Shown here piece by piece: positions 1 through 64,000 of a stretch of 64,000 nt of DNA. The translations under genes were made by a program, and so were the position numbers. Each line of letters begins with the position of its first letter. Positions within the stretch are counted from its first letter, which is position 1. The notes beneath the pieces are model-generated. The model had not been told where the DNA came from. It worked only from the letters and a program-made list of their open reading frames with translations, and made no database searches. The stretch comes from an uncultured Blastocatellia bacterium (lineage in GTDB: Bacteria; Acidobacteriota; Blastocatellia; Pyrinomonadales; Pyrinomonadaceae), in NCBI GenBank assembly GCA_946480785.1, contig CAMLLD010000004.1, positions 62,001-126,000 of the forward strand, given 5' to 3'.

Positions 1-28
1 ACGAAAAATCGACAGACTGCAAACTGCC

Positions 29-853
29 GTGGGCCGCGTCGAAGCAAGGCAGTTGGGCGTTGCGGCAGGCGGCGGTGGTCCATTGGCCGAACACGAGTTC
101 AGTGTTTTCTCTCAATGGGGCGAGGACGGCATCATCGCGTGGCTGGTGCGCTCGATTGACGTTGGTCCAAAGGTCTTCGTCGAGTTCGGGATCGAAGACT
201 ACTCGGAAGCGAACACACGTTTTCTCGCGCAGCACGATAACTGGACCGGACTCGTGCTGGACGCGAGCCGCGAGAACATCGATCGGGTGCGCGCGAGCGA
301 TGTGTGTTGGCGTCATAACCTCCGCGCCGCCGCGGCGATGATCACGCGCGACAATATCAATCGACTGATTGCGGAGAATGGAATCAGCGGTGAGATCGGG
401 TTGCTGTCGATCGACATCGATGGTAATGACTACTGGGTCTGGCGCGCGCTCGACGTTATCAACCCGGCGATCGTTGTCGTTGAATATAACTATCGTTTCG
501 GCAGCGAGCACGCGGTGACGATTCCTTACCACGAAGAATTTCGCCGCGGCGGCCAGTACCCGGTTTACTACTTCGGCGCGTCGCTCAAAGCCCTGTGTCT
601 ATTGGCCGCGCAAAAGGGTTATGCGTTCGTTGGTTGCAACAGCAATGGCGTGAACGCTTTCTTCGTGCGGCGCGATCGCATGAACGAAAATCTCAAAGAG
701 CTTACGCCAAGTGAAGGATACGTGGCGGGCACGTTTACCGAGTCTCGCGACGAGCGCGGCTTTTATGTGCCGTCATTATCGGAACAGGAAAGATCGGAAC
801 TGATGAAACTGCCGCTCGTCCAGGTGCTCGAGACGGGTGAGCCGGCGAAGTAG
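29..853 (+). CDS. FkbM-like methyltransferase-fold protein of a glycan cluster (5' end uncertain)
   Basis: The protein is 274 residues from the GTG at 29, but the same frame is open back to base 2, so the true start may lie outside the window. The central part (about residues 45-160) has a VEFGIEDY motif near residue 51 followed by an acidic SIDIDGNDYWVW stretch near 128, which resembles the glycine-rich and acidic SAM-binding strands of FkbM-type methyltransferases. I see no signal peptide or membrane segment. It sits 5 bases upstream of a glycosyltransferase and begins a long rightward glycan cluster, so a role in modifying a sugar or glycan intermediate is inferred. The catalytic function is not proven, and it could be a non-catalytic relative. 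The gene reality is well supported by length and context. Confidence 0.75.
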   Translation: MGRVEARQLGVAAGGGGPLAEHEFSVFSQWGEDGIIAWLVRSIDVGPKVFVEFGIEDYSEANTRFLAQHDNWTGLVLDASRENIDRVRASDVCWRHNLRAAAAMITRDNINRLIAENGISGEIGLLSIDIDGNDYWVWRALDVINPAIVVVEYNYRFGSEHAVTIPYHEEFRRGGQYPVYYFGASLKALCLLAAQKGYAFVGCNSNGVNAFFVRRDRMNENLKELTPSEGYVAGTFTESRDERGFYVPSLSEQERSELMKLPLVQVLETGEPAK

Positions 854-858
854 GAACA

Positions 859-1974
859 GTGCTGGAAGTTGTCGTCGACGGCGTTATCTTTCAATACCAG
901 GCGAGAGGCGGAGTGTCGCGCATCTACAGCGAGATCCTGCCGCGCATGTGCGCACAGGATGAGGCGCTGCGGGTCACTTTGTTGCTGAAGGAGAAGCGCC
1001 CGCCGCGACAACCGCTGCCGGCGCATCCGTCTATTACACCGCTCGCGTTGCCGCACGTCGATCCGTACCTGCGTCCCGGCCGGCTTTGGGGCCGACACGC
1101 GGCGACGGTGAAACGGCTCGTGGCCCGGCGCTGGATCGGTGACGGCGCGGGTAAGATCTGGCACTCGACCTATTTCACGCAGCCTGACGGTTGGCTTGGG
1201 GCGCAGGTGGTGACGGTTGTCGATATGATTTACGAGCGGTATCCGGATTTTTTTAACAACGCTTACGACCACGAGTTCAGGGAGCAGAAGCGACGCGCGG
1301 TATCGGATGCAGCGGCCGTGATCTGCATTTCCGAGACAACGCGCCGCGACGTGGTGGACTACTACGGCATCGCAACCGACAAGACGTTCGTCGTGCCGCT
1401 CGCGCACAGCGACTCGTTTCGGCCTTTAAAGAACCGCGCTGACAATTCGCGCAAGCCATTCTTGCTCTATGTCGGCAGACGCCCGCACTATAAGAACTTC
1501 GATCTGCTGCTCGAAGCTTATGCCTCGTGGGCCGGCAGAAACGATTTCGATCTGGTGGTCGTCAGTGATAGCGCCTGGACCACTGACGAGCAACAACGCC
1601 TTGTGAAATCAAATCTCGAATCGCGCGTGCGACTCTTGACCGACATCGACGACGAACAGCTCAGAAATCTTTACGGCGAAGCGGCCGCGTTCGTGTACCC
1701 TTCGCTTTACGAAGGTTTCGGGATCCCGCTGCTCGAAGCGCTGGCGTGCGGCTGTCCCGTCGTCGCCTCTGATATTCCGTCGAGCAGAGAAGTCGCGGGC
1801 GACGCGGCGAGCTATTTCGATCCAACGTCGGCCGAAGATCTCAAAAGCGTGATCGACCGCGTGTTGCAAGCGGGTCGCGATCAGGCGCGACGAGCAGCCG
1901 GAATCGCTCGCGCAGCAAAGTTCTCCTGGGATGAAACGGCCCGGCAAACACTCGCGGTTTATCGTTCGCTGTAA
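859..1974 (+). CDS. GT4-family glycosyltransferase
   Basis: This 371-residue protein has the two-domain GT-B layout of family 4 retaining glycosyltransferases. The N-terminal acceptor domain starts with an FQYQARGGVSRIYSE segment, a common start of mannosyltransferase-like GT4 enzymes. The donor-binding domain has YVGRRPHYKN near residue 205 and the PSLYEGFGIPLLEALACG segment near 285, which carries the EX7E-type motif that binds the nucleotide sugar. The start is GTG. It lies between the FkbM-like gene and gmd, so it probably adds mannose, fucose or a related sugar to a lipid-linked glycan at the inner membrane. Donor and acceptor cannot be read from sequence. Confidence 0.9.
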   Translation: MLEVVVDGVIFQYQARGGVSRIYSEILPRMCAQDEALRVTLLLKEKRPPRQPLPAHPSITPLALPHVDPYLRPGRLWGRHAATVKRLVARRWIGDGAGKIWHSTYFTQPDGWLGAQVVTVVDMIYERYPDFFNNAYDHEFREQKRRAVSDAAAVICISETTRRDVVDYYGIATDKTFVVPLAHSDSFRPLKNRADNSRKPFLLYVGRRPHYKNFDLLLEAYASWAGRNDFDLVVVSDSAWTTDEQQRLVKSNLESRVRLLTDIDDEQLRNLYGEAAAFVYPSLYEGFGIPLLEALACGCPVVASDIPSSREVAGDAASYFDPTSAEDLKSVIDRVLQAGRDQARRAAGIARAAKFSWDETARQTLAVYRSL

Positions 1975-1998
1975 GAAACAACGGAAGGCGGTAAGTAA

Positions 1999-3001
<1,003 letters not shown>

Positions 3002-3015
<14 letters not shown>

Positions 3016-3961
3016 CAAGAGGGTCATTGTCACGGGCGGCGCTGGTTTTCTGGGCAGCTTCGTGGTGGAGAAGTTGCGCGAGCGCGGTTGCCGCAACGTG
3101 GTGGTGCCGCGCGCGGCGGATTTCGATCTGCGCGAACGAGATCACATCATTCAACTCTACGAAGAGGTACAACCACACATCGTGCTGCATCTCGCGGCGG
3201 TGGTCGGCGGCATCGGCGCGAACCAGGCGAATCCCGGACGTTTCTTTTACGACAACGCGATCATGGGTATTCAGCTAATGGAGTTTGCGCGCCTCGCCGG
3301 CGTTGAGAAGTTCGTCGCGCTCGGAACGATCTGCGCTTATCCGAAGTTTTCGCCCGTGCCTTTCAAGGAAGACGATCTATGGAACGGTTATCCCGAAGAG
3401 ACGAACGCGCCCTACGGCCTCGCCAAGAAGATGATGCTGGTGCAGGCGCAGTCGTATCGCGAGCAATACGGCTTCAACGCGATCTATCTCTTGCCGGTGA
3501 ACTTGTATGGACCACGCGACAACTTCGATCTCCAGACTTCGCACGTCATACCGGCGTTGATCCGCAAGTTTGTTGAAGCAAACGAAAGCGGGCTAGAGGA
3601 AGTCGTGTTGTGGGGTGATGGCTCGCCGACGCGCGAGTTTCTGTATGTCGAAGACGCGGCGGAAGGCGTACTGCTCGCGACCGAACGTTACGATGGTCCA
3701 TTGCCCGTAAACCTCGGCACTGGCGAAGAGGTGTCGATCAAAGATTTGGCGGAGATGATCGCGGCGGAAGTCGGTTACTCCGGACGTTTTATCTGGGACA
3801 CGTCGAAACCGAACGGGCAGCCGCGCCGCTGTTTGGACGTGACGCGCGCGAAAGAACTATTCGGTTTCGAGGCCGTTCATCGCCTGCGCGACGGAATTGC
3901 AAAAACAGTTGCGTGGTTCCTCGCCAACCGCGACTCTTTGCGCCAGGTAGTTTACTCGTGA
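3002..3961 (+). CDS. fcl: GDP-L-fucose synthase (epimerase/reductase)
   Basis: This enzyme takes the Gmd product GDP-4-keto-6-deoxymannose to GDP-L-fucose using NADPH. The 319-residue protein begins [19 protein letters not shown], with the Rossmann GGAGFLGS motif. [10 protein letters not shown] and [11 protein letters not shown] (Tyr-x3-Lys near residue 140) are typical of the family. The frame extends upstream to 2951, but the ATG at 3002 has a GGAG ribosome site 7 bases before it and gives the standard N terminus, so I use that start. The 14-base overlap with gmd supports a coupled pair that supplies GDP-fucose to the glycosyltransferases downstream. Confidence 0.96.
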
Positions 3962-3964
3962 TTC

Positions 3965-4828
3965 ATGCAGCTATCAGTTATTACGCCGGTCTATAACAGC
4001 GAAAGATTTATCGAGTCGTGCCTGCGGTCAGTCGTCGAACAGAACTGCCCGAGCGTGGAACACATCATCATGGACGGCGGCTCGACCGATCGCACGATGG
4101 AGATCGTTAAGAGCTACGCCGAGCGCTATCCTCACATTCGCTGGGTCTCCGAAAAAGACAAAGGCCAGTCGGACGCGATGAACAAAGGCCTGCGGCTCGC
4201 GCGCGGCGCCGTAATAGGATTTTTGAACGCCGACGATTTTTATGAACCGAACTCTCTGCCGGCTGTGCTTCAGATGTTTGCAGGCCTGCCGGAGCCTGCA
4301 ATTCTCCTCGGAAATTGCAACGTGTTGGACGAGCACGACAAACTACTCTGGTTGAATAAACCTCAGACACGACACTACTACCAACTGCTTACCGTGTGGC
4401 GCTACAAATGGCCCAGTAATCCCAGCGCTTACTTCTATCATCGCTCGCTACACGACAAAATCGGGCAGTTTGACATCGGCGAACACTATGTGATGGATTA
4501 CGACTTCCTCTTGAAAGCATTTCGCCACTGCAAAATCGTTTATGTTGATCGGACGTTGGGCAATTATCGAATGTATGGTGAGAATAAAACGAGTCAGGTT
4601 TTTTCGACGAACGCCGGGTGGGACATGGTAACAAGGGTCACGCAGGAACATGCTGCAAAGGAGAATGTGTTCTACCGGTTGCATGTGCGATTGGGCGTAG
4701 CACTGTTGCGGCAAACTCTGAGCGAGCAACCGTCGTCGCTGCGGTTTCGGATTAAGAGGCGGGGAATGCTGGTTAGCCAGCAGGTGCTCGATCGCGTGGT
4801 AGGGTCGTTCGAGAGAGTGGGAGCGTGA
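3965..4828 (+). CDS. GT2-family glycosyltransferase
   Basis: This is a 287-residue inverting family 2 (GT-A) glycosyltransferase. The N-terminal domain reads SVITPVYNSERFIESCLRSV, then the DGGSTDRTMEIV nucleotide-binding segment and the metal-binding acidic motif FLNADDFY near residue 90. The HYVMDYDFLLKAFRH segment near 175 is typical of the acceptor side of this family. There is no membrane segment, so it is probably a cytoplasmic or peripheral enzyme of glycan assembly. It begins 3 bases after fcl and overlaps the next GT2 gene by 4 bases. The sugar transferred is unknown; fucose or another deoxyhexose is plausible from context only. Confidence 0.92.
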   Translation: MQLSVITPVYNSERFIESCLRSVVEQNCPSVEHIIMDGGSTDRTMEIVKSYAERYPHIRWVSEKDKGQSDAMNKGLRLARGAVIGFLNADDFYEPNSLPAVLQMFAGLPEPAILLGNCNVLDEHDKLLWLNKPQTRHYYQLLTVWRYKWPSNPSAYFYHRSLHDKIGQFDIGEHYVMDYDFLLKAFRHCKIVYVDRTLGNYRMYGENKTSQVFSTNAGWDMVTRVTQEHAAKENVFYRLHVRLGVALLRQTLSEQPSSLRFRIKRRGMLVSQQVLDRVVGSFERVGA

Positions 4829-5838
4829 TTGCCGTGCAGCCGCTGGTCAGCGTAATCATGCCTGCTTATAACGCGGAAACCTACATCGCTGACTCGATTC
4901 AGTCGGTGTTGGCCCAGACGTACAAAGATTGGGAGCTCGTCGTTGTCGATGATGGATCTCTCGATCGCACTGCCGGAATCGTTCAGGAGTTCGCCAGGCG
5001 GGACGGTCGTATCAAATATATTTTTCAGGAAAACGGCAGGCTCGGAAAAGCACGGAATACCGGCATCGCGAACGCCACCGGTTCGTTGATCGGTTTTCTC
5101 GACTCGGACGATCTATGGATCGAAACAAAACTCGCAATACAAACGCGAGCAATCGCCGAACAGGACGCCGATGTTGTTTTTAGTAACTGCTACATCTTCA
5201 CCGATCAGAATACTAAGGATGAAACGAGGACCTTCGAGAGCTTTGCCGGTAAGTTTTCCGGAGCGAGCATTCTCGATTTGCTGGTCCGTGAGAATCGCAT
5301 CCCGGTGCTTACCGTTCTGCTAAAGAAAGCCGTGTTCGATCGGGTGGGTTTATTTGAAGAGGGAAAAGCCTATCACGGTTGTGAAGATTATGACCTCTGG
5401 ATGAAGTTAGCGAAGGCCGGCTTCGTTTTTTATGGATTGCCCGAGGCACTGGCAAGATATCGACGGCACGATAACGCAATGACTGCCATTGCGAGCAACC
5501 TGTACAAGCCGATGTTGTTGATAGTGCAACGACACATCAACCAAAGCAGACTCAGTGAATCAGAAAAACAAAAGCGGCTCACTGTGCTGTATCGGGAATT
5601 GATTGGGGCTTTGATCGACGAAGGCAACATTGCTGAAGCTAAACAAGCGATACATGAACTGTATTCAAATAACAAAAGCAGCATCGTGACGCGACTGCAA
5701 AAACTTTTAATCAATATCTGGCCCCGTCGCTACAATTTCATTAGCCGCGAGTGCCTGTATCGAACTGAATGGCATTTACAAAACATAGGTAACAAGGAAC
5801 CTGGAGGTTGGCTTGCTAATTCTGGGCATCAGCGATAG
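4825..5838 (+). CDS. GT2-family glycosyltransferase
   Basis: This 337-residue GT2 enzyme starts at a GTG that overlaps the stop of the previous gene (GTGA). The motifs are VSVIMPAYNAETYIADSI, VVDDGSLDRTAGIV and the acidic FLDSDDLWIE near residue 92, which binds the metal-nucleotide sugar. A CEDYDLWMKLAKAGF segment near 188 is the usual ED-type catalytic-base region. The C-terminal 100 residues are polar, lysine-rich and poorly conserved. The base composition drops visibly towards A+T from here to about 9.3 kb, suggesting that this part of the cluster was acquired separately. The 3' end overlaps the carbamoyltransferase gene by 26 bases. Confidence 0.9.
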   Translation: MIAVQPLVSVIMPAYNAETYIADSIQSVLAQTYKDWELVVVDDGSLDRTAGIVQEFARRDGRIKYIFQENGRLGKARNTGIANATGSLIGFLDSDDLWIETKLAIQTRAIAEQDADVVFSNCYIFTDQNTKDETRTFESFAGKFSGASILDLLVRENRIPVLTVLLKKAVFDRVGLFEEGKAYHGCEDYDLWMKLAKAGFVFYGLPEALARYRRHDNAMTAIASNLYKPMLLIVQRHINQSRLSESEKQKRLTVLYRELIGALIDEGNIAEAKQAIHELYSNNKSSIVTRLQKLLINIWPRRYNFISRECLYRTEWHLQNIGNKEPGGWLANSGHQR

Positions 5839-7570
5839 CCACAATTCCACCGCCGCTCTTTACGAGGATGGACGCCTGGTCGCGGGAGTGGCGGAAGAGC
5901 GGCTAAGACGCGTCAAAAACTGGATGGGCTTTCCGGAGTTGGCGGTACGCGAGTGTCTAAGGATCGCGGGCCGTCAATTACAAGACCTTGATTTTGTGGC
6001 TCTCACCGGCCTCGCCACCCCTTTCCCGTATCCCACACGGGAAGCCATTATCAACGCGTTTCGGGGAAGAAACGGAAACAATCCCAAATTTCATCGGGCT
6101 CGCCGCACGATTGTTGAATCGATGTACAAGGGCAGCGTGCGCGAGCTTTACCGTTCGACTCCAGTTTGGAAAGCTCGGGACGAGGCGCGGCGACGGCAAA
6201 GAATTGCGGACGTTACTGCTCTCGGCGTGCCTGATGAAAAGGTCATAATCGTCGAGCATCACATGGCCCACGCTGCGGCCGCGTACTACGGCTGGGCCCG
6301 CTTTGATGAAGACATCTTAGTGCTCACCAACGATGGCGGCGGCGACAGCCTCTGCGCAACAGTAAATATCGGACGAGCTGGTAAGATTGAGCGCCTCGCC
6401 GAAGTTCACTGGTGGGAATCCATCGGCATGATATACGCCATGACTACTTGTATCCTGGGAATGGTTCCCCTGGAGCACGAGTACAAACTCATGGGAATGG
6501 CGCCATATGCGGCCGGCCGGGGCACTGTAGAAGTTTGTAATGATTTGAAGGCGTTGTTTGAGTTCGAGGGATCTGAGGGGATTGTTTGGAAGCGTCGCGG
6601 AACACTACCAGAGGCCTTTGGCAGTTATGAATATCTGAAAAATCTCTTCGACCTGCGCCGCTTTGACGCCATCTGCGGCGGGCTCCAGCGTTTCGTTGAA
6701 GAGTTTATTAGCGAGTGGATCAAAAACTGTATTCGCGCCACCGGAATCAGGAAGGTCGCACTCTCGGGCGGACTATTCATGAACGTCAAATTAAACAAAG
6801 TCATCATGGAGCTTCCCGAAGTACAGGACCTTTTTGTTTATCCGTCATGCGGAGATGAGACCAACGCGATGGGGGCTGCTTATTACGCCTATGCCGAACG
6901 TGGGGACTATAGAACAATGTCGCCGCTTACCGACATCTACCTGGGACCGGAATACTCGAGTGCGGAAATCCAGGCAGCGATAGAAGCATACTCCTTCAAG
7001 AACCCGGTTTCGGTCGAAAACAGCGACGATATCGAAGCTGCTGTGGCTGAGTTGCTGGCTAATGGTGAAGTCGTGGCTCGCTTCAAAGGACGCGAGGAAT
7101 TTGGCGCGCGCGCAATGGGTAATCGATCTATTCTGGCTGACCCGTCAAAACCGAATGTGGTCAAGGTAATTAACGACGCCATCAAGTCGCGCGACTTCTG
7201 GATGCCCTTTGCGCCGTCACTGCTGGACCGACGCGAGCGCGATTACTTCATCAATACCAAAAGAGTTCGCGCGCCTTACATGATCCTGGCATTTGATTCA
7301 ACGGATCGTGCGACAGAATTCGGTGCGGCCTGTCATCCTTATGATTTAACTATTCGGCCCCAGGTTGTGTACCAGGATTGGAATCCAAGCTATTACGCTT
7401 TGCTGGAAAACTTTGAGCGCATCACGGGAAGGGGAATTCTACTCAACACGTCATTCAATCTGCATGGTTATCCCATCGTGAGCCGTCCTGAGGATGCCTT
7501 ACATGTGCTGGATCAATCGGGGCTGAGCTGGTTGGCCATTGGCAACTTACTAGTGCATAAGCAAAATTGA
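5813..7570 (+). CDS. NodU/CmcH-type O-carbamoyltransferase
   Basis: The family transfers a carbamoyl group from carbamoyl phosphate, through carbamoyl-AMP, to a sugar or antibiotic hydroxyl. The 585-residue length is normal. The N-terminal Kae1/ASKHA domain has ILGISDSHNSTAAL, the metal-binding VEHHMAHAAAAYY near residue 144, TNDGGGDS and LSGGLFMNVKLNK near 316. The C-terminal carbamoyl-phosphate domain has FKGREEFGARAMGNRSIL near 426 and LLNTSFNLHGYPIV near 545. The start is TTG with a perfect GGAGG site just upstream. In this cluster it probably carbamoylates a sugar of the surface glycan, as NodU does in rhizobial Nod factors. The acceptor is unknown. Confidence 0.93.
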   Translation: MLILGISDSHNSTAALYEDGRLVAGVAEERLRRVKNWMGFPELAVRECLRIAGRQLQDLDFVALTGLATPFPYPTREAIINAFRGRNGNNPKFHRARRTIVESMYKGSVRELYRSTPVWKARDEARRRQRIADVTALGVPDEKVIIVEHHMAHAAAAYYGWARFDEDILVLTNDGGGDSLCATVNIGRAGKIERLAEVHWWESIGMIYAMTTCILGMVPLEHEYKLMGMAPYAAGRGTVEVCNDLKALFEFEGSEGIVWKRRGTLPEAFGSYEYLKNLFDLRRFDAICGGLQRFVEEFISEWIKNCIRATGIRKVALSGGLFMNVKLNKVIMELPEVQDLFVYPSCGDETNAMGAAYYAYAERGDYRTMSPLTDIYLGPEYSSAEIQAAIEAYSFKNPVSVENSDDIEAAVAELLANGEVVARFKGREEFGARAMGNRSILADPSKPNVVKVINDAIKSRDFWMPFAPSLLDRRERDYFINTKRVRAPYMILAFDSTDRATEFGAACHPYDLTIRPQVVYQDWNPSYYALLENFERITGRGILLNTSFNLHGYPIVSRPEDALHVLDQSGLSWLAIGNLLVHKQN

Positions 7571-7595
7571 GGCTTGCTCTGAGTCGGTATCGACA

Positions 7596-8606
7596 ATGAA
7601 GATTAGTGTCGTTATCCCTACGCATAATCGCGCCGATGCGCTCGATCGAACGCTCTCAAACCTTTCCAAACAGCAGTATGAGGAACCGTGGGAGGTGATC
7701 GTCGTCAACAATCGCTGTACGGACGACACCGATGCCGTAGTGAAGAACAGGAGCTTTCCGGTCCGTTTGCAACTTGTGTACAAAGACATACCCGGACCTG
7801 CGGCAGCGCGTAACGCCGGCGCCGCACACGCAAGCGGAAAATATCTCCTGTTTATGGATAACGATATTTTGGTTGAGCCTGATTTCCTGGAACGTCATGG
7901 GCGCTTGCTGGACCAGCACCCGGGTTGCTGGGTCGTGGGCCAGGTAGTGAACCTGCCGGAACTCGAGGCCACACCATTCGGACGTTTTCGCAAATCTCTG
8001 TTTCCCTTTGTCGAGCCAAGGGAAGGTGTTTGCGAAACTGATGCTATCACCGGACAGAATCTCTCGCTGCCGCGTACGGATTTTGAGTCCCTGGGCGGCT
8101 TTGATGAGAGTTTTTATGTTGCCAGCGGTGAAGATCGCGAATTATTAATGCGCGCCAAGCAGAAGGGCATCAAGCTGCTGTTCGATCCGGCGATAATTGT
8201 CCTGCACAACGATTGGGCTGGTTCAACTATCCAGGACTTTTGCCTCCGACATCGGCTGTATACCCAGACCGAACCACTCTTTTTTCAGAAGTACGGCGCT
8301 GCCTATATCAGGCAAAAGATGGTAAAGGAAAACTGTCCCCCGCGCTGGAGGGTCGACTCAATTTCATTGATCGTTTGGAAACGAACGAAGCAGATTCTTG
8401 GCAGTCGACTGGGCCAGGCCACTCTATTGCGTGGCTGCGCGCAGCTCGAACGTTTCTGGCCGTGGCCTCCACTGCTTTGGCGGCTTTATCGTTTGGCATT
8501 GGCCGGCGCGATATATCAGGGCTTTCAGGAAGGTTTGCAGAAATTGGCTACAGGAGATACTGATGAAACAACTTATCAAGTCGGCATTCAACACAATCGG
8601 ATATGA
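7596..8606 (+). CDS. GT2-family glycosyltransferase
   Basis: This 336-residue GT2 protein has ISVVIPTHNRADALDRTL at the N terminus, VVNNRCTDDTD and the acidic LFMDNDILVEPDF near residue 88. GGFDESFYVASGEDRELLMR near 168 is the conserved acceptor/catalytic-base region of rhamnosyl- and galactosyl-type GT2 enzymes. A hydrophobic stretch near residues 285-310 (WPWPPLLWRLYRLALAGAIY) may attach it to the membrane. It follows the carbamoyltransferase by 25 bases and overlaps the next gene by 44 bases. Composition is AT-richer than the window average. The donor sugar is not determinable. Confidence 0.9.
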   Translation: MKISVVIPTHNRADALDRTLSNLSKQQYEEPWEVIVVNNRCTDDTDAVVKNRSFPVRLQLVYKDIPGPAAARNAGAAHASGKYLLFMDNDILVEPDFLERHGRLLDQHPGCWVVGQVVNLPELEATPFGRFRKSLFPFVEPREGVCETDAITGQNLSLPRTDFESLGGFDESFYVASGEDRELLMRAKQKGIKLLFDPAIIVLHNDWAGSTIQDFCLRHRLYTQTEPLFFQKYGAAYIRQKMVKENCPPRWRVDSISLIVWKRTKQILGSRLGQATLLRGCAQLERFWPWPPLLWRLYRLALAGAIYQGFQEGLQKLATGDTDETTYQVGIQHNRI

Positions 8607-9282
8607 CATCCGTCGAATACTGCCGCCGCAAAATAAGTTTACTGTTGGCAAGATTACTTATGACGTTGATCCCTGCAGTGTGGGTCACGAGCCACAAGGC
8701 GAGTTGACAGGCAGGGGCGCGATCCGATTCATTCGCGAACGAGGTTTACGAGAGCTCAGCGTGCTCGATATGTGCTGTGGCGTGGGCGTGATCGGTCTCA
8801 CCATCTTTTCCGAGCTCCGTCCTGAATCGCTGGTCACGCGCGCGGGCTTTGCCGATATCAACATATTCAACCTCAACTCTCTCAAGCGGACTCTGAAAAC
8901 GAATCAGCTCGATTCGTTGTTAGGAACGGAAATAAATTACTGGCTCTCTGATAGTCTGGGAAATATCCCGCAAGACCAAAAGTTTGACTTGATCGTTTCC
9001 AACCCGCCCCATTTTTTCTCAGAGGATCACACCGCGAACTTACTCGAACCCAGCCGGCTCGCAATGTACGATGCGAATTGGAGCTTTCATAAGTCCTTTT
9101 ACAGTCGCTGCCATGAATATCTAACTGATCGTGGCGAGGTGTGGTTCCTGGAGAATGGAGACGCCGTAAAGGCTGACGGTCTGCGCCCGATGATCGATGC
9201 CAATCCCCGCCTGGAATACGTTGGCGAGATGACTGAACCAGGCGACCCTGTATTCTTCTGGATGTTTTCGAAAAAAGTGTGA
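8563..9282 (+). CDS. PrmC/HemK-like SAM-dependent methyltransferase
   Basis: The frame is open from 8398, but the ATG at 8563 follows an AGGAGA site and gives a clean 239-residue protein; the upstream part is the overlap with the glycosyltransferase. Motif I is VLDMCCGVGVIGLTIF near residue 67. The catalytic NPPH motif (IVSNPPHFF, near 146) is the signature of methyltransferases acting on amide or amine nitrogens, such as PrmC on glutamine and the N6-adenine enzymes. There is no PrmC N-terminal helical domain and no release-factor gene nearby, so a small-molecule or glycan N-methylation is more likely here than translation-factor modification. The substrate is inferred only from neighbours. 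Confidence 0.8.
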   Translation: MKQLIKSAFNTIGYDIRRILPPQNKFTVGKITYDVDPCSVGHEPQGELTGRGAIRFIRERGLRELSVLDMCCGVGVIGLTIFSELRPESLVTRAGFADINIFNLNSLKRTLKTNQLDSLLGTEINYWLSDSLGNIPQDQKFDLIVSNPPHFFSEDHTANLLEPSRLAMYDANWSFHKSFYSRCHEYLTDRGEVWFLENGDAVKADGLRPMIDANPRLEYVGEMTEPGDPVFFWMFSKKV

Positions 9283-10094
9283 CGCCGATGATGAAGTTGA
9301 TCAGACCGATCGTGAAGACGGTGATTCCGAAACCGCAGCGCGACTGGCTACGCGACAAACTAACTACACTGCGTGTTGACAACAACACGTATGAGAGGCT
9401 TTACGAGTATTACGCCAAGGCAGTGCCGTCGGACCAGGCGGTCGGGCATGGCGATTTCGATCTCATCGGGCGCACTGAACTGGCTCTGCTGCAATTGGAG
9501 GGACTACAACCGGAACATACACTCGTCGATCTCGGTTGCGGTATTGGACGTCTCGCCGTACACGTGATACCGGCGTTGACGCGCGGTTCCTACATCGGCA
9601 TCGACATCTCGGACACGATGCTTAAACGAGCAAAGGAACGTATCGCTCAGACCCTGCCAACGACGACATGCCGAGTAACATGGATAAAGCAAACGAAACC
9701 GCACTTCGACTTGCCGGAGAACAGCGTCGACATGATGTGCGCGTTTTCGGTTTTTACGCACATGGAGCACGAGGACTCGTTTCGCTACATGAGGGCGGCG
9801 CTAAAAGTCGTCAAACCCGGCGGCCGCTTTATCTTTTCCTGCACTCCCTTAACCGCATCCCTGGGCAAACAAATCTTTTTGAACTCTGCCAATCTGGATC
9901 TGAAATCGCGCTGGAAGTACGTTCGGAACGTTACGACCTCCCTGGACTACATGGCAGAAATCGCGCGTATGGCAGGTTGGTCGCCGCTGCGCTGGTATGC
10001 CCCCGATGTGCCGAACATCGGACCCGCGGATAACGGACAAATGTATTCACTTGATCAGGCGTCGTGTGTTCTCGAGCCTGCGGCGCGCCCATGA
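9279..10094 (+). CDS. Class I SAM-dependent methyltransferase
   Basis: This 271-residue protein starts at a GTG overlapping the previous stop (GTGA); an ATG at 9288 would also work. Motif I is TLVDLGCGIGRLAVHV near residue 85, followed by IGIDISDTML, and the VKPGGRFIFS motif near 180 is standard for the Methyltransf_11/25 type. The N-terminal 75 residues are basic and lack hydrophobic segments. It is one of four methyltransferase-like genes within 13 kb of the glycan cluster, which suggests that the glycan is methylated at several positions. The exact target is unknown. Confidence 0.85.
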   Translation: MTPMMKLIRPIVKTVIPKPQRDWLRDKLTTLRVDNNTYERLYEYYAKAVPSDQAVGHGDFDLIGRTELALLQLEGLQPEHTLVDLGCGIGRLAVHVIPALTRGSYIGIDISDTMLKRAKERIAQTLPTTTCRVTWIKQTKPHFDLPENSVDMMCAFSVFTHMEHEDSFRYMRAALKVVKPGGRFIFSCTPLTASLGKQIFLNSANLDLKSRWKYVRNVTTSLDYMAEIARMAGWSPLRWYAPDVPNIGPADNGQMYSLDQASCVLEPAARP

Positions 10095-10124
10095 TCTCTT
10101 TGCTTCGGCATTCGATCCACTGAA

Positions 10125-11282
10125 ATGCGCATCTGTTACCTCGCCGACGGGCGCTACATTCACGCGCATCGCTGGTTGCGATACTTCAGCAACGCCGGGC
10201 ATGAGATGTTCCTGCTGTCGTTCGCGCCAATGACCCGGGAACACATTCAGGCAGTCGAGAAAGCGGGCGCGAAGTATGGCGGGGAACTCGCACCGTTTTA
10301 CTTAAAACGCTTCTGGCAGACGGCGGCACAGATTGTGCGCCTCCGCCGCTTCCTGCGAGCCGAAAGAATTGAGGTGTTGCACTCGCATTTCGTCGCCGCA
10401 AATGCATGGTATGGAGCACTGTCGCGCTTTCATCCGGCAGTGATCACCGTAATGGGTGGCGACATTCTCGGTGATGACTGGCAACCGGGACCAGACATTC
10501 GCGAACGATGGTTGACTCCGTTCGCTTTGCGCAACGCTGACCTGATTACCTGCTGGTCCAACAAGTTGATTGATGTTGTCCGGCGCTATAGCCGTCCGGA
10601 GGTTCCCATCGAGGTGGTCCATGGCGGCGTGGACCTGGATCGCTTTTCAGACCGGGGCTCAAGACCCGAATATCTGCTGCAACGTTTGCACCTGCCCGAC
10701 AACGCTCGCGTGATTCTCAGTCCGCGCCTGATGCGGCCACTTTACAATCTCGACAAACTCGCAAGGGCTGTGGAAACGGTCTGCGCGGCTGTTCCCGAGA
10801 CGTACTTCATCTTTGCCGTGTTACCGGAGGCGAAAGACGAAACGTACGAAGCACAGGTTCGAGAGACTATTGCCGGCAGCGCCTTTGAAAATCGAGTCCG
10901 GTTTGTTGGCGGCATCCCCCACGACGAAATGCCTGACTATTACCGTTTGGCGGATGTCACTGTTTCAATTCCGAGTAGTGATGGAACACCGATGTCAGTG
11001 CTGGAATCGATGGCCTGTGGAACGCCTGTCTTAGTCAGCCGAATTCCAAATTACGACACCCACTACATCGAAGATCAAAAAACGGTGCTGATGGTCGATC
11101 AAATGGATCCAGGCGCAGTGGCCGCCGCATTGATCAAGCTATTGCAAGATCGCTCGCTTGCTGAAACCATCGCCGCTGAGGCGAAACTGCGAGTGGTTGC
11201 AACCGGCTCGTATGAGGCGCAGATGGAAAAAATGAATCAGCTTTACGCGACGCTCAGCTCCACCGGGGGCGACACGCCGTGA
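10125..11282 (+). CDS. GT4-family glycosyltransferase
   Basis: This 385-residue protein is a GT-B fold, GT4-type enzyme. The N-terminal domain has MRICYLADGRYIHAHRW and a LHSHFVAANAWYG segment near residue 87. The linker VVHGGVDLDRF near 166 and the donor-side SIPSSDGTPMSVLESMACG segment near 285, with the EX7E-type glutamates, are characteristic. A short 30-base gap separates it from the methyltransferase, and it overlaps the next GT4 gene by 4 bases. It is a probable cytoplasmic glycan-assembly enzyme using a nucleotide sugar. Specificity cannot be assigned. Confidence 0.9.
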   Translation: MRICYLADGRYIHAHRWLRYFSNAGHEMFLLSFAPMTREHIQAVEKAGAKYGGELAPFYLKRFWQTAAQIVRLRRFLRAERIEVLHSHFVAANAWYGALSRFHPAVITVMGGDILGDDWQPGPDIRERWLTPFALRNADLITCWSNKLIDVVRRYSRPEVPIEVVHGGVDLDRFSDRGSRPEYLLQRLHLPDNARVILSPRLMRPLYNLDKLARAVETVCAAVPETYFIFAVLPEAKDETYEAQVRETIAGSAFENRVRFVGGIPHDEMPDYYRLADVTVSIPSSDGTPMSVLESMACGTPVLVSRIPNYDTHYIEDQKTVLMVDQMDPGAVAAALIKLLQDRSLAETIAAEAKLRVVATGSYEAQMEKMNQLYATLSSTGGDTP

Positions 11283-12502
11283 GTGTTTTCCAGCCCCGCA
11301 CAAGTCGGACGAAACAACTGCACGTCGTCCATCTCATAGAGGCCCTTGGTCCCGGCGGCGCCGAACGATTGCTCTACACCAACCTGAAACACTTCAATTC
11401 CGAACAGGTGAAGAGCACAGTGATTACGGTTTTTCCCCACGCAACACATTGGCGTGAAGCAATCGAGGCATTGGGAATTCCGGTGGTGTGTCTCGACTGC
11501 GGCGGTCCGCGCGATATTCCGAAGGGCATCCGTAAACTCCGTGCGTGGTTGCGGGAGAATCCGACCGATGTGATTCATACTCATTTGTGGACCGCCAATA
11601 TCATTGGGCGCGTCGCCGGGCGCTTTTCACGCACGCCTGTTATCAGCTCGATTCATAATCCCGATCACGAAGCCGATGCCTGGGCCGACGGTGCTGACGT
11701 TAAGCTAATGAAGCGTCGCATAGTGCGTGAATTCGATCGCTGGACGGCCCACGCGGCGTGCGATCGCATGATCGCTGTGAGCGAGTACGTCAAACAGAGC
11801 GCGAATCGTCATTTGAGCGTTTCGCTCGACGCGATTGAAGTCGTCTACAATCCGATCGACGTGGATCTGGTGAAAACTGCGCCGGCCGCTAACCGCGAAG
11901 AGCTGTTGCGGGCGCATGGCTTGCCCGCGCACAGTTTGATACTGCTGAGCGTAGCGCGCGTCTCACCGCAGAAGGGTTTGATTTACGCGCTGCGCGCGTT
12001 GCCGGAGATCCTGAAGCAATATCCGGCGGTCCACCTGCTGTCAGTCGGCGCGACGACGGATCCAGCCTGGCACAAACAGCTCGAACAGGAAGCGGCGGCG
12101 CTCGGCGTTGCCGATCATTTTCACCTGTTGGGCGCGCGGCGAGATGTGATTGATTTTCTACGAGCTTGTGATGTCTTTATCTTCCCTTCTCTTTATGAAG
12201 GTCTGGGTATTGCGCTGATCGAAGCGATGGCTGCGGGTTGTGCATGTGTGGCAAGCGCCACCGGCCCCATTCCGGAAGTAGTCACGGATGGTGAGGACGG
12301 TGTTTTGGTCGCGCCCGGCGATCCGCAAGCGATCGCGACGGCTGTTTGCCGGTTATTGGCTGACGAATCATTGCGCGTGCGTCTGGGAACGGCTGCGAGT
12401 CAAAGTGTGTTGACCAGGTTTCGACCCGAACAGTCGGTTGCTACGTTGACGCGCATCTACCAGGAGTTGCTGGAGCGAAAACAAGGTAAGCATGTCAACT
12501 GA
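11279..12502 (+). CDS. GT4-family glycosyltransferase
   Basis: This 407-residue protein starts at GTG with a GTGA overlap. The N terminus LHVVHLIEALGPGGAERLL is the classic acceptor-domain start of exopolysaccharide GT4 enzymes. The donor domain has SVARVSPQKGL near residue 220 and FIFPSLYEGLGIALIEAMAA near 300. It overlaps the next gene by 11 bases, so it is part of the same transcript. It may act on the lipid-linked oligosaccharide before export. No flippase or polymerase gene is in view, so the export steps lie outside the window. Confidence 0.92.
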   Translation: MSVFQPRTSRTKQLHVVHLIEALGPGGAERLLYTNLKHFNSEQVKSTVITVFPHATHWREAIEALGIPVVCLDCGGPRDIPKGIRKLRAWLRENPTDVIHTHLWTANIIGRVAGRFSRTPVISSIHNPDHEADAWADGADVKLMKRRIVREFDRWTAHAACDRMIAVSEYVKQSANRHLSVSLDAIEVVYNPIDVDLVKTAPAANREELLRAHGLPAHSLILLSVARVSPQKGLIYALRALPEILKQYPAVHLLSVGATTDPAWHKQLEQEAAALGVADHFHLLGARRDVIDFLRACDVFIFPSLYEGLGIALIEAMAAGCACVASATGPIPEVVTDGEDGVLVAPGDPQAIATAVCRLLADESLRVRLGTAASQSVLTRFRPEQSVATLTRIYQELLERKQGKHVN

Positions 12503-13289
12503 AAACTCAAACGCCCAGGCCGGCGCGGTGATCGAACACTTCGACAAGTATGCGACCACTCGCGGCTGGTCAGGCCTCTATGCCTCTGCTGACGGAACGA
12601 ACTACCACTTTCACGTGCGACGCGATCGTGTGCTTGCACTTCTGCCGGCAAAACTCGGACGTGTGCTCGACGTCGGCTGTGGTCCCGGCGTGATGACCGA
12701 AGTCGTACTCGAACGCGGTGGTAGCTTTGATGGTGTGGATCTTTCACCCGAGATGGTTAACGAAGCAAGACAGAAGTTTGGACACTTGCCGAACGTTACT
12801 TTTCGAGTGGGAAATATCGAAGCCATCGACGCAGCCGACAACTCTTACGATCAACTTATCTGCATGGCGGTGACGGAGTACTTACAGACTCCCGATCGAG
12901 CACTCCGCGAAATAGCCCGGGTGTTAAAGCCCGGTGGAATCGCGATCGTTACGACGCCCAAACGCTGGACCATCAGCCGCGTCACTGTTGCAACTGCCAA
13001 ACCCGTTCGTCTGCTTGCAAAGTTGCTCGGCGCAGCGACTGCCGATCATCTACCACGTTTACGTTTACAACCGCAGGAACTCGACGACGCAGCGCGCCGG
13101 GTTGGTCTAATTCCGGATGGCGGTTCGCAGTATCACTTCACGCCGATCGCGTATCCGTTGACACGGGTGCTGCCCGGGTTGACGATGCGCCTCAACCTGC
13201 CCTTCGAGAAGTTCCATGCGGCTCGCGGCGCTTTCATTTCATTCTGGGCCCACGGCTATGTCGGCCGCTACCGGAAAGCCTCGCAATAA
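12492..13289 (+). CDS. Class I SAM-dependent methyltransferase
   Basis: This 265-residue protein has motif I RVLDVGCGPGVMTEVVLERG near residue 57, the acidic GVDLSPEMV loop and the post-I LKPGGIAIVTTPKRW region near 140. That combination is typical of Methyltransf_11 enzymes acting on small molecules, quinones or sugars. The start ATG at 12492 overlaps the upstream glycosyltransferase, and the stop abuts the start of the deacetylase gene. A glycan methyltransferase role is inferred from position alone. Confidence 0.87.
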   Translation: MSTENSNAQAGAVIEHFDKYATTRGWSGLYASADGTNYHFHVRRDRVLALLPAKLGRVLDVGCGPGVMTEVVLERGGSFDGVDLSPEMVNEARQKFGHLPNVTFRVGNIEAIDAADNSYDQLICMAVTEYLQTPDRALREIARVLKPGGIAIVTTPKRWTISRVTVATAKPVRLLAKLLGAATADHLPRLRLQPQELDDAARRVGLIPDGGSQYHFTPIAYPLTRVLPGLTMRLNLPFEKFHAARGAFISFWAHGYVGRYRKASQ

Positions 13290-14111
13290 ATGAAGCGAAG
13301 TTTCTTTTTGTTGCTTCACAAACTTCAGCTAACCAGGCTCGCGGCGTGGTGGAACCGCAAAGCCGTCGTAATCCTCTGTTATCACGGCGTTACTGAACGT
13401 CGCGAGCGTCACCCGGCGGATCGCCACGGTCTGCACATTCGGGCCGATCGTTTTGAAGCGCAACTGGATTATTTGTGCAGGCACTTTCAGGTGATCTCCT
13501 TGAGGGATTTTCTGAACGCACGAAGCAATAACGTCCCGCTGCCGGATCGCGCTGTCGTACTGACGTTCGATGACGGCTACCGAAACTTTCTCACGAGCGC
13601 GGCGCCGCGACTTGCCGCCCGCGGTCTTCCCGTTTCTCTTTTCTTGATTACCGACAAAATCGAGCCGGACGGCGGCTCAAAGCCAACCAATTGGTCCGAG
13701 GCTGACGACGAAACGTTCTTGTCGTGGCAAGAAGTGCAGGCGCTCCGCGAACAAGGCGTCGAACTCGGCTCGCACACTTGTTCACATCGAAAGTTAGCTG
13801 AGCTCGCAACAACAGATGCCGATCGCGAGCTGCGCGCGTCGTATGAAGCAATGGAGACGCATCTTTCACAGTCCGCGATACCGTTGGCTTTTCCTTATGG
13901 TTCCTATTCAGACGCCGTGATTGCGATGGCCCGCGAGCTTCCGTACACTTGCGCTCTGACCACCGATGCGGGTACGAATGGTCCTGCAACCGATTTATTC
14001 TTACTGCGGCGAAATCTGATCGGTGACGACGACGATGAAGCGGCATTCGTCGCGCGCGTGTCAGGTTTGACCGCTGCATTGCAACGCGTTGTGGCCCCAT
14101 TCCGTAACTGA
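13290..14111 (+). CDS. NodB-type polysaccharide deacetylase
   Basis: This 273-residue carbohydrate esterase family 4 protein probably removes an N-acetyl group from a glycan. The catalytic Asp and metal-binding Asp are in VVLTFDDGYRNF near residue 90, and the metal His pair is in ELGSHTCSHRKLAEL near 155. An ILCYHGVTERRERHP segment near 28 is the usual lead-in of membrane-associated deacetylases such as PgaB or IcaB. There is no clear signal peptide, so the site of action is uncertain. It abuts the methyltransferase gene, and its start directly follows that gene's stop. Confidence 0.9.
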   Translation: MKRSFFLLLHKLQLTRLAAWWNRKAVVILCYHGVTERRERHPADRHGLHIRADRFEAQLDYLCRHFQVISLRDFLNARSNNVPLPDRAVVLTFDDGYRNFLTSAAPRLAARGLPVSLFLITDKIEPDGGSKPTNWSEADDETFLSWQEVQALREQGVELGSHTCSHRKLAELATTDADRELRASYEAMETHLSQSAIPLAFPYGSYSDAVIAMARELPYTCALTTDAGTNGPATDLFLLRRNLIGDDDDEAAFVARVSGLTAALQRVVAPFRN

Positions 14112-14135
14112 ACATTTCTTTCGAGGGGGGAATTC

Positions 14136-15248
14136 ATGAAAAACATCCTGGTTACCGGAGGCGCGGGATTCATCGGCTCGCATCTCGTCGATGCGCTCGT
14201 CGAGCGCGGTCATCGCGTGAGAGTTCTCGATGCGGTCGTGGAACAGGTCCACGGTATGGACGGGCCGCAGTATGTCAATCCCGAAGCTGAATTCATCCAG
14301 GGTGACGTTTGCGATGCCGAGCTCGTGGATCGGGCGCTCGATGGCATCGATGTGGTTTACCACGAAGCGGCGGAAGTGGGTGTGGGCCAGTCAATGTACG
14401 AGATCGCACGTTACGTGCGCGCCAACGATCTCGGCACGGCCGTGCTGTTGGACCAGATCGTCAAGCGACGCCCGCAGATCGAGAAGTTGATGGTTGCGTC
14501 GTCGATGTCGATCTACGGCGAGGGTGCCTACGCCTGCGACGCTTGTGGGCCGGTGCAGCCGAAGCTGCGCGAGCTATCGCAACTGCTGGATCGTGACTGG
14601 GAACTGAGCTGTCCGCGCTGCGACGCCAAAGTTAAGCCGATGCCGACGAACGAAGACAAACCGCTCATTCCGTCGTCTATTTATGCGATCTCCAAACAGG
14701 ACCAGGAACAGTTTTGTCTCGTTGTCGGCCGCGCTTACAACATTCCCGTCGTCGCGCTGCGCTATTTCAACGTCTATGGTCCACGACAGGCACTTTCGAA
14801 TCCCTACACCGGTGTTTGTGCGATCTTCTCGGCGCGCTTGTTGAAAGATCAGGCGCCACTGGTTTTCGAAGATGGGGAACAGACGCGCGACTTCGTGCAC
14901 GTGAGCGACATCGTGCAGGCAAACCTGCTTGCGCTCGAGACAGACAAAGCCGATTACCAGACGTTGAATGTCGGCACCGGTTCGCCGATCTCGATCACGG
15001 AAATCTCAAACATGCTCGCGCACGGTCTGAACAAAAACATCGCGCCGGAAATCACCGGTAAGTATCGCGAGGGCGACATTCGTCATTGCGTCGCCGACAT
15101 CTCGCGCGCACGGACGCTGCTCGGCTACGAACCGAAAGTAAAACTGGCTGACGGCATTCCCGAGCTGCTCGAGTGGGTGCGCCAACAACAAGTCGGCGAC
15201 ACCTCAAGGGCCAACAGCGAACTCGAGCAACATCAATTAGTCCGGTAA
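14136..15248 (+). CDS. NAD-dependent sugar epimerase/dehydratase with zinc-ribbon insertion
   Basis: This is a 370-residue extended SDR, most like UDP-glucose 4-epimerase. It has ILVTGGAGFIGSHLVDALVE at the N terminus, SSMSIYGEGAY near residue 122 and catalytic Tyr-x3-Lys in SSIYAISKQDQ near 184. YFNVYGPRQ and DFVHVSDIVQANLLA follow as expected. The odd part is an insertion at about residues 130-170 with CDAC and CPRC pairs about 24 residues apart, which looks like a zinc ribbon placed between the active-site Ser and Tyr strands. The start has a strong GAGGGGGG ribosome site. The job is probably making a UDP- or GDP-sugar for the cluster. Confidence 0.92.
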   Translation: MKNILVTGGAGFIGSHLVDALVERGHRVRVLDAVVEQVHGMDGPQYVNPEAEFIQGDVCDAELVDRALDGIDVVYHEAAEVGVGQSMYEIARYVRANDLGTAVLLDQIVKRRPQIEKLMVASSMSIYGEGAYACDACGPVQPKLRELSQLLDRDWELSCPRCDAKVKPMPTNEDKPLIPSSIYAISKQDQEQFCLVVGRAYNIPVVALRYFNVYGPRQALSNPYTGVCAIFSARLLKDQAPLVFEDGEQTRDFVHVSDIVQANLLALETDKADYQTLNVGTGSPISITEISNMLAHGLNKNIAPEITGKYREGDIRHCVADISRARTLLGYEPKVKLADGIPELLEWVRQQQVGDTSRANSELEQHQLVR

Positions 15249-15259
15249 CAGCCCGAACT

Positions 15260-16669
15260 ATGCACTATCACCTGATCGGAATTTGCGGCACCGCGATGGC
15301 TTCACTCGCGGGCATGCTTCAGGCGCGCGGACATCGCGTCACCGGCTCGGACGTGAACGTCTATCCGCCGATGTCGACGATGCTCGCGGGCCTCGGCATC
15401 GATGTCTTGCAAGGATTCCGCGCGGAGAACCTCAATCCCGCGCCGGATTGTGTCATCGTCGGCAACGCAATTCCGCGCGGCAATCCGGAAGTCGAAGAAA
15501 CACTCAACCGCAAGCTTCTTTATCGTTCACAAGCGGAAATCGTTAAAGACGAATTCATCCGCGGACGTCGCTCACTCGCCGTCGCCGGCACGCACGGCAA
15601 GACGACGACGACCAGCATCGCCGCGTGGGTGATCGATCAGGGCGGACTCGATCCGACGTTTCTCATCGGCGGCGTCGCACAGAATTTCGGCGCCAGTTTT
15701 CGTGTTACTGACAGTGACTACTTCATCATCGAAGCCGACGAGTACGACACCGCATACTTCGACAAGGGTCCGAAGTTTATGCACTACCTGCCGGAGCTCG
15801 CGATCGTCAACAACATCGAGTTTGACCACGCTGACATCTATCGCGATCTCGACGCGGTGAAGCTCGCATTCAGGCGCTTCATGAATCTCGTGCCGGCGAA
15901 CGGGCGTTTGATCGCCGGTTGGGACAGTCCGCACGTTCGCGCCGTGGTCGAGTCGTTTGGGTCAAGACTCTTTACGACGCTCGAAACATTCGGCACGAGT
16001 GACGAGGCGAAGTGGCAGGTGCGCAATGCTGATTTCAGCGGGTCGCTATCGAAGTTTGAGGTGTTTCGCGAGGGTCGCTCGTGGGGAGAATTTCAGACGC
16101 CGCTTCTCGGAGAGTTCAACCTGCTGAATTGTCTCGCCGTGATCATCGCCGCCGACGCGTGGGGCGTGAGCCGCGAACAAATTGCAGACGCGCTCGCGAC
16201 TTTCAAAAACGTGAAGCGACGCGCGGAAGTGCGTGGCGAGCGCAAAGGCGTCGTCGTCATCGACGACTTTGCCCATCATCCGACCGCCGTCAGAGAAACC
16301 CTGCGCGCCTTGCGCTCACGCTACGGCGACCGCCGCCTGATCGCGATTTTCGAGCCGCGCTCGTGGTCTTCGCGCCTCGCCGTGTTCCAGGACGACTACG
16401 CAAACGCATTCGCCGCCGCCGACTACGTGGTGATTGCAAGCGTCTTCGACAGTCACAAGGTCACAGAAAAGGGACGGGCGCTTGATACCAACGAATTAAT
16501 CGCGGCGATTTCGCAACAACACAAGCCTGCCTTTGCGCTGCCCGATGCCGATCAGATCGTTTCACATATCCTTCCCGAGCTGCGCGCCGGAGACGTGGTG
16601 GCCATTATGTCCAACGGCGGTTTCGGCGGCATTCACGACAAGATCCTCACCGCCCTCGACGCGCAGTGA
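15260..16669 (+). CDS. mpl: UDP-MurNAc:L-alanyl-gamma-D-glutamyl-meso-diaminopimelate ligase
   Basis: Mpl joins recycled tripeptide directly to UDP-N-acetylmuramate in peptidoglycan recycling. The 469-residue protein starts MHYHLIGICGTAMASLAGML, an Mpl/MurC N terminus, and has the ATP-binding AVAGTHGKTTTTSI near residue 112, ADEYDTAYFDKGPKF near 160 and IDDFAHHPTAVRETL near 335. The frame is open from 15173, but the ATG at 15260 gives the family start. Length and the DEYDTAYFDKGPKF signature separate it from MurC. It follows the epimerase by 11 bases. Its presence suggests diaminopimelate-type peptidoglycan. Confidence 0.95.
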   Translation: MHYHLIGICGTAMASLAGMLQARGHRVTGSDVNVYPPMSTMLAGLGIDVLQGFRAENLNPAPDCVIVGNAIPRGNPEVEETLNRKLLYRSQAEIVKDEFIRGRRSLAVAGTHGKTTTTSIAAWVIDQGGLDPTFLIGGVAQNFGASFRVTDSDYFIIEADEYDTAYFDKGPKFMHYLPELAIVNNIEFDHADIYRDLDAVKLAFRRFMNLVPANGRLIAGWDSPHVRAVVESFGSRLFTTLETFGTSDEAKWQVRNADFSGSLSKFEVFREGRSWGEFQTPLLGEFNLLNCLAVIIAADAWGVSREQIADALATFKNVKRRAEVRGERKGVVVIDDFAHHPTAVRETLRALRSRYGDRRLIAIFEPRSWSSRLAVFQDDYANAFAAADYVVIASVFDSHKVTEKGRALDTNELIAAISQQHKPAFALPDADQIVSHILPELRAGDVVAIMSNGGFGGIHDKILTALDAQ

Positions 16670-16776
16670 AAAGTCAGTACCATCGCGCACAATTTAACGA
16701 ACTATTTGTAACGGTCTCGCAGACATACTCCAGTACAAACACACTCCCGGCGATGTACTTAGGAGGCCCCCCGCGA

Positions 16777-17334
16777 GTGAAAAACTTTTCTATCTTCGAA
16801 CAGGCGATCAAGTTCTCAGGCCTCGAACAAACGGAAAATCTCGGCGAAATTGCCAGCCTCGCACGTCGTGATTTTGCGGAACGCGAGAGCTTCATCTGTC
16901 ATACGACCACTGCGTCGGTCGAATACGCGTGCCTGCTGATCGAGAACGCGGTCCTGTTGCGCACGAACCGCGCCGGCCGAGTTTATGCCGGTGTCGAAAA
17001 ACTCTCGTCACTACAACCGATCATCGATCGCTACATGCGCATCGCCGACGTTTCCGAGGCCGTGTATCTTTTCGGCCAGGACGACTGGCGCCCGCCGCGC
17101 CATCCGAACATCCGGCTCGTCACGTTGCATAACGATTGCCGTCTGACGCGCGAGTGGTTTGTGATCGCGCAGTCGCCTTCGTTGAATGTCGCGTTGGTGG
17201 CGTTTGATGAAAGAGGGCCGGACACTCTGCCGGAACAGATTCGCTACTGGGCCTTGAAGACGAGTAATCCGTTGGTTGTTCGCGGGTTGTCACACGCGGT
17301 CGAAGGCGTTATCGACCAGTCGCTCGCGGCTTGA
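16777..17334 (+). CDS. DICT-like sensory domain protein
   Basis: The frame opens at 16666, but a textbook AGGAGG at 16761-16766 lies 10 bases before an in-frame GTG at 16777, so I take that start (185 residues). The protein begins MKNFSIFEQAIKFSG and has no membrane segment. The hydrophobic/charged pattern and the FSIFEQAI start resemble the DICT sensory domain found with diguanylate cyclases and two-component systems; this is recognition by eye and not certain. It stands alone without an output domain. The last 45 bases overlap the 3' end of the leftward gene at 17290. Confidence 0.7.
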   Translation: MKNFSIFEQAIKFSGLEQTENLGEIASLARRDFAERESFICHTTTASVEYACLLIENAVLLRTNRAGRVYAGVEKLSSLQPIIDRYMRIADVSEAVYLFGQDDWRPPRHPNIRLVTLHNDCRLTREWFVIAQSPSLNVALVAFDERGPDTLPEQIRYWALKTSNPLVVRGLSHAVEGVIDQSLAA

Positions 17335-17742
17335 TTCGACGAGAGCTCCCGGTACCGAGCCTTTCATTTCCACATGTGACGTCAGCACGCGCCGAATTTT
17401 CTTCGGCAGGAACTTCCTCGCCATCAGCGCCATCGAGCCGATGAGCTCGACCACGTCGCCGCCGCCGCGCCAGTGTTGTCGCACGACCGCCGGATCAGTG
17501 ACGGTCGTCAGTCGCAGCAGCGTCAGCGCGATGAGGTATGCATCGTCGACCTGCCCCACGAAGGGAATGAAATCGGGAATAAAATCGAAAGGAATCAGCG
17601 CGTAGAGAATCGCGCCCGCGACCAGCACGCGCTCCGTCACCGACACGCGCGGATCGACCATCAACCGCGCGCAGAGCACGAGCAGGTTGGGAATAAAGAG
17701 CAACAGGTTTTTCATCCGGCTTCGGAGCTTTACTTCTGACAT
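17290..17742 (-). CDS. YkvA/DUF1232 family membrane protein
   Basis: The protein is 150 residues. Residues 30-85 carry the DUF1232 core, with the hallmark [20 protein letters not shown] segment and a following hydrophobic helix. The basic C-terminal tail (residues 105-150) is variable. The family is common and of unknown function; some members lie near polyamine or envelope genes. Its ATG is only 7 bases after a TATAAT on the minus strand that lies in a dispersed repeat (17745-17764), so its transcript may be nearly leaderless. The 3' end overlaps the DICT-like gene tail to tail. Confidence 0.88.
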
Positions 17743-17744
17743 GC

Positions 17745-17764
17745 CACGGATTATACAGATTACA
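17745..17764 (-). repeat. Dispersed AATCYGTGT-type repeat, copy A
   Basis: The 23-base gap between two divergent starts is almost wholly this element. Read leftward it is GTGTAATCTGTATAATCCGT, that is, two imperfect units of about 9-10 bases. It contains a TATAAT (17755 to 17750) placed to drive the DUF1232 gene. Similar copies lie at 18821, 30112, 34286 and 41646. Confidence 0.6.
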
Positions 17765-17765
17765 C

Positions 17766-18773
17766 ATGGACATTCTCGAACGTATTCGCCAACGCGCCGC
17801 GTCCAGACCGCAACACATCGTTCTTCCCGAAGGTAATGATCCTCGCACCGTCGTCGCGGCGGCGCATTGCGTCAGTCAGCGTCTCGCGCGCATCACTTTG
17901 CTCGGTGATGAAGCAACGATTCGCGCGACTGCGCGTGAGAACAATCTGGATCTCGGCGGCGTGGCCATCGTCGATCATCGCCGGGCGGCGGATTTCGACA
18001 AGATGGTTTCTTTGTTTCACGACCTGCGTCGCGCGAAAGGATTGATGGCCGACGAAGCGCGTACGCTCGTTTCCGATCCGTTGTACTACGGCAATCTGCT
18101 GGTGCGGTTGGGACAGGCGGATGGTTCGGTAGCTGGAGCGACGAACACGACTTCACACACGGTGCGCGCGGCGTTGCACTGCATCGGTGTGCGCTCCGGT
18201 TTCAAACTGGTTTCGAGTTTCTTCTTGATGTCTTTGCCGCGGAGTGAGTTTGGACACGACGGCGCGTTGATCTATGCCGACTGTGGCGTGGTCATCGAGC
18301 CGAGTGCGGCGGAGTTGGCGGAGATCGCTTTGGCTGCGGCTGATTCGTGTCGCGCGCTACTCGGTACGGAGCCGCGTGTGGCGATGCTATCGTTTTCAAC
18401 CAAAGGCAGCGCGAAGCATCGTTTGATCGACAAGGTCGTCGAGGCGACGCGCACGGTGAAAGCGCGCGCGCCGGAGTTGCAGGTTGATGGTGAACTTCAG
18501 GCGGATGCGGCTTTGGTCGCGGCGGTCGCGCAATCGAAAGCGCCGGGTTCGCCTGTCGCAGGACGTGCAAACGTTTTGATCTTTCCGGATCTTCAGGCCG
18601 GCAACATCGCCTACAAGCTAACCGAGCGGCTCGCGGGCGCCACGGCCATCGGCCCGATTCTGCAAGGCCTCGACAAACCCGCGAACGATCTCTCGCGCGG
18701 CTGCACGGCGCGCGACATCGTGGACGCCGTCGCCATCACCGCCGTCCAGGCCCAAGCCCGGAAAACCAACTGA
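17766..18773 (+). CDS. pta: Phosphate acetyltransferase (PTA_PTB family)
   Basis: This 335-residue protein matches the short catalytic form of phosphotransacetylase, which interconverts acetyl-CoA and acetyl phosphate. It starts [11 protein letters not shown] and has [15 protein letters not shown] near residue 18, [19 protein letters not shown] near 118 and [12 protein letters not shown] near 215. [20 protein letters not shown] near 275 is a diagnostic PTA signature. There is no N-terminal regulatory domain as in E. coli Pta. No acetate kinase gene adjoins it. A phosphate butyryltransferase cannot be fully excluded, but the signature favours acetyl. Confidence 0.93.
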
Positions 18774-18820
18774 CGGCCGAGGGCATCTCTGTCACGTTGT
18801 CCCTTTTAATCCGGTTTTTT

Positions 18821-18837
18821 ATCCGTGTAATCCGTGT
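18821..18837 (+). repeat. Dispersed AATCYGTGT-type repeat, copy B
   Basis: Two tandem units, ATCCGTGTA and ATCCGTGT, lie immediately upstream of and into the GTG start of the VWFA gene at 18834. The second unit supplies the start codon. The orientation is rightward, toward the gene. Confidence 0.6.
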
Positions 18838-19961
18838 TCCGACTAAACCAAACGCTTGCACTCGTCCTTTTGCTGATAGCGGTTCCCTACGCCTCTGCTC
18901 AAACACCATCCCCAACTCCCCCAGTAGATAAGGATCAAGAACAACCGGTTCGCACCTACACTGAAGAAGTACGCCTGCCGATCGTCGCCCTCGACGCCTA
19001 CGGCCATTACGATCCGACACTCGAACTCGGCGACGTCCTCGTGCTCGAAGACGGCGTCGCGCAACAGCTCCGCAGCCTCCGACACATCCCGGCAAACGTG
19101 CTCTTCGTGCTCGACACCGGCGGCGATTTCACCAGCCTTAGCGGGCTGCAAAAGAACACGTCGCTTACGCGCCAGGTCGCGTCCGAGCTCGTCAACAGAC
19201 TGCAACCCGGAAGCGCGATCGCCGTCATGCAGGCGGGAAACTCCGCGGAGATGTTGCAGCCGTGGACCACTGACAAAACCGCGGTCTTGAAAACGTTGAA
19301 GACGAAGTTGATCTCGACGAAGCGTTCGCGCATCTCCGAAGCGCTCGCGAACGCGACGCAGCAGTTGAAAGACCGCCCGGAAGGCAGCCGGCACGTCGTG
19401 TTGATTACCGACGGCGTCGACTCGCCCGGCGGGAAAGTCGATCGCGGCGAAGCAATCAAGCGGCTGATCGGCGCGCGCGCCACTGTCCACGTGATCAGCT
19501 ACACGCAGTTTGTGCGACAGAAGAGCGACAGCGATGGCAAAGATAGAAAGATCTCAGTGGGCCAGCGGCCGATCAGCAACGACCCGATCGCCGCGACCGA
19601 TCCGACACTGCCACCGGGAACGACTCGCAGTCCGTCGTTTGGGATGAGCATCCGTTTCGACCCGGCGATGCGACGGCAGCGCAAGGCTTACGAAACCGAA
19701 CTCAAGAAGAGCGAGCAGGCGTTGCAGAACATTGCTGAAGAAACTGGTGGTAAGTGGGAGTTGCCGCTGAATTCCGACGAGATGCTGGCCCAGGCTGACG
19801 ATGTCGCGCGCGCGATCGGCGCTGAATACGTTGTGACTTATCGTCCGAAGCGTCCCCTCGCGGAAGCGAAGCCGGGTGAGTATCGAAGAATTGAGGTCGC
19901 GTCGCGTCGCGTCGGCCTCAGCTTGCACGCTCGTCGCGGTTACGTCGTCCCCGCGCCTTGA
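18834..19961 (+). CDS. Secreted VWFA-related protein (acidobacterial type)
   Basis: This 375-residue protein starts at a GTG within a short repeat. Residues 1-23 form a signal peptide ending YASAQT, followed by a proline-rich linker. Residues 70-250 have the fold order of a von Willebrand A domain (LFVLDTGGDF, AIAVMQAGNSAEMLQPW, HVVLITDGVDSPGGK), but the MIDAS DxSxS is degenerate, with DTGGD at the first acidic position. The EDGVAQQLRSLRHI segment upstream is the usual lead-in of the VWFA family seen mainly in Acidobacteria. It is probably periplasmic or surface-bound. The function is unknown; no partner chaperone or MoxR gene is adjacent. Confidence 0.85.
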   Translation: MFRLNQTLALVLLLIAVPYASAQTPSPTPPVDKDQEQPVRTYTEEVRLPIVALDAYGHYDPTLELGDVLVLEDGVAQQLRSLRHIPANVLFVLDTGGDFTSLSGLQKNTSLTRQVASELVNRLQPGSAIAVMQAGNSAEMLQPWTTDKTAVLKTLKTKLISTKRSRISEALANATQQLKDRPEGSRHVVLITDGVDSPGGKVDRGEAIKRLIGARATVHVISYTQFVRQKSDSDGKDRKISVGQRPISNDPIAATDPTLPPGTTRSPSFGMSIRFDPAMRRQRKAYETELKKSEQALQNIAEETGGKWELPLNSDEMLAQADDVARAIGAEYVVTYRPKRPLAEAKPGEYRRIEVASRRVGLSLHARRGYVVPAP

Positions 19962-19964
19962 TTT

Positions 19965-21092
19965 TTATCGCACTGCCGCTTCGAGTTGCGACTCGAACGC
20001 GTGCATTAACTGGCGCACGTCAAACTGATCTTCCTTAGGCAACAACGACAGCCGGTGCAGCTCTTCCCAGTCTTCCTTCGGCACGCGGTGAAACGCTTCC
20101 ACAACCTTCGGATCGAACTGTCTTCCGGCCCAATCGTCCAGCTCCTGCGCCGCTGCTTCGTACGGCTTGCCGCGCCGATACACACGATCGCTCGTGATCG
20201 CGTCGAACGCATCCGCCACCGCGAAGATGCGCGCGTTGATGTCGATCTCCACGCCGCGCAGTCCGAGCGGATAACCCGTGCCGTCCCACTTCTCGTGATG
20301 TTGGGCCACCACGCGCGCCGCGCCCTGCAGAAACTCAATCCCGCGCAGGATCTGCTGCCCGTGTAACGGATGCTCGCGCATGCGCACCCACTCTTCTTCC
20401 GTCAGCTTCGCGGGCTTGCGTAGTATCGAATCGGGCACGCCGATCTTGCCGATGTCGTGCAGCAGCGATCCGAACTCCAGCGACTTCATCTCTTCGCTAT
20501 TCAAGCCATACTCGCGGCCGAGACGCAGACTGTAACTGACGACGCGTTCCGAGTGACCGTGTGTTTCCGAATCGCGCGTTTCGAGTGCGGCGGTGAGAGC
20601 TTTCAGGGTTGAACGATAAGCCCCTTCGAGTGAGTTGAGCGCGCGGTCCAATTCGGCGGTGCGTTGTTCGACCAGTTCTTCGAGATGGTTTTCGTAACGT
20701 TGTTTGGCGACGACGAGCTCGTAGTGCTCGAGCGCTCGTTTGACGACGGCTTCGACCTGCCGCAGGTCGAAGGGTTTCATCAGGTAGTCGAACGCGCCGA
20801 GACGCAGCGCGCCGATCGCGCTTTCGACCGTCTGCATGCCGCTGATCATGACGACGACCGTGTCGGGCGAGATGGCCTTCACGTGCGGGATCATTTCGAG
20901 ACCACTCATGCCGGGCATGGTGATGTCGCTGATGACGAGATGAAACTGACCGTCGCGCAGCTCGGCGAGCGCCTGTTCGGCTGAGCCGGCGCGGAGGCAT
21001 TCGTAGTCTTCGCTCAGCAGGTCGGCGAGAATCTCGGTAATCTCGGCTTCGTCATCAACAATGAGAATGCGGGGCGACGCAGTTGTCGGCAT
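19965..21092 (-). CDS. Response regulator with HD-GYP c-di-GMP phosphodiesterase domain
   Basis: This 375-residue two-domain protein has a receiver domain at residues 8-122 (ILIVDDEAEITEI, phospho-acceptor in VISDITMPGMSGLEM, conserved Lys in YLMKPFDL). A coiled-coil linker follows at about 125-165, then an HD-GYP domain with HSERVVSYS, the LLHDIGKIGVPD metal site and HHEKWDGTGYPLGL, which carries the GYP motif. All key residues are present, so it should hydrolyse c-di-GMP when phosphorylated. The frame opens 8 codons earlier, but the ATG at 21092 has an AGGAG site. The cognate kinase is not in the window. It ends 4 bases from the convergent VWFA gene. Confidence 0.95.
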   Translation of the reverse strand: MPTTASPRILIVDDEAEITEILADLLSEDYECLRAGSAEQALAELRDGQFHLVISDITMPGMSGLEMIPHVKAISPDTVVVMISGMQTVESAIGALRLGAFDYLMKPFDLRQVEAVVKRALEHYELVVAKQRYENHLEELVEQRTAELDRALNSLEGAYRSTLKALTAALETRDSETHGHSERVVSYSLRLGREYGLNSEEMKSLEFGSLLHDIGKIGVPDSILRKPAKLTEEEWVRMREHPLHGQQILRGIEFLQGAARVVAQHHEKWDGTGYPLGLRGVEIDINARIFAVADAFDAITSDRVYRRGKPYEAAAQELDDWAGRQFDPKVVEAFHRVPKEDWEELHRLSLLPKEDQFDVRQLMHAFESQLEAAVR

Positions 21093-21318
21093 TTGGTTCT
21101 CCTGAACGCAGGGCATTGTCGCAAGGGGTTCGGCCGCTAAAGCTACAACGCTTTGTAAGGGTAGGTATCGGGGCGCTGGAGTGCCCTGCCAGCAAGTGGC
21201 TAAAGCATTCTAGCGTTTTATTCCGGCCGTGGCAAACAAGTTTTTACGGTCTAATAATCGACTTGGAATCCCCTTTTCTGGGCCCTGGCAAAGAAGGATC
21301 CGCGATTTCCTGAGCGAG

Positions 21319-21347
21319 TTGCGCTCCCGGAGAAACGGCCTTATGAT
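21319..21347 (+). promoter_or_regulatory. Promoter of tRNA-Leu
   Basis: TTGCGC (-35, 21319-21324) and TATGAT (-10, 21342-21347) are separated by exactly 17 bases. The predicted start is near 21354, a few bases before the mature tRNA 5' end at 21361. The rest of the 21093-21360 gap shows nothing further that I can support. Confidence 0.65.
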
Positions 21348-21360
21348 GTCAGCCCTTCGC

Positions 21361-21449
21361 GCCGGAGTGGCGAAATTGGTATACGCACCAGACTCAAAAT
21401 CTGGCGAACTTCACTGTTCATGTCGGTTCGAGTCCGACCTCCGGCACCA
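21361..21449 (+). tRNA. tRNA-Leu (anticodon CAA)
   Basis: The acceptor arms GCCGGAG (21361-21367) and CTCCGGC (21439-21445) pair fully. The anticodon stem CCAGA/TCTGG encloses the loop CTCAAAA, with anticodon CAA at 21395-21397, reading UUG. A long variable arm (about 21405-21420) is typical of the class II tRNA-Leu. GGTTCGAGTCC is the T arm. The discriminator A and a genome-encoded CCA follow at 21446-21449. Confidence 0.96.
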
Positions 21450-21456
21450 TCTGAAA

Positions 21457-21861
21457 TCACGCCATTCTAGAACGAGTGTAATCACCGCTGGGCACGAGTT
21501 TGGCCGCACCGGGCCGTCGATTGTAGACGTAAATCCAGCCTTCTCGGCTGCTCCCGTTAGCCATCCGAACCTTTGCTTTCTTACGCACAAAAAGACTTCT
21601 CTTAGTGTCGAGCGGATCGAATTCTTCGTATCGATCAAGCGCTTCCAGTATCGTCACATCAGAAGGTAAGGCAACCAATTCGCCCTGGATCATATTGCGC
21701 GTTGAGGAATCGAGTACTGCCCCCGGAAACTCGCCAAAGTCATAAAGTTTCCCACGAACCTGGGCAGGACCAAGTCGCCGAAAACGCTTAACGATGGAAA
21801 CGATTTCTTTTGGAGCTTGAGCTGGGAGCAAAGTCCCGTACAAAAATAAATAGTCGTTCAT
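21457..21861 (-). CDS. Gamma-glutamylcyclotransferase-like (AIG2/GGCT fold) protein
   Basis: This 134-residue protein begins MNDYLFLYGTLLPAQ, where YGTL is the substrate-loop signature of the fold. LEALDRYEEFDP near residue 75 supplies the probable catalytic Glu, and EGWIYVYNRRPG is the usual C-terminal strand. Family members release 5-oxoproline from gamma-glutamyl peptides or remove gamma-glutamyl groups from amines. It overlaps the upstream small membrane-protein gene by 4 bases (ATGA). The pair lies right behind tRNA-Leu and is AT-richer than its neighbours, so it may be a small insertion. The substrate is unknown. Confidence 0.85.
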   Translation of the reverse strand: MNDYLFLYGTLLPAQAPKEIVSIVKRFRRLGPAQVRGKLYDFGEFPGAVLDSSTRNMIQGELVALPSDVTILEALDRYEEFDPLDTKRSLFVRKKAKVRMANGSSREGWIYVYNRRPGAAKLVPSGDYTRSRMA

Positions 21862-22304
21862 ATCCTCGACGTAATCAGGTTTCTCAACCCCTCATATCCA
21901 TTCTCAGCGTTCACTATGTACTGCTTCACCCGATCGTGTCTGCTCAAACAATCAAGATAATAACCGAAGAGCGCCTCTATCTCTGAATCTTCGAGCTGTT
22001 TTGACGTCTTCAGAAACGCGATGAACTCAAAGAAATTCAGGTAGTCAGTAAAAGCCGGCTCTTCTCTGATCACAATCTCGTTAACCAGGTCTGAGTCGTT
22101 TAAGCAATCAAGTCGGTCCCTCATCTGCTTGAGAGCTGGCGCCTCGAAAAATTTCTCGTAAAGATTCGAGGCCCACTTGGCCCGTTCAAGCGCGGAGTTG
22201 CGCCGGTAGAAAAATGCAGCAAATCCAGCGGCAACCGTAGTGCCAACTGCCGAGATGGTGGCGGCGATGAGGTACACGACTTCCACACGGTCCTTCCAGT
22301 TCAT
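21858..22304 (-). CDS. Small membrane-anchored protein of unknown function
   Basis: This 148-residue protein starts at the ATG at 22304, which has a perfect AGGAG site; the frame is open 14 codons further upstream. One N-terminal transmembrane helix spans about residues 8-30 (VVYLIAATISAVGTTVAAGF), followed by an acidic and helical cytoplasmic part with NLYEKFFEAPALKQMRDRLD. I do not recognise a named domain, though single-helix proteins of this design (YLIAATISAVGT, then a helical body) occur as DUF4760-like proteins. It forms a two-gene unit with the cyclotransferase. GC content is low compared with the window. Confidence 0.75.
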   Translation of the reverse strand: MNWKDRVEVVYLIAATISAVGTTVAAGFAAFFYRRNSALERAKWASNLYEKFFEAPALKQMRDRLDCLNDSDLVNEIVIREEPAFTDYLNFFEFIAFLKTSKQLEDSEIEALFGYYLDCLSRHDRVKQYIVNAENGYEGLRNLITSRI

Positions 22305-22547
22305 ATTTCTCCTGCAACTGTTTTTAGGGTTATGAGGCACCAGCAATTCTGTAGCAAAGAAGTAAATGAAGCAACCGATGAAGTGAGTGACCCGTGCCGC
22401 TTGGGGATTTTTGTCCTATTGACAGTTTCCCCGAATAACTCCTAAATGCTCGCGTTAGTTGGTCCCTCAGCCACTGACAAACCTCAGGCCCAAAGCTCCC
22501 GTCGCCCACGCACTTAACCGCAAGACCTGACTGAGACGAGGACACCT

Positions 22548-23390
22548 ATGCTCAACCGATGGTATCTATGTACCGCGATCGCTGCCTTGCTTTGCCTGCT
22601 GACGTTGTCATGCGTGAGCTCAACGGACCAGGCGACGAATAGTTCGAAGCCGCAGGCGACAAACTCCGCGACGCCTCAGGCGACAGTTAGCCCGGCCGCC
22701 ACGCCCGCGACTTCGCCTAAAACAAACGTCGACTTCGGGCGCTACGCCACCACCAGTTCTTTCAAACTAAACACACTGCCGACCACGCCGTATGGTCCAC
22801 CGTGGGCCGACATAAGCCTCGAGAAGTCGAACTTCCTCGACTGCGAAGGCGCGTCAATCGCCCTCTGCTACTACTCCGGTCCCGGACCAACTACGCCCTG
22901 CAATGTGGAATCAGGCGGCGACCTCGCCAACTGCACCTGCTACGCGATTCCCAAAGGGCAAAAATACAAGGTCCTCATCAACGCGATCCTGAATCTCGAT
23001 GTGTATCTGAAAACAGTGGAAACGTGCGGGAAAGACGGCAGCAAGTGCCAGCCGACCGGATCCATCGAAGCGCCGGTGTGTCAGGCAATCAACAACGGCA
23101 CGTACATGCCGGGCGCGGACCTGATCTCGACCTTCAGTCTCTATCTCGAAAAGCAGATGCCCATCCACCCGACGACGTGCTCGACACCCGCAGCTTACGC
23201 CGGCTGCATGACAGCGCCGTGCAAGCAGACGGGCAAAACAGATCCGAACACCGGTTTGCCGTTGGTCCAATGTGGCTGTCCGACTTACACCGGGCCTTAT
23301 CAGGTTGGAACACAGATCTCGCAGGATCAGTGCGTGCTTGGCGGAACGTCGATCTGGTCCGCGGCGTACCAGCCGCCGAAACAGCAGTAG
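22548..23390 (+). CDS. Cysteine-rich lipoprotein of unknown function
   Basis: This 280-residue protein has a type II signal peptide with the lipobox LTLSC at residues 18-22, so it should be lipid-anchored. A low-complexity linker with repeats of QATNS and QATVS-like words follows to about residue 58. The rest has 14 cysteines besides the lipidated one, arranged in short-spaced sets (GASIALCYY, NCTCYA, CGKDGSKC, VQCGCP), suggesting several disulfides in an extracytoplasmic domain. No catalytic motif is visible and I do not recognise a family. The 243-base gap upstream holds no supported gene or site beyond a GAGG ribosome site. Confidence 0.8.
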   Translation: MLNRWYLCTAIAALLCLLTLSCVSSTDQATNSSKPQATNSATPQATVSPAATPATSPKTNVDFGRYATTSSFKLNTLPTTPYGPPWADISLEKSNFLDCEGASIALCYYSGPGPTTPCNVESGGDLANCTCYAIPKGQKYKVLINAILNLDVYLKTVETCGKDGSKCQPTGSIEAPVCQAINNGTYMPGADLISTFSLYLEKQMPIHPTTCSTPAAYAGCMTAPCKQTGKTDPNTGLPLVQCGCPTYTGPYQVGTQISQDQCVLGGTSIWSAAYQPPKQQ

Positions 23391-23391
23391 C

Positions 23392-23446
23392 AAAAAAAAT
23401 CCCTTCCTAACTGTGTCCCGCCAGCGTAACTCAGAAAGGAAGGGAT
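23392..23446 (-). terminator. Rho-independent-type terminator for the leftward ribA transcript
   Basis: ATCCCTTCCT (23399-23408) and AGGAAGGGAT (23437-23446) are perfectly complementary across 10 bases, with a 28-base loop. Read leftward, the stem is followed by eight T residues (complement of the A run 23392-23399). It lies between the convergent ends of ribA and the lipoprotein gene. The long loop is unusual. Confidence 0.7.
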
Positions 23447-23473
23447 AAAGGGATTGGCCCAACAAGGACGAGG

Positions 23474-24121
23474 CTAAGCCACGTTCACGAGGTGGCCCAT
23501 CTTCTCCTGCTTCGTTTTGAGATAACCGGCGAAGAGCGCGTGCGGCTCGACTTCCAGCCGCACGCGTTCCACCACCTTGAGACCAGCCTGCCGCAGCGCG
23601 CGAAGCTTCGCCGGATTGTCCGACATCACGCGCACCGCGCGCAGGCCGAGGTCGAGCAGGATCTCGGCGCACTGATCGTAGCGCCGCATGTCCGCCTCGA
23701 AGCCCAGCCGCTCGTTGGCTTCGATCGTGTCGGCGCCTTCGTCCTGCAAGGCGTAAGCGCGGATCTTGTTGATGATGCCGATACCGCGCCCTTCCTGCTG
23801 CTGATAGACGATCGCACCGTGACCTTCCTGCTCGATCAGTTTCATCGCCGCGTTGAGTTGCCGGCCGCAGTCGCACTTGAGCGAACCAAACACGTCGCCG
23901 GTCATGCATTGCGAGTGAACACGCACGAGACTCGCGCGGTCCGCACTCAGCTCGCCTTTGACGAGCACGACAAACTCTTCCGTCGAGATGAGCGAGCGAA
24001 ACCCGATGATGCGAAACTCGCCCGTCTCAGTCGGCAGCCGCGCCTCCGCTACACGCTCCACTGTCTTCATCGCGGCGCGCGTGACGGCCGGCTTCGCGGT
24101 TTGAACTAACTTCAACGACAT
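23474..24121 (-). CDS. ribA: GTP cyclohydrolase II
   Basis: RibA opens GTP to the first committed riboflavin intermediate. The 215-residue protein is a stand-alone cyclohydrolase without a RibB domain. The zinc-binding cysteines lie in [20 protein letters not shown] near residue 62, and [16 protein letters not shown] near 100 is the GTP-binding/catalytic signature. [13 protein letters not shown] continues as expected. The frame allows a GTG start two codons upstream; the ATG at 24121 follows a GAGGAG site. It lies 13 bases after the cytochrome gene on the same strand, but the pathways are not obviously linked. Confidence 0.95.
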
Positions 24122-24134
24122 CTCCACAGTCTCC

Positions 24135-25520
24135 TCAGAGTGATTTCAGATATTCGACCAGATCCGCCTTCTGCTGCGGCGTCAGGTTCGTGCCGAGGAA
24201 GGTGTTGTAGTGGTCCACCACTTCCGGCAACGTTGCGAAACGTCCGTCGTGATAGAACCCGCCTTTCTCATGCGTCCAGAGTCCTTTGAGCGGCGACGTG
24301 CGATAACGTTCGTCGGGCGAGCGCTTGGCTTGAAAGTCGTCGATGCCGATCTCCTGCGCCGTGTGCATGTTCCAACCCGGTTCTGAAAAGATCGGCGGCA
24401 CGTGACACGTCGAACACTTAGCCTGATTGTTGAAGATCGCTTCACCGCGTGCAGCCGCAGCTGCGTCGAAACTGCCGACCGGTGCACCCGGCGCGGGAAT
24501 CGCGAGTTGATAGAAATGAAGCGCCGGTAACTTCGCGGTGATCAGATCGGGATTGCTGCGCACGTTGCCGAAGCCGGCGCGCGCCGCGATCGGAAACTTC
24601 ACCGGATCGTTCAGACGCGGATCGTAGAACGTTCCCTGTCCGTGCATCTCGAGATTCGCAACGAACGCGTTCCAATGCGTGACTGAACCCCAGCCGGTCC
24701 ACGTGTGCAGATTCACGCCCGCCAACCCAAACGCGGGCGGAATGAGCGTCGCGGCTGATTTGCCGTCGGGACGAAAAGCCTTGCCGTCGAGAAACAACTC
24801 CGCGTCAAACTTTCCCGGCCCCCAACTCTGCAACACGGTGCGCACGGTCGCTTCATCAACCTGCAGCAGATCCGCAACCGGTTTGAGATTCGGACTCAAC
24901 GCCGCAATCACACCGACGTTCAGATCGCGATTGGCCCAACCGTCGAGCCGGCGGCCGATGCCCGGCGCGAACGAGTTGTCGACAGTTGAATGACAAAGCG
25001 CACAAGTGATGCCAACCGACTGCAAACCGCCGTCGTCGCGGAACGTGCCTTTCACACCGACAACGGCATTAAGTTTCAACAACGCGAGCGTCGTCGCCGG
25101 ATCGTCGAGGTCCACGCGGCCGTGCCGCAACTGCTGCACGAGGGATTCCGGCAACGCATCGGCGTCGACTTTCAAACCGACTGCCAGCGCTGTCTTCGGA
25201 CTCACGCCTGGTCCAACGCCACCAAACTTCTCGCCCTCGATTGCGCGTTGCAGTTGTAACGCGTCCGACCAAAACGCTTCGTCGCCAAACGTGTCGAAGC
25301 GGAAAGTTTGTTTGCCTTCATCGAGCATGCGCTGCGCGTTTGCATCGGTCTGCCGCTCGGCTTCGGTCGTCTTGCCGCGTCCGCGATTCTGTTCGTCGAA
25401 CCAGCTCGCATAGCTGAGTCGATCGACACAAACCATGACAATCGCTGCGCTCAAAAGCACGAGCGCAAGCTTCACCAATCTGCTCTCTTTCGCACTGCGT
25501 CTCGTTTCACTTGCGTTCAT
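24135..25520 (-). CDS. Di-haem cytochrome c family protein
   Basis: This 461-residue exported protein has an N-terminal hydrophobic segment (about residues 17-37) that would serve as signal anchor. Two c-type haem motifs are visible: CALCH near residue 176 and CSTCH near 372. The second lies in a cytochrome c peroxidase/MauG-type C-terminal domain ([15 protein letters not shown], then [20 protein letters not shown]). It is probably periplasmic electron transfer or a peroxidase-like activity. The start has an AAGGAGA site. It is downstream of DoxX on the same strand and probably co-transcribed, under the divergent SufR-like regulator. Confidence 0.87.
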
Positions 25521-25536
25521 GATCGTCTCCTTCGTG

Positions 25537-25968
25537 TTAACGGTCGTATTCCTGACTGAGGCGGGCGAGCGCGAGCGCGCCGAGCGCGAGACCGAGGTCT
25601 CGTAAGGCCACGTCGAAATAGCCGGGAATCATCAGCAGGTTGACGATGATGAGCAGCAGCCACGCGGTCACGACGTACGCGAAGATGCGCGGCTTGATTG
25701 CGACGCCGATGCCGGCGACGATCTCGATCACGCCGACGACGAGCATCAACTGATGACCGCGACCGCCGGTCAGGTTGTTGACCACTGGCGGTAGGTACTG
25801 ATCCCAGTTAACGAGCAGATGAAGAAATTTATCGAGTCCGGCGACAATCGGCGCAACGGTAAAGGCAAAACGAAGAATCTGGTAAGCCTGGCGGCTCGGA
25901 CTCGCGGCCGCCGCGCGCTCGCTGTTGACGGAGGTTAATGCGGGTGAACTACTAATTGCGTGTGCCAT
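25537..25968 (-). CDS. DoxX-family membrane protein
   Basis: This 143-residue protein has four hydrophobic helices (about residues 30-48, 70-92, 98-118 and 124-140). The motif GLDKFLHLLVNWDQY near 50 is typical of DoxX proteins linked to terminal oxidases or redox enzymes. The frame is open to 26028, but the ATG at 25968 has an AGGAG site. It lies 16 bases upstream of the di-haem cytochrome and divergent from the SufR-like regulator. A role in membrane redox balance is inferred from family and neighbours. Confidence 0.87.
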   Translation of the reverse strand: MAHAISSSPALTSVNSERAAAASPSRQAYQILRFAFTVAPIVAGLDKFLHLLVNWDQYLPPVVNNLTGGRGHQLMLVVGVIEIVAGIGVAIKPRIFAYVVTAWLLLIIVNLLMIPGYFDVALRDLGLALGALALARLSQEYDR

Positions 25969-26008
25969 CTTAGTGCTCCTGAGTTTTGGAATTGCTGGGG
26001 ACGCTCCC

Positions 26009-26036
26009 AAAATACTACTCTTCCACAATAAGTCAA
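26009..26036 (-). promoter_or_regulatory. Promoter of doxX-cytochrome c unit
   Basis: Reading leftward, TTGACT (26036-26031) and TATTTT (26014-26009) are 16 bases apart, with a start predicted near 26002, 34 bases before the doxX ATG. It lies in the 139-base divergent region shared with the SufR-like gene, so it is a likely target of that regulator. Confidence 0.55.
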
Positions 26037-26107
26037 GAAGTTATTTCGCTTTTTGTGTTTTCTCGCGGAAGAGCGTAGAATTCAGGGCGTCGGACGGAGG
26101 TTGGCGA

Positions 26108-26755
26108 ATGGAAGGGATGAAACTCGACCGGCGGTTTTTCGAGAGCACGCGCGGGCAAATCGTGACGATCCTGCGCGGCGCGCCCGCCACTGTCGAAGAG
26201 CTTGCGAGCCAACTCGAACTCACCGACAACGCCGTGCGCGCGCACCTCGCCACGCTCGAACGCGACGGCCTCGTCCGCCAGAGCGGGCTGCGCCGCGGTC
26301 CACGCAAACCCCATTTCACTTACACGTTGACGCCGGAAGCGGACGCGCTTTTCCCCAAAGCCTACGACGAGCTGCTCAACCAATTGATCGGCGTCTTGAA
26401 GAATCGTTTGCAGCCGACGGAGATCGAAGCTGTGCTGCGCGAAGTCGGGCGCGCGATCGCGGCCGACGCCCCAGCAAAGGCTGACGCAAGTCTCGAGAGC
26501 CGCGTGCAAACGGCGCTGAAAGTCTTAGCGGCGATCGGCGGCGCGGCGAACGTCGAGCGTGAAGAGAACAAGCTCGTGATCTGTAGCACCGGCTGCCCGC
26601 TCGCGGCCGCAGTTGTCGTTCATCCGGAAGTCTGTCGCCTCGCCGAGACCCTCATTGCCGAGATCGTCAAAGCCCCCGTCACCGAACACTGCAACCGCGA
26701 CGGCCGCCCGCAATGTCGATTTGAAATCGAGGCCCCCACGAATCGGTCAGTGTGA
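26108..26755 (+). CDS. SufR-like helix-turn-helix regulator with C-terminal Cys cluster
   Basis: This 215-residue protein has an N-terminal winged-helix domain (residues 10-75; VEELASQLELTDNAVRAHLA is the recognition-helix region) and a C-terminal ligand domain. The last 50 residues hold four spaced cysteines: CSTGCPLA, EVCRLAE, EHCNRDGRPQCRF. This layout is that of the Fe-S-sensing SufR/DeoR-type repressors, so an iron-sulfur cofactor responding to redox or iron state is likely. The ATG at 26108 has a GGAGG site; the open frame upstream is not coding. It is divergent from doxX and the cytochrome gene, the likely targets. Confidence 0.82.
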   Translation: MEGMKLDRRFFESTRGQIVTILRGAPATVEELASQLELTDNAVRAHLATLERDGLVRQSGLRRGPRKPHFTYTLTPEADALFPKAYDELLNQLIGVLKNRLQPTEIEAVLREVGRAIAADAPAKADASLESRVQTALKVLAAIGGAANVEREENKLVICSTGCPLAAAVVVHPEVCRLAETLIAEIVKAPVTEHCNRDGRPQCRFEIEAPTNRSV

Positions 26756-26870
26756 CCGCCGCGTCACGCTTCCCCCACTATTTTTCCCCACAATTCACGC
26801 TGGCACACGAGTGGCTAATACCGCGGCGAGGCTCCCCGAGTCCTTGAAAATTCGAACAAGGTTCCCCCGA

Positions 26871-29800
26871 ATGCTTCCGACAAGCACCTATTCAATCTCC
26901 CGCACCAGCCGCAAGTTGTGGCCCCTGCCGATTCTCGTGATTCCCGCTCTCCTGGGAATCTGTGTTTTTGGTTCCGCTCACTTCGGTGCTTTCACGATTG
27001 CGCTGCTTATAGTTCTGTTTGTGGTCCAGGTCGTCGCCAGCGCGATCGTGTGGACCGGTTGGCGCGGCACTGACGAACAGCTAACCGGAGTCAAACTCGA
27101 ACTCTCGACGCTGCAAAGCATCGTCGACGTTTCGCGCGACGCCATCATCGGCGTGACGCCCGACGGCGTGATCATGAGTTGGAACCGCGGCGCGCGCGTC
27201 ATCTACGGCTACACCGCGAAGGAAGCGCTCGGCTCGCCGATCTCGATGTTGTTCGACGATCGCCGCGGCCAGGAAGCCTCGCTGCTGTTTGAAAAAGTCG
27301 CGCGCGGCGAAAACGTTAACCAGCATGAGTTGGTCCACCTGAAAAAAGGCCGTACGCCAATCGACGTCTCTCTCACCATCTGCCCCATTCTCGACAACAA
27401 AACGATCACGGGCGCGTCTGTCGTCGCTCGCGACATCACCGAGCGCAAACGCGCCGCCGGTTCGCTGGCCCAACAAGCCGCCGCGATGAAAGCGTCGATG
27501 GATGGCATGGCCATCATCGATCACTCCGGCCTCTGCACTTACATCAACGACGCTTACGCGAAGATCTTCGGTTACGCCGATCCGGAACGACTCATCGGCG
27601 CGAGTTGGGAGACGTTTTTCTTCAGCGACGAATTGAACCGTTTCAAAGAAGAGATCATGCCGGCTGTGTGGCGCGAGGGATCGTGGCGCGGTGAAGCGCT
27701 CGGCCTGCGCGTTAACAACAGCACGCTGCCGCTCGAGATCTCGCTGTCGAGCGTTGTCGGCGGCGGTATGGTCCAGGTCGTGCGCGACATCACCGAACGT
27801 AAGAAACTCGAAGAAACGTTGCGTAACAGTTCGCTCAAAGACGAACTGACCGGACTCTTCAATCGTCGCGGCCTGCTCAAACAAGCCGCGCCATATTTCG
27901 ACTTCGCGCGCCGCCAGAAGGAAAAGCTGTTGCTGCTCTTCATCGACCTCGACGGCATGAAGAAGATCAACGACGACTTTGGCCACAACGAAGGCGACAA
28001 TGCGCTGATTCAAACCGCACAGATTCTCAATCGCAGTTTTCGCAGCTCCGACATCATCGCGCGTCTCGGCGGCGACGAGTTCATCGTGCTCGTCACCGAT
28101 CTCAACGCCAACAAAGAAGAAGCCATCACGCGCCTGAACGATAATCTGAAGGCTTTCAACAACAGCGGGACGCGCGCGCACAAGCTCGCTTTCAGTATCG
28201 GCGTCGCCACGCTCGAGCCCGAACGCATGACTTGCTTCGAAGAGCTGCTCGAACAAGCCGACCAGGCGATGTACGAACAGAAACGCATGAAGCGGCGACG
28301 CGCCACCGAGCGCATTCAAAACAAGCAACACGGCGCGACCGTCGAATCGCAATCGCCCTTCGCCGCGAATTCGATTCCCTTTGCGATTTCGAGTGCATCT
28401 GCTCATGGACCAAGCCAGGGTACGTTCGACAACGCCGCGATCGGCATGGCGGTCGTTTCCGTCGACGGCAGTTGGCTCCAGGTCAACGAAGCGCTTTGCA
28501 AACTGCTCGGTTACTCCGAACAGGAATTGCGCGCCACCAGTTTTCAGCGCCTGACACATCCCGACGATCTGCGCCAGGTAATGTCGCAGATCCAGCGCGT
28601 GCTCGAAGGCTACATTCAGAGTCACGAACAGGAGAAGCGTTACGTTCACGAGCAGGGTCACAACGTTTGGGTGCAGTGGCACGTGTCGCTGTTGAAGGAG
28701 TCGGAGAGCGGAACGAAGCGTCTGTTCTTCCAGGTGCAGGACATCACCGACCGCAAACTCGCGGAAGAAAAACTCACGCAGGACACGCTTACGGGACTGC
28801 CGAATCGCGCTCGCTTCTACGATCTCCTGAAGCTGCGCGTCGCGCGCAAACCGGCGCACAAAGAAGCGCAGTGCGCCGTGTTGATGCTCGACGTGGATCG
28901 CTTCAAACTCGTCAACGATAGTCTCGGCAGTGCGAGCGCCGATCAGTTGTTGATTCAGATCGCGCATCGCGTGAAGACGTGCATGCGCCAGAACGACGTG
29001 CTTGCGCGCGTCGGTGGCGATGAGTTCGCCGTGCTGCTCGACGACGTGTCGGGTGAAGACGAAGCTTCGTCAGTGGCCACGCGCATTCAGCAGGCGCTCT
29101 CGATTTCGTTCAACTTGTTGGGCCAGGAAGTCTACACGACGTTGAGCATCGGCATCGCGCTCGGCTCGCATTATGCCGACGACGTTTCCGACATGCTGCG
29201 TGATGCGGAGACTGCGATGCATCGCGCGAAGGCGCGCGGCAAAGCGCGTTATGAAGTGTTTGGCCACGACATGCACGGCGAATTGATGAGCCGTTTGAAA
29301 ATGGAAACGGATCTGCGACGCGCGTGCGAGCGTGATGAGCTCTTCGTCGACTATCAACCGATCGTGTCGCTCCAGAATCGCACGTTGATCGGCTTCGAAG
29401 CGCTCGTGCGCTGGCGTCATCAGGAGTGTGGGCTCGTGCCGCCGAAGGAGTTCATTCCGGTGGCGGAAGAGACGGGATTGATTCTGCCGATCGGGCAGAC
29501 GGTGCTGCGTTCCGCCTGTCGTCAGGCGCGCGAGTGGCAGAAAACGTATCCGTCGCAACCGCCGTTGTTCGTAAGCGTCAACTTGTCCGTCAAGCAGTTC
29601 AACGAACCGGGTCTGGTGGAGAACATCGCGCAGTTGCTGGAGGAGTCGCAGTTGCCGCCGCGTTGTTTGAAACTCGAGATCACGGAGTCAGTGTTCAGCG
29701 ACAACATCGAAGCGGCGGTGAAGCTGTTGACGCAGTTGCGCGAGCTGGGTGTGCAGTTGAGCATCGACGACTTCGGTACGGGCTATTCGAGTTTGAGTTA

Positions 29801-30104
29801 TTTGCAGCGGTTTCCGATCGACACGTTGAAGATCGATCGTTCGTTTGTGACGCAGATGATGGAGAACGAAGAGAACCTCGCGATCGTGCGCACGATCGTG
29901 GCGTTGGCGCAGAACCTCGGAATGGATGTTGTTGCTGAAGGTGTTGAGACGGAAGATCAGTTGAGCTTGTTGCGGAAGCTGGAATGTGAGAACGGGCAGG
30001 GATTTCTCTTCTCGACGCCGCTTGGCGGCCGTCAACTCGAGCAGTTCATCGCTAGCTGCAACCTCGACCACACAACCTCCGGTCATATGGCCCTCGTCGC
30101 TTAA
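26871..30104 (+). CDS. Membrane PAS-PAS-GGDEF-PAS-GGDEF-EAL c-di-GMP signalling protein
   Basis: The protein is 1077 residues from the ATG at 26871; the open frame upstream (to 26613) overlaps the SufR-like gene and is arginine/proline-rich, so it is not used. Two membrane helices lie at about residues 17-60. Two PAS domains follow, then GGDEF-1 (DELTGLFNRRG near 325; RLGGDEF near 400), a third PAS (about 510-630), GGDEF-2 (DTLTGLPNRARF near 638; RVGGDEF near 715) and EAL (FEALVRW near 842, DDFGTGYSSLSYL, VVAEGVET). Both GGDEF domains keep the RxxD inhibition site. All active-site motifs look intact, so both synthesis and breakdown of c-di-GMP are possible. Confidence 0.94.
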   Translation: MLPTSTYSISRTSRKLWPLPILVIPALLGICVFGSAHFGAFTIALLIVLFVVQVVASAIVWTGWRGTDEQLTGVKLELSTLQSIVDVSRDAIIGVTPDGVIMSWNRGARVIYGYTAKEALGSPISMLFDDRRGQEASLLFEKVARGENVNQHELVHLKKGRTPIDVSLTICPILDNKTITGASVVARDITERKRAAGSLAQQAAAMKASMDGMAIIDHSGLCTYINDAYAKIFGYADPERLIGASWETFFFSDELNRFKEEIMPAVWREGSWRGEALGLRVNNSTLPLEISLSSVVGGGMVQVVRDITERKKLEETLRNSSLKDELTGLFNRRGLLKQAAPYFDFARRQKEKLLLLFIDLDGMKKINDDFGHNEGDNALIQTAQILNRSFRSSDIIARLGGDEFIVLVTDLNANKEEAITRLNDNLKAFNNSGTRAHKLAFSIGVATLEPERMTCFEELLEQADQAMYEQKRMKRRRATERIQNKQHGATVESQSPFAANSIPFAISSASAHGPSQGTFDNAAIGMAVVSVDGSWLQVNEALCKLLGYSEQELRATSFQRLTHPDDLRQVMSQIQRVLEGYIQSHEQEKRYVHEQGHNVWVQWHVSLLKESESGTKRLFFQVQDITDRKLAEEKLTQDTLTGLPNRARFYDLLKLRVARKPAHKEAQCAVLMLDVDRFKLVNDSLGSASADQLLIQIAHRVKTCMRQNDVLARVGGDEFAVLLDDVSGEDEASSVATRIQQALSISFNLLGQEVYTTLSIGIALGSHYADDVSDMLRDAETAMHRAKARGKARYEVFGHDMHGELMSRLKMETDLRRACERDELFVDYQPIVSLQNRTLIGFEALVRWRHQECGLVPPKEFIPVAEETGLILPIGQTVLRSACRQAREWQKTYPSQPPLFVSVNLSVKQFNEPGLVENIAQLLEESQLPPRCLKLEITESVFSDNIEAAVKLLTQLRELGVQLSIDDFGTGYSSLSYLQRFPIDTLKIDRSFVTQMMENEENLAIVRTIVALAQNLGMDVVAEGVETEDQLSLLRKLECENGQGFLFSTPLGGRQLEQFIASCNLDHTTSGHMALVA

Positions 30105-30111
30105 GAAAACC

Positions 30112-30138
30112 AATCCACAGATTACACAGATTTTTGTT
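30112..30138 (-). repeat. Dispersed AATCYGTGT-type repeat, copy C
   Basis: Read leftward it contains ATCTGTGTAATCTGTGG. It lies between the convergent 3' ends of the GGDEF/EAL gene and the SGNH hydrolase gene, so here it cannot be a promoter of either. Confidence 0.6.
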
Positions 30139-30868
30139 AGCGACGCTTCAAGCTCGCGGCGATCGCGGCTTCGGCGAGCGGCGCCATCACGGCGTAGCCT
30201 TGCGCGTTCGGGTGCAGGCCGTCGTCGCTCAACGCGTCTTTGAGAAAGCCTTTGTCGTCGACCATCGCAGAGAAGTAGTCGAGATAAACGTGATGGTGCG
30301 CCTTCGCGAACTTTTGTAGCCATCTGTTGAGCGCGATGATCTTTTCCGGCGGTCTGCGCACTGTCTGCGTGATCGGTTTGCCGTCGTGCAGTTCGTAATC
30401 ACTGACGGGAAGCACGGAAGCGAGCACGACGTGAATGCCGTTCGCGGTGGCGAGCTCTGACATCGAGCGGAAGTTGTCTTCGATGGCTTCGAGCGTGGTT
30501 GGACCAGTGTTGCCGGCGAGATCGTTCGTGCCGGCGAGTATGACGACGACTCTCGGTTTGAGCGCGATCACGTCGGGGCGAAAGCGGATGAGCATTTGCG
30601 GTGTGGTTTGGCCGCTGATGCCGCGATCGATGTAAGGCTTACCGGGAAAGAAGCCGCCGTAAATGGGGTCGCGCCAGGAGTCGGTGATTGAGTCGCCCAT
30701 GAAGACGACGCGTTGTTCGCCTTTTGCGGGTGGTACGATTTTTTTGTTGTCTTCGTTATAACGGGCGAGGTTGGGCCAGTCGTTCCTGCAATCGTCGGCA
30801 GGCGTTTGCGCGAGCACCGGGACCACAGATAAACACAAAAACAAACAACATACGCTGAACTTAATCAT
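30137..30868 (-). CDS. SGNH/GDSL-family hydrolase, secreted
   Basis: This 243-residue protein starts MIKFSVCCLFLCLS with a signal peptide cleaved near PVLAQTP. Block I is VVFMGDSITDSW (catalytic Ser near residue 58), block III is VVILAGTNDLAG near 110 and block V is DGLHPNAQGYAVM near 222, giving a complete Ser-Asp-His triad. The family includes esterases acting on acetylated or acylated sugars and platelet-activating-factor-type hydrolases. It follows the sugar ABC permease by 6 bases in the leftward operon, so deacylation of an imported sugar or glycan is plausible. A TTG two codons earlier is an alternative start. Confidence 0.9.
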   Translation of the reverse strand: MIKFSVCCLFLCLSVVPVLAQTPADDCRNDWPNLARYNEDNKKIVPPAKGEQRVVFMGDSITDSWRDPIYGGFFPGKPYIDRGISGQTTPQMLIRFRPDVIALKPRVVVILAGTNDLAGNTGPTTLEAIEDNFRSMSELATANGIHVVLASVLPVSDYELHDGKPITQTVRRPPEKIIALNRWLQKFAKAHHHVYLDYFSAMVDDKGFLKDALSDDGLHPNAQGYAVMAPLAEAAIAASLKRR

Positions 30869-30874
30869 TAGCAA

Positions 30875-31867
30875 TTAGCTCCGTGTGCGCCAGCGATCGA
30901 TCGCGACGGCGACCACGATGATCGCGCCGATGATGATCTCCTGGATGTAGTTGGGCCAACCGATCTGCTGGCAGCCGTTGCGCAGAAACGCCATGATCAG
31001 CGCGCCGATCATCGAGCCGAGAATACTGCCCTCGCCACCGCTCAAACTCCCGCCGCCGATCACCACCGCCGCGATGATGTCTAACTCCGAGCCGGCCGCG
31101 ACTGTCGGATCGCCTTGCCGCAAACGCGACATCTGCATCACGCCCGCTAGCCCGAACAGCAGACCCGCCAGCGCGTAGATCCAGATCTTCAAACGATCTG
31201 TGGCGATGCCGCACGCGCGCGCCGCTGCTTCGTTTGAACCGAGTGCGAAGACGCGCCGTCCGAATACGGTGTTGCGCAAGACGATGGCCGCGAGGATCGC
31301 GAGCACGATCGTGATCCACACGCCGGGCGCGACCAGCAGCCACGGCGGATCGGGAAACATCACGAGCAGTTCGTTCAGCCACGTGCCGGGCATGTTTACG
31401 GTCTGTTGGTTTGCGAGCCACTTCGCGATGCCGCGCGCGACGCCGAGCATGCCGAGGGTGGCGATGAATGGGACCACCTTCAGCCGCGTGATCACGAGGC
31501 CGTTCACGATGCCAACGACACCGCCTGTGGTAATTCCCGCAGCTAAAGCGAGCACCGGCGCGAAACCCGCATTGATCGCGAGCGCCGTCACAACACCGGT
31601 CAACGCGATCGTAGATCCCACCGCGAGATCGATACCGCCACTGATTATGATCAGCGTCATGCCGATTGCGCCGATCGCCACGATCACGGTCTGCGAAAGC
31701 ACGATGCGCAGATTATTTGGCGAGAGGAACCGCGCGGGCGTGTCCATCAACAACGAAAACACGAGGATGACCAGCAACAGCCCAAGCAACGGCCCAAGGC
31801 GATTGAGCCACGTCTGCAGCAACCCCACGCGCCAAAACGTTCGCGTCTGTTTGACGTCCGCGACCAT
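30875..31867 (-). CDS. Sugar ABC transporter permease (RbsC-type)
   Basis: This 330-residue protein is highly hydrophobic, with about nine membrane helices. ISGGIDLAVGSTIALTGVVT near residue 75 is the hallmark of the ribose/xylose-type BPD_transp_2 permeases. FGRRVFALGSNEAAARACGI near 205 is the cytoplasmic loop contacting the ATPase, and IGGGSLSGGEGSILGSMIGA near 272 is conserved as well. The start codon directly abuts the stop of the binding-protein gene. No ATPase is adjacent; the only RbsA-type ATPase in view is at 53075. The substrate is probably a monosaccharide. Confidence 0.93.
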   Translation of the reverse strand: MVADVKQTRTFWRVGLLQTWLNRLGPLLGLLLVILVFSLLMDTPARFLSPNNLRIVLSQTVIVAIGAIGMTLIIISGGIDLAVGSTIALTGVVTALAINAGFAPVLALAAGITTGGVVGIVNGLVITRLKVVPFIATLGMLGVARGIAKWLANQQTVNMPGTWLNELLVMFPDPPWLLVAPGVWITIVLAILAAIVLRNTVFGRRVFALGSNEAAARACGIATDRLKIWIYALAGLLFGLAGVMQMSRLRQGDPTVAAGSELDIIAAVVIGGGSLSGGEGSILGSMIGALIMAFLRNGCQQIGWPNYIQEIIIGAIIVVAVAIDRWRTRS

Positions 31868-32866
31868 CTATTTCAGATATTGATCTAGCGGCGGATGAAG
31901 CAACGATTGAACGTCGGGCGAGTTGAGATTGTCTTTCGTGACCAGCATCACGCCCGTGTCGATCTTCTGCTGCACCGGCTTGCCTTGCAGACTATCGACC
32001 ATCGTCTTCACGCCAAGGTAGCCCATGTTGAACGGATTTTGGACCACGATGCCGTGCAGTTGATTAGCGTTGATGGCGTCGATAAACGTCTGGCTCGCGT
32101 CGAAGCCGACAAACGAAACCTTCCCCGCTTTGCCGATGTCCTGCAACGCGAGCAGCATCCCCGCCGTCGATGATTCATTCGGCGTGAAGATCCCCTGCAC
32201 GTCGTCGCCAAACTGATTCAACAGGTTCTCGGCCGCGCGCTTCGCCGTATCACGCGTCGCGCCCGCGTACTGGTTTGTCGAGATCAACTCAATCCCGGGA
32301 AACTTCGCTTTGATCTCGTCGAGAAAACCAGCTTCACGTTCGCTCGTGCTCGCTGATCCTTCCGCATAGCGCAACAGGATCACCTTGCCTTTGCCGTTGA
32401 GCAGCTCGCCCATGCGATCGGCAGCGAGCATTCCGCCCTTGCGATTGTCAGTCGCGACGAAACTCACGAAGTCCGACGATTGCAAACCCGAGTCGATGAT
32501 CACCGTCGGCACCCCCGCGCGTTTCGCATCGGACACCGGACGCACGAGCGCGCGATCATCGAGCGGCGCGAGCACCATCCCGTTCACGCCCTGCGCCGCG
32601 AAGCCTTCGACAACCTGGATCTGCTGCTCGCGATCGTCTTCGCGCAACGGGCCTTTCCAGATCACCTCGACGTCAGTTCCCTGCGCCGATAATTCACTCG
32701 CGGCCTTATTGCTGCCGGCGTGAATGCTTTTCCAAAACTCGTGCGTCGTGCCTTTCGGAATCACCGCGATGGTCAACTTCTTGTTCGCCGGCGCCCCTGC
32801 CTTCGTGCAACTCACGGCCGCAGCCGCGAGCAAGATCAGAAACAACAATAAGAGAGTTTTGCGCAT
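31868..32866 (-). CDS. Sugar ABC transporter substrate-binding lipoprotein (RbsB-type)
   Basis: This 332-residue periplasmic binding protein has a type II signal peptide (MRKTLLLLFLILLAAA, lipobox around VSC at residue 20), so it is lipid-anchored. The Peripla_BP_4 fold is shown by IAVIPKGTTHEFWKSI near 33, GMVLAPLDDRAL near 95, VIIDSGL near 122 and TPNESSTAGMLLAL near 220. The QNPFNMGYLGVKTMVDS segment near 275 is typical of ribose-type proteins. It delivers sugar to the permease encoded immediately downstream. The ligand could be a deoxyhexose, given the catabolic genes upstream. Confidence 0.93.
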   Translation of the reverse strand: MRKTLLLLFLILLAAAAVSCTKAGAPANKKLTIAVIPKGTTHEFWKSIHAGSNKAASELSAQGTDVEVIWKGPLREDDREQQIQVVEGFAAQGVNGMVLAPLDDRALVRPVSDAKRAGVPTVIIDSGLQSSDFVSFVATDNRKGGMLAADRMGELLNGKGKVILLRYAEGSASTSEREAGFLDEIKAKFPGIELISTNQYAGATRDTAKRAAENLLNQFGDDVQGIFTPNESSTAGMLLALQDIGKAGKVSFVGFDASQTFIDAINANQLHGIVVQNPFNMGYLGVKTMVDSLQGKPVQQKIDTGVMLVTKDNLNSPDVQSLLHPPLDQYLK

Positions 32867-32867
32867 G

Positions 32868-33806
32868 TCAGTTTTCCTGTTCCGCCACGACTGGATTCCC
32901 TAGACCTCCCATGCCTTCAATCAACACCTGCATCTCATCGCCCGGCTTGAGAAACACGGGCGGCTTGCGCGCGAAGCCGACACCGGACGGCGTGCCGGTG
33001 GCGATCACGTCGCCGGGCTCGAGCGTGATCGATTGCGAGATGAACTCGATCAACCGCGGCACACCGAAGATAAGTTGATCGGTGTTTGAGTCCTGCATCA
33101 CCTCGCCGTTCAGAGTCAATTTAATAGACAGCTTGTGTGGATCGGTGATCGTATCCGTGGTCACGATTGTTTGGCCCATCGGCGCAAACGTGTCGCACGA
33201 TTTTCCGCGTTGCCACTGCCCGTCGGCAAACTGAAAATCGCGCGCGGTGACGTCGTTGAAAGCCGTGTAGCCGAGCACGTAATCGTAAGCGCGATCGGCG
33301 CTGACGTTCTTCGCGCGACGGCCGATGACGACTGCGAGCTCTGCTTCATAATCGACTTTCTGACTCGTTCGCGGGATCACGACGGGTTCGCCGGGAGCGA
33401 TCACCGCGCTCGAAAACTTCGAGAAGACGATGGGTTTGTCCGGCAAAGGCAGGTTGCTCTCTTTCGCGTGATCGCGATAGTTGAGACCGATGCAGATCAG
33501 TTTGCCCGGACGGGGCACGGGCGCGAACCAGTACGCATCGCTCGCCGCAACGAGGCAGTCTTGTTGCTTCAGTTGGTCCAAAACGCTTGCGTCGCGTTCG
33601 ACGCTGTCGTAGATCTCGCGCGCTTTTTGCAACCATGGACCATCGAGGTCAAACCAGGACAGGGGATTTTGCGGATGGTCGGAAGGATCGAAGAGACGTT
33701 CGCAGTCGAGGCGGTAGCGCGTGTCTTCGCCGCCGTGGTAGAGGATGATCGCCGGGCGCGGAACACTCCACTTTGTTTCGGCGGTGGCGATGGAAATGAT
33801 GTTCAT
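32868..33806 (-). CDS. Fumarylacetoacetate hydrolase-family protein (probable 2,4-diketo-3-deoxy-sugar-acid hydrolase)
   Basis: This 312-residue protein has an FAH catalytic domain at about residues 95-305. Metal-binding acidic residues are in DYEAELAVVIGRRAKN near 152 and YTAFNDVTARDFQ near 180. TGTPSGVGFARKPPVFLKPG near 273, with a KPP block, is the pattern I associate with hydrolases of 2,4-diketo-3-deoxy-L-fuconate or -rhamnonate, which yield pyruvate and L-lactate. It shares one base with lutC upstream and is one base from the binding-protein gene. The lactate-oxidising genes next to it support this reading, but the substrate is inferred. Confidence 0.85.
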   Translation of the reverse strand: MNIISIATAETKWSVPRPAIILYHGGEDTRYRLDCERLFDPSDHPQNPLSWFDLDGPWLQKAREIYDSVERDASVLDQLKQQDCLVAASDAYWFAPVPRPGKLICIGLNYRDHAKESNLPLPDKPIVFSKFSSAVIAPGEPVVIPRTSQKVDYEAELAVVIGRRAKNVSADRAYDYVLGYTAFNDVTARDFQFADGQWQRGKSCDTFAPMGQTIVTTDTITDPHKLSIKLTLNGEVMQDSNTDQLIFGVPRLIEFISQSITLEPGDVIATGTPSGVGFARKPPVFLKPGDEMQVLIEGMGGLGNPVVAEQEN

Positions 33807-34405
33807 CAGTTGTTTTCGACAATAAAAACGTAGAGCTCCTGTGGGCCGTGAACGCCGATCGCGAGCGTTAGTTCGATGTCGGCGGTGCGTGACGGGCCGG
33901 TGATGAACGTGATCGCGGGACTGACTTCGCCGCTGCTTTGCAACATCGCGAGTGTTTCGCCCAACGTTGCGTAGATGCGCGACGCGTCGAGTATCGCGAT
34001 GTGCACCGGCGGCACGAGCGAGACGAGGCGGTTTTGTTCTACTGAGGAGTCGAGCACGAGCGTGCCCGTTTCAGCGATGCCCGCCTGCGCCCTCGTGATG
34101 CCGACGTCGAAGTTGAATAGATCTTTTGTCGGTGGCGGCGCCTCGGAAGTCGCGACTTTCTTTCCGTCAGTGATCGGCTTTAAAGCCTCAGCAAGTTCAG
34201 CTTCACTGTGAACTACAACGCAGTGACCCTCCACCGCTTCGAGGTTGCGCTTGAAGTCGTCGATGATTGAAGCCACGGCCCTTTGGGACACGGATTTACA
34301 CGGATCGGTGTTCATCTGTGTTTCAGGACCATCATGAGACACGCTTTGAGCAAGGTGCGTGCGAATGGATCGCATGATCTCAGTGCGTGCGTCGCCAGTG
34401 TTCAC
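33806..34405 (-). CDS. lutC: LutC-like lactate-utilisation protein (LUD domain)
   Basis: This 199-residue protein has the LUD domain (residues 45-198), with GITRAQAGIAETGTLVLDS near residue 100 and SPAITFITGPSRTADIELTL near 160. LutC is the third component of the LutABC complex, which oxidises L-lactate to pyruvate. The start overlaps lutB by 26 bases and gives the family-like EIMRSIRTHL start. Residues 28-40 are encoded by a copy of a dispersed repeat lying in the linker between N-terminal helix and LUD core. That linker is normally variable, so function may be kept. Confidence 0.9.
   Translation of the reverse strand: MNTGDARTEIMRSIRTHLAQSVSHDGPETQMNTDPCKSVSQRAVASIIDDFKRNLEAVEGHCVVVHSEAELAEALKPITDGKKVATSEAPPPTKDLFNFDVGITRAQAGIAETGTLVLDSSVEQNRLVSLVPPVHIAILDASRIYATLGETLAMLQSSGEVSPAITFITGPSRTADIELTLAIGVHGPQELYVFIVENN
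34286..34324 (-). repeat. Dispersed AATCYGTGT-type repeat, copy D, inside lutC
   Basis: Read leftward it has AAACACAGATGAACACCGAT followed by CCGTGTAAATCCGTGTCCC. It encodes residues 28-40 of LutC (QMNTDPCKSVS region) in frame and has a length that keeps the reading frame. Confidence 0.6.
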
Positions 34406-35762
34406 GAAAACTCTCCGTCTCGATTGGACGCAGGTCGCGTCCGCTGGTCCAGGGTTTCAACGGCAGCGCGAACCAACGTTGCCACAGACGCGCGCTCGCA
34501 GCAGCGCGGCGGTATAGCCACGGGCGCGTCATCACCAGCGCCCACACTTTAAATGCCAACCGCTCACCGCGCCGGCCACGCGGCTGCTTGCTGCTGATCT
34601 CGCTGCGAAGATGCAACAACAGCCGCGGAATGTCGATCTTCACCGGACAAACTTCGCGACACGCCCCACACAAAGTCGACGCATACGGCAACTGCGCCGT
34701 CTTCTCAATCCCGATCAACTGCGGCGTGATCACCGCACCGATCGGCCCCGGATAAACGGAGCCGTACGCGTGCCCGCCGATCTGCTGATATACCGGACAC
34801 GCATTCAAACACGCGCCGCAACGAACGCACGCAAGCGACTGCCGCGTCACCGGATGGGCCAGCATTCGCGACCGCCCATTGTCGAGCAGGACGATGTGTA
34901 ACTCCTCCGGCCCTTCATCACTCGCCTTGCGCTTCGTGCCCGTGATGAACGACTGATACGCGCTCATCGCCTGCCCCGCGGCGGAACGCGGCAACAGCTT
35001 GAAGAACACATCGAGATCCGCGAAACGCGGCAACAATTTTTCAATCCCCATCACCGCGATGTGCATGCGCGGCAGACTTGTCGTGAGCCGAATGTTGCCT
35101 TCGTTCTCGACGATCACGATCGTGCCGGTTTCGACGATGCCGAAGTTGACACCGCTAATGCCGATGTCGGCCGTGGCGAACCGTTCGCGCAACGTCACGC
35201 GCGCGGTGCTGGTGAGTTGGTCCACGTCGTCAGTCGGCGGCATGCCGAGCTCGGTCGTGAACAGTTCCGCGACCTGGCGCTTCGATTTGTGAATCGCGGG
35301 CGCGATGATGTGCGAGGGTGTTTCACCCGCAAGCTGAATGATGTACTCGCCGAGGTCCGTCTCGACTACTCGCATGCCGGCGCGTTCGAGCGCGGTGTTG
35401 AGATGAATCTCTTCCGTCGTCATGCTCTTGCTCTTGACGACGTTGCGCGCGCCGCGCGCGAGTGTGAGCCCGCAGATGATGTCGTTCGCTTCGGCGGCAT
35501 CGCGCGCCCAGTGAAACTTCGCGCCGCGTCGCTCGGCGTTCGCGACAAATGTTTCGAGATACGTGTCCAGATGCAACACCACGTCATCTTTGATCGCGCG
35601 CGCCTCGCTGCGCAGCTCTTCCCAATTGTCGAGACTCGCAGCAGCTTCGCGTTGCTTGCGGCCGAAGACCGTCGTCGCATGCCGCAGCGCCCCGCGCAAC
35701 TGCGCGTCATTCAACGCAGCCTTCGCATTCTCGCCAAACGTTTCGCTGCTTAACTGACTCAT
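34380..35762 (-). CDS. lutB: LutB-like iron-sulfur lactate-utilisation protein
   Basis: This 460-residue protein has an N-terminal LUD domain (about residues 70-285; MRVVETDLGEYIIQLAGE and GTIVIVENEGNIRL) and a C-terminal ferredoxin-like domain with two [4Fe-4S] motifs: CVRCGACLNACPVYQ near 300 and CGACREVCPVKIDIP near 350. With LutA and LutC it oxidises L-lactate. The open frame runs to 35846, but the ATG at 35762 overlaps the lutA stop (ATGA) and gives a normal start, MSQLSSETF. Confidence 0.93.
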   Translation of the reverse strand: MSQLSSETFGENAKAALNDAQLRGALRHATTVFGRKQREAAASLDNWEELRSEARAIKDDVVLHLDTYLETFVANAERRGAKFHWARDAAEANDIICGLTLARGARNVVKSKSMTTEEIHLNTALERAGMRVVETDLGEYIIQLAGETPSHIIAPAIHKSKRQVAELFTTELGMPPTDDVDQLTSTARVTLRERFATADIGISGVNFGIVETGTIVIVENEGNIRLTTSLPRMHIAVMGIEKLLPRFADLDVFFKLLPRSAAGQAMSAYQSFITGTKRKASDEGPEELHIVLLDNGRSRMLAHPVTRQSLACVRCGACLNACPVYQQIGGHAYGSVYPGPIGAVITPQLIGIEKTAQLPYASTLCGACREVCPVKIDIPRLLLHLRSEISSKQPRGRRGERLAFKVWALVMTRPWLYRRAAASARLWQRWFALPLKPWTSGRDLRPIETESFREHWRRTH

Positions 35763-36481
35763 CTGTGGTTTAGTAATTCCGCCAAATGCATTGCGCGAAC
35801 ACTCGAACCCTTCCGCGACAACCGCCCACCGATCTGCATCAAACAACTCGCATCACCCGACACGACCGCATCAACGCCCGCACGTTCGATCGCTTCGATC
35901 TTCTGATCGAGTATCGCGACCGAGATCTCCGGATACTTCACCGAAAACGTGCCGCCAAAACCACAGCACGCTTCCGCGTTTTCAATCTCGACAAACTCAG
36001 CGCCGCGCACGTTGCGAATCAATCTGCGCGGCTCGCTCTTCAAATTCAGATCGCGCAAGCCGTGACACGCGTCGTGCCACGTTAGCTTTCCCTGCCAACT
36101 CGCGCCCACGTCCTCCACTTTCAAGACGCGCACGAGAAACGAACTAAACTCGTGCGTGCGCGCGGCGACTGCGCGAGCGCGCGCCAGCCACTGCGGATCA
36201 TCCGCGAACAACTCCGCGTAATGGTGGACCATCGCCGTGCACGATCCCGACGGGCTGACGATCGCGTCCGCCTTGCTCTGTTCAAAAACCTCAATGAACT
36301 TTCGCGCGACCTGTCGCGCTTCGTCGCGATAACCCGTATTGAACGCCGGCTGTCCGCAGCACGTCTGCCGTTCGTCAAACTCAACTTCGCAACCAACACG
36401 CCGCAGCACCTCGACGCAACTCGTCCCGATGCTGCTCCACATTTGATCGACCAGGCAGGTGACGAACAACGAAACCTTCAC
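35759..36481 (-). CDS. lutA: LutA-like (Fe-S)-binding oxidoreductase subunit
   Basis: This 240-residue protein has two CCG domains of the heterodisulfide-reductase type: CCGQPAFNTGY near residue 50 and HDACHGLRDL followed by CCGFGGTFSVKYPE near 190. The open frame begins at 36514, but the GTG at 36481 gives MKVSLFVTCLVDQ, the usual LutA start, and has an AAGGG site. It begins 15 bases after the DapA-type gene and is coupled to lutB by ATGA. Together LutABC convert L-lactate to pyruvate in the cytoplasm. Confidence 0.92.
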   Translation of the reverse strand: MKVSLFVTCLVDQMWSSIGTSCVEVLRRVGCEVEFDERQTCCGQPAFNTGYRDEARQVARKFIEVFEQSKADAIVSPSGSCTAMVHHYAELFADDPQWLARARAVAARTHEFSSFLVRVLKVEDVGASWQGKLTWHDACHGLRDLNLKSEPRRLIRNVRGAEFVEIENAEACCGFGGTFSVKYPEISVAILDQKIEAIERAGVDAVVSGDASCLMQIGGRLSRKGSSVRAMHLAELLNHR

Positions 36482-36495
36482 AACACCCTTCACGT

Positions 36496-37398
36496 CTAAA
36501 GATACTTTTCCCAATGACCAAGAATCGCGCGCAGTTCGTCCAGCTCCGGCGCAGTCACATCTACCAGCGGCGGCCGCACTGGACCACCGTTCAATCCAAT
36601 CAGGTCCATCATCGCTTTCATCGCCGACACCTCATAACCGCGCCGGCGCGAACGCAGTTCGTAAAGCGGGATCACGCAAGTCTCCAACAACTCCGCTAAC
36701 GCTTCCGTGTCGTTCGCCGCAGCCAGCTCATGCAGCTTCAACGAGAGCGCGGGCGCAACGCTCGCGATGCTCGAAGTGAACGCGCGAATTCCGGTGCTGT
36801 AGTAAACACCGACCATGTCGTCGCCCGCGCCGCCAATCCACACGAGACGTTCGCCGACGCGATGCATCAACGATTGAAGCTGGCGCATGTCGCCGTGACC
36901 GTCTTTCCACGCCACCAGATTCGTGAGCGACGTCAGACTTTCAACCATCTCGGGCGTGAACCTCGCCCAATCGCGACTGTAGACGATCATTCCGAGTCGC
37001 GTCGCCTTGGCGATCGAGCGGTAGTATTCAAACAGGCCCTCGTCGTCCGCTAGTTGATAGTAAGGCGGAAAAACGAGCAGTCCGTCAGCGCCGGCTTTCT
37101 CCGCGGCCTGGGCCATCTCGACGCCGAGCCTTTGTCCGAAACCGACACCGGCGATGACGGGCACGCGATCTTCCACCGCAAGCGCGGTCAGTTCGATAAC
37201 GCGCAGATACTCAGCGGGCGTGAGCGAATACATCTCGCCCGTCGCGCCCGCGGCGACGATCGCCGAGACGGGATACTCGAGCAACTTGTTGAGGTTTACG
37301 TGCAGCCCCGGCAGATCGAGCGAGAGGTCGTCTTTGAACGGTGTGACCGGAAACGCGATCACGCCGGAGAGTTTGTTCCGCAGCGTGTTAGGGTGCAT
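36496..37398 (-). CDS. DapA-superfamily sugar-acid lyase/dehydratase
   Basis: This 300-residue TIM-barrel protein belongs to the dihydrodipicolinate synthase family. It starts LSGVIAFPVTPFKDDLSLDL and has AGATGEMYSLTPAEY near residue 46, the active-site Tyr in MIVYSRDWA near 145 and the Schiff-base Lys in LVAWKDGHGD near 172. The pattern is closer to 5-dehydro-4-deoxyglucarate dehydratase and 2-keto-3-deoxy-sugar-acid aldolases than to lysine-pathway DapA. It is the first gene of the leftward operon with lutABC, the FAH hydrolase and the ABC genes, so sugar-acid breakdown is the likely role. The exact reaction is not certain. Confidence 0.87.
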   Translation of the reverse strand: MHPNTLRNKLSGVIAFPVTPFKDDLSLDLPGLHVNLNKLLEYPVSAIVAAGATGEMYSLTPAEYLRVIELTALAVEDRVPVIAGVGFGQRLGVEMAQAAEKAGADGLLVFPPYYQLADDEGLFEYYRSIAKATRLGMIVYSRDWARFTPEMVESLTSLTNLVAWKDGHGDMRQLQSLMHRVGERLVWIGGAGDDMVGVYYSTGIRAFTSSIASVAPALSLKLHELAAANDTEALAELLETCVIPLYELRSRRRGYEVSAMKAMMDLIGLNGGPVRPPLVDVTAPELDELRAILGHWEKYL

Positions 37399-37505
37399 GC
37401 GTTCCAGATTCTACTTCACTGACGAAGTTTCTAACGAGCTTTCGTTCGTGCTAATTTATGACTTCCACTGAACTACTTCTTATCAAGACGTTTCTGGAGA
37501 AATGT

Positions 37506-38123
37506 ATGAATTCGAGTAGACGAAAGTTTCTGAAGGGCGTCGGTATTGCGGGTGCGGGCGCGGCGCTTGCCGATCATTTATTAGTTGAGACGCAGGCCAA
37601 CGACTCGGAAGCTACGCCGCAGACAATCTCGGGCGCGACGAAGATCACGCTCGACGTGAACGGACAAGCGCGCAACGTCGAAGTCGAGCCGCGCACCACG
37701 CTGCTCAACGCTCTGCGCAATCATCTCGAGCCTGCCGTCACTGGACCAAAGCTCGTCTGTGACGTCGGCACGTGCGGCGCGTGCACCGTTCTGCTCGACG
37801 GCAAACCTGCGTATTCGTGTCTCGTGCTCGCCGTCGATGCGACGAACAAAAAGATCACGACTGTGGAAGGTCTCGGCTCGTCGGAAAAACCGAACGCGGT
37901 ACAGGCAGCTTTCGTCGAGCATGACGCGTTGATGTGCGGCTTCTGCACGCCGGGCTTCGTGACCACGATCTCGGCTTACCTGAAGAAGAACCCGAATCCG
38001 TCGCTCGATGAAGTGCGCGAGGCGTGCAAGGGAAACTTCTGCCGCTGCGGCACCTACCCGCGTGTTTTCGAAGCCGCACTCGCCGCTGCTAAAGCTTCGT
38101 CGTCATCGTCTTCGCAGGTTTAA
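37506..38123 (+). CDS. Tat-exported 2Fe-2S subunit of molybdenum hydroxylase (PaoA-like)
   Basis: This 205-residue protein starts at the ATG at 37506 with a GGAG site; the frame is open from 37458. The N terminus MNSSRRKFLKGVGIAGAGAA is a twin-arginine signal, so the enzyme is exported folded. The first 2Fe-2S cluster motif is CDVGTCGACTVLLDG near residue 85 and the second is CGFCTPGF near 143 with CRCGTYPR near 182. This is the small subunit of the xanthine-dehydrogenase family, as in the periplasmic aldehyde oxidoreductase PaoABC. It is divergent from the sugar-acid operon, 107 bases away, and leads a three-subunit unit. Confidence 0.93.
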   Translation: MNSSRRKFLKGVGIAGAGAALADHLLVETQANDSEATPQTISGATKITLDVNGQARNVEVEPRTTLLNALRNHLEPAVTGPKLVCDVGTCGACTVLLDGKPAYSCLVLAVDATNKKITTVEGLGSSEKPNAVQAAFVEHDALMCGFCTPGFVTTISAYLKKNPNPSLDEVREACKGNFCRCGTYPRVFEAALAAAKASSSSSSQV

Positions 38124-38132
38124 GGAACGAAC

Positions 38133-40355
38133 ATGCAACAGCAACCACAAGCGACTCCAGCGCCGTCACCAAAACCGAAGAAAAAGATCCGCGTACCGCG
38201 CGTTATCAACGGCGTCGAACAGATGGTCGAGATCGAAGTCGACGCGGACAGCGGCCCGGGTTGGGGACCAAACGACAAGCACACGCTGCTGAATCACCGC
38301 CTGACGCGTGTCGATGGTCCACTCAAAGCCGCGGGCGCGGCGCGTTACACCTACGACCAGCGTCTGCCGGGAATGCTTTACGGCCGCATTCTTCGTTCGC
38401 CGCACGCACACGCGCGCGTCACGAAGCTCGACACTGAAGCCGCGTTAAAAATTCCGGGCGTAAAAGCGATCGTGCCGGCGCCGTTAACGGAAGTGCGCTT
38501 TGCCGGCGCGCCCGTGGCAGCCGTAGCGGCGACGACGCCCGAGATCGCGGGCGACGCATTGCGCGCCATCAAAGTCACTTACGAAGTGCTGCCGCACGTG
38601 GTCCATGCGGAAGCGGCGGCCCGCGCGGACGCGCCGAAAGTCGTCACCGAAGAAAACAATCTTCAGGAGAAAGCGAAGAACGGCGATCCGGACAAAGCTC
38701 AAGCCGCTTTCGCAAACGCAGACGCGATTGTCGAAGCGGAATACACGACGCCGCGCGTTCATCACGCCTGTCTCGAAACGCACGGCATGGTCGTCGATTA
38801 TCGCGGCGGCGATACGGCCACGGTCTACGCTTCAACGCAGGGCACGTTCACGATTCCGGCCGACGCGGCGAAGGAGTTGGGACTCGGCGAGAGTGCGGTC
38901 GAATCGCGCGTCGAGCACATGGGCGGCGGGTTTGGTTCGAAGTTCGGCATCGGCACGGAAGGCATGTTCGCTTGCCGCTTGTCGAAGGAAACGAAAGCGC
39001 CGGTGAAGTTGATGCTCACGCGCTACGACGAGTTCGTGATGGCGGGCAATCGCGCCGGCTCGATTCAGAAGTTGAAAGCAGGCGTGAAAAACGACGGCAC
39101 GATCGTCGCACTGAAAGCGACTCAGTATCGTCTCGGCGGTATCGGCCAGGGCTCGCAAGCGGGCCAACCGTACATCTACAGCATGGGCGACACGTATCGC
39201 GAGATGTATGCGCTGCACACGAATGAAGATTCGGGAATCGCGATGCGCGCACCCGGCCATCCCGAGGCGTCCTTTGCGGCCGAGTCGCTCGTCGACGAAC
39301 TCGCGTACAAGATCAAGATGGATCCGATCGCGTTTCGCAAAAAGAACTTGCGCGACGAGGTCTATCACCGGCAGCTCGATCGCGGCGCGAAAGAGATCGG
39401 CTGGTCCAGACGCAATCCCGTTGCGGGTGGGAATCCTGGTCCATTGAAACGCGGTATCGGTTGCGCCGTCGGGGTGTGGGGCGGCGGCGGCAACAATCAA
39501 TGCAAGGTTGACGTGAGTGTCGCGCGCGACGGTTCGGTGCTGGTCGCGGTCGGCACGCAGGATCTCGGCACCGGCACACGCACCTACACGCGCGCGATCG
39601 TCGCTGAAGAATTCGGGCTCGGCATCAACGATGTGAAGGAGCAGATCGGCAGTTCGAAACTCGGTTCGGCGAATCCTTCGGGGGGTTCGACGACCGCGGC
39701 CTCGCTCTCGCCATCCGTGAAAGACGCCGCGATCAAGGCGCGTCTGATGCTCGCCGAACGCGTCGCGCCGTTGCTCGGTAATCCGAAGCCTGAAGAAGTC
39801 GTCTTTGCGAATGGCAACGTCAGCGCCGGTAGTCAATCGCTGTCGTGGAAACAAGCGAGCGCGGCGCTGCCTGCGGCGGGCATTACGGCCCACGGGGAGT
39901 GGCGCGCGGATTTGCAGTCGCGCGGTATTCACGGCGCGTGTTTCGCGGAAGTGGAAGTGGACGTCGAGACTGGACACATCAGGCCGATCAAGATGGTCCA
40001 CGTGCAGGACGGCGGCTTGCCGTTGAATCGGCTGACGCTCGAAAGCCAGATCAACGGCGGGATGATCCAGTCGCTCGGCATGGCGTTGTGGGAAGGCCGT
40101 GTGATGGACGCGCAACTCGGCATGCAACTTAATCCGGGTTTTGGTGATTACAAACTGCCGGGCAGTCTCGAGATGCCGGAGCTTGTGCCGATCATTGACG
40201 ACGACGACAAACGCGAAGCCGTGATCGGCATTGCGGAAGGCTGCATCATTCCCGCGGTCGGCGCGCTCGCGAATGCGGTGTTCAATGCGACCGGCATCCG
40301 CGTCCGCGACCTGCCAATCACGCCGGACAAGATCTTGATGGGGAAAACAGTATGA
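38133..40355 (+). CDS. Molybdopterin-binding subunit of molybdenum hydroxylase (PaoC-like)
   Basis: This 740-residue protein has the xanthine-dehydrogenase N-terminal domain (about residues 50-165; PGMLYGRILRSPHAHARV near 73) and the molybdopterin-binding domain (GGGFGSKFGIGTEG near 265, GIAMRAPGHPEASFAAESL near 368, LGTGTRTYTRAIVAEE near 475, SGGSTTAASLSP near 512). The conserved C-terminal catalytic Glu region is around EGCIIPAVGALANAVFNATG near 700. It should oxidise aldehydes or N-heterocycles with water-derived oxygen. It overlaps the FAD-subunit gene by 4 bases. The physiological substrate is unknown. Confidence 0.93.
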   Translation: MQQQPQATPAPSPKPKKKIRVPRVINGVEQMVEIEVDADSGPGWGPNDKHTLLNHRLTRVDGPLKAAGAARYTYDQRLPGMLYGRILRSPHAHARVTKLDTEAALKIPGVKAIVPAPLTEVRFAGAPVAAVAATTPEIAGDALRAIKVTYEVLPHVVHAEAAARADAPKVVTEENNLQEKAKNGDPDKAQAAFANADAIVEAEYTTPRVHHACLETHGMVVDYRGGDTATVYASTQGTFTIPADAAKELGLGESAVESRVEHMGGGFGSKFGIGTEGMFACRLSKETKAPVKLMLTRYDEFVMAGNRAGSIQKLKAGVKNDGTIVALKATQYRLGGIGQGSQAGQPYIYSMGDTYREMYALHTNEDSGIAMRAPGHPEASFAAESLVDELAYKIKMDPIAFRKKNLRDEVYHRQLDRGAKEIGWSRRNPVAGGNPGPLKRGIGCAVGVWGGGGNNQCKVDVSVARDGSVLVAVGTQDLGTGTRTYTRAIVAEEFGLGINDVKEQIGSSKLGSANPSGGSTTAASLSPSVKDAAIKARLMLAERVAPLLGNPKPEEVVFANGNVSAGSQSLSWKQASAALPAAGITAHGEWRADLQSRGIHGACFAEVEVDVETGHIRPIKMVHVQDGGLPLNRLTLESQINGGMIQSLGMALWEGRVMDAQLGMQLNPGFGDYKLPGSLEMPELVPIIDDDDKREAVIGIAEGCIIPAVGALANAVFNATGIRVRDLPITPDKILMGKTV

Positions 40356-41359
40356 AGACGTTTGAGTGGACCAATCCGACTTCGCTCACCGAAGCAGTGA
40401 AGCTGTTGGGCGCGCCCGGCGGAGCGACGGACATTGACGAAGCGCCGCGGCCGATTGCCGGCGGGCAGGATCTGTTGACGACGATGAAAGATTACACGTC
40501 GCGTCCGGCGCGGCTCGTCAATCTCAAGCACATTCCCGGGCTCAATCGCATCACGCTGAATGCGCGTGGGCTGACAATCGGCGCGCTCGTTACTTTGAAC
40601 GAGCTCGAGGAACACGAAGGCGTGCGCAAGAGTTTTCCTGGTTTGTCTCAAGCTGCGCATTCGATCGCGACGCCGCAGATTCGGAATCTCGGCACGGTCG
40701 GTGGGAATCTCTGCCAGCGTCCGCGCTGCTGGTACTTCCGGCTCGAAGAAGTCGTCTGTTTGAAGAAGGGCGGCTCGGAGTGTTATGCGGCGAAGGGCGA
40801 GAACAAGTACAACGCGATCATCGCGGGCGGGCCGTCGTACATCGTGCATCCGTCGGATCTCGCGCCGATGCTGGTCGCGCTCGGTGGGCGCGTAGCAGTA
40901 ATGGGTGCGGCGGGAAAGCGCGTGATTCCGCTCGACAAGTTTTTCACGTTGCCGTCGGAGGGAAATATCCGTCGTGAGAACGTGCTGACTAACGACGACA
41001 TCATCACGGAGATCTTTGTGCCCGCGTCGGCGCTTGCGGCGCGCTCGACTTACTTGAAGTTTAAAGAGCGTGAGTCGCTCGATTTTGCGCTGGCGTCAGT
41101 CGCTGCCGCACTGCAATTGGGATCAGACAAAGCGGTGCGTGACGTGCGGCTGGTGCTTGGTGGGGTGGCGCCGATACCGTGGCGCGTACCGGCGGCGGAG
41201 AAGTTTCTCGTCGGAAAACAGTTGAACGCGGACGTGCTTAACGAGGCGGCGAAGATCGCACTTGCGGAAGCGAAGCCGCTCGAGAAGAACGCGTACAAAG
41301 TGCCGCTGGCGCAGACGCTCGTGCGTCGTGCGTTGGCGAAGGCGGGAAACGTTGGATAG
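40352..41359 (+). CDS. FAD-binding subunit of molybdenum hydroxylase (PaoB-like)
   Basis: This 335-residue CO-dehydrogenase flavoprotein-type subunit has the FAD-binding AGGQDLLTTMKD near residue 36 and TPQIRNLGTVGGNLCQRPRC near 108. The segment after this, CQRPRCWYFRLEEVVCLKKG then SECYA, has four cysteines and resembles the insertion that binds an additional [4Fe-4S] cluster in PaoB and 4-hydroxybenzoyl-CoA reductase. VHPSDLAPML follows as usual. The start overlaps the stop of the large subunit. A PaoD-like insertion chaperone is not adjacent. Confidence 0.92.
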   Translation: MKTFEWTNPTSLTEAVKLLGAPGGATDIDEAPRPIAGGQDLLTTMKDYTSRPARLVNLKHIPGLNRITLNARGLTIGALVTLNELEEHEGVRKSFPGLSQAAHSIATPQIRNLGTVGGNLCQRPRCWYFRLEEVVCLKKGGSECYAAKGENKYNAIIAGGPSYIVHPSDLAPMLVALGGRVAVMGAAGKRVIPLDKFFTLPSEGNIRRENVLTNDDIITEIFVPASALAARSTYLKFKERESLDFALASVAAALQLGSDKAVRDVRLVLGGVAPIPWRVPAAEKFLVGKQLNADVLNEAAKIALAEAKPLEKNAYKVPLAQTLVRRALAKAGNVG

Positions 41360-41372
41360 GGGGATTGGAGTT

Positions 41373-41648
41373 ATGGCGAACGAACTGAATGAGACAACAG
41401 CGGGTCGTGAAGTGACTACGACAACCGAAGCCCCTCCGGTGCTGTCACCGTTTTGCGGCTCGTTGCGTTCGAAAAAGTTCTTCCTGCTAGATCGTCTTGC
41501 GTCGAGCGCGGAGGATTATCTCGACGCCGCGAACCACGTTTGGTGTTGTGAGACGCAGGAAGTGATCGGTCCCGACAACCGGCGCGTCGAGCCGAACGCC
41601 TGCGGCCCCGGCCGCGCGTGCTACAGTTCCGCCGTCAAGGGCGTATAA
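41373..41648 (+). CDS. Small cysteine-containing protein after the molybdenum hydroxylase
   Basis: This 91-residue protein starts at the ATG at 41373, 13 bases after the FAD subunit, with a GGAG site; the longer open frame overlaps that subunit and is not coding. It has five cysteines, in PFCGSLRSKKF, HVWCCETQEVIGPDN and ACGPGRACY. No signal peptide is visible. I do not recognise the family. Position suggests an accessory or maturation factor for the enzyme, or an unrelated metal-binding protein. Confidence 0.7.
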   Translation: MANELNETTAGREVTTTTEAPPVLSPFCGSLRSKKFFLLDRLASSAEDYLDAANHVWCCETQEVIGPDNRRVEPNACGPGRACYSSAVKGV

Positions 41649-41678
41649 TCCGAGTCATCTGTGTTATCTGTGGTTTGT
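41646..41678 (+). repeat. Dispersed AATCYGTGT-type repeat, copy E
   Basis: It contains AATCCGAGTCATCTGTGTTA followed by TCTGTGG, just after a TATAAT at 41644-41649. It overlaps the last codons of the small Cys protein and lies 18 bases before the next start codon at 41696, whose ribosome site GGAGG is at 41683-41687. Confidence 0.6.
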
Positions 41679-41695
41679 TTGCGGAGGTAAGAGCA

Positions 41696-42352
41696 ATGAA
41701 ACGAGTGTTGTTTGCGGTAGCGGTGATGGTGGTTGCGCTTTGCGCGCTGGTCTTCAGTTCACAGGCCGAGAACGTCAGCCTGCGCGGCGACTATGTTGAA
41801 GTGCGCACCGCGAGCGTGTTCGCCGGCGCGTGTCACTACAACGGCGAAGTCGTCACGACCGGCCGCGACGCGATGATGGCGTGGAACGTGACCTCCGGAA
41901 AATGGCAGGGCGTGGATCTCAGCGGCGTACGCGCCCTCGCGATCATCACGTCCGACGCGAACCTCTCCGAAAACAACGCTGCCCGCTCTTCGGAAATCAT
42001 CATCGACTCGGGCGCTTCGCAAACACAGTCGCAAGCGCTGCTCGACGCACTCAAAGTCAAATACGCCGCGACACTCGGCAACGTCGTCACTGTGCGCAGT
42101 GCGCCGATCAAGTTCGATCACAAGGGCCGCACTTACGCCGTCGCCGCTGACGACGCGACGATCAACGTCGAAGCGATGCCCAACGATCTCTGCTGCAAGA
42201 TGCCGAACCTCGTCTGGTACTCACCGCTCGTGGGACTCGAAAACCGCAAGGTCGGTTACACCGTCAAAGCCACTTACTCGGGCAAGACCATCGCCACGCC
42301 GTGGTCGCGCTCCGGCGAGAACAGCGCGTTCTACGGCAGCTTCTCTCTCTAA
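41696..42352 (+). CDS. Secreted protein, DUF1326-like
   Basis: This 218-residue protein starts at the ATG at 41696, which has a good GGAGG site; the upstream open frame translates the repeat and is not coding. Residues 1-23 form a signal peptide (VLFAVAVMVVALCALVFSS). The mature protein reads YVEVRTASVFAGACHYNGEV near residue 33 and ends KTIATPWSRSGENSAFYGSF. This resembles DUF1326-like exported proteins often found in these bacteria; no catalytic motif is clear. Three cysteines are present after the signal (one near residue 43 and a CC pair near 165). Confidence 0.8.
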   Translation: MKRVLFAVAVMVVALCALVFSSQAENVSLRGDYVEVRTASVFAGACHYNGEVVTTGRDAMMAWNVTSGKWQGVDLSGVRALAIITSDANLSENNAARSSEIIIDSGASQTQSQALLDALKVKYAATLGNVVTVRSAPIKFDHKGRTYAVAADDATINVEAMPNDLCCKMPNLVWYSPLVGLENRKVGYTVKATYSGKTIATPWSRSGENSAFYGSFSL

Positions 42353-42376
42353 TAGAAGCGACTGCTCGAGACGTTC

Positions 42377-44266
42377 TCAATCGGCGCGATAGATCTCGGC
42401 GCCTTCAATATCTCTGAAAATGTGGCGCAGCCCGCGTCGCTGGTGCGACAACGCGATGATGTACGTGTCACCGGGATACTTGATCGTCTTCGCTAACTGG
42501 CTCACCAACTTCTTGTCGCGCCCATCCAGTTGCAAACCAGACAACACTCGTTTCGAAGTCACGCCGAGAACATAGCTCGGTACGTCCGGCACATGTTGGC
42601 AGATCTTTCTCACGAGATACGCTGATCGCAGCAACGGCACGTTGGCGAGTTGCGCGCGCAGCGCCTCGAGCGCTTCGTTCGTCAATCCGTGCGGGACGAA
42701 GTCGTCCTTGATCGTGATGGTCCGGCGCTCCTGTTGGGCCAACTGGAGCTCGTAAAAATAATTTTCCGCACAGCGCCGATACTTCTCTGCTTCCGCGCCG
42801 CGTTCGCGCGCCATGAGAAACGAGTAGATCGCCTGACAACCCTCAGGCACCATCCCGACTTCTTTTTCCATCGCCAGTTCCAGGTGGCTGATACCGGCTT
42901 CATCGCCCTGCTGTAACAACGCGATTCCGAGTGCGTAGTTTGCGCACGCGTGATCCGGCATCAACTCCAGCACTTCACGCAGCAGCGGAGCGGCAGCGAT
43001 ATTGCCCTCTATGCCACCCACGTAGCTCGCGCGTTGCCAACGCTCGTCAACACTCAAGTCAGCCGCCGTCTTCTCCGCGAGCGTGGCCAATCCCTGCTGT
43101 GCCTCAGTGACAAACTTGTGCCGCTCAGTCCACGAGTTCGCGATCTCTTCTTCCCAGAATTTGTTCTGGCGTTCGATAAAGTCGGAGGGAACACGCGCGA
43201 ATAGCTCTCGATCGCCGAACAGTTCACCGCCTGTGATCGCGAACGCGTTCAAGTCAGCCGTCTCACGCACGTTCGTGTAGCCAATCGCGGCGAGACGATC
43301 CGCGAGCGCCGGATGAGTGTCGTCATAACGATGCCGTGCGGTCAGTGACTCAGCGAACCACGCCTGCGCCTTGTCGAGCGCCAGCGGCTGGCGCAACGTC
43401 TGCAGCAGCTCGGCGAAAGCATCGCGCGGCGGTTGTGGCTCGGTGTCTGCGCGGCGGTGGACCGCCGGCCAGAAGTCTTCGTTGAGCGCTCGTGATTTCA
43501 ATTCGAGATTGATCAAAACGCGCGCGGCGGTTTCTTTACCCGCAACCGCAACGGCCCAACGATCCGCTTCGTATTCCTGAGCGCGCGCGAGTACGAATGA
43601 GTAAGCCGAAAAATAAGGCGCGTACCAGTTGAAGAAACGTTGAAACACTTCCAGGCCGTAGCGCGGATGCTTTTTTACGTTTTCGAGTATCTGCGTCCAC
43701 GTTTGTCGCACGCGATAGATCCAGCTCGCGAACTGTCCGTGACGGCCCGATAGATGTCCGAACTCGTGCGCGAGCACGGCGCGAATCTCAGCCGGCGACA
43801 TCGACGCCAGCAACGGCAAGCCGACGCGCAGATAATTCTCGTGCCAGCCAAACACTCCGAGCGACGGCCGTTGCACGATGCTCGCGTTGTATTCGCGCGT
43901 CAACAAAATCTTCCGCAGCGTTGGACCACCGGTGGCGGCGCGCACTTCCTGCACCAACTCAAACAAACGCGGCGCGTCGTCGTAGTTCACTTCCTCGCCT
44001 TCCGGTTCGGGAAACTCGATCCACAAGGACTGCGCGATCAGAAAAGCCGCGCCAAGGAGCAGCACGAGCACCTGAATGATCAGGTAGTTGATCGCGCGCA
44101 GATAAATGAGGGTGAGAACGACGACCAGGATAAGGACTAACGCGCCGAACAGCGATAGATAACCAAGCGCCGCGAGCAGTCCGACGCGGAGCCGATAGGT
44201 GTCCGGGTGCTGGCGTTCGTAAACTTCCAGCTCCTCAACGAAGGCGACGAATTCTTTCTCCTCCAT
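42377..44266 (-). CDS. M48-family membrane zinc metalloprotease
   Basis: This 629-residue protein has two N-terminal membrane helices (about residues 32-55 and 63-85), then an M48 peptidase domain with the zinc motif VLAHEFGHLSGRH near residue 165 and the third ligand region AQEYEADRWAVAVAG near 228. Residues 300-560 contain helical repeats that look TPR-like (ACANYALGIALLQQGDEAGI). The C-terminal 70 residues are unrelated to typical HtpX. It is probably involved in membrane or envelope protein turnover. It is convergent with the DUF1326-like gene. Confidence 0.92.
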   Translation of the reverse strand: MEEKEFVAFVEELEVYERQHPDTYRLRVGLLAALGYLSLFGALVLILVVVLTLIYLRAINYLIIQVLVLLLGAAFLIAQSLWIEFPEPEGEEVNYDDAPRLFELVQEVRAATGGPTLRKILLTREYNASIVQRPSLGVFGWHENYLRVGLPLLASMSPAEIRAVLAHEFGHLSGRHGQFASWIYRVRQTWTQILENVKKHPRYGLEVFQRFFNWYAPYFSAYSFVLARAQEYEADRWAVAVAGKETAARVLINLELKSRALNEDFWPAVHRRADTEPQPPRDAFAELLQTLRQPLALDKAQAWFAESLTARHRYDDTHPALADRLAAIGYTNVRETADLNAFAITGGELFGDRELFARVPSDFIERQNKFWEEEIANSWTERHKFVTEAQQGLATLAEKTAADLSVDERWQRASYVGGIEGNIAAAPLLREVLELMPDHACANYALGIALLQQGDEAGISHLELAMEKEVGMVPEGCQAIYSFLMARERGAEAEKYRRCAENYFYELQLAQQERRTITIKDDFVPHGLTNEALEALRAQLANVPLLRSAYLVRKICQHVPDVPSYVLGVTSKRVLSGLQLDGRDKKLVSQLAKTIKYPGDTYIIALSHQRRGLRHIFRDIEGAEIYRAD

Positions 44267-44403
44267 CAGCGTCCTCTTAACACGACCGCCGCAATCGCAT
44301 CAACAATTTTCAGTTGGGATATTAGTGAACGCGCGCCGCCCGCCTAGTGAGTCAAACGCACCACGCAGTAAAAAGAATTTATCTTCGCATAAAGATTATA
44401 GCT

Positions 44404-44432
44404 TTGACTCCTGGCCCAACTCTCCTTAGCAT
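44404..44432 (+). promoter_or_regulatory. Promoter of the leu operon
   Basis: TTGACT (44404-44409) and TAGCAT (44427-44432) are 17 bases apart, with a start near 44439. The leader is only about 20 bases and ends in a strong GGAGG site, so I see no room for a T-box or attenuator downstream of this promoter. The upstream gap 44267-44403 is AT-rich but shows nothing else definite. Confidence 0.5.
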
Positions 44433-44459
44433 CCTCCCTTGCCCACAGGAGGAGCTCCC

Positions 44460-45626
44460 ATGCCACAAAGCCGCATCAGCATTTTCGACACCACTCTTCG
44501 CGACGGCGAACAGTCGCCCGGCTGTTCGATGGACCTGCGCGAAAAGGTCCGAATGGCGGAAAAACTCGAGGAACTCGGCGTAGACATCATCGAAGCCGGG
44601 TTTCCGATCGCGTCCGACGGCGACTTTGCGGCGGTGCGCGCGGTCGCGACGCAGTGCCGTGAGGCTCGAGTCGCGGCGCTGTGTCGCACCGCCGAACAGG
44701 ACGTCGCGCGCGCGGCTGAAGCATTGTCGCGCGCGGTGCATCCGCGCATTCATACGTTCTGCGCTACGTCCGACATTCATCTCGAACACAAACTCAAGAA
44801 GACGCGCGCTGAAGTAATCGAGATGACGCGCATGGCTGTCTCGCGGGCCTACAGCTACGCCGAAGACGTTGAGTTTTCTGCCGAAGACGCGACGCGCAGC
44901 GACATCGATTTCCTGTGCGAAGTGCTCGACGTTGCGGTCGATGCGGGGGCTTCGGTGCTGAACGTGCCGGACACAGTTGGTTACACAACGCCGCCGGAGA
45001 TGGCGCGCCTCGTCCAACAAGTACGCGAGCGTGTCGTGCGAGACAGAGACGTGATCGTCAGTGTTCACTGTCACAACGATCTAGGTCTCGCCGTGGCAAA
45101 CAGTCTCGCGGCAATCGAAGCTGGCGCGCGGCAAGTTGAATGCACGGTGAACGGCATCGGCGAGCGCGCGGGCAATGCGTCGCTCGAAGAGATCGTGATG
45201 GCGTTGCATGTGCGCGCCGATCGTTTGCCGTTCGCGACGGGCATCGACACGGCACAGCTTTATCCCGCGAGCCAGTTGCTGTCGAGCATCGTCGGTTTCG
45301 ACGTGCAACCAAACAAAGCCATCGTCGGGCGCAACGCGTTTGCGCACGAAGCGGGCATTCATCAGCACGGCGTGATCAATAATCCGCTGTGTTATGAGAT
45401 CATGACGCCTGAATCCGTCGGCGTGCCGGCAAACTCGCTCGTGCTCGGCAAACATTCGGGCCGTCACGCGCTGTCGCTGCGTTTCATGGAACTCGGGTAC
45501 GATGTTACCGCGGCCGAACTCGACGCGGCTTACCGAAAGTTCACCGATCTAGCCGACAAGAAAAAACGGATCTACGATCAGGATCTGATTTCTTTACTGA
45601 GCACTACAGCCGCCGCGGCGGCCTGA
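44460..45626 (+). CDS. leuA: 2-isopropylmalate synthase, short form
   Basis: LeuA condenses acetyl-CoA with 2-ketoisovalerate, the first leucine-specific step. The 388-residue protein has the HMGL-like catalytic barrel: [18 protein letters not shown] at the N terminus, [19 protein letters not shown] near residue 202 and [14 protein letters not shown] near 300. The usual LeuA is about 500 residues; here the C-terminal leucine-binding regulatory domain is absent. Short forms also include homocitrate and citramalate synthases, but leuBCD directly downstream favour the leucine pathway. The ATG at 44460 follows an AGGAGGAG site; the 7 extra codons upstream are unlikely. Confidence 0.87.
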
Positions 45627-45635
45627 GGTTTTACG

Positions 45636-46745
45636 ATGAGATTAAGGATTACGGTTCTTCCCGGGGATGGCATTGGACCAGAGGTTACGGCCGAAGCGGT
45701 GCGCGTGCTGCACGCGATTGCCGCGATTCACGGCCACCGTTTCGAATTCGAAGAACATGCCATAGGCGGCCGCGCGATTCGCGAGTTTGGGTCGCCGTTG
45801 CCGACAAAGACACTCGATGCGTGCCTCGCCAGCGACGCGGTGCTGCTCGGCGCAGTCGGCGCCCCCGAATTCGATCGTGTGCCGCCGAATCAACGGCCCG
45901 AAGCGGGCTTGCTGCTGTTGCGGCGCGCGCTCGGTGGGTACGCGAATCTGCGCCCGGCGATCTCGTATGCGCCGATCGCGGCGTGCTCGCCGTTGCGCGA
46001 GGAGATCACGAGCGGCGTGGACATTCTGTTCGTGCGCGAGCTGCTCGGTGGTTTGTACTTCGGCGAGCCGCGCGGAATTGCAGACGCGAACGGAACGACT
46101 GTCGCCACCAACACGATGAGCTATTCGGTCGAAGAGATCGAACGCATCGCACGCATCGCTTTCGCAGCCGCGCGCAAACGGCGCGGCAAGGTCACGTCTG
46201 TCGATAAAGCGAACGTGCTTGAAACGTCGCAGCTTTGGCGACAGACAGTCACGAGCATCTCTCGTGATTATCCGGACGTTACGTTGGACCACTTATTGGT
46301 CGATGCGTGTGCGATGCACTTGATCGCCAACCCGCGCCGCTTCGATGTTGTGCTGACCGAGAATTTGTTCGGCGACATTCTCTCCGACGAGGCTGGTGTG
46401 ATTGCCGGCTCGCTCGGCATGCTCGCGTCCGCGACGATCGGCGGCGACGTGGGACTCTACGAACCGATTCACGGTTCCGCGCCCGACATCGCGGGGCGAG
46501 GCATCGCGAATCCGTGCGGCGCGATTGCGTCGGCCGCGATGATGTTGCGCCACTCAGCGCAGCTCGAGCAGGAAGCGTGTGACATCGAGCTCGCGATCGA
46601 GCACGTGATCGAGGCCGGTTATCGCACGCCCGACATCGCGACAGGCACGGGCGGTTATCTCGCTTCGACCAGCGAGATGGGCGAGCTGATCTGCCAGGCC
46701 GTAACTGAAATCGCTGACATGCGCCACGCGTATCACGCTGTCTAA
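45636..46745 (+). CDS. leuB: 3-isopropylmalate dehydrogenase
   Basis: LeuB oxidises and decarboxylates 3-isopropylmalate with NAD. The 369-residue protein has ITVLPGDGIGPEVTAEAVR at the N terminus, the substrate-binding LLRRALGGYANLRPAISY near residue 93, the conserved YFGEPRGI and the catalytic Lys-containing VTSVDKANVLETS near 187. FGDILSDEAGVIAGSLGM near 245 and the NAD-binding EPIHGSAPDIAGRGIANPC near 275 complete the signature. It follows leuA by 9 bases and ends 6 bases before leuC. Confidence 0.95.
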   Translation: MRLRITVLPGDGIGPEVTAEAVRVLHAIAAIHGHRFEFEEHAIGGRAIREFGSPLPTKTLDACLASDAVLLGAVGAPEFDRVPPNQRPEAGLLLLRRALGGYANLRPAISYAPIAACSPLREEITSGVDILFVRELLGGLYFGEPRGIADANGTTVATNTMSYSVEEIERIARIAFAAARKRRGKVTSVDKANVLETSQLWRQTVTSISRDYPDVTLDHLLVDACAMHLIANPRRFDVVLTENLFGDILSDEAGVIAGSLGMLASATIGGDVGLYEPIHGSAPDIAGRGIANPCGAIASAAMMLRHSAQLEQEACDIELAIEHVIEAGYRTPDIATGTGGYLASTSEMGELICQAVTEIADMRHAYHAV

Positions 46746-46751
46746 ACATCT

Positions 46752-48149
46752 GTGAAATCCCTGTTCGATAAACTCTGGCAAGCTCACGTCGTGCGTGAGG
46801 CGCAGGGCGAGCCGACGCTGCTCTACATCGATCTGCACCTAATTCACGAGGTCACGTCTCCCCAGGCTTTCGTCGGTCTCCGCCAGGCGGGCCGCAAGGT
46901 GCGCCGTCCGGATCTGACCTTCGGCACGGTCGACCACAACGTGCCGACCACCGACCGCAGTCTGCCGATCGCCGATGCGGTCGCCGCCAATCAAGTCGAA
47001 ACACTGCGGCGCAACTGCAAAGAGTTTGGGATTGAGTTGTTCGACATTCACTCGCCCGAACAGGGCATCGTGCACGTCATTGGACCAGAGCTTGGTCTGA
47101 CGCAGCCGGGCATGACGATCGTCTGCGGCGATAGTCACACGAGTACGCACGGCGCATTCGGCGCGCTCGCGTTTGGCATCGGCACGAGCGAAGTCGAACA
47201 CGTGCTGGCGACGCAGTGTCTGCCGCAGAACAAGCCACGCACGATGAAGGTTGAGGTGAGCGGCTCGTTGCCCGAAGGTGTGACGGCGAAGGATCTCGCG
47301 CTCGCGATCATCGGCCGCATCGGCACTGACGGCGCGACCGGTTATGTCATCGAGTACACGGGCGCAGCGGTGCGCGCGCTTTCGATGGAAGGCCGCATGA
47401 CATTGTGCAACATGAGCATCGAGGCGGGCGCGCGCGCGGGCATGATCGCGCCTGACGAGACGACGTTTGCGTATTTGAAAGGCCGGAGATTCGCGCCCGA
47501 AGGTTGGGAAAGAGCGTTGGACCACTGGCGCACGTTTGTGAGTGACGACGACGCTATGTTTGACGCAGTGGTGGAGATTGATGCGTCGCGACTGGAACCG
47601 TTCGTGACGTGGGGCACGAGTCCGGGCATGGTTGTGCCGGTGACGAGTTGTGTGCCCGATCCGGCGGAGACGACGAACGCGACCGATCGCCAGGCAGCCG
47701 AACGTGCGCTCGAATACATGGCGCTCGCGCCGCACACGAGCATTCAGGAGATCGCGATCGATCGCGCGTTCATCGGCTCGTGTACGAACGCGCGGCTCGA
47801 AGATCTACGCGCTGCCGCCCGGGTGGTGAAGGGTTATCGCGTTAGTTCGTCGGTGAGCGCGATGGTGGTGCCGGGTTCGCAGGAAGTGAAGCGCGCGGCC
47901 GAGCGCGAAGGCCTCGATCGCATTTTTAGTGAAGCGGGTTTTGAGTGGCGCGAGGCGGGTTGTTCGATGTGTCTCGGGATGAATGCCGACGTTCTCGAAC
48001 CGGGCCAGCGTTGTGCTTCCACGAGTAATCGCAACTTCGAGGGACGCCAGGGACGCGGCGGCCGCACGCATCTCGTGAGTCCGATGATGGCCGCTGCGGC
48101 GGCGATCAAAGGCCACTTTACGGACGTGCGCGAGTGGGAGTTTAAGTAA
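46752..48149 (+). CDS. leuC: 3-isopropylmalate dehydratase large subunit
   Basis: LeuC with LeuD isomerises 2- to 3-isopropylmalate through a [4Fe-4S] cluster. The 465-residue protein starts at GTG ([16 protein letters not shown]) and has [19 protein letters not shown] near residue 130. The cluster ligands are in [13 protein letters not shown] near 340 and [19 protein letters not shown] near 400. [20 protein letters not shown] is the usual C-terminal signature. The operon order A-B-C-D is compact, with 4 bases to leuD. Confidence 0.96.
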
Positions 48150-48153
48150 GGAC

Positions 48154-48729
48154 ATGCAGCCGTTCACGAAACACACCGGACTGGTGGCGCCGCTCGCGCG
48201 AGCGAACGTCGATACGGACCAGATCATTCCGAAGCAGTTTTTGAAACGCATCGAGCGCACCGGGTTTGGTGAGTTTCTGTTTTACGACTGGCGCTATTTG
48301 CCGGATGGTAGTGCAAACCCGGCGTTTGTGCTGAACGAGCCGCGGTATCGAGGCGCGTCGATTCTCGTCGCGGACAAGAATTTTGGTTGTGGATCGTCGC
48401 GCGAGCATGCGCCGTGGGCGCTGGGGGAGTTTGGGTTTCGAGTAATCATTGCGCCATCGTTTGCGGACATCTTCGCGAACAATTGTTTCAAGAACGGAAT
48501 GCTGCCGATCGCGCTGCCGGTCGAAGAGATCATGAGCCGGGCAAAACAAATTGAGGGTTATGCGCTGACGGTCGATCTGGAAACACAGATGATCACGGAT
48601 GAGAACGGATTGGCGGTTCGGTTTGAGGTTAGTGCTTTTCAGCGTTACTGCCTGCTGGAAGGGCTGGACGACATCGGACTCACGCTAAGACACGAAGAGG
48701 CCATCAAGGCTTACGAGGCCTCTCGATGA
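48154..48729 (+). CDS. leuD: 3-isopropylmalate dehydratase small subunit
   Basis: This 191-residue swivel-domain partner of LeuC begins [20 protein letters not shown] and has [20 protein letters not shown] near residue 20. [20 protein letters not shown] near 77 and [17 protein letters not shown] near 107 are the substrate-recognition and conserved motifs. Length is typical. Its last 26 bases overlap the 3' end of the convergent gene at 48704. Confidence 0.96.
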
Positions 48730-49345
48730 CGTCGATTTCGCTGTAGAACGTGTTGCCCTCGTTGTCGTACAACTCCGTCATGTAACAATCAAATAGCAGG
48801 TAACGATACTTGCCTAAAGTTCCGCTCGCGTCTCTCACGCTGACGCCGTATTGTCCGCCGTCCTCACCTTGTTGCGGTAACGTGCTCACGGTCGCGATGA
48901 ACTTCCACCCGCGTGTTGCCGGATCGATCCCGCGCTTCGGATTTAGATCGAGTTGTGGCTCGGTTCCTGCAGCGGCGTAGAGTTTGTACAACTGTGGACC
49001 ACGACTGTTCGGATGCCACGAGTAAGAATTGATCTGTGCGATGTCGATGACGTTGCCGAGGTCCATGCGGAAGCGTCCGCCGGAACTCCCGGAATTGAAG
49101 AAGACGTTTGCGCCGGGATCGTCTTCGATGCTCGGCAAACGTCCGTCGATCAAAGCGGAGAGATCCGCGCTGTTGGGATCGAGATCGCCGTCGATGAGGG
49201 TGAGTTTCGCGGTTGTCGCGGCGTCGTTGGCGACTGGTGACGGTACGTCTTTGAATTTGAATTCGCGAGTCGCCGCGCCGTTGGGGTTGTGATTGACGAC
49301 CACGATGAACGTGGTGCAAATAAGAAAAAATAGATTCAGGCGCAT
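48704..49345 (-). CDS. Secreted protein, probable discoidin-like (F5/8-type) domain
   Basis: The protein is 213 residues from the ATG at 49345; the frame is open far upstream, but that part is arginine-rich shadow of galM. A hydrophobic N terminus ([14 protein letters not shown]) is a signal peptide. [20 protein letters not shown] near residue 95 and the two-sided beta pattern resemble galactose-binding/discoidin-like carbohydrate-binding domains, but I am not sure of the family. It overlaps galM by 10 bases, is the last gene of the leftward hexose operon and is convergent with leuD. It may bind glycans at the cell surface. Confidence 0.72.
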
Positions 49346-50385
49346 GTGAAACGGTAAAGCGAGACGTGGCGATAAACTTCGCTGGGACGCAACACCGTGC
49401 TCGGGAAGTTTGGGTGGTTGGGTGAATCGGGAAAGTGCTGCGGCTCGAGACACAAAGCCGCGTACTTGTTGTAGACCACGCCACGCTTGCCGCTGAAGCT
49501 GCCGTCGAGAAAGTTGCCTGAGTAGAACTGCATGCCTGGTTGGTCGGTGAGTATCTCCAGCACGCGTCCGGATCGAGGATCGTAAAGCCGCGCGCCCAAC
49601 CGCAAAGAACTGTCGTGATCCTCCGACGCGCTCTTGCGAGCGAAATCGTTCAAGACGAAGTTGTGATCGTAACCACCGGCCGCTGCGAGATCTTTTCCGA
49701 TCGCTTTGCCGCCACGAAAATCCCACGGCGTGTTCTCGACCCGCGCGATCTCGCCGGTAGGGATCAGGTCCTTCGAAACCGGTGTAAACGCATCAGCGTT
49801 GAGCGTCAACTCATGGCTCAAAATATCCCCGCCACCCGCGAGATTGAAGTATGAGTGGTTCGTTAAGTTCACGATCGTGGCGTGATCGGTCGTCGCGCGA
49901 TAATCGATCTTCAGTTCGTTGCCGGCCAGCGTGTAGGTAACTTCCGCACGCAAGTTACCGGGATAACCTTCTTCACCATCATGGCTCAAGTACTCGAGCC
50001 GCAAACTCACAGCGTCACTGTCCGTCTGATCAATCACTTCCCACACGCGCTTATCAAATCCACGAAACCCGCCATGCAGATGATTCACGCCATCATTTTG
50101 CGTGAGCTGATACTCGATTCCATCGAGTGAAAACTTCCCGCGTGCGATGCGATTCGCATATCTTCCGATCAGCGGGCCAAAGTAAAGCGGATTCTGAACG
50201 TACTCGTCGAGCGTGTCGAAACCCAGCACCACGTCAGCGAACGATCCATTTCGATCCGGCACGAGCAGCGACACGACCGCGCCGCCATAGTTCGTGATCG
50301 CCACCTGAAACCCGTCCGTGTTCTTCAACGTGTAGATGCTAACGTCGCGACCATCCCTACTCCCGAAATGATTCTGCGTGATCAC
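49336..50385 (-). CDS. galM: Aldose 1-epimerase
   Basis: GalM interconverts the alpha and beta anomers of hexoses before phosphorylation. The 349-residue protein starts at a GTG overlapping the upstream stop (GTGA); the longer frame upstream is shadow. ITNYGGAVVSLLVPDRNG near residue 30, LYFGPLIGRYANRIARGKFS near 75, GGFRGFDKRVWEV near 112 and NLTNHSYFNLAG near 180 (catalytic His) are present, as is the acidic LCLEPQHFPDSPN near 315 (catalytic Glu). It is coupled to the nucleotidyltransferase and galactokinase genes upstream. Confidence 0.93.
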   Translation of the reverse strand: MITQNHFGSRDGRDVSIYTLKNTDGFQVAITNYGGAVVSLLVPDRNGSFADVVLGFDTLDEYVQNPLYFGPLIGRYANRIARGKFSLDGIEYQLTQNDGVNHLHGGFRGFDKRVWEVIDQTDSDAVSLRLEYLSHDGEEGYPGNLRAEVTYTLAGNELKIDYRATTDHATIVNLTNHSYFNLAGGGDILSHELTLNADAFTPVSKDLIPTGEIARVENTPWDFRGGKAIGKDLAAAGGYDHNFVLNDFARKSASEDHDSSLRLGARLYDPRSGRVLEILTDQPGMQFYSGNFLDGSFSGKRGVVYNKYAALCLEPQHFPDSPNHPNFPSTVLRPSEVYRHVSLYRFTCA

Positions 50386-51131
50386 TTGCGCAACTCGCCG
50401 AACACGCGGTTCGCTTCTTCCAACGTTTCGATCGAACCGACGTCGTACCACAGCCCCGGCACTTTCCACACGTAGAACGGCACGCGCGGATAGAGCCATT
50501 GGACCAGGCGGCCCGGCTGATCGGGATTGTTTCCTTCGGCGATGTATTGATGAATCAACGGCAGGGTCGACTTGGGATAGTAGTAAAGCGCGATACCCGT
50601 GAGCGTGCTCTTCGGCTCCTTCGGTTTCTCTTCGAAATACGTGATGCGATTCTCAGCGTCGATCTCGATCGCGTTGTACTTCTTGATCTGTTCGAGATCG
50701 CCGACGTCGTAAACGCCCGTCACCGGCGCGTTCTTCTGCCGGCAGTAATCGCCAAACTCGGAAAGATCTTCGCTGAACAAATTGTCGCCGCCGATCACGA
50801 TCACGTCGTCGTCGATCGCAAACTTCGTCAACACGAGATGCATGTCGCCAATCGCGCCGAGCTTGTTTGAGTCATCGGTGCTGCCGTCGTTGACGATCGT
50901 GAAACGGAAATGCAGGTCCGGACGATAGCCCTTGGCCCAGCTTTCAAAATGCGTGTCAAACTTCGCATTCGTGACGATGTAAGCCTGGTCGATGTAGCTG
51001 ATGTCGGCGACGTTGTCGAGCACGTGCTCCATCATCGGCTTGCCCGCGACCGGCAGCAGCGGCTTGGGCTGATTGAGTGTCAACGGATAGAGACGCGTGG
51101 CATAACCCGCGGCCAGAATGATCAGTTTCAT
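50382..51131 (-). CDS. Sugar-1-phosphate nucleotidyltransferase (RmlA-like fold)
   Basis: This 249-residue NTP_transferase protein starts MKLIILAAGYATRLYPLT, with the nucleotide-binding loop and the PKPLLPVAGKPMMEHVLDN lysine motif. IVIGGDNLFSEDL near residue 105 holds the metal-binding Asp, and YFEEKPKEPKSTLTGIALYY near 165 is the sugar-binding region. It overlaps galK (ATGA) upstream and galM (GTGA) downstream. No galT-type uridylyltransferase is visible, so this enzyme may make UDP-galactose from galactose-1-phosphate and UTP, or another NDP-sugar. The specificity is inferred. Confidence 0.87.
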   Translation of the reverse strand: MKLIILAAGYATRLYPLTLNQPKPLLPVAGKPMMEHVLDNVADISYIDQAYIVTNAKFDTHFESWAKGYRPDLHFRFTIVNDGSTDDSNKLGAIGDMHLVLTKFAIDDDVIVIGGDNLFSEDLSEFGDYCRQKNAPVTGVYDVGDLEQIKKYNAIEIDAENRITYFEEKPKEPKSTLTGIALYYYPKSTLPLIHQYIAEGNNPDQPGRLVQWLYPRVPFYVWKVPGLWYDVGSIETLEEANRVFGELRK

Positions 51132-52255
51132 CGAATTTCTTCCGCCCCATTTGAAGCCTCGCAAACGTAGATCTCCGGCCTCAGTTTCGTGATTCGTTCG
51201 TACTCGCTCGCGACGTAACGCTTGAATTCTTCGACCCTTGCGACGTCGACCAAGTTCACTGTCGAACCGCCAAAGCCGCCGCCCGTCATGCGCGCGCCGT
51301 AAACGCCTGCGACTTTGTTCGCCAGCTCCACCATCAAATCCAACTCTTCGCTGCTAACTTCGTAATCGTCGCGCAAACTGCGATGCGACGCCGCCATCAA
51401 CTCACCAAAACGATGCAGATCGTGTTGCTCCAACGCTTCGCCCGCCGCCAACACGCGCGCGTTTTCCGTTATCACGTGCAGGCAGCGACGATAAACCACT
51501 GCGTCAAGATCGCGGCCGTATTGTTCGAGCTGTGCGAGCGTCACGTCGCGCAGCGCCCGCACGTTTGGCAGGAACTGGGCCAGATGCTTTACACCAGTTT
51601 CGCATTGTGCGCGCCGTTCATTGTAAGCGTTCGACGCGAGCGCATGTTTCACCATCGTGTTGCAAATAACTAGGTTCACTGTGTCAGGCAGCGGCAGCAG
51701 TTTGTAATCGAGCGAACGACAGTCGAGCAGCAGCGCCCTTTGTTCTTTACCGAACAGAGACACGAACTGATCCATGATGCCGACACGCGCGCCGACGTAT
51801 TCGTTTTCCGCTTGCTGACACAACAACGCGAGCTCGCGTCGATCGATCGTCACGTTTGAATTCGCCACGAGCGCGCACGCAGTCGCGACTTCGACCGCGG
51901 CAGAAGAGCTCAAGCCGGAACCGAGCGGCACTTCGCCGCGCAGCTCGAGCCGTGCGCCGCGCAAACGATGACCGGCGCGTTCGAGCATCACGGCGACGCC
52001 GATTGCGTAGTCGCTCCAGTGATGTTCAGACGCGCGCTGCGGCTGGTCCAGATCGAACTCGATCTCGTCGTCGAAGCGGTCGGATTTGATTTGCAGTTTG
52101 CGATCGTCGCGCGGCCAGAGCGTGGCGAACACAGACAGGTTGATCGCTGCCGGCATCACGAAGCCGTCGTTGTAATCGGTATGTTCGCCGATCAGATTGA
52201 CCCGCCCGGGCGCGCGAAACTTTCGTGGAGAATCATTGTTGTGGGTTTGCGACAT
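51128..52255 (-). CDS. galK: Galactokinase
   Basis: GalK phosphorylates galactose at C1. The 375-residue GHMP kinase has the diagnostic PGRVNLIGEHTDYNDGFVMP near residue 17, the ATP-binding PLGSGLSSSAAVEVATACAL near 110 and ARMTGGGFGGSTVNLVD near 325. EYVGARVGIMDQFVSLFG near 155 holds the catalytic Asp. The start overlaps the DUF4440-like gene by 23 bases and the stop is ATGA with the nucleotidyltransferase. It is part of a hexose operon with alpha-mannosidase and a sugar ABC ATPase. Confidence 0.95.
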   Translation of the reverse strand: MSQTHNNDSPRKFRAPGRVNLIGEHTDYNDGFVMPAAINLSVFATLWPRDDRKLQIKSDRFDDEIEFDLDQPQRASEHHWSDYAIGVAVMLERAGHRLRGARLELRGEVPLGSGLSSSAAVEVATACALVANSNVTIDRRELALLCQQAENEYVGARVGIMDQFVSLFGKEQRALLLDCRSLDYKLLPLPDTVNLVICNTMVKHALASNAYNERRAQCETGVKHLAQFLPNVRALRDVTLAQLEQYGRDLDAVVYRRCLHVITENARVLAAGEALEQHDLHRFGELMAASHRSLRDDYEVSSEELDLMVELANKVAGVYGARMTGGGFGGSTVNLVDVARVEEFKRYVASEYERITKLRPEIYVCEASNGAEEIR

Positions 52256-53078
52256 CGAGCACTATCCGCCACACGCCATTTTCGTTTTGCCAGATCCTGA
52301 CATAGCTGCCGCGTTCAGTCACGCTGGCGGCGTTTGTGACTTCGTAAGTGCCGTAAGTGTAGCCGAGATCGCCGGAGTGCGAGACGTCGCCGCCCACGGT
52401 GGTCCAACTCACCTGTCCCTTCGCAGCTTCGAGCGCGTTGGCGGAGACGTTGCGGCCGAGGTAAGGGAGATTGCCAACGCGATAAAGGCGCACGTTGGGC
52501 GAGGCGTAAGACATGAAGGCTTTGACCAAACCGTGTTTGTTGCTGACGTCCAGGTATTTGCGATCCCAATCGAGCAGTTCGCGGCGCGCGATCGCAACGT
52601 CGACGCGTTGAATTTTTGCGGGTGGTTTTGGTTCGGACGGCTGCCAAAGCGTTTGTGGACCACCAGACATCGGATGACTGATGCCGAGATCTACGACAAA
52701 CTTCCACGTGCCATCAGGCTGTTTCTTCCAGAGCGTGACGAAGTGGCCGTAGCCCGCGGGCTTCGCGTCTGAAACGTCTTCCTTGAACTCCCATGGTCCA
52801 GTGGTGAAACCGAGATCGCCCGCGGCGGCCATGCCGGCGAACGCCGGTTGCCAGGCGAGTAGCGGATGCTTGTCGGAAGGCGGAACGGGATGTTCGTTCA
52901 TCCACTTCTTGCCGTTGACGGCTGTGGGCCGAAACAGGAGCCCGTCGTCGGCGATGAACGCGAGGAACGCGTCGCGCGTGTTCTTCTCCGCCGCCATGCG
53001 CGAGAACGCCTGTTCCGTTTGGACCATCTGCTGCAACGGCGTCTGAAACAATAGTGTAAGTAGCAGTAGTGCTTTCAT
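52233..53078 (-). CDS. Exported protein with two DUF4440/SnoaL-like domains
   Basis: This 281-residue protein has a signal peptide (MKALLLLTLLFQTPLQQ). Residues 18-135 (QTEQAFSRMAAEKNTRDAFL) and 150-280 each have the NTF2-like cone pattern: helical start, DGLLFRP or SPNVRLYR, then GDLGFTTGPW and GDLGYTYGTY as paired strands. These internal repeats show the duplication. Members are often uncharacterised or bind small ligands or act as ketosteroid-isomerase-like enzymes. Overlaps with RbsA-type (ATGA) and galK place it in the hexose operon. The function is unknown. Confidence 0.83.
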   Translation of the reverse strand: MKALLLLTLLFQTPLQQMVQTEQAFSRMAAEKNTRDAFLAFIADDGLLFRPTAVNGKKWMNEHPVPPSDKHPLLAWQPAFAGMAAAGDLGFTTGPWEFKEDVSDAKPAGYGHFVTLWKKQPDGTWKFVVDLGISHPMSGGPQTLWQPSEPKPPAKIQRVDVAIARRELLDWDRKYLDVSNKHGLVKAFMSYASPNVRLYRVGNLPYLGRNVSANALEAAKGQVSWTTVGGDVSHSGDLGYTYGTYEVTNAASVTERGSYVRIWQNENGVWRIVLDVANPQQ

Positions 53079-54583
53079 TGGTTTTTAGAAAGGGCTCCAA
53101 CGGCCGCAGCCAACACGCTTTCCGGTGTCCACTCGTCGATCGATCTCACTTCCGACAATCTTCCGCGGCTCATCACTGCGAGTCGATCGCACATCCCAAA
53201 CAACTCCGGCAGATACGAGCTCACCATTAGCACCGCTTTGTTCTGCTCGGCGCAGGCGGCGATCGTTTCGTAAACCTGCGCTTTGCTACCGATGTCGATG
53301 CCGCGTGTCGGCTCGTCAAGCAGAAGCACGTCCGCGTCCTGATGCAACAGCCGCGCGAGTGCGACCTTTTGCTGGTTACCGCCGGACAACGAACCAACTG
53401 CTTGCTGCACGCCGCGTGTTTTGATCTTCAACGCGTTGACGAGTCGCTCGGCTTGTTTTCGTTGCGCACGTAAGTCGAGCCAGCCAAGACGCGAACAGGT
53501 GTCGAACTTGGTGACTGTTACGTTGTCCGCAAGCGATTGGTTCAGCGTCAAGCCGTCGCTTTTGCGATCCTCGCTAAGATAACCAAAGCCTTCGACGAGA
53601 CGCATCGCGGGCGTGCTGCTTCGCCCGCGCAAAGCGTTTTTGTTGACTGCGATCGTGCCGCTCGTGGGTGGTTCGAGACCGAAGATCGCGCGCAGCAGCG
53701 GCGTGCGGCCGGAGCCCATGAGACCGGCGATACCGAGGATCTCGCCGCGACGAAGTTCGAAGCTCGCGTCTTTCAGCAGCGGCGGCGACGCGAGATTTCG
53801 GACGTCGAGAATCGTTTCGTGGATCGCGTTTTTGTTTTTGCGTTCGGGGAAAAGGTTTTGTTGCGCGCGACCGACCATCTTCGCGATCAGTTCGTCGTCG
53901 CTTGTCGTGGCGATGTCGCCGGTCGCGACGCTGCGTCCGTCACGCAAGACGGTGAAGCGATCCGCGATCTGGCGCACTTCTTCGAGGAAGTGGCTGATGT
54001 AGATCACGGAGATGCCTTCCGAGCTGAGGCGGCGGATGAGTTGAAAGAGGTTAGCGACGTCGTCGCGTTGCAGACTGCTGGTTGGCTCGTCCATCAGGAT
54101 GATGCGCGCGCGTGCTGCAAGCGCCCGCGAAATTTCTACAATTTGTCGCGCGGCGACCGGCAGATCGCCGACGCGTTTTTCCGGACGGATATCGGCGTGA
54201 TGAAACGTGCGCAGCACTTCGTTTGTGCGCGCGATCAGTTGCTCGCGATCGAGCCAGCCGAAGTGCGACGACTCGATGCCCATCAGCACGTTTTCGGCGA
54301 CGGAGAGATGCGGGCAGAGGGAGAGTTCCTGGTGAATGAGCGCGATGCCGTTGGTGCGTGCGTCGAGTGGGCTCGTTGGTGAATAAGGATGGCCGTCGAG
54401 TTCAATGCGGCCGGCGTCGGGTTTTAGTGAGCCGGCGATCACGTTCATCAGCGTGCTCTTGCCCGCGCCGTTCTCGCCGATCAGCGCGTGCACTTCGCCC
54501 GGACGCAGTTCGAGATCGACACCGTCGAGCGCGATAGTTGGACCAAACGCCTTACGAATTCCTTTAAGCGAAAGCGCCGTCAT
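53075..54583 (-). CDS. Sugar ABC transporter ATPase (RbsA-type, orphan)
   Basis: This 502-residue protein has two ABC domains. The first has Walker A GENGAGKSTLMNVIAG near residue 37, signature region VAARQIVEISRALA and Walker B IILMDEPTSSLQ. The second has the degenerate Walker A GLMGSGRTPLLRAIFG typical of RbsA, the signature SLSGGNQQKVALARLL near 400 and LLLDEPTRGIDIG. No permease or binding protein adjoins it; the RbsC/RbsB-type pair at 30875-32866 in the same window lacks an ATPase. It overlaps the mannosidase and DUF4440 genes by 4 bases each. Confidence 0.94.
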   Translation of the reverse strand: MTALSLKGIRKAFGPTIALDGVDLELRPGEVHALIGENGAGKSTLMNVIAGSLKPDAGRIELDGHPYSPTSPLDARTNGIALIHQELSLCPHLSVAENVLMGIESSHFGWLDREQLIARTNEVLRTFHHADIRPEKRVGDLPVAARQIVEISRALAARARIILMDEPTSSLQRDDVANLFQLIRRLSSEGISVIYISHFLEEVRQIADRFTVLRDGRSVATGDIATTSDDELIAKMVGRAQQNLFPERKNKNAIHETILDVRNLASPPLLKDASFELRRGEILGIAGLMGSGRTPLLRAIFGLEPPTSGTIAVNKNALRGRSSTPAMRLVEGFGYLSEDRKSDGLTLNQSLADNVTVTKFDTCSRLGWLDLRAQRKQAERLVNALKIKTRGVQQAVGSLSGGNQQKVALARLLHQDADVLLLDEPTRGIDIGSKAQVYETIAACAEQNKAVLMVSSYLPELFGMCDRLAVMSRGRLSEVRSIDEWTPESVLAAAVGALSKNQ

Positions 54584-57500
54584 AAGCCGTAGAGTAGTTG
54601 TGCGGGTTTCACCGTGTCACGTTCGTTCGAACCGGTGATAGCCAGGATGCGGATCTGATCGTTGTTCGGCAGCGTCAACGTCGTTGCGTTTACGGGTACG
54701 TCGATGGTGTAAGCAAAGAGGTACGAGTAAGCGTAAGCCTCGTTCGTGCCGGCCACCGTGTGATGGTGCGACGCGAACCACGCCAGTGGCGCGCGCTTGA
54801 TGAAGCCGGGCGTGATGCCAGTCATCTCGCCGTAAGGATCGATGCGCGTGCGCGGTCGTTGCATCTGCGCAGCGATGTCCGGCGGCGTGTCGGGCGGCGG
54901 CGTGCGCGGCGGAATTTTTACTTCCACCTCTTTCCATTGCCGGTCGTACCACTGGCCGATGAAGCCGCCCCAGTTTTGAATCGTTAGTTCGTTCGACTCG
55001 TTGCCGATGCGAAACGTCGCCTTCTCGTCACCACTGACAGCAGCCGCAAGCACGTACAAACGGCGCGTTCCGGCGGGCAGTTGAATCGTTTGCCCATGCG
55101 GGACCAGGACGTTCACTTTTCCACTCGCAAGCTGAAACCTGATACCACCGTACGCCAGCTCACTCGGCAGCATCTCTGCCGGCAGCGTATTCCCTTCACC
55201 GTCAAATCCCGCCTTCAATCTCTCCCCGTCATTCGACGCGCCCGCGAGATCGTAAGGGAGGTTAATGGGGTTCGATTGCGGCACGCGCGAATTAAGAGCG
55301 GATTGCGACGCTAGCTTCAGGGCGAAGGTCCGTGGTTGATATCGCGTAAGGCTCGTGACGAGCTGACCTTTAACGATCTTCGGCGCGGGATCTCGCTTCG
55401 CGTCAGCAAGCGGTAGCTCCTGCGCGTTCACTTCGCGCGCCGCGATCACCGGTGCTGGAAATACGACGCGCACATCCGGCACGCCGCGCCCATCGAGCTC
55501 AACCATCCGCACGATCAACTCGTCCGAATCTTCCGCTTTCTTCAAGGCAAGCACGCGCACGCGATCCGTGTTCAAGCGCAGGATCGAAAATGTTTTTCCT
55601 AAACGTCCGGTGTGCTTCGAACTTTCAAACGCGATCAGCGACTGATTCAAACGCTGCGCCTGCCAATCGGTTCGCTCACGACGCCAGTCACCCTCGTGCG
55701 CGGCTAATCCATAATCAAATCGATGCCGGCCCCAGTCCTGTGTCGCCTGATCGGCGTAACCTGCGCGTGGACTAATGCCCGGCGTACGCAGCAACGTCAA
55801 GCGCAACGTCTTATCATCCGGTTTATCTGAGCCGTACTTACAATCGGAAAGAATCGTCACGCCAAACGCGCCGCTGCGATCCGTGAGATCGAACCACTGA
55901 TGCGACGGCACCTCAAACTTCCGTTCGTCGTTATTGCCGCGTTCGATCGTGCCGATGTCCCAGTTGTACGTCGCCTTCGCATTCGCGGCGGTGAGCGGAA
56001 ACGTGGCTTTCAAATTTGCATTGCTCGTCTTCCAGTCGATGACGTTACTAAACTCGACGCGATTGCCGGCATCGCCTGCCGACAAGCGCACGATCTGTAG
56101 ATACCTCGATCCTTCAGTTTCACGCCTGACCTCGATCGCCACACGCGCCGGGCCGTCTTCCACCACGTGCATCTCCGCCGGGCCACTCACGTATGCGCGC
56201 GGCGCTTTCTGTTGATCGGACCAGTCCATGTTCCACGCGGGCCACTGCGTCGGCGTGTCGTTCTTGAGCGCGAGCCGCAGCGGCGCCTCGAGCAATTCGC
56301 GCTTCAGTTTCTTGTCGAAAATACTCGCGACGTCGCCATCGCGATTCAACTGCAAGCGATAACGCTGGTTTTCCAGCGACGAATCCGTCGCCTTCAGTTC
56401 CGATGGCTTCCGCAAGACACTTGGAGGTCCGAGCTTCACGTCGTAAACCGCGTAACCCACCGACGGCACGTGGGCCAGAAATAACAACTTCGTCGCATTG
56501 CCTTCATTACCAGCCACCTGCGCCGGAACCTCGCGGCCGTCAGGCCCGGTGACATGGACCACGTAAATTGAGCCAAGCGGCAACGACACCGTCGCCTCAA
56601 CCACATCTTCACGCTCGATATTCAGCGGGTTGTAAACAACGATCGCCGCGCCGCGCGTCTGCGTGTTCAGCTCCGACGCGATTCCTTCCGTCGCACTCGT
56701 CAATACACCCGCAAACTGGTTCATCGCGATCACGTCGTCATTCCACGAAAACTCAAACGCTTTCGGCGTCGCCGTGCCCGGCAGGATGTCGTGAAACTGT
56801 CCGCCCATCACGAGCGTCCACGCATTGTTCAACCGTTGCTGCGGATACACACGACTGCCCAGCCACGCAGCGCCGACCGACGCCTTCTCCGCCGCATCAG
56901 CAAGCAGTTCGTTCTTGCGGTTCCAACGCTTTTGATAAGCCTCTGACGTGATCGAGCCCGCCGAATGATCCGTCAACAACAGATCGCCTTCGTAACGCGG
57001 CAAGCCTTTGATCTGCTCGGGACGAATGTTCAAAAACATCTGTTCGGAAGTTGACGACACGACTTTCAATGGACCATCGTTCTTCGCCAGGATCGATTCC
57101 AACATGCGCACGGAGTCTTCACGCGGCGAGCCGCCGGTGTCGCCGGTGCCGTAGTACTGATAGTCGGTGAACAGTCCACTCACGCGCCCGTTGCGTTGCA
57201 CGCGTGCGGGCCAGTCGACCGGATTGTTGCGCGCATTCGGATCCGTGATGACGGGACTGCGACTGATGTCCTCTCTGATCTGGCCGCCGTAACTGCCGGG
57301 ATTGAACGCCGCGATCACGCCGCGCCCGTCAGGCCCTTGCCACCAACCGACATTGAACGGAATCCCACGCGGCGTTTCTTCGATCGAGCCGGGGCCGCCG
57401 CCGGGCGCCGCCGAGTTCCACGTGAGTTTCTGCGTTGAGAATCCTTTGATCCCTGCGTGGGCCAGGATGCTCGGCAGCGAAGCGGGAAAACCGAAACAGT

Positions 57501-57942
57501 CGGGCAGCATGTACTCCGCGCTCGTCTTCCCAAACTCGCGCTGAAAAAATTTGTTGCCGTAAAGGATCTGGCGAAAGATCGACTCGGCCGACGCCGAGTT
57601 CACGTCGCTCTCCTCCATCGACGAGCCCGCCGGAAACCAGCGCCCGGCAGCGACGTACTGCTTCACGCGCGCGTAATCGCCCGGCCAGTATTCCTTCATC
57701 ATGCGATAGCGATTCGCGCCGCTGAAGTTGAAGATGTAATGCGGATACTTCTCGAAGAGCGCGAAGTTGTCGTGCATCGTCTTCGGGATGTAATCGTTGA
57801 TGACGCGCGGATATTCCCAACGCCACTGCGTGTCGAGATGCGCGTAGCCGACGACGTAGAGCGTCGGATCTTTGCTGAGATCTGTTTGGGCCTGCATCGG
57901 GCTGACGAAGAGCGCGATTAGAAGGAGAGTTAGGCAGCGCAT
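54580..57942 (-). CDS. GH38-family alpha-mannosidase, secreted
   Basis: This 1120-residue protein has a signal peptide (MRCLTLLLIALFVSPMQAQ). The GH38 catalytic domain starts with VVGYAHLDTQWRWEYPRV near residue 32, which supplies the zinc His and Asp. AEYMLPDCFGFPASLPS near 158 contains the likely nucleophile Asp. The middle and C-terminal beta domains (about residues 420-1120) complete the fold. It removes alpha-mannose residues from glycans outside the cytoplasm. It heads the leftward operon with a sugar ATPase and galactose genes. A TATAAT lies only 8 bases before its ATG, so the mRNA may be nearly leaderless. Confidence 0.92.
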   Translation of the reverse strand: MRCLTLLLIALFVSPMQAQTDLSKDPTLYVVGYAHLDTQWRWEYPRVINDYIPKTMHDNFALFEKYPHYIFNFSGANRYRMMKEYWPGDYARVKQYVAAGRWFPAGSSMEESDVNSASAESIFRQILYGNKFFQREFGKTSAEYMLPDCFGFPASLPSILAHAGIKGFSTQKLTWNSAAPGGGPGSIEETPRGIPFNVGWWQGPDGRGVIAAFNPGSYGGQIREDISRSPVITDPNARNNPVDWPARVQRNGRVSGLFTDYQYYGTGDTGGSPREDSVRMLESILAKNDGPLKVVSSTSEQMFLNIRPEQIKGLPRYEGDLLLTDHSAGSITSEAYQKRWNRKNELLADAAEKASVGAAWLGSRVYPQQRLNNAWTLVMGGQFHDILPGTATPKAFEFSWNDDVIAMNQFAGVLTSATEGIASELNTQTRGAAIVVYNPLNIEREDVVEATVSLPLGSIYVVHVTGPDGREVPAQVAGNEGNATKLLFLAHVPSVGYAVYDVKLGPPSVLRKPSELKATDSSLENQRYRLQLNRDGDVASIFDKKLKRELLEAPLRLALKNDTPTQWPAWNMDWSDQQKAPRAYVSGPAEMHVVEDGPARVAIEVRRETEGSRYLQIVRLSAGDAGNRVEFSNVIDWKTSNANLKATFPLTAANAKATYNWDIGTIERGNNDERKFEVPSHQWFDLTDRSGAFGVTILSDCKYGSDKPDDKTLRLTLLRTPGISPRAGYADQATQDWGRHRFDYGLAAHEGDWRRERTDWQAQRLNQSLIAFESSKHTGRLGKTFSILRLNTDRVRVLALKKAEDSDELIVRMVELDGRGVPDVRVVFPAPVIAAREVNAQELPLADAKRDPAPKIVKGQLVTSLTRYQPRTFALKLASQSALNSRVPQSNPINLPYDLAGASNDGERLKAGFDGEGNTLPAEMLPSELAYGGIRFQLASGKVNVLVPHGQTIQLPAGTRRLYVLAAAVSGDEKATFRIGNESNELTIQNWGGFIGQWYDRQWKEVEVKIPPRTPPPDTPPDIAAQMQRPRTRIDPYGEMTGITPGFIKRAPLAWFASHHHTVAGTNEAYAYSYLFAYTIDVPVNATTLTLPNNDQIRILAITGSNERDTVKPAQLLYGL

Positions 57943-57950
57943 GGCCGCGG

Positions 57951-57976
57951 ATTATAAATCTTCAATTATCTTGACT
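57951..57976. promoter_or_regulatory. Divergent promoter region between mannosidase and RiPP operons
   Basis: In the 63-base gap, TATAAT reads leftward at 57956-57951 and TATAAA reads rightward at 57953-57958, so the two -10 elements overlap. A TTGACT at 57971-57976 could serve as an alternative rightward -35. An AAGGTG ribosome site (57995-58000) precedes the rightward ATG at 58006. The assignments are tentative. Confidence 0.45.
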
Positions 57977-58005
57977 AAAGATCTTCTTGTCCTTAAGGTG
58001 CGCGC

Positions 58006-58287
58006 ATGCAAATTTCTTTTTCGGATCGCGTGCAGGTGCCGGAAGGCGTGCTGATCTCGAATGTTCAGGATGAGTCGGTGATTCTTAATCTCGACAGCGA
58101 GCGCTACTTCGGCCTGGACAACGTCGGCACGCGAATTCTGACCGTCCTTACTAACTCTGATTCGATCCAAAGTGCGTATGAGTCGCTGCTCGCGGAGTAT
58201 GAAGTTGACCACGCGACGCTGCGGGCGGATCTGGTGGCGCTGATCGAAAGTCTCCTGCAACAAGGGCTCGTGCAAGTCTCCGCATGA
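58006..58287 (+). CDS. PqqD-like RiPP recognition element (lasso B1-type)
   Basis: This 93-residue protein is a stand-alone PqqD/RRE fold, which binds the leader peptide of a ribosomal peptide precursor. DRVQVPEGVLISNVQDESVI, then LNLDSERYFGLDNVGTRIL near residue 28, is the usual winged-helix core of lasso B1 proteins. It overlaps the cyclase gene by 4 bases (ATGA). It should deliver the precursor at 59851 to the processing enzymes. The usual B2 transglutaminase-like protease partner is not encoded nearby. Confidence 0.88.
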   Translation: MQISFSDRVQVPEGVLISNVQDESVILNLDSERYFGLDNVGTRILTVLTNSDSIQSAYESLLAEYEVDHATLRADLVALIESLLQQGLVQVSA

Positions 58288-59834
58288 GCGGAATCGTTGG
58301 CATCGTTAATCTCGATGGCGCGCCGATCGATCGCGATCCGTTGGTCCGGATGGCGAAGTTCATGTCGTTCCGGGGGCCGGATGGTGGAGAGATCTGGACT
58401 GAAAGCAACGTGGGTTTCGGCAACACGCTGTTGCGAAACGATGACTTCTGTATTACGGCAGACGCGCGGATTGACGGCTGTGAGAACAGGGATTTAACGG
58501 ATGTAGAACGGATCCTTTTCGCTTACGAGAAGTGGGGTGAGGATTGTGTCGAGCATCTGATCGGTGATTTTGCTTTTGTGATCTGGGACAAGCGATCGCG
58601 ACGGCTTTTCTGCGCGCGCGATCATTTCGGCGTGAAGCCGTTCTTTTACGCACGCGCCGGCAACACGTTCATCTTCAGCAACACCCTCAACGCGCTGCGA
58701 CTTGATTCGCGTGTGTCGGATGAACTGAACGAAGCTGCAGTCCGCGATTATCTCGAGTCGGGATTGAATCAGGATCTGAGCACAACGATCTTTCGCGACA
58801 TTCAGCGGCTGCCGGGCGGACACTCGCTCACGCTCGCAAACGGAGCGATTGCTACACGCTGCTACTGGAAACCGGCCGTTAAGAACAGGATTCGCTTTCG
58901 TAAGTCGCGAGAGTACGTCGAGCGTTTCGACGAACTGTTATTAACTGCCGTTAAAGATCGGCTGCGCACCGATCGCATTTCGATTTCGATGAGCGGCGGT
59001 CTCGATTCCACCAGTCTCGCCGCGATCGCGCGCGAACTTTTGCCGCAGCCCGCTGCAGTTAAGGCTTTCTCGACCGTTTACGACAAGTTGATTCCCGACG
59101 AGGAACGCCACTACTCCACGCTCGCGGCCTCGCATCTTCGCGTCCCGATTCAGCACTTGAACGCCGACAACCATTCGTTGTTTGAAGAACGCGCGCCACG
59201 TGATCTAGACGTGCCGGAGCCGTTTCTGCTCGGGCCGCTCGCGGGACAATTCAATGATCTGCTGCGACTGATGGCGGGTCACGCCCGCGTGGCGTTGACG
59301 GGTTACGACGGCGACGCGTTGATGAACGAGTCGCGTCGAGCGTACGTGAAGTCTCTTATAACTCGAAATTATGCCAACAGCAGACTCGCCACGATCAACT
59401 CGCTAAACTCGAAAGTGTGGGCGCCGTTATTCGAAGGTTACGATCCGGGCTCGACGCGCCTACAACTCGAAGTGCGCCATCCGTTCATCGACGTACGTCT
59501 CATTGATTACCTGCTCTCGATTCCCGCTGTTCCGTGGTGCAGCAAGAAACGGATCCTGCGCGACGCAATGAAAGATCGACTGCCACGCGCCGTACTGCAG
59601 CGTCCGAAGACACCTCTCACCAGCGATCCTGCACTTCAACTCGCGCGCCGCGCTGGTGTAAGATGGCTCGACCATTTTGAGGTCACGCCGCAATTAACGC
59701 GTTTTGTTAATCTGAATTCTCGACGATCGCAGGCGGAAGAAACTCCCAACGCGCTCTGGGCCAACTTGCGAGTGTTTGCGCTCAACCATTGGCTCGCACA
59801 TTCTCTGCCGCTCGATCGACGAATGGTCGCCTAA
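58284..59834 (+). CDS. Asparagine-synthetase-like macrolactam cyclase (lasso C-type)
   Basis: This 516-residue protein has an N-terminal glutaminase-like domain (MSGIVGIVNLDG), but the catalytic Cys2 is replaced by Ser, so it cannot use glutamine as AsnB does; this is normal for lasso cyclases. The C-terminal ATP-pyrophosphatase domain has ISMSGGLDSTSLAAIARELL near residue 233. It probably adenylates the side-chain carboxylate of the core Asp and forms the ring amide. RHPFIDVRLIDYLLSIP near 400 is the expected AsnB-family motif. It is the second gene of the cluster and precedes the precursor by 16 bases. Confidence 0.92.
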   Translation: MSGIVGIVNLDGAPIDRDPLVRMAKFMSFRGPDGGEIWTESNVGFGNTLLRNDDFCITADARIDGCENRDLTDVERILFAYEKWGEDCVEHLIGDFAFVIWDKRSRRLFCARDHFGVKPFFYARAGNTFIFSNTLNALRLDSRVSDELNEAAVRDYLESGLNQDLSTTIFRDIQRLPGGHSLTLANGAIATRCYWKPAVKNRIRFRKSREYVERFDELLLTAVKDRLRTDRISISMSGGLDSTSLAAIARELLPQPAAVKAFSTVYDKLIPDEERHYSTLAASHLRVPIQHLNADNHSLFEERAPRDLDVPEPFLLGPLAGQFNDLLRLMAGHARVALTGYDGDALMNESRRAYVKSLITRNYANSRLATINSLNSKVWAPLFEGYDPGSTRLQLEVRHPFIDVRLIDYLLSIPAVPWCSKKRILRDAMKDRLPRAVLQRPKTPLTSDPALQLARRAGVRWLDHFEVTPQLTRFVNLNSRRSQAEETPNALWANLRVFALNHWLAHSLPLDRRMVA

Positions 59835-59850
59835 TCAACTGGAGCAAAGC

Positions 59851-60027
59851 ATGGCACGGACACCAGAACCCGCTCAGCCACTTAATTCCGACCAGCCGAA
59901 GAAGCCTTACCACAAACCGGAAGTGATCGTTTACGGAAACATTCGCGAGATCACGCGCAACGTCGGCCCGAAGGGTAATCTCGACGGCGGCGGCGGCGCG
60001 GCCGCAGGACCAAAGACCGGAGCATGA
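59851..60027 (+). CDS. Lasso-type RiPP precursor peptide
   Basis: This 58-residue peptide starts at the ATG at 59851; the upstream frame overlaps the cyclase gene. The leader contains the conserved PY(20)xxP(23) motif, Gly29 and Thr35, the usual penultimate leader residue. Cleavage after Arg36 would leave a 22-residue core starting Asn37, with Asp45 at core position 9, matching a 9-residue macrolactam. Cleavage one residue later would place Asp at position 8. The tail after Asp45 is Gly/Ala-rich, with Pro, Lys and Thr only, and has no aromatic plug. There is no C-terminal Ser. Confidence 0.85.
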   Translation: MARTPEPAQPLNSDQPKKPYHKPEVIVYGNIREITRNVGPKGNLDGGGGAAAGPKTGA

Positions 60028-60037
60028 TCGGCAGCAA

Positions 60038-61030
60038 ATGCATTACGGTTGCTCGATCTATGGTCTGGACGTTTTAGCCAACAGACCGATTCCCACCGTT
60101 CCTCATTCGCCGATCGCAACCGCGGACGTTCGCGTCTCTTTTGGCGTGCTGCCTGAGTGGCTCAACTCACTCGCACCCGAGCAGGTCGAGACCGTTTACG
60201 TCGCCGACTACGCGGACGAGCACGGCAATCCGGCGTTCGTGTTTGCCAGACTGCACGACGGTGATTTCTATCGCTTCACTTATGCCGACAAAACGGAATT
60301 TGTAGTCGATCGCGCCGGACGTGAGATCTGGACCACCTGGCTTGAGCCGCTGACGCTGGAAGATACGGCGACTTACCTGCTCGGGCCAGTGATGGGGTTC
60401 GTGTTGTTGTTGCGCGGGCTCGTGTGTTTGCACGCGAGCGCGATCGTCGTCAATGGCGTTGCGGTGGCGTTGGTTGGACCAGCAGGCGCGGGGAAGTCGA
60501 CGACCGCTGCCGCGTTTGCCGCGCGCGGATTTAGTGTTTTGGCTGAAGACGTCGTGACACTAGACGATCGCGGAGACGACGATCGCGGCGAGACTTTTCT
60601 TGTGCGGCCCGCGTATCCCTGCATTCGTTTGTGGCCCGCTTCCGTCGCCGCGCTCTACGGTTCGCGATCCGCGTTGCCGCCGTTGACGCCGAACTGGGAC
60701 AAGCTCTATCTCGATCTGACGCAGCGGTCCGGGCAGTTTGAAAACGAGCCGCGACGACTGGCCGCGATCTACTTGCTCGACGAGCGCAGCGACGATCCGC
60801 AAGCGCCGTTTGTTCACGCGCTCGATCCGGCCGCAGGCATGATGTCGCTGGTGGCGAACACGTACGGCACGAAGTTACTCGACAAGCACATGCGGGCGCG
60901 CGAGTTTGCGCTGTTGAGCCGAGTGTCGCAGCACGTGCCGCTGCGTCGTGTGACGCCGCACGCCGATTCGGCCGCGCTTCCGAAACTTTGCGATCTCCTC
61001 CTCGCTGACTTCGAAAACATTCATGTATAG
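60038..61030 (+). CDS. HPr-kinase-like protein of the RiPP cluster
   Basis: This 330-residue protein has an HprK C-terminal-type kinase domain. The P-loop is ALVGPAGAGKSTTAAAFAAR near residue 145, preceded by CLHASAIVVNGVAV, and VLAEDVVTLDD near 175 is the Walker B-like region. Homologues in lasso clusters phosphorylate the C-terminal Ser of the precursor, as in paeninodin. This precursor ends in Ala and has only Thr in its tail, so the target may be Thr or the activity may be different. It begins 10 bases after the precursor and overlaps the methyltransferase gene by 8 bases. Confidence 0.88.
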   Translation: MHYGCSIYGLDVLANRPIPTVPHSPIATADVRVSFGVLPEWLNSLAPEQVETVYVADYADEHGNPAFVFARLHDGDFYRFTYADKTEFVVDRAGREIWTTWLEPLTLEDTATYLLGPVMGFVLLLRGLVCLHASAIVVNGVAVALVGPAGAGKSTTAAAFAARGFSVLAEDVVTLDDRGDDDRGETFLVRPAYPCIRLWPASVAALYGSRSALPPLTPNWDKLYLDLTQRSGQFENEPRRLAAIYLLDERSDDPQAPFVHALDPAAGMMSLVANTYGTKLLDKHMRAREFALLSRVSQHVPLRRVTPHADSAALPKLCDLLLADFENIHV

Positions 61031-61976
61031 CCTCCACTTTTACGGCGAGATGATGGGCGGCACTGCGCGAATCGAACCTTACGTCGAAGCGCTGCGCCGC
61101 GTAGTCACGCCTGATTCAGTGGTGATGGATCTTGGCTGTGGTCCTGGCCTGCTTGCGCTGCTCGCGTGTAAGTTCGGCGCTCGTCGCGTCTATGCGGTCG
61201 AGCCGGACAACGTAATCAACATCGCGCGTGAGGCGGCCGCGGCAAATGGTTTCGCCGACCGTATCGAATTTTTTCAAAGTTTTTCGCACGAAGTCACGCT
61301 GCCGGAGCCTGCGACGATAATCGTTTCTGACCTGCGCGGCGTGTTGCCGTGGTTCCAAAAACACATTCCGTCGATCGTTGACGCACGGCAGCGACTGCTT
61401 GCGCCGGGTGGTGTGTTGATTCCGCGGCGCGACACATTGTGGGCAGCGCTCGTTGAAACGCCCGAGCAGTATGAAAAGATCGTGGGGCCGTGGCGGAATC
61501 GGCTGTTCGACGTGGATCTTTCGGCGGGGCTTGCGCGAATCACAAACTCCTGGCGCAAGACACGAATCGAAGCCGGTGAGTTGTTGATGGAGCCGGTGCG
61601 TTGGACCACGTTGGACTATTACACCGTTGCCAGTAGTGATGTGCACGCGGAGATTTCGTGGCGTGCCGCTCGGCAAGGAGTCGCACACGGAGTTGTAGTC
61701 TGGTTCGACACTGAACTCGAAGATGGCATTGGGTTCTCGAATCGCCCCGGTGCGCCCGAGTTGATTTACGGCAACGCGTTTTTTCCGTTTCCACGTCCGG
61801 TTGAAGTCAAGGAAGGGGAGCGCGTCGCAATGAAGCTTCGCGCTGATCTCGTGCAGGACGATTACGTGTGGAGTTGGACCACGGATTTCACCAATCAAAA
61901 GATCGGATTTAAGCAGTCGACGTTTTATAGCGCACCGCTTTCGGTTGAACGTTTGCGAAAAAGTCATGCTCAATAA
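61023..61976 (+). CDS. PRMT-like SAM-dependent methyltransferase of the RiPP cluster
   Basis: This 317-residue protein starts MYSLHFYGEMMGG and has motif I VVMDLGCGPGLLALLACKFG near residue 33 and AVEPDNVINIAREAAAANGF as the acidic loop. The overall layout is of protein arginine methyltransferases (methyltransferase domain plus C-terminal beta barrel). The PRMT double-Glu loop is replaced here by VSDLRGVLPWFQ near 100, so the target may not be arginine. It sits between the HPr-kinase homologue and NTP_transf_5 gene, so a RiPP-tailoring role is inferred. Confidence 0.85.
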   Translation: MYSLHFYGEMMGGTARIEPYVEALRRVVTPDSVVMDLGCGPGLLALLACKFGARRVYAVEPDNVINIAREAAAANGFADRIEFFQSFSHEVTLPEPATIIVSDLRGVLPWFQKHIPSIVDARQRLLAPGGVLIPRRDTLWAALVETPEQYEKIVGPWRNRLFDVDLSAGLARITNSWRKTRIEAGELLMEPVRWTTLDYYTVASSDVHAEISWRAARQGVAHGVVVWFDTELEDGIGFSNRPGAPELIYGNAFFPFPRPVEVKEGERVAMKLRADLVQDDYVWSWTTDFTNQKIGFKQSTFYSAPLSVERLRKSHAQ

Positions 61977-63153
61977 ACGTCAGGAGCACGAGATACTGCT
62001 TTGCGTGGCGCGGCGCGAACTTGGCGTCGAGCGAGCGAGACTTCGGCAGTTGCTGAGTGAGGTTCGCGACTGGGAGTATTTAATGGCCGCCGCGAGTTAT
62101 CATGGGTTGGCGCCGCTGCTTCACAAGCACGTGCATGAAAGCTGTGCTGATCTCGTTCCGGTTAACGCGCTCTCGCGGTTGAAGCAGTCTTCGCTCGCGA
62201 ACACGCAAAACGTGTTGCACCTGGCGGGTAAGCAGTTGAAGATCGTGCGGCTGATGCGCGAGGGCGGTGTGCCGGTCGCGGTCTTCAAAGGGTCCGTGCT
62301 TTCGCAGATGGCTTACGGCGAGATCTCGTTGCGACAGGCGGGTGACATCGATCTGCTGATCCATCGCCAGCATTTTGCTCGAGCAAGAGTGTTGCTCGAA
62401 TCTCTGCGTTACGAGATGACGCCGCAGCTAACCGCGACGCAGTTGGAATCGCATCTGAGGCATCACTGCGAGATACAATTCGTGCGTGACGATTGGTTCA
62501 CCGTCGTCGATCTGCATTGGGGGCTCGCGCCGAAGAGTTTTGTGTTCAACCTCGAAACAGATGAAGTGATGTCGCGCTTGCAAACTGTCGCGGTGGCCGG
62601 CGCGGAGATCCAAACGCTCGCGACAGAAGATTTGATCCTGTATCTCTCGATGCACGGCGCGAAACATCTCTGGCGCGCGCTCGAATGGATCAGTTCGCTC
62701 GGCGAGTTGATTCGCGCGACCGACGCAATCGACTGGGACGTGGTTGTGGAACGCGCCGTGCAATCGCACGCGACACGCATGTTGGGCCTCGCGTTGCGAC
62801 TGGTCGAGCGAGTGTCGAGAGTAGAAATTCCTTCGCACCTGCTACGAACGATTGATAAAGACGAGTCGATGAACAGAATGGCGGAGCAAGTAATCGCGCA
62901 GACGTTCGTCGCGTCCGGCGTTGCCGATTCCACGGAGACGAATCTCTACAACCTCAAGATCATGGACCGCAAACGCGATGCGCTCCGCTCTGCTCTGCGC
63001 GCGATCTTCATCCCGACCTTCACCGACTGGGACGCGCTAAATCTGCCCCCTTCCCTGCACTCGCTTTATTACGCCTATCGTCCGTTGCGTCTCTCGAAGG
63101 TCTACACGACCTCGCTCTGCCGCAAGCTGCTTAGATCGCGAGGCGCCGCATGA
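61966..63153 (+). CDS. NTP_transf_5-like nucleotidyltransferase-family protein
   Basis: The protein is 395 residues from the ATG at 61966 (the frame is open from 61945). The core has VPVAVFKGSVLSQMAYGE near residue 103 and ISLRQAGDIDLLIHRQHFAR near 122, where the Gly-Asp-x-Asp motif is the metal-binding pair of the nucleotidyltransferase fold. PF14907-type proteins of this length occur with lasso-like and other RiPP clusters, but the reaction is unknown. It overlaps the methyltransferase gene by 11 bases and the DNA methylase by 4 bases. Confidence 0.85.
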   Translation: MLNKRQEHEILLCVARRELGVERARLRQLLSEVRDWEYLMAAASYHGLAPLLHKHVHESCADLVPVNALSRLKQSSLANTQNVLHLAGKQLKIVRLMREGGVPVAVFKGSVLSQMAYGEISLRQAGDIDLLIHRQHFARARVLLESLRYEMTPQLTATQLESHLRHHCEIQFVRDDWFTVVDLHWGLAPKSFVFNLETDEVMSRLQTVAVAGAEIQTLATEDLILYLSMHGAKHLWRALEWISSLGELIRATDAIDWDVVVERAVQSHATRMLGLALRLVERVSRVEIPSHLLRTIDKDESMNRMAEQVIAQTFVASGVADSTETNLYNLKIMDRKRDALRSALRAIFIPTFTDWDALNLPPSLHSLYYAYRPLRLSKVYTTSLCRKLLRSRGAA

Positions 63154-63929
63154 CTACGACATTGAAGCCGCCGTTGAAATGGGCGGGCGGCAAACGTTGG
63201 CTCGTACCGCACCTCGCGCCGCTTTGGCAGCGGTATTCCGATCGCCGTTACGTCGAACCGTTTTGCGGCGGGCTCGCAGTCGTGCTCGGGTTGCAACCGG
63301 CGCGAGCGTTGCTCAACGACATCAATCCGCACCTCGTCAACTTTTATCGCCATCTGCAAAAGGGCGTGCAGCCGCGGATCGAGATGCGCAACGACGAAGA
63401 GCTCTTCTATCGCCATCGCGATCGGTTCAACGCGTTGATTCAAAACGGCGGTGCGAAGAGTCGCGAGGCGGCGGAGTTGTTTTATTATCTGAATCGCACG
63501 TGCTTCAACGGGCTTTGCCGGTTCAACAAGAGCGGCGAGTTTAATGTGCCGTTCGGGACGTACGCGACGATCAACTATGCAACCGACTTCAGCGGCTACG
63601 CGCCGGTGTTCAAGGATTGGGAGTTCAGCAGTGTGGACGTCGCGAAGGTCGGAATACAAGCAGGAGATTTCGTTTACGCCGATCCGCCATACGACACCGA
63701 GTTCACGACGTACAGTCCGGGTGGATTTTCGTTTGCAGATCAAGAACGCACGGCGGAGTTGCTGGCGAAGCATTCGGGGCCGGTCGTAATCTCGAACCAG
63801 GCGACACCGCGGATTGTCGAGCTTTATGAGGGCTTGGGTTTCGAGTTGAGTTATCTTGCTGGACCGCGGCGGATCAGTTGTACTGGAGATCGCACCGCAG
63901 CGCGCGAGGTGTTGGCGATTAAGCAATGA
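63150..63929 (+). CDS. Dam-type DNA adenine methyltransferase (D12 class)
   Basis: This 259-residue enzyme has LKPPLKWAGGKRWLVPHLAP at the N terminus, the FxGxG-equivalent PFCGGLAVVLGLQPA near residue 36 and DPPYDTEFTTYSPGGF near 180, the catalytic DPPY motif. YLNRTCFNGLCRFNKSGEFN near 112 is the usual D12 target-recognition region. It probably methylates adenine in GATC, though the target is not certain. No restriction endonuclease is adjacent in the window, so it looks orphan. It is coupled to the upstream gene by an ATGA overlap and to the next gene by another. Confidence 0.93.
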   Translation: MTTTLKPPLKWAGGKRWLVPHLAPLWQRYSDRRYVEPFCGGLAVVLGLQPARALLNDINPHLVNFYRHLQKGVQPRIEMRNDEELFYRHRDRFNALIQNGGAKSREAAELFYYLNRTCFNGLCRFNKSGEFNVPFGTYATINYATDFSGYAPVFKDWEFSSVDVAKVGIQAGDFVYADPPYDTEFTTYSPGGFSFADQERTAELLAKHSGPVVISNQATPRIVELYEGLGFELSYLAGPRRISCTGDRTAAREVLAIKQ

Positions 63930-64000
63930 GTCAAGCGTGGTTACCGGATTTGGTCTACACAGATGGCCGGTTTCGGCCCGGTCTCGCAGTCGTGTGCGAC
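63926..64000 (+). CDS. Partial CDS at the window end
   Basis: An ATG overlapping the Dam-type stop (ATGA) opens a frame that stays open to the window end. The visible 25 residues start MSQAWLPDLVYTDGRFRPG, with no signal peptide. They look like the N-terminal strand of an amidohydrolase-type protein, but this is too short to assign. Confidence 0.5.
   Translation, partial: MSQAWLPDLVYTDGRFRPGLAVVCD

Follow-up and report, generated by a model that had tools for sequence, protein, structure and literature searches.

A lasso-type RiPP cluster of an uncultured Blastocatellia bacterium and its relatives without a B2 leader peptidase gene

In lasso peptide biosynthesis, leader cleavage by the B2 peptidase is treated as the step that creates the amine used by the cyclase C. 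Pseudomycoidin, to go by the title of a paper, is reportedly made without leader and leader peptidase. Clusters of the paeninodin/pseudomycoidin type encode a recognition element (B1), an AsnB-like cyclase C and a precursor with a YxxP leader; the available part of PMC9266682 adds an HprK-like kinase, a protein of the nucleotidyltransferase family and a hydroxy residue at or near the C-terminus of the precursor. According to the same part, paeninodin receives a phosphate on a C-terminal Ser from a kinase of this type, and in the pseudomycoidin pathway the kinase step precedes that of PsmN (PMC9266682). Other RiPPs make use of proteases from outside their cluster, as described in the accessible portion of PMC10885120. 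The features of the paeninodin/pseudomycoidin-type clusters are shared by a locus in the 64,000 nucleotides analyzed here (the window). Unlike these clusters, the locus shows no B2, an extra PRMT-like protein, a shortened C, a tail without plug residues and Asn as first core residue.

The locus (58006-63153) consists of six co-directional genes in the order B1-C-A-K-M-N, with every reading frame open (Table 1). An earlier note on this DNA had described an RRE, an asparagine-synthetase cyclase without Cys2 and a precursor with YxxP leader and Thr at -2, and all three are borne out: B1 matches PF05402 over the cut-off, C begins with Met-Ser and matches PF00733 and PF13537, and both leader elements can be read in A, followed by Asn1 and Asp9. 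The flanks are also the mannosidase and the DNA methylase named there (GH38 and Dam-type matches), and B2 is not next door. With the NCBIfam lasso models, B1, C and the precursor all score short of the curated thresholds (54.6 bits against 80, 326 against 525, 23.2 against 33 and 17.7 against 19), which marks the cluster as a divergent lasso member; the best NCBIfam match of B1 is lasso_PqqD_Bac (54.6 bits), and NF033535 matches C with E 5e-97 (326 bits). The core boundary in A was set from Thr-2, and the start of N was taken as the ATG at 61966, the ORF list giving a TTG at 61945.

Table 1. Coordinates of the cluster genes, the precursor elements and the flanking genes in the window
Feature	Coordinates	Strand	Basis
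B1, PqqD-type RiPP recognition element (RRE), 93 aa	58006..58287	+	PF05402 E 3.8e-14, over cut-off
C, AsnB-like lasso cyclase, 516 aa	58284..59834	+	PF00733 E 1.1e-25; PF13537
A, precursor, 58 aa	59851..60027	+	YxxP leader; NF033528 23.2 bits, cut-off 33
Leader of A: Y20xxP23, Y28G29, T35 (= -2)	59851-59958	+	Sequence read
Predicted core of A, 22 residues: N1..D9 ring candidate, small-residue tail, K19-T20 motif	59959..60024	+	
K, HPr-kinase-like precursor kinase, 330 aa	60038..61030	+	PF07475 E 8.3e-6, below cut-off
M, class I methyltransferase, PRMT-type C-terminal domain, 317 aa	61023..61976	+	PF22528 E 2.6e-11; PF06325 E 4.4e-11
N, NTP_transf_5 nucleotidyltransferase-family protein	61966..63153	+	PF14907 E 2.6e-53
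Dam-type adenine-N6 DNA methylase, downstream flank	63150..63929	+	PF02086 E 2.1e-42
GH38 alpha-mannosidase, divergent upstream flank	54580..57942	-	PF01074 E 1.6e-42

The lack of B2 among the six proteins, likewise claimed before, was confirmed, with no match to PF13471 at E<=0.1. A profile built from the B2 genes of eight relatives (one iteration) detected none among 921 reading frames of at least 40 aa in the whole 64-kb window (best E 0.16, filters off). As the reading frames of B1 and C have 4 bases in common, there is no room for a B2 gene between them. Among 30 further window proteins scanned at E<=1e-5, taken from 59 listed reading frames, an M48 protein at 42380-44266 is the one peptidase match.

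Relatives of C numbered 366, with one genome per species scanned, and the best 80 were kept, representing 78 loci (numbered L below, genomes G). Among named proteins, the closest to those of the window come from Pyrinomonadaceae (Acidobacteriota). B2 lies within 5 kb of C in 62 of the 78, and the order is clearly B1-B2-C in at least 44. B1 directly adjoins C in three Blastocatellia relatives, as in the window; across L001, L005, L013 and L096 (the L002 contig), B1 touches C or is a few tens of bases apart from it. In the cyclase tree, the window, L001, L002 and L005 form a group with a support of 100, with L031, whose locus begins inside or just before C, next (97); these five, the L013-L015 pair (99) and the B2-bearing L019 make up an eight-row set whose support of 94 is below the tool's star and whose inner branching is left open. 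This grouping suggests that the B2-less loci of the set share one single loss of B2. In the tree of 73 rows (without L021, L035, L043, L044, L059 and L070), 14 rows are labelled B2-less and nine changes are counted, seven of them forced by starred branches, figures that overstate the losses because contig ends truncate some of these loci, or their contigs are short (in L002 the break falls within C, and the sequence of L031 and L063 starts at C or shortly before it). The missing B2 is a feature of a related group and not a local accident, which is wider than the single locus of the earlier note.

The 682 precursor relatives (E<=1) and the recurrence of the cluster among the same neighbouring genes elsewhere indicate that the cluster is more than a chance arrangement. 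L001 shares both flanks, a GH38 gene upstream (73% identical) and a Dam gene downstream (72% identical), L096 matches the upstream leu, gal and ABC-transporter region of the window, and L005 the ABC ATPase. Judged by these shared genes, the locus looks inherited in place within the group. Among the recognised matches of the window with L001, L096 and L005 (GH38, Dam, leu/gal-type and ABC ATPase), no protease gene was common to the flanks. Comparison of the window with L001 gave dN/dS values of about 0.09 for A (0.15/1.64), 0.26 for B1 (0.30/1.14), 0.12 for C (0.32/2.68) and 0.15 for N (0.30/2.02), with K and M saturated; against L005, the values were 0.35 for A (0.32/0.92), 0.12 for B1 (0.25/2.11), 0.22 for C (0.32/1.44) and 0.21 for K (0.32/1.54). 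For five of the six genes, dN/dS is well below 1, and below 0.4 in every computable window comparison, whereas M gave only saturated ones.

For the removal of the leader, the earlier note had offered a protease acting in trans or one of the accessory proteins. The former is the likelier option, in view of a displaced B2 in the cyanobacterium ESFC-1 and a B1-B2 pair in the genome of L015. The cluster of ESFC-1 (L023) is B2-less, and about 3.7 Mb separate it from the genome's single PF13471 match, at 1.676 Mb of the scaffold (5.43 Mb of a 5.6-Mb assembly); no B1 or C was found in the 19 kb surrounding that gene, and direct repeats were recognized by eye at the place where B2 would be. G177, the genome of L015, has one PF13471 match, and its B1-B2 pair is on a different contig from L015, a locus at which no B1 was found. 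A displaced B2 occurs within the family. PF13471 had no match at E<=0.001 in the assemblies of L001 (G001) and L031 (G179) and a single 21.6-bit match, under the cut-off, in that of L013 (G176). By these data from three relatives, B2 in trans may not be universal, and the lack of a match over the cut-off counts against an account in which B2 itself acts in trans. No match was found either in G018 and G180, the genomes of the out-of-group loci L038 and L043. Absence of B2 from a given genome is weak evidence, as at least G001 and G176 look incomplete: the marker PF00587 is matched twice each in G001, G176 and G179 versus three times each in G002, G004 and G177, and PF00133 (below 1e-100) once each in G001 and G176 versus twice each in G002, G004 and G177, with two matches in G179. 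Going by these counts, G002, G004 and G177 seem more complete than G001 and G176.

PF13471 is matched twice each in G002 and G004, two further genomes with loci of the eight-row set, where one B2-like copy sits beside another AsnB-like gene outside the cluster and the other is an orphan beside DUF1015, SerA-, SDR- and SerC-like genes (SDR- and SerC-like names assigned by eye). Of the class, 162 genomes were compared; 29 carry a match to the orphan at E<=1e-5 and 26 one below 1e-20, nine of these 26 matches having one stop inside the matched stretch. As a dedicated partner of the cluster, this orphan at the serA locus was rejected: a cyclase match (E<=1e-100) exists in two of its 26 carriers and in none of the other 24, and G001 keeps the order DUF1015-SerA-SDR-SerC with the orphan missing from the site.

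The second option, leader cleavage taken over by an accessory protein, is disfavoured by several observations. In K, H132, G147, G152-K153-S154 and D171 are invariant among 29 aligned rows, and its AlphaFold2 model (pLDDT 95.5) yielded Foldseek matches to PEPCK (1.2e-8) and HprK/P (2e-6). K is predicted to be a kinase of the PEPCK/HprK fold; fold prediction of this product, encoded from 60038 on, had been proposed as a way to recognize a protease, and none emerged. An HprK-like kinase beside the precursor also fits the kinase-tailored (paeninodin-like) subgroup, for whose phosphorylation at a C-terminal Ser/Thr the invariant T20 is the candidate site here. M matches the PrmA and PRMT_C families and lacks about 80 C-terminal residues present in 14 of 16 aligned relatives. 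The shortening does not track B2, since the short form also occurs in L001 and in the B2-bearing L028 and the long form in the B2-less L013 and L015. The extra C-terminal piece from L004 gave a weak PqqD match (E 0.0047, under the cut-off), and a profile search with that from L007 gave none. A comparison of N, which has its own family match, with PDB sequences returned no match. Homologues sit beside B2 in relatives (K in 59, M in 21, N in 39 and all three in 14 of the 62 B2-bearing loci), which argues for tailoring enzymes instead of replacement proteases.

As in lasso precursors, A combines a YxxP leader and Thr-2 with an acidic residue (Asp/Glu) at core positions 7-9, here Asp9 after Asn1; a bulky plug residue in the tail was not found, which counts against an ordinary stable lasso. 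The comparison took in 176 distinct precursors, from the best 120 of the 682 matches and 56 of a second listing. T-2, N1, G3, D9, G17, P18, K19 and T20 are invariant in all 176 listed, and K5 is Arg in seven. Residue -1 is R in 169, K in four, and S, Q and M in one each; P0296, with Met, has a diverged leader and still carries T-2, N1 and D9. These exceptions weaken Arg-1 as a candidate for a new cleavage determinant. The DNA context was seen for the precursors of the window, L001 and L005, and similarity suggests that the others belong to B2-less clusters. The precursors of the related loci were collected with a leader pattern that requires Thr, which misses odd leaders and may count a stray match or two. 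In B2-bearing loci, Arg or Lys occupies -1 in 18 of 73 precursor rows; in the 28 of their precursors that have the K/R-T tail motif, this motif has Lys in 20 and Arg in eight. Bulky tail residues (F, W, Y, M, L, I, H, R or Q, one or more, in the stretch from the acid to the K/R-T motif) occur in 0 of 119 window-type precursors parsed from the best 120 of 682 (one unparsed) versus 24 of these 28 from B2-bearing loci. Two of the later 56 have one (Leu in P0254, Gln in P0287), and the precursors of L013, L015 and L031 still carry them.

C keeps the SGGLDS motif and has the intact synthetase residues of a lasso cyclase. Of 96 columns that hardly vary across 21 B2-bearing cyclases (alignment of 27 hand-chosen rows, six of them not B2-bearing), it retains 82, including SGGxDS, D344, R440 and K442. 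The other 14 comprise seven substitutions and seven deletions; by position, three of the deleted columns (P, W and R) fall in a 66-residue segment found in the L019 cyclase and missing from C. The predicted structure of C is too poor for conclusions (mean pLDDT 69.4, with values below 50 from residue 443 onwards). The C frame of L001 opens downstream of B1 and lacks the MSGIVGIV with which the glutaminase domain would start, and the cyclases of L005, L013 and L015 have 615-636 residues. These long cyclases and the bulky tails of L013, L015 and L031 suggest that B2 was lost before the plugs, and the plugs before C was shortened.

We favour, with middling confidence, a functional RiPP pathway that arose from a paeninodin/pseudomycoidin-like lasso pathway, lost the B2 gene of its operon, relies on a peptidase in trans and forms an Asn1-Asp9 ring. 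B1 would bind the YxxP leader, K would phosphorylate Thr20, conserved in the K-T tail, N would modify the phosphate and M would methylate. A putative peptidase from outside the cluster (a distant B2 or another protease) would cut between the -1 residue and Asn1, and C would activate Asp9 to close the nine-residue Asn1-Asp9 macrolactam. We infer all of these chemical steps, including that cleavage occurs at all; the constancy of T-2 and N1 across all listed precursors is the reason to favour cleavage in trans.

The plug-less tail and a K19 that is never Arg keep an altered bond in play. It is conceivable, if quite unlikely, that leader removal was abandoned and that C joins Asp9 to the Lys19 side chain of a precursor that still carries its leader; the result would be a graspetide-like side-chain macrolactam with a decorated Thr20, for which B2, the tail plugs and part of C would be dispensable. 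The accompanying course, a stepwise departure from the lasso through loss of B2, of tail plugs and of the C segment with core and synthetase site under selection, is similarly doubtful. This chemistry would jointly account for the missing C segment, the disappearance of B2 and of the plugs (0/119 versus 24/28), the run of small residues that separates D9 from K19, and the Lys at 19 in all 176 precursors, compared with K5 (Arg in 7/176) and the 20 Lys to 8 Arg of B2-bearing loci. However, it gives no reason for the invariant T-2 and N1 (176/176), the K-T motif, found in B2-bearing relatives too, is more readily explained as a site for the kinase, and invariance among precursors that are close kin is weak evidence. 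We know of no lasso cyclase with Asp-Lys side-chain chemistry, which also counts against this bond. The likeness to graspetides concerns the type of product and not membership, since none of the six proteins matches an ATP-grasp ligase at E<=0.1.

If the core is set free, a non-B2 housekeeping protease, perhaps aided by the basic -1 residue, is a possible agent, albeit on the unlikely side. Arg or Lys at -1 in 173/176 versus 18/73 B2-bearing rows, the three assemblies without PF13471 over the cut-off and the out-of-cluster proteases of other RiPPs (available part of PMC10885120) would fit such an enzyme; yet T-2 never varies, S, Q and M each occur once at -1, the B2-less L013 has Gln there, and in a leader that is mostly near-invariant from Tyr20 on, Arg-1 is unexceptional. 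A decaying cluster without product is highly improbable: the absent B2, the shortened C and M and the L001 cyclase without its N-terminal glutaminase start could be read as decay, but the open frames, dN/dS below 0.4, 176 precursors with invariant core positions and the same neighbourhood in several genomes point the other way. Least probable of all is that K, M or N turned leader protease; they are the sole other proteins in the cluster, but their homologues accompany B2 in relatives, and the family matches and the fold of K hold no protease.

Either another agent cuts the peptide free or the product is a different one. A B2-less lineage with C and a near-invariant precursor (at least 176 distinct) raises the question of whether other peptidases can serve lasso-type cyclases and makes it testable whether these cyclases form other bonds. 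Mining tools that need B2, or curated cut-offs for B1, C or precursor, could miss such clusters.

Among further described systems, the bsf cluster of Bradymonas sediminis shares B1, C, the kinase BsfK, the nucleotidyltransferase BsfN and a lasso precursor with the window; in the available part of its description, it has B2, an ABC transporter and Ile at -2, whereas the six-gene run of the window is without the former two and has Thr-2 (PMC10368454). The LPP family, as far as the accessible text goes, likewise joins a lasso-type RRE with a kinase and uses a leader peptidase other than B2, but its clusters have an SpI-like peptidase and no macrolactam cyclase, while the window keeps C and encodes no peptidase (PMC13381572). 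Metanodin provides, in the part available, an experimental precedent for Asn as first ring residue and also has Thr-2; it is gammaproteobacterial, with its own B gene and a classical ABC organisation (PMC12670498). The acidobacterial lasso clusters 40.1, 482.1 and 44.1 also combine B1 with an Asn-synthase C, but all three have a PF13471 B2 according to the portion consulted (PMC9064862). No description of a B2-less acidobacterial lasso cluster was recognised in the literature searched, with its partial coverage. The B2-bearing relatives (e.g. L004, L017 and L019) share the genes B1-C-A-K-M-N with the window and differ from it in a B2 between B1 and C, a longer C and mostly bulky tail residues.

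Genes encoding a PF13471 (B2-like) protein also stand alone, as in two of the further fetched regions, L093 and L094 (Table). Matches below 1e-20 to the standalone gene were found in 26 of the 162 class genomes examined, and 24 of these 26 have no close cyclase. In the cyanobacterium ESFC-1, the sole PF13471 match is distant from the B1-C gap of the cyclase relative's locus; this gap (L023:9140-9960), the expected place of B2, is by eye filled with several near-identical direct repeats.

Table. Features in the window and in further fetched regions.
Location	Feature	Context
L093:4863-5417	lone PF13471 (B2-like) gene	neighbours DUF1015 and SerA-, SDR- and SerC-like genes
L094:2791-3303	lone PF13471 (B2-like) gene	neighbours DUF1015 and SerA-, SDR- and SerC-like genes
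L093:10547-11218	second HprK-like gene, E 1.1e-4	G002 genome; adjoins radical-SAM-like protein (by eye)
window 859-16666	gene run	proteins scanned: glycosyltransferases, carbamoyltransferase, epimerase, Mur-ligase-type protein

The HprK-like and radical-SAM-like pair of L093 possibly represents another RiPP locus, and the gene run of the window is probably devoted to surface polysaccharide synthesis.

Among the relatives, a single open reading frame (L024:9638-11983) holds both the cyclase and a lasso-like precursor, with no intervening stop. The precursor P0296 has a core nearly identical to those of other listed precursors and a clearly different leader, a mismatch that may reflect module exchange or fast leader evolution. 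In alignment A3, the PRMT-like M proteins carry an additional C-terminal stretch in 14 of the 16 relatives aligned, which is missing from the window, L001, and L028; in L004 this stretch (13915-14202) shows weak similarity to PqqD.
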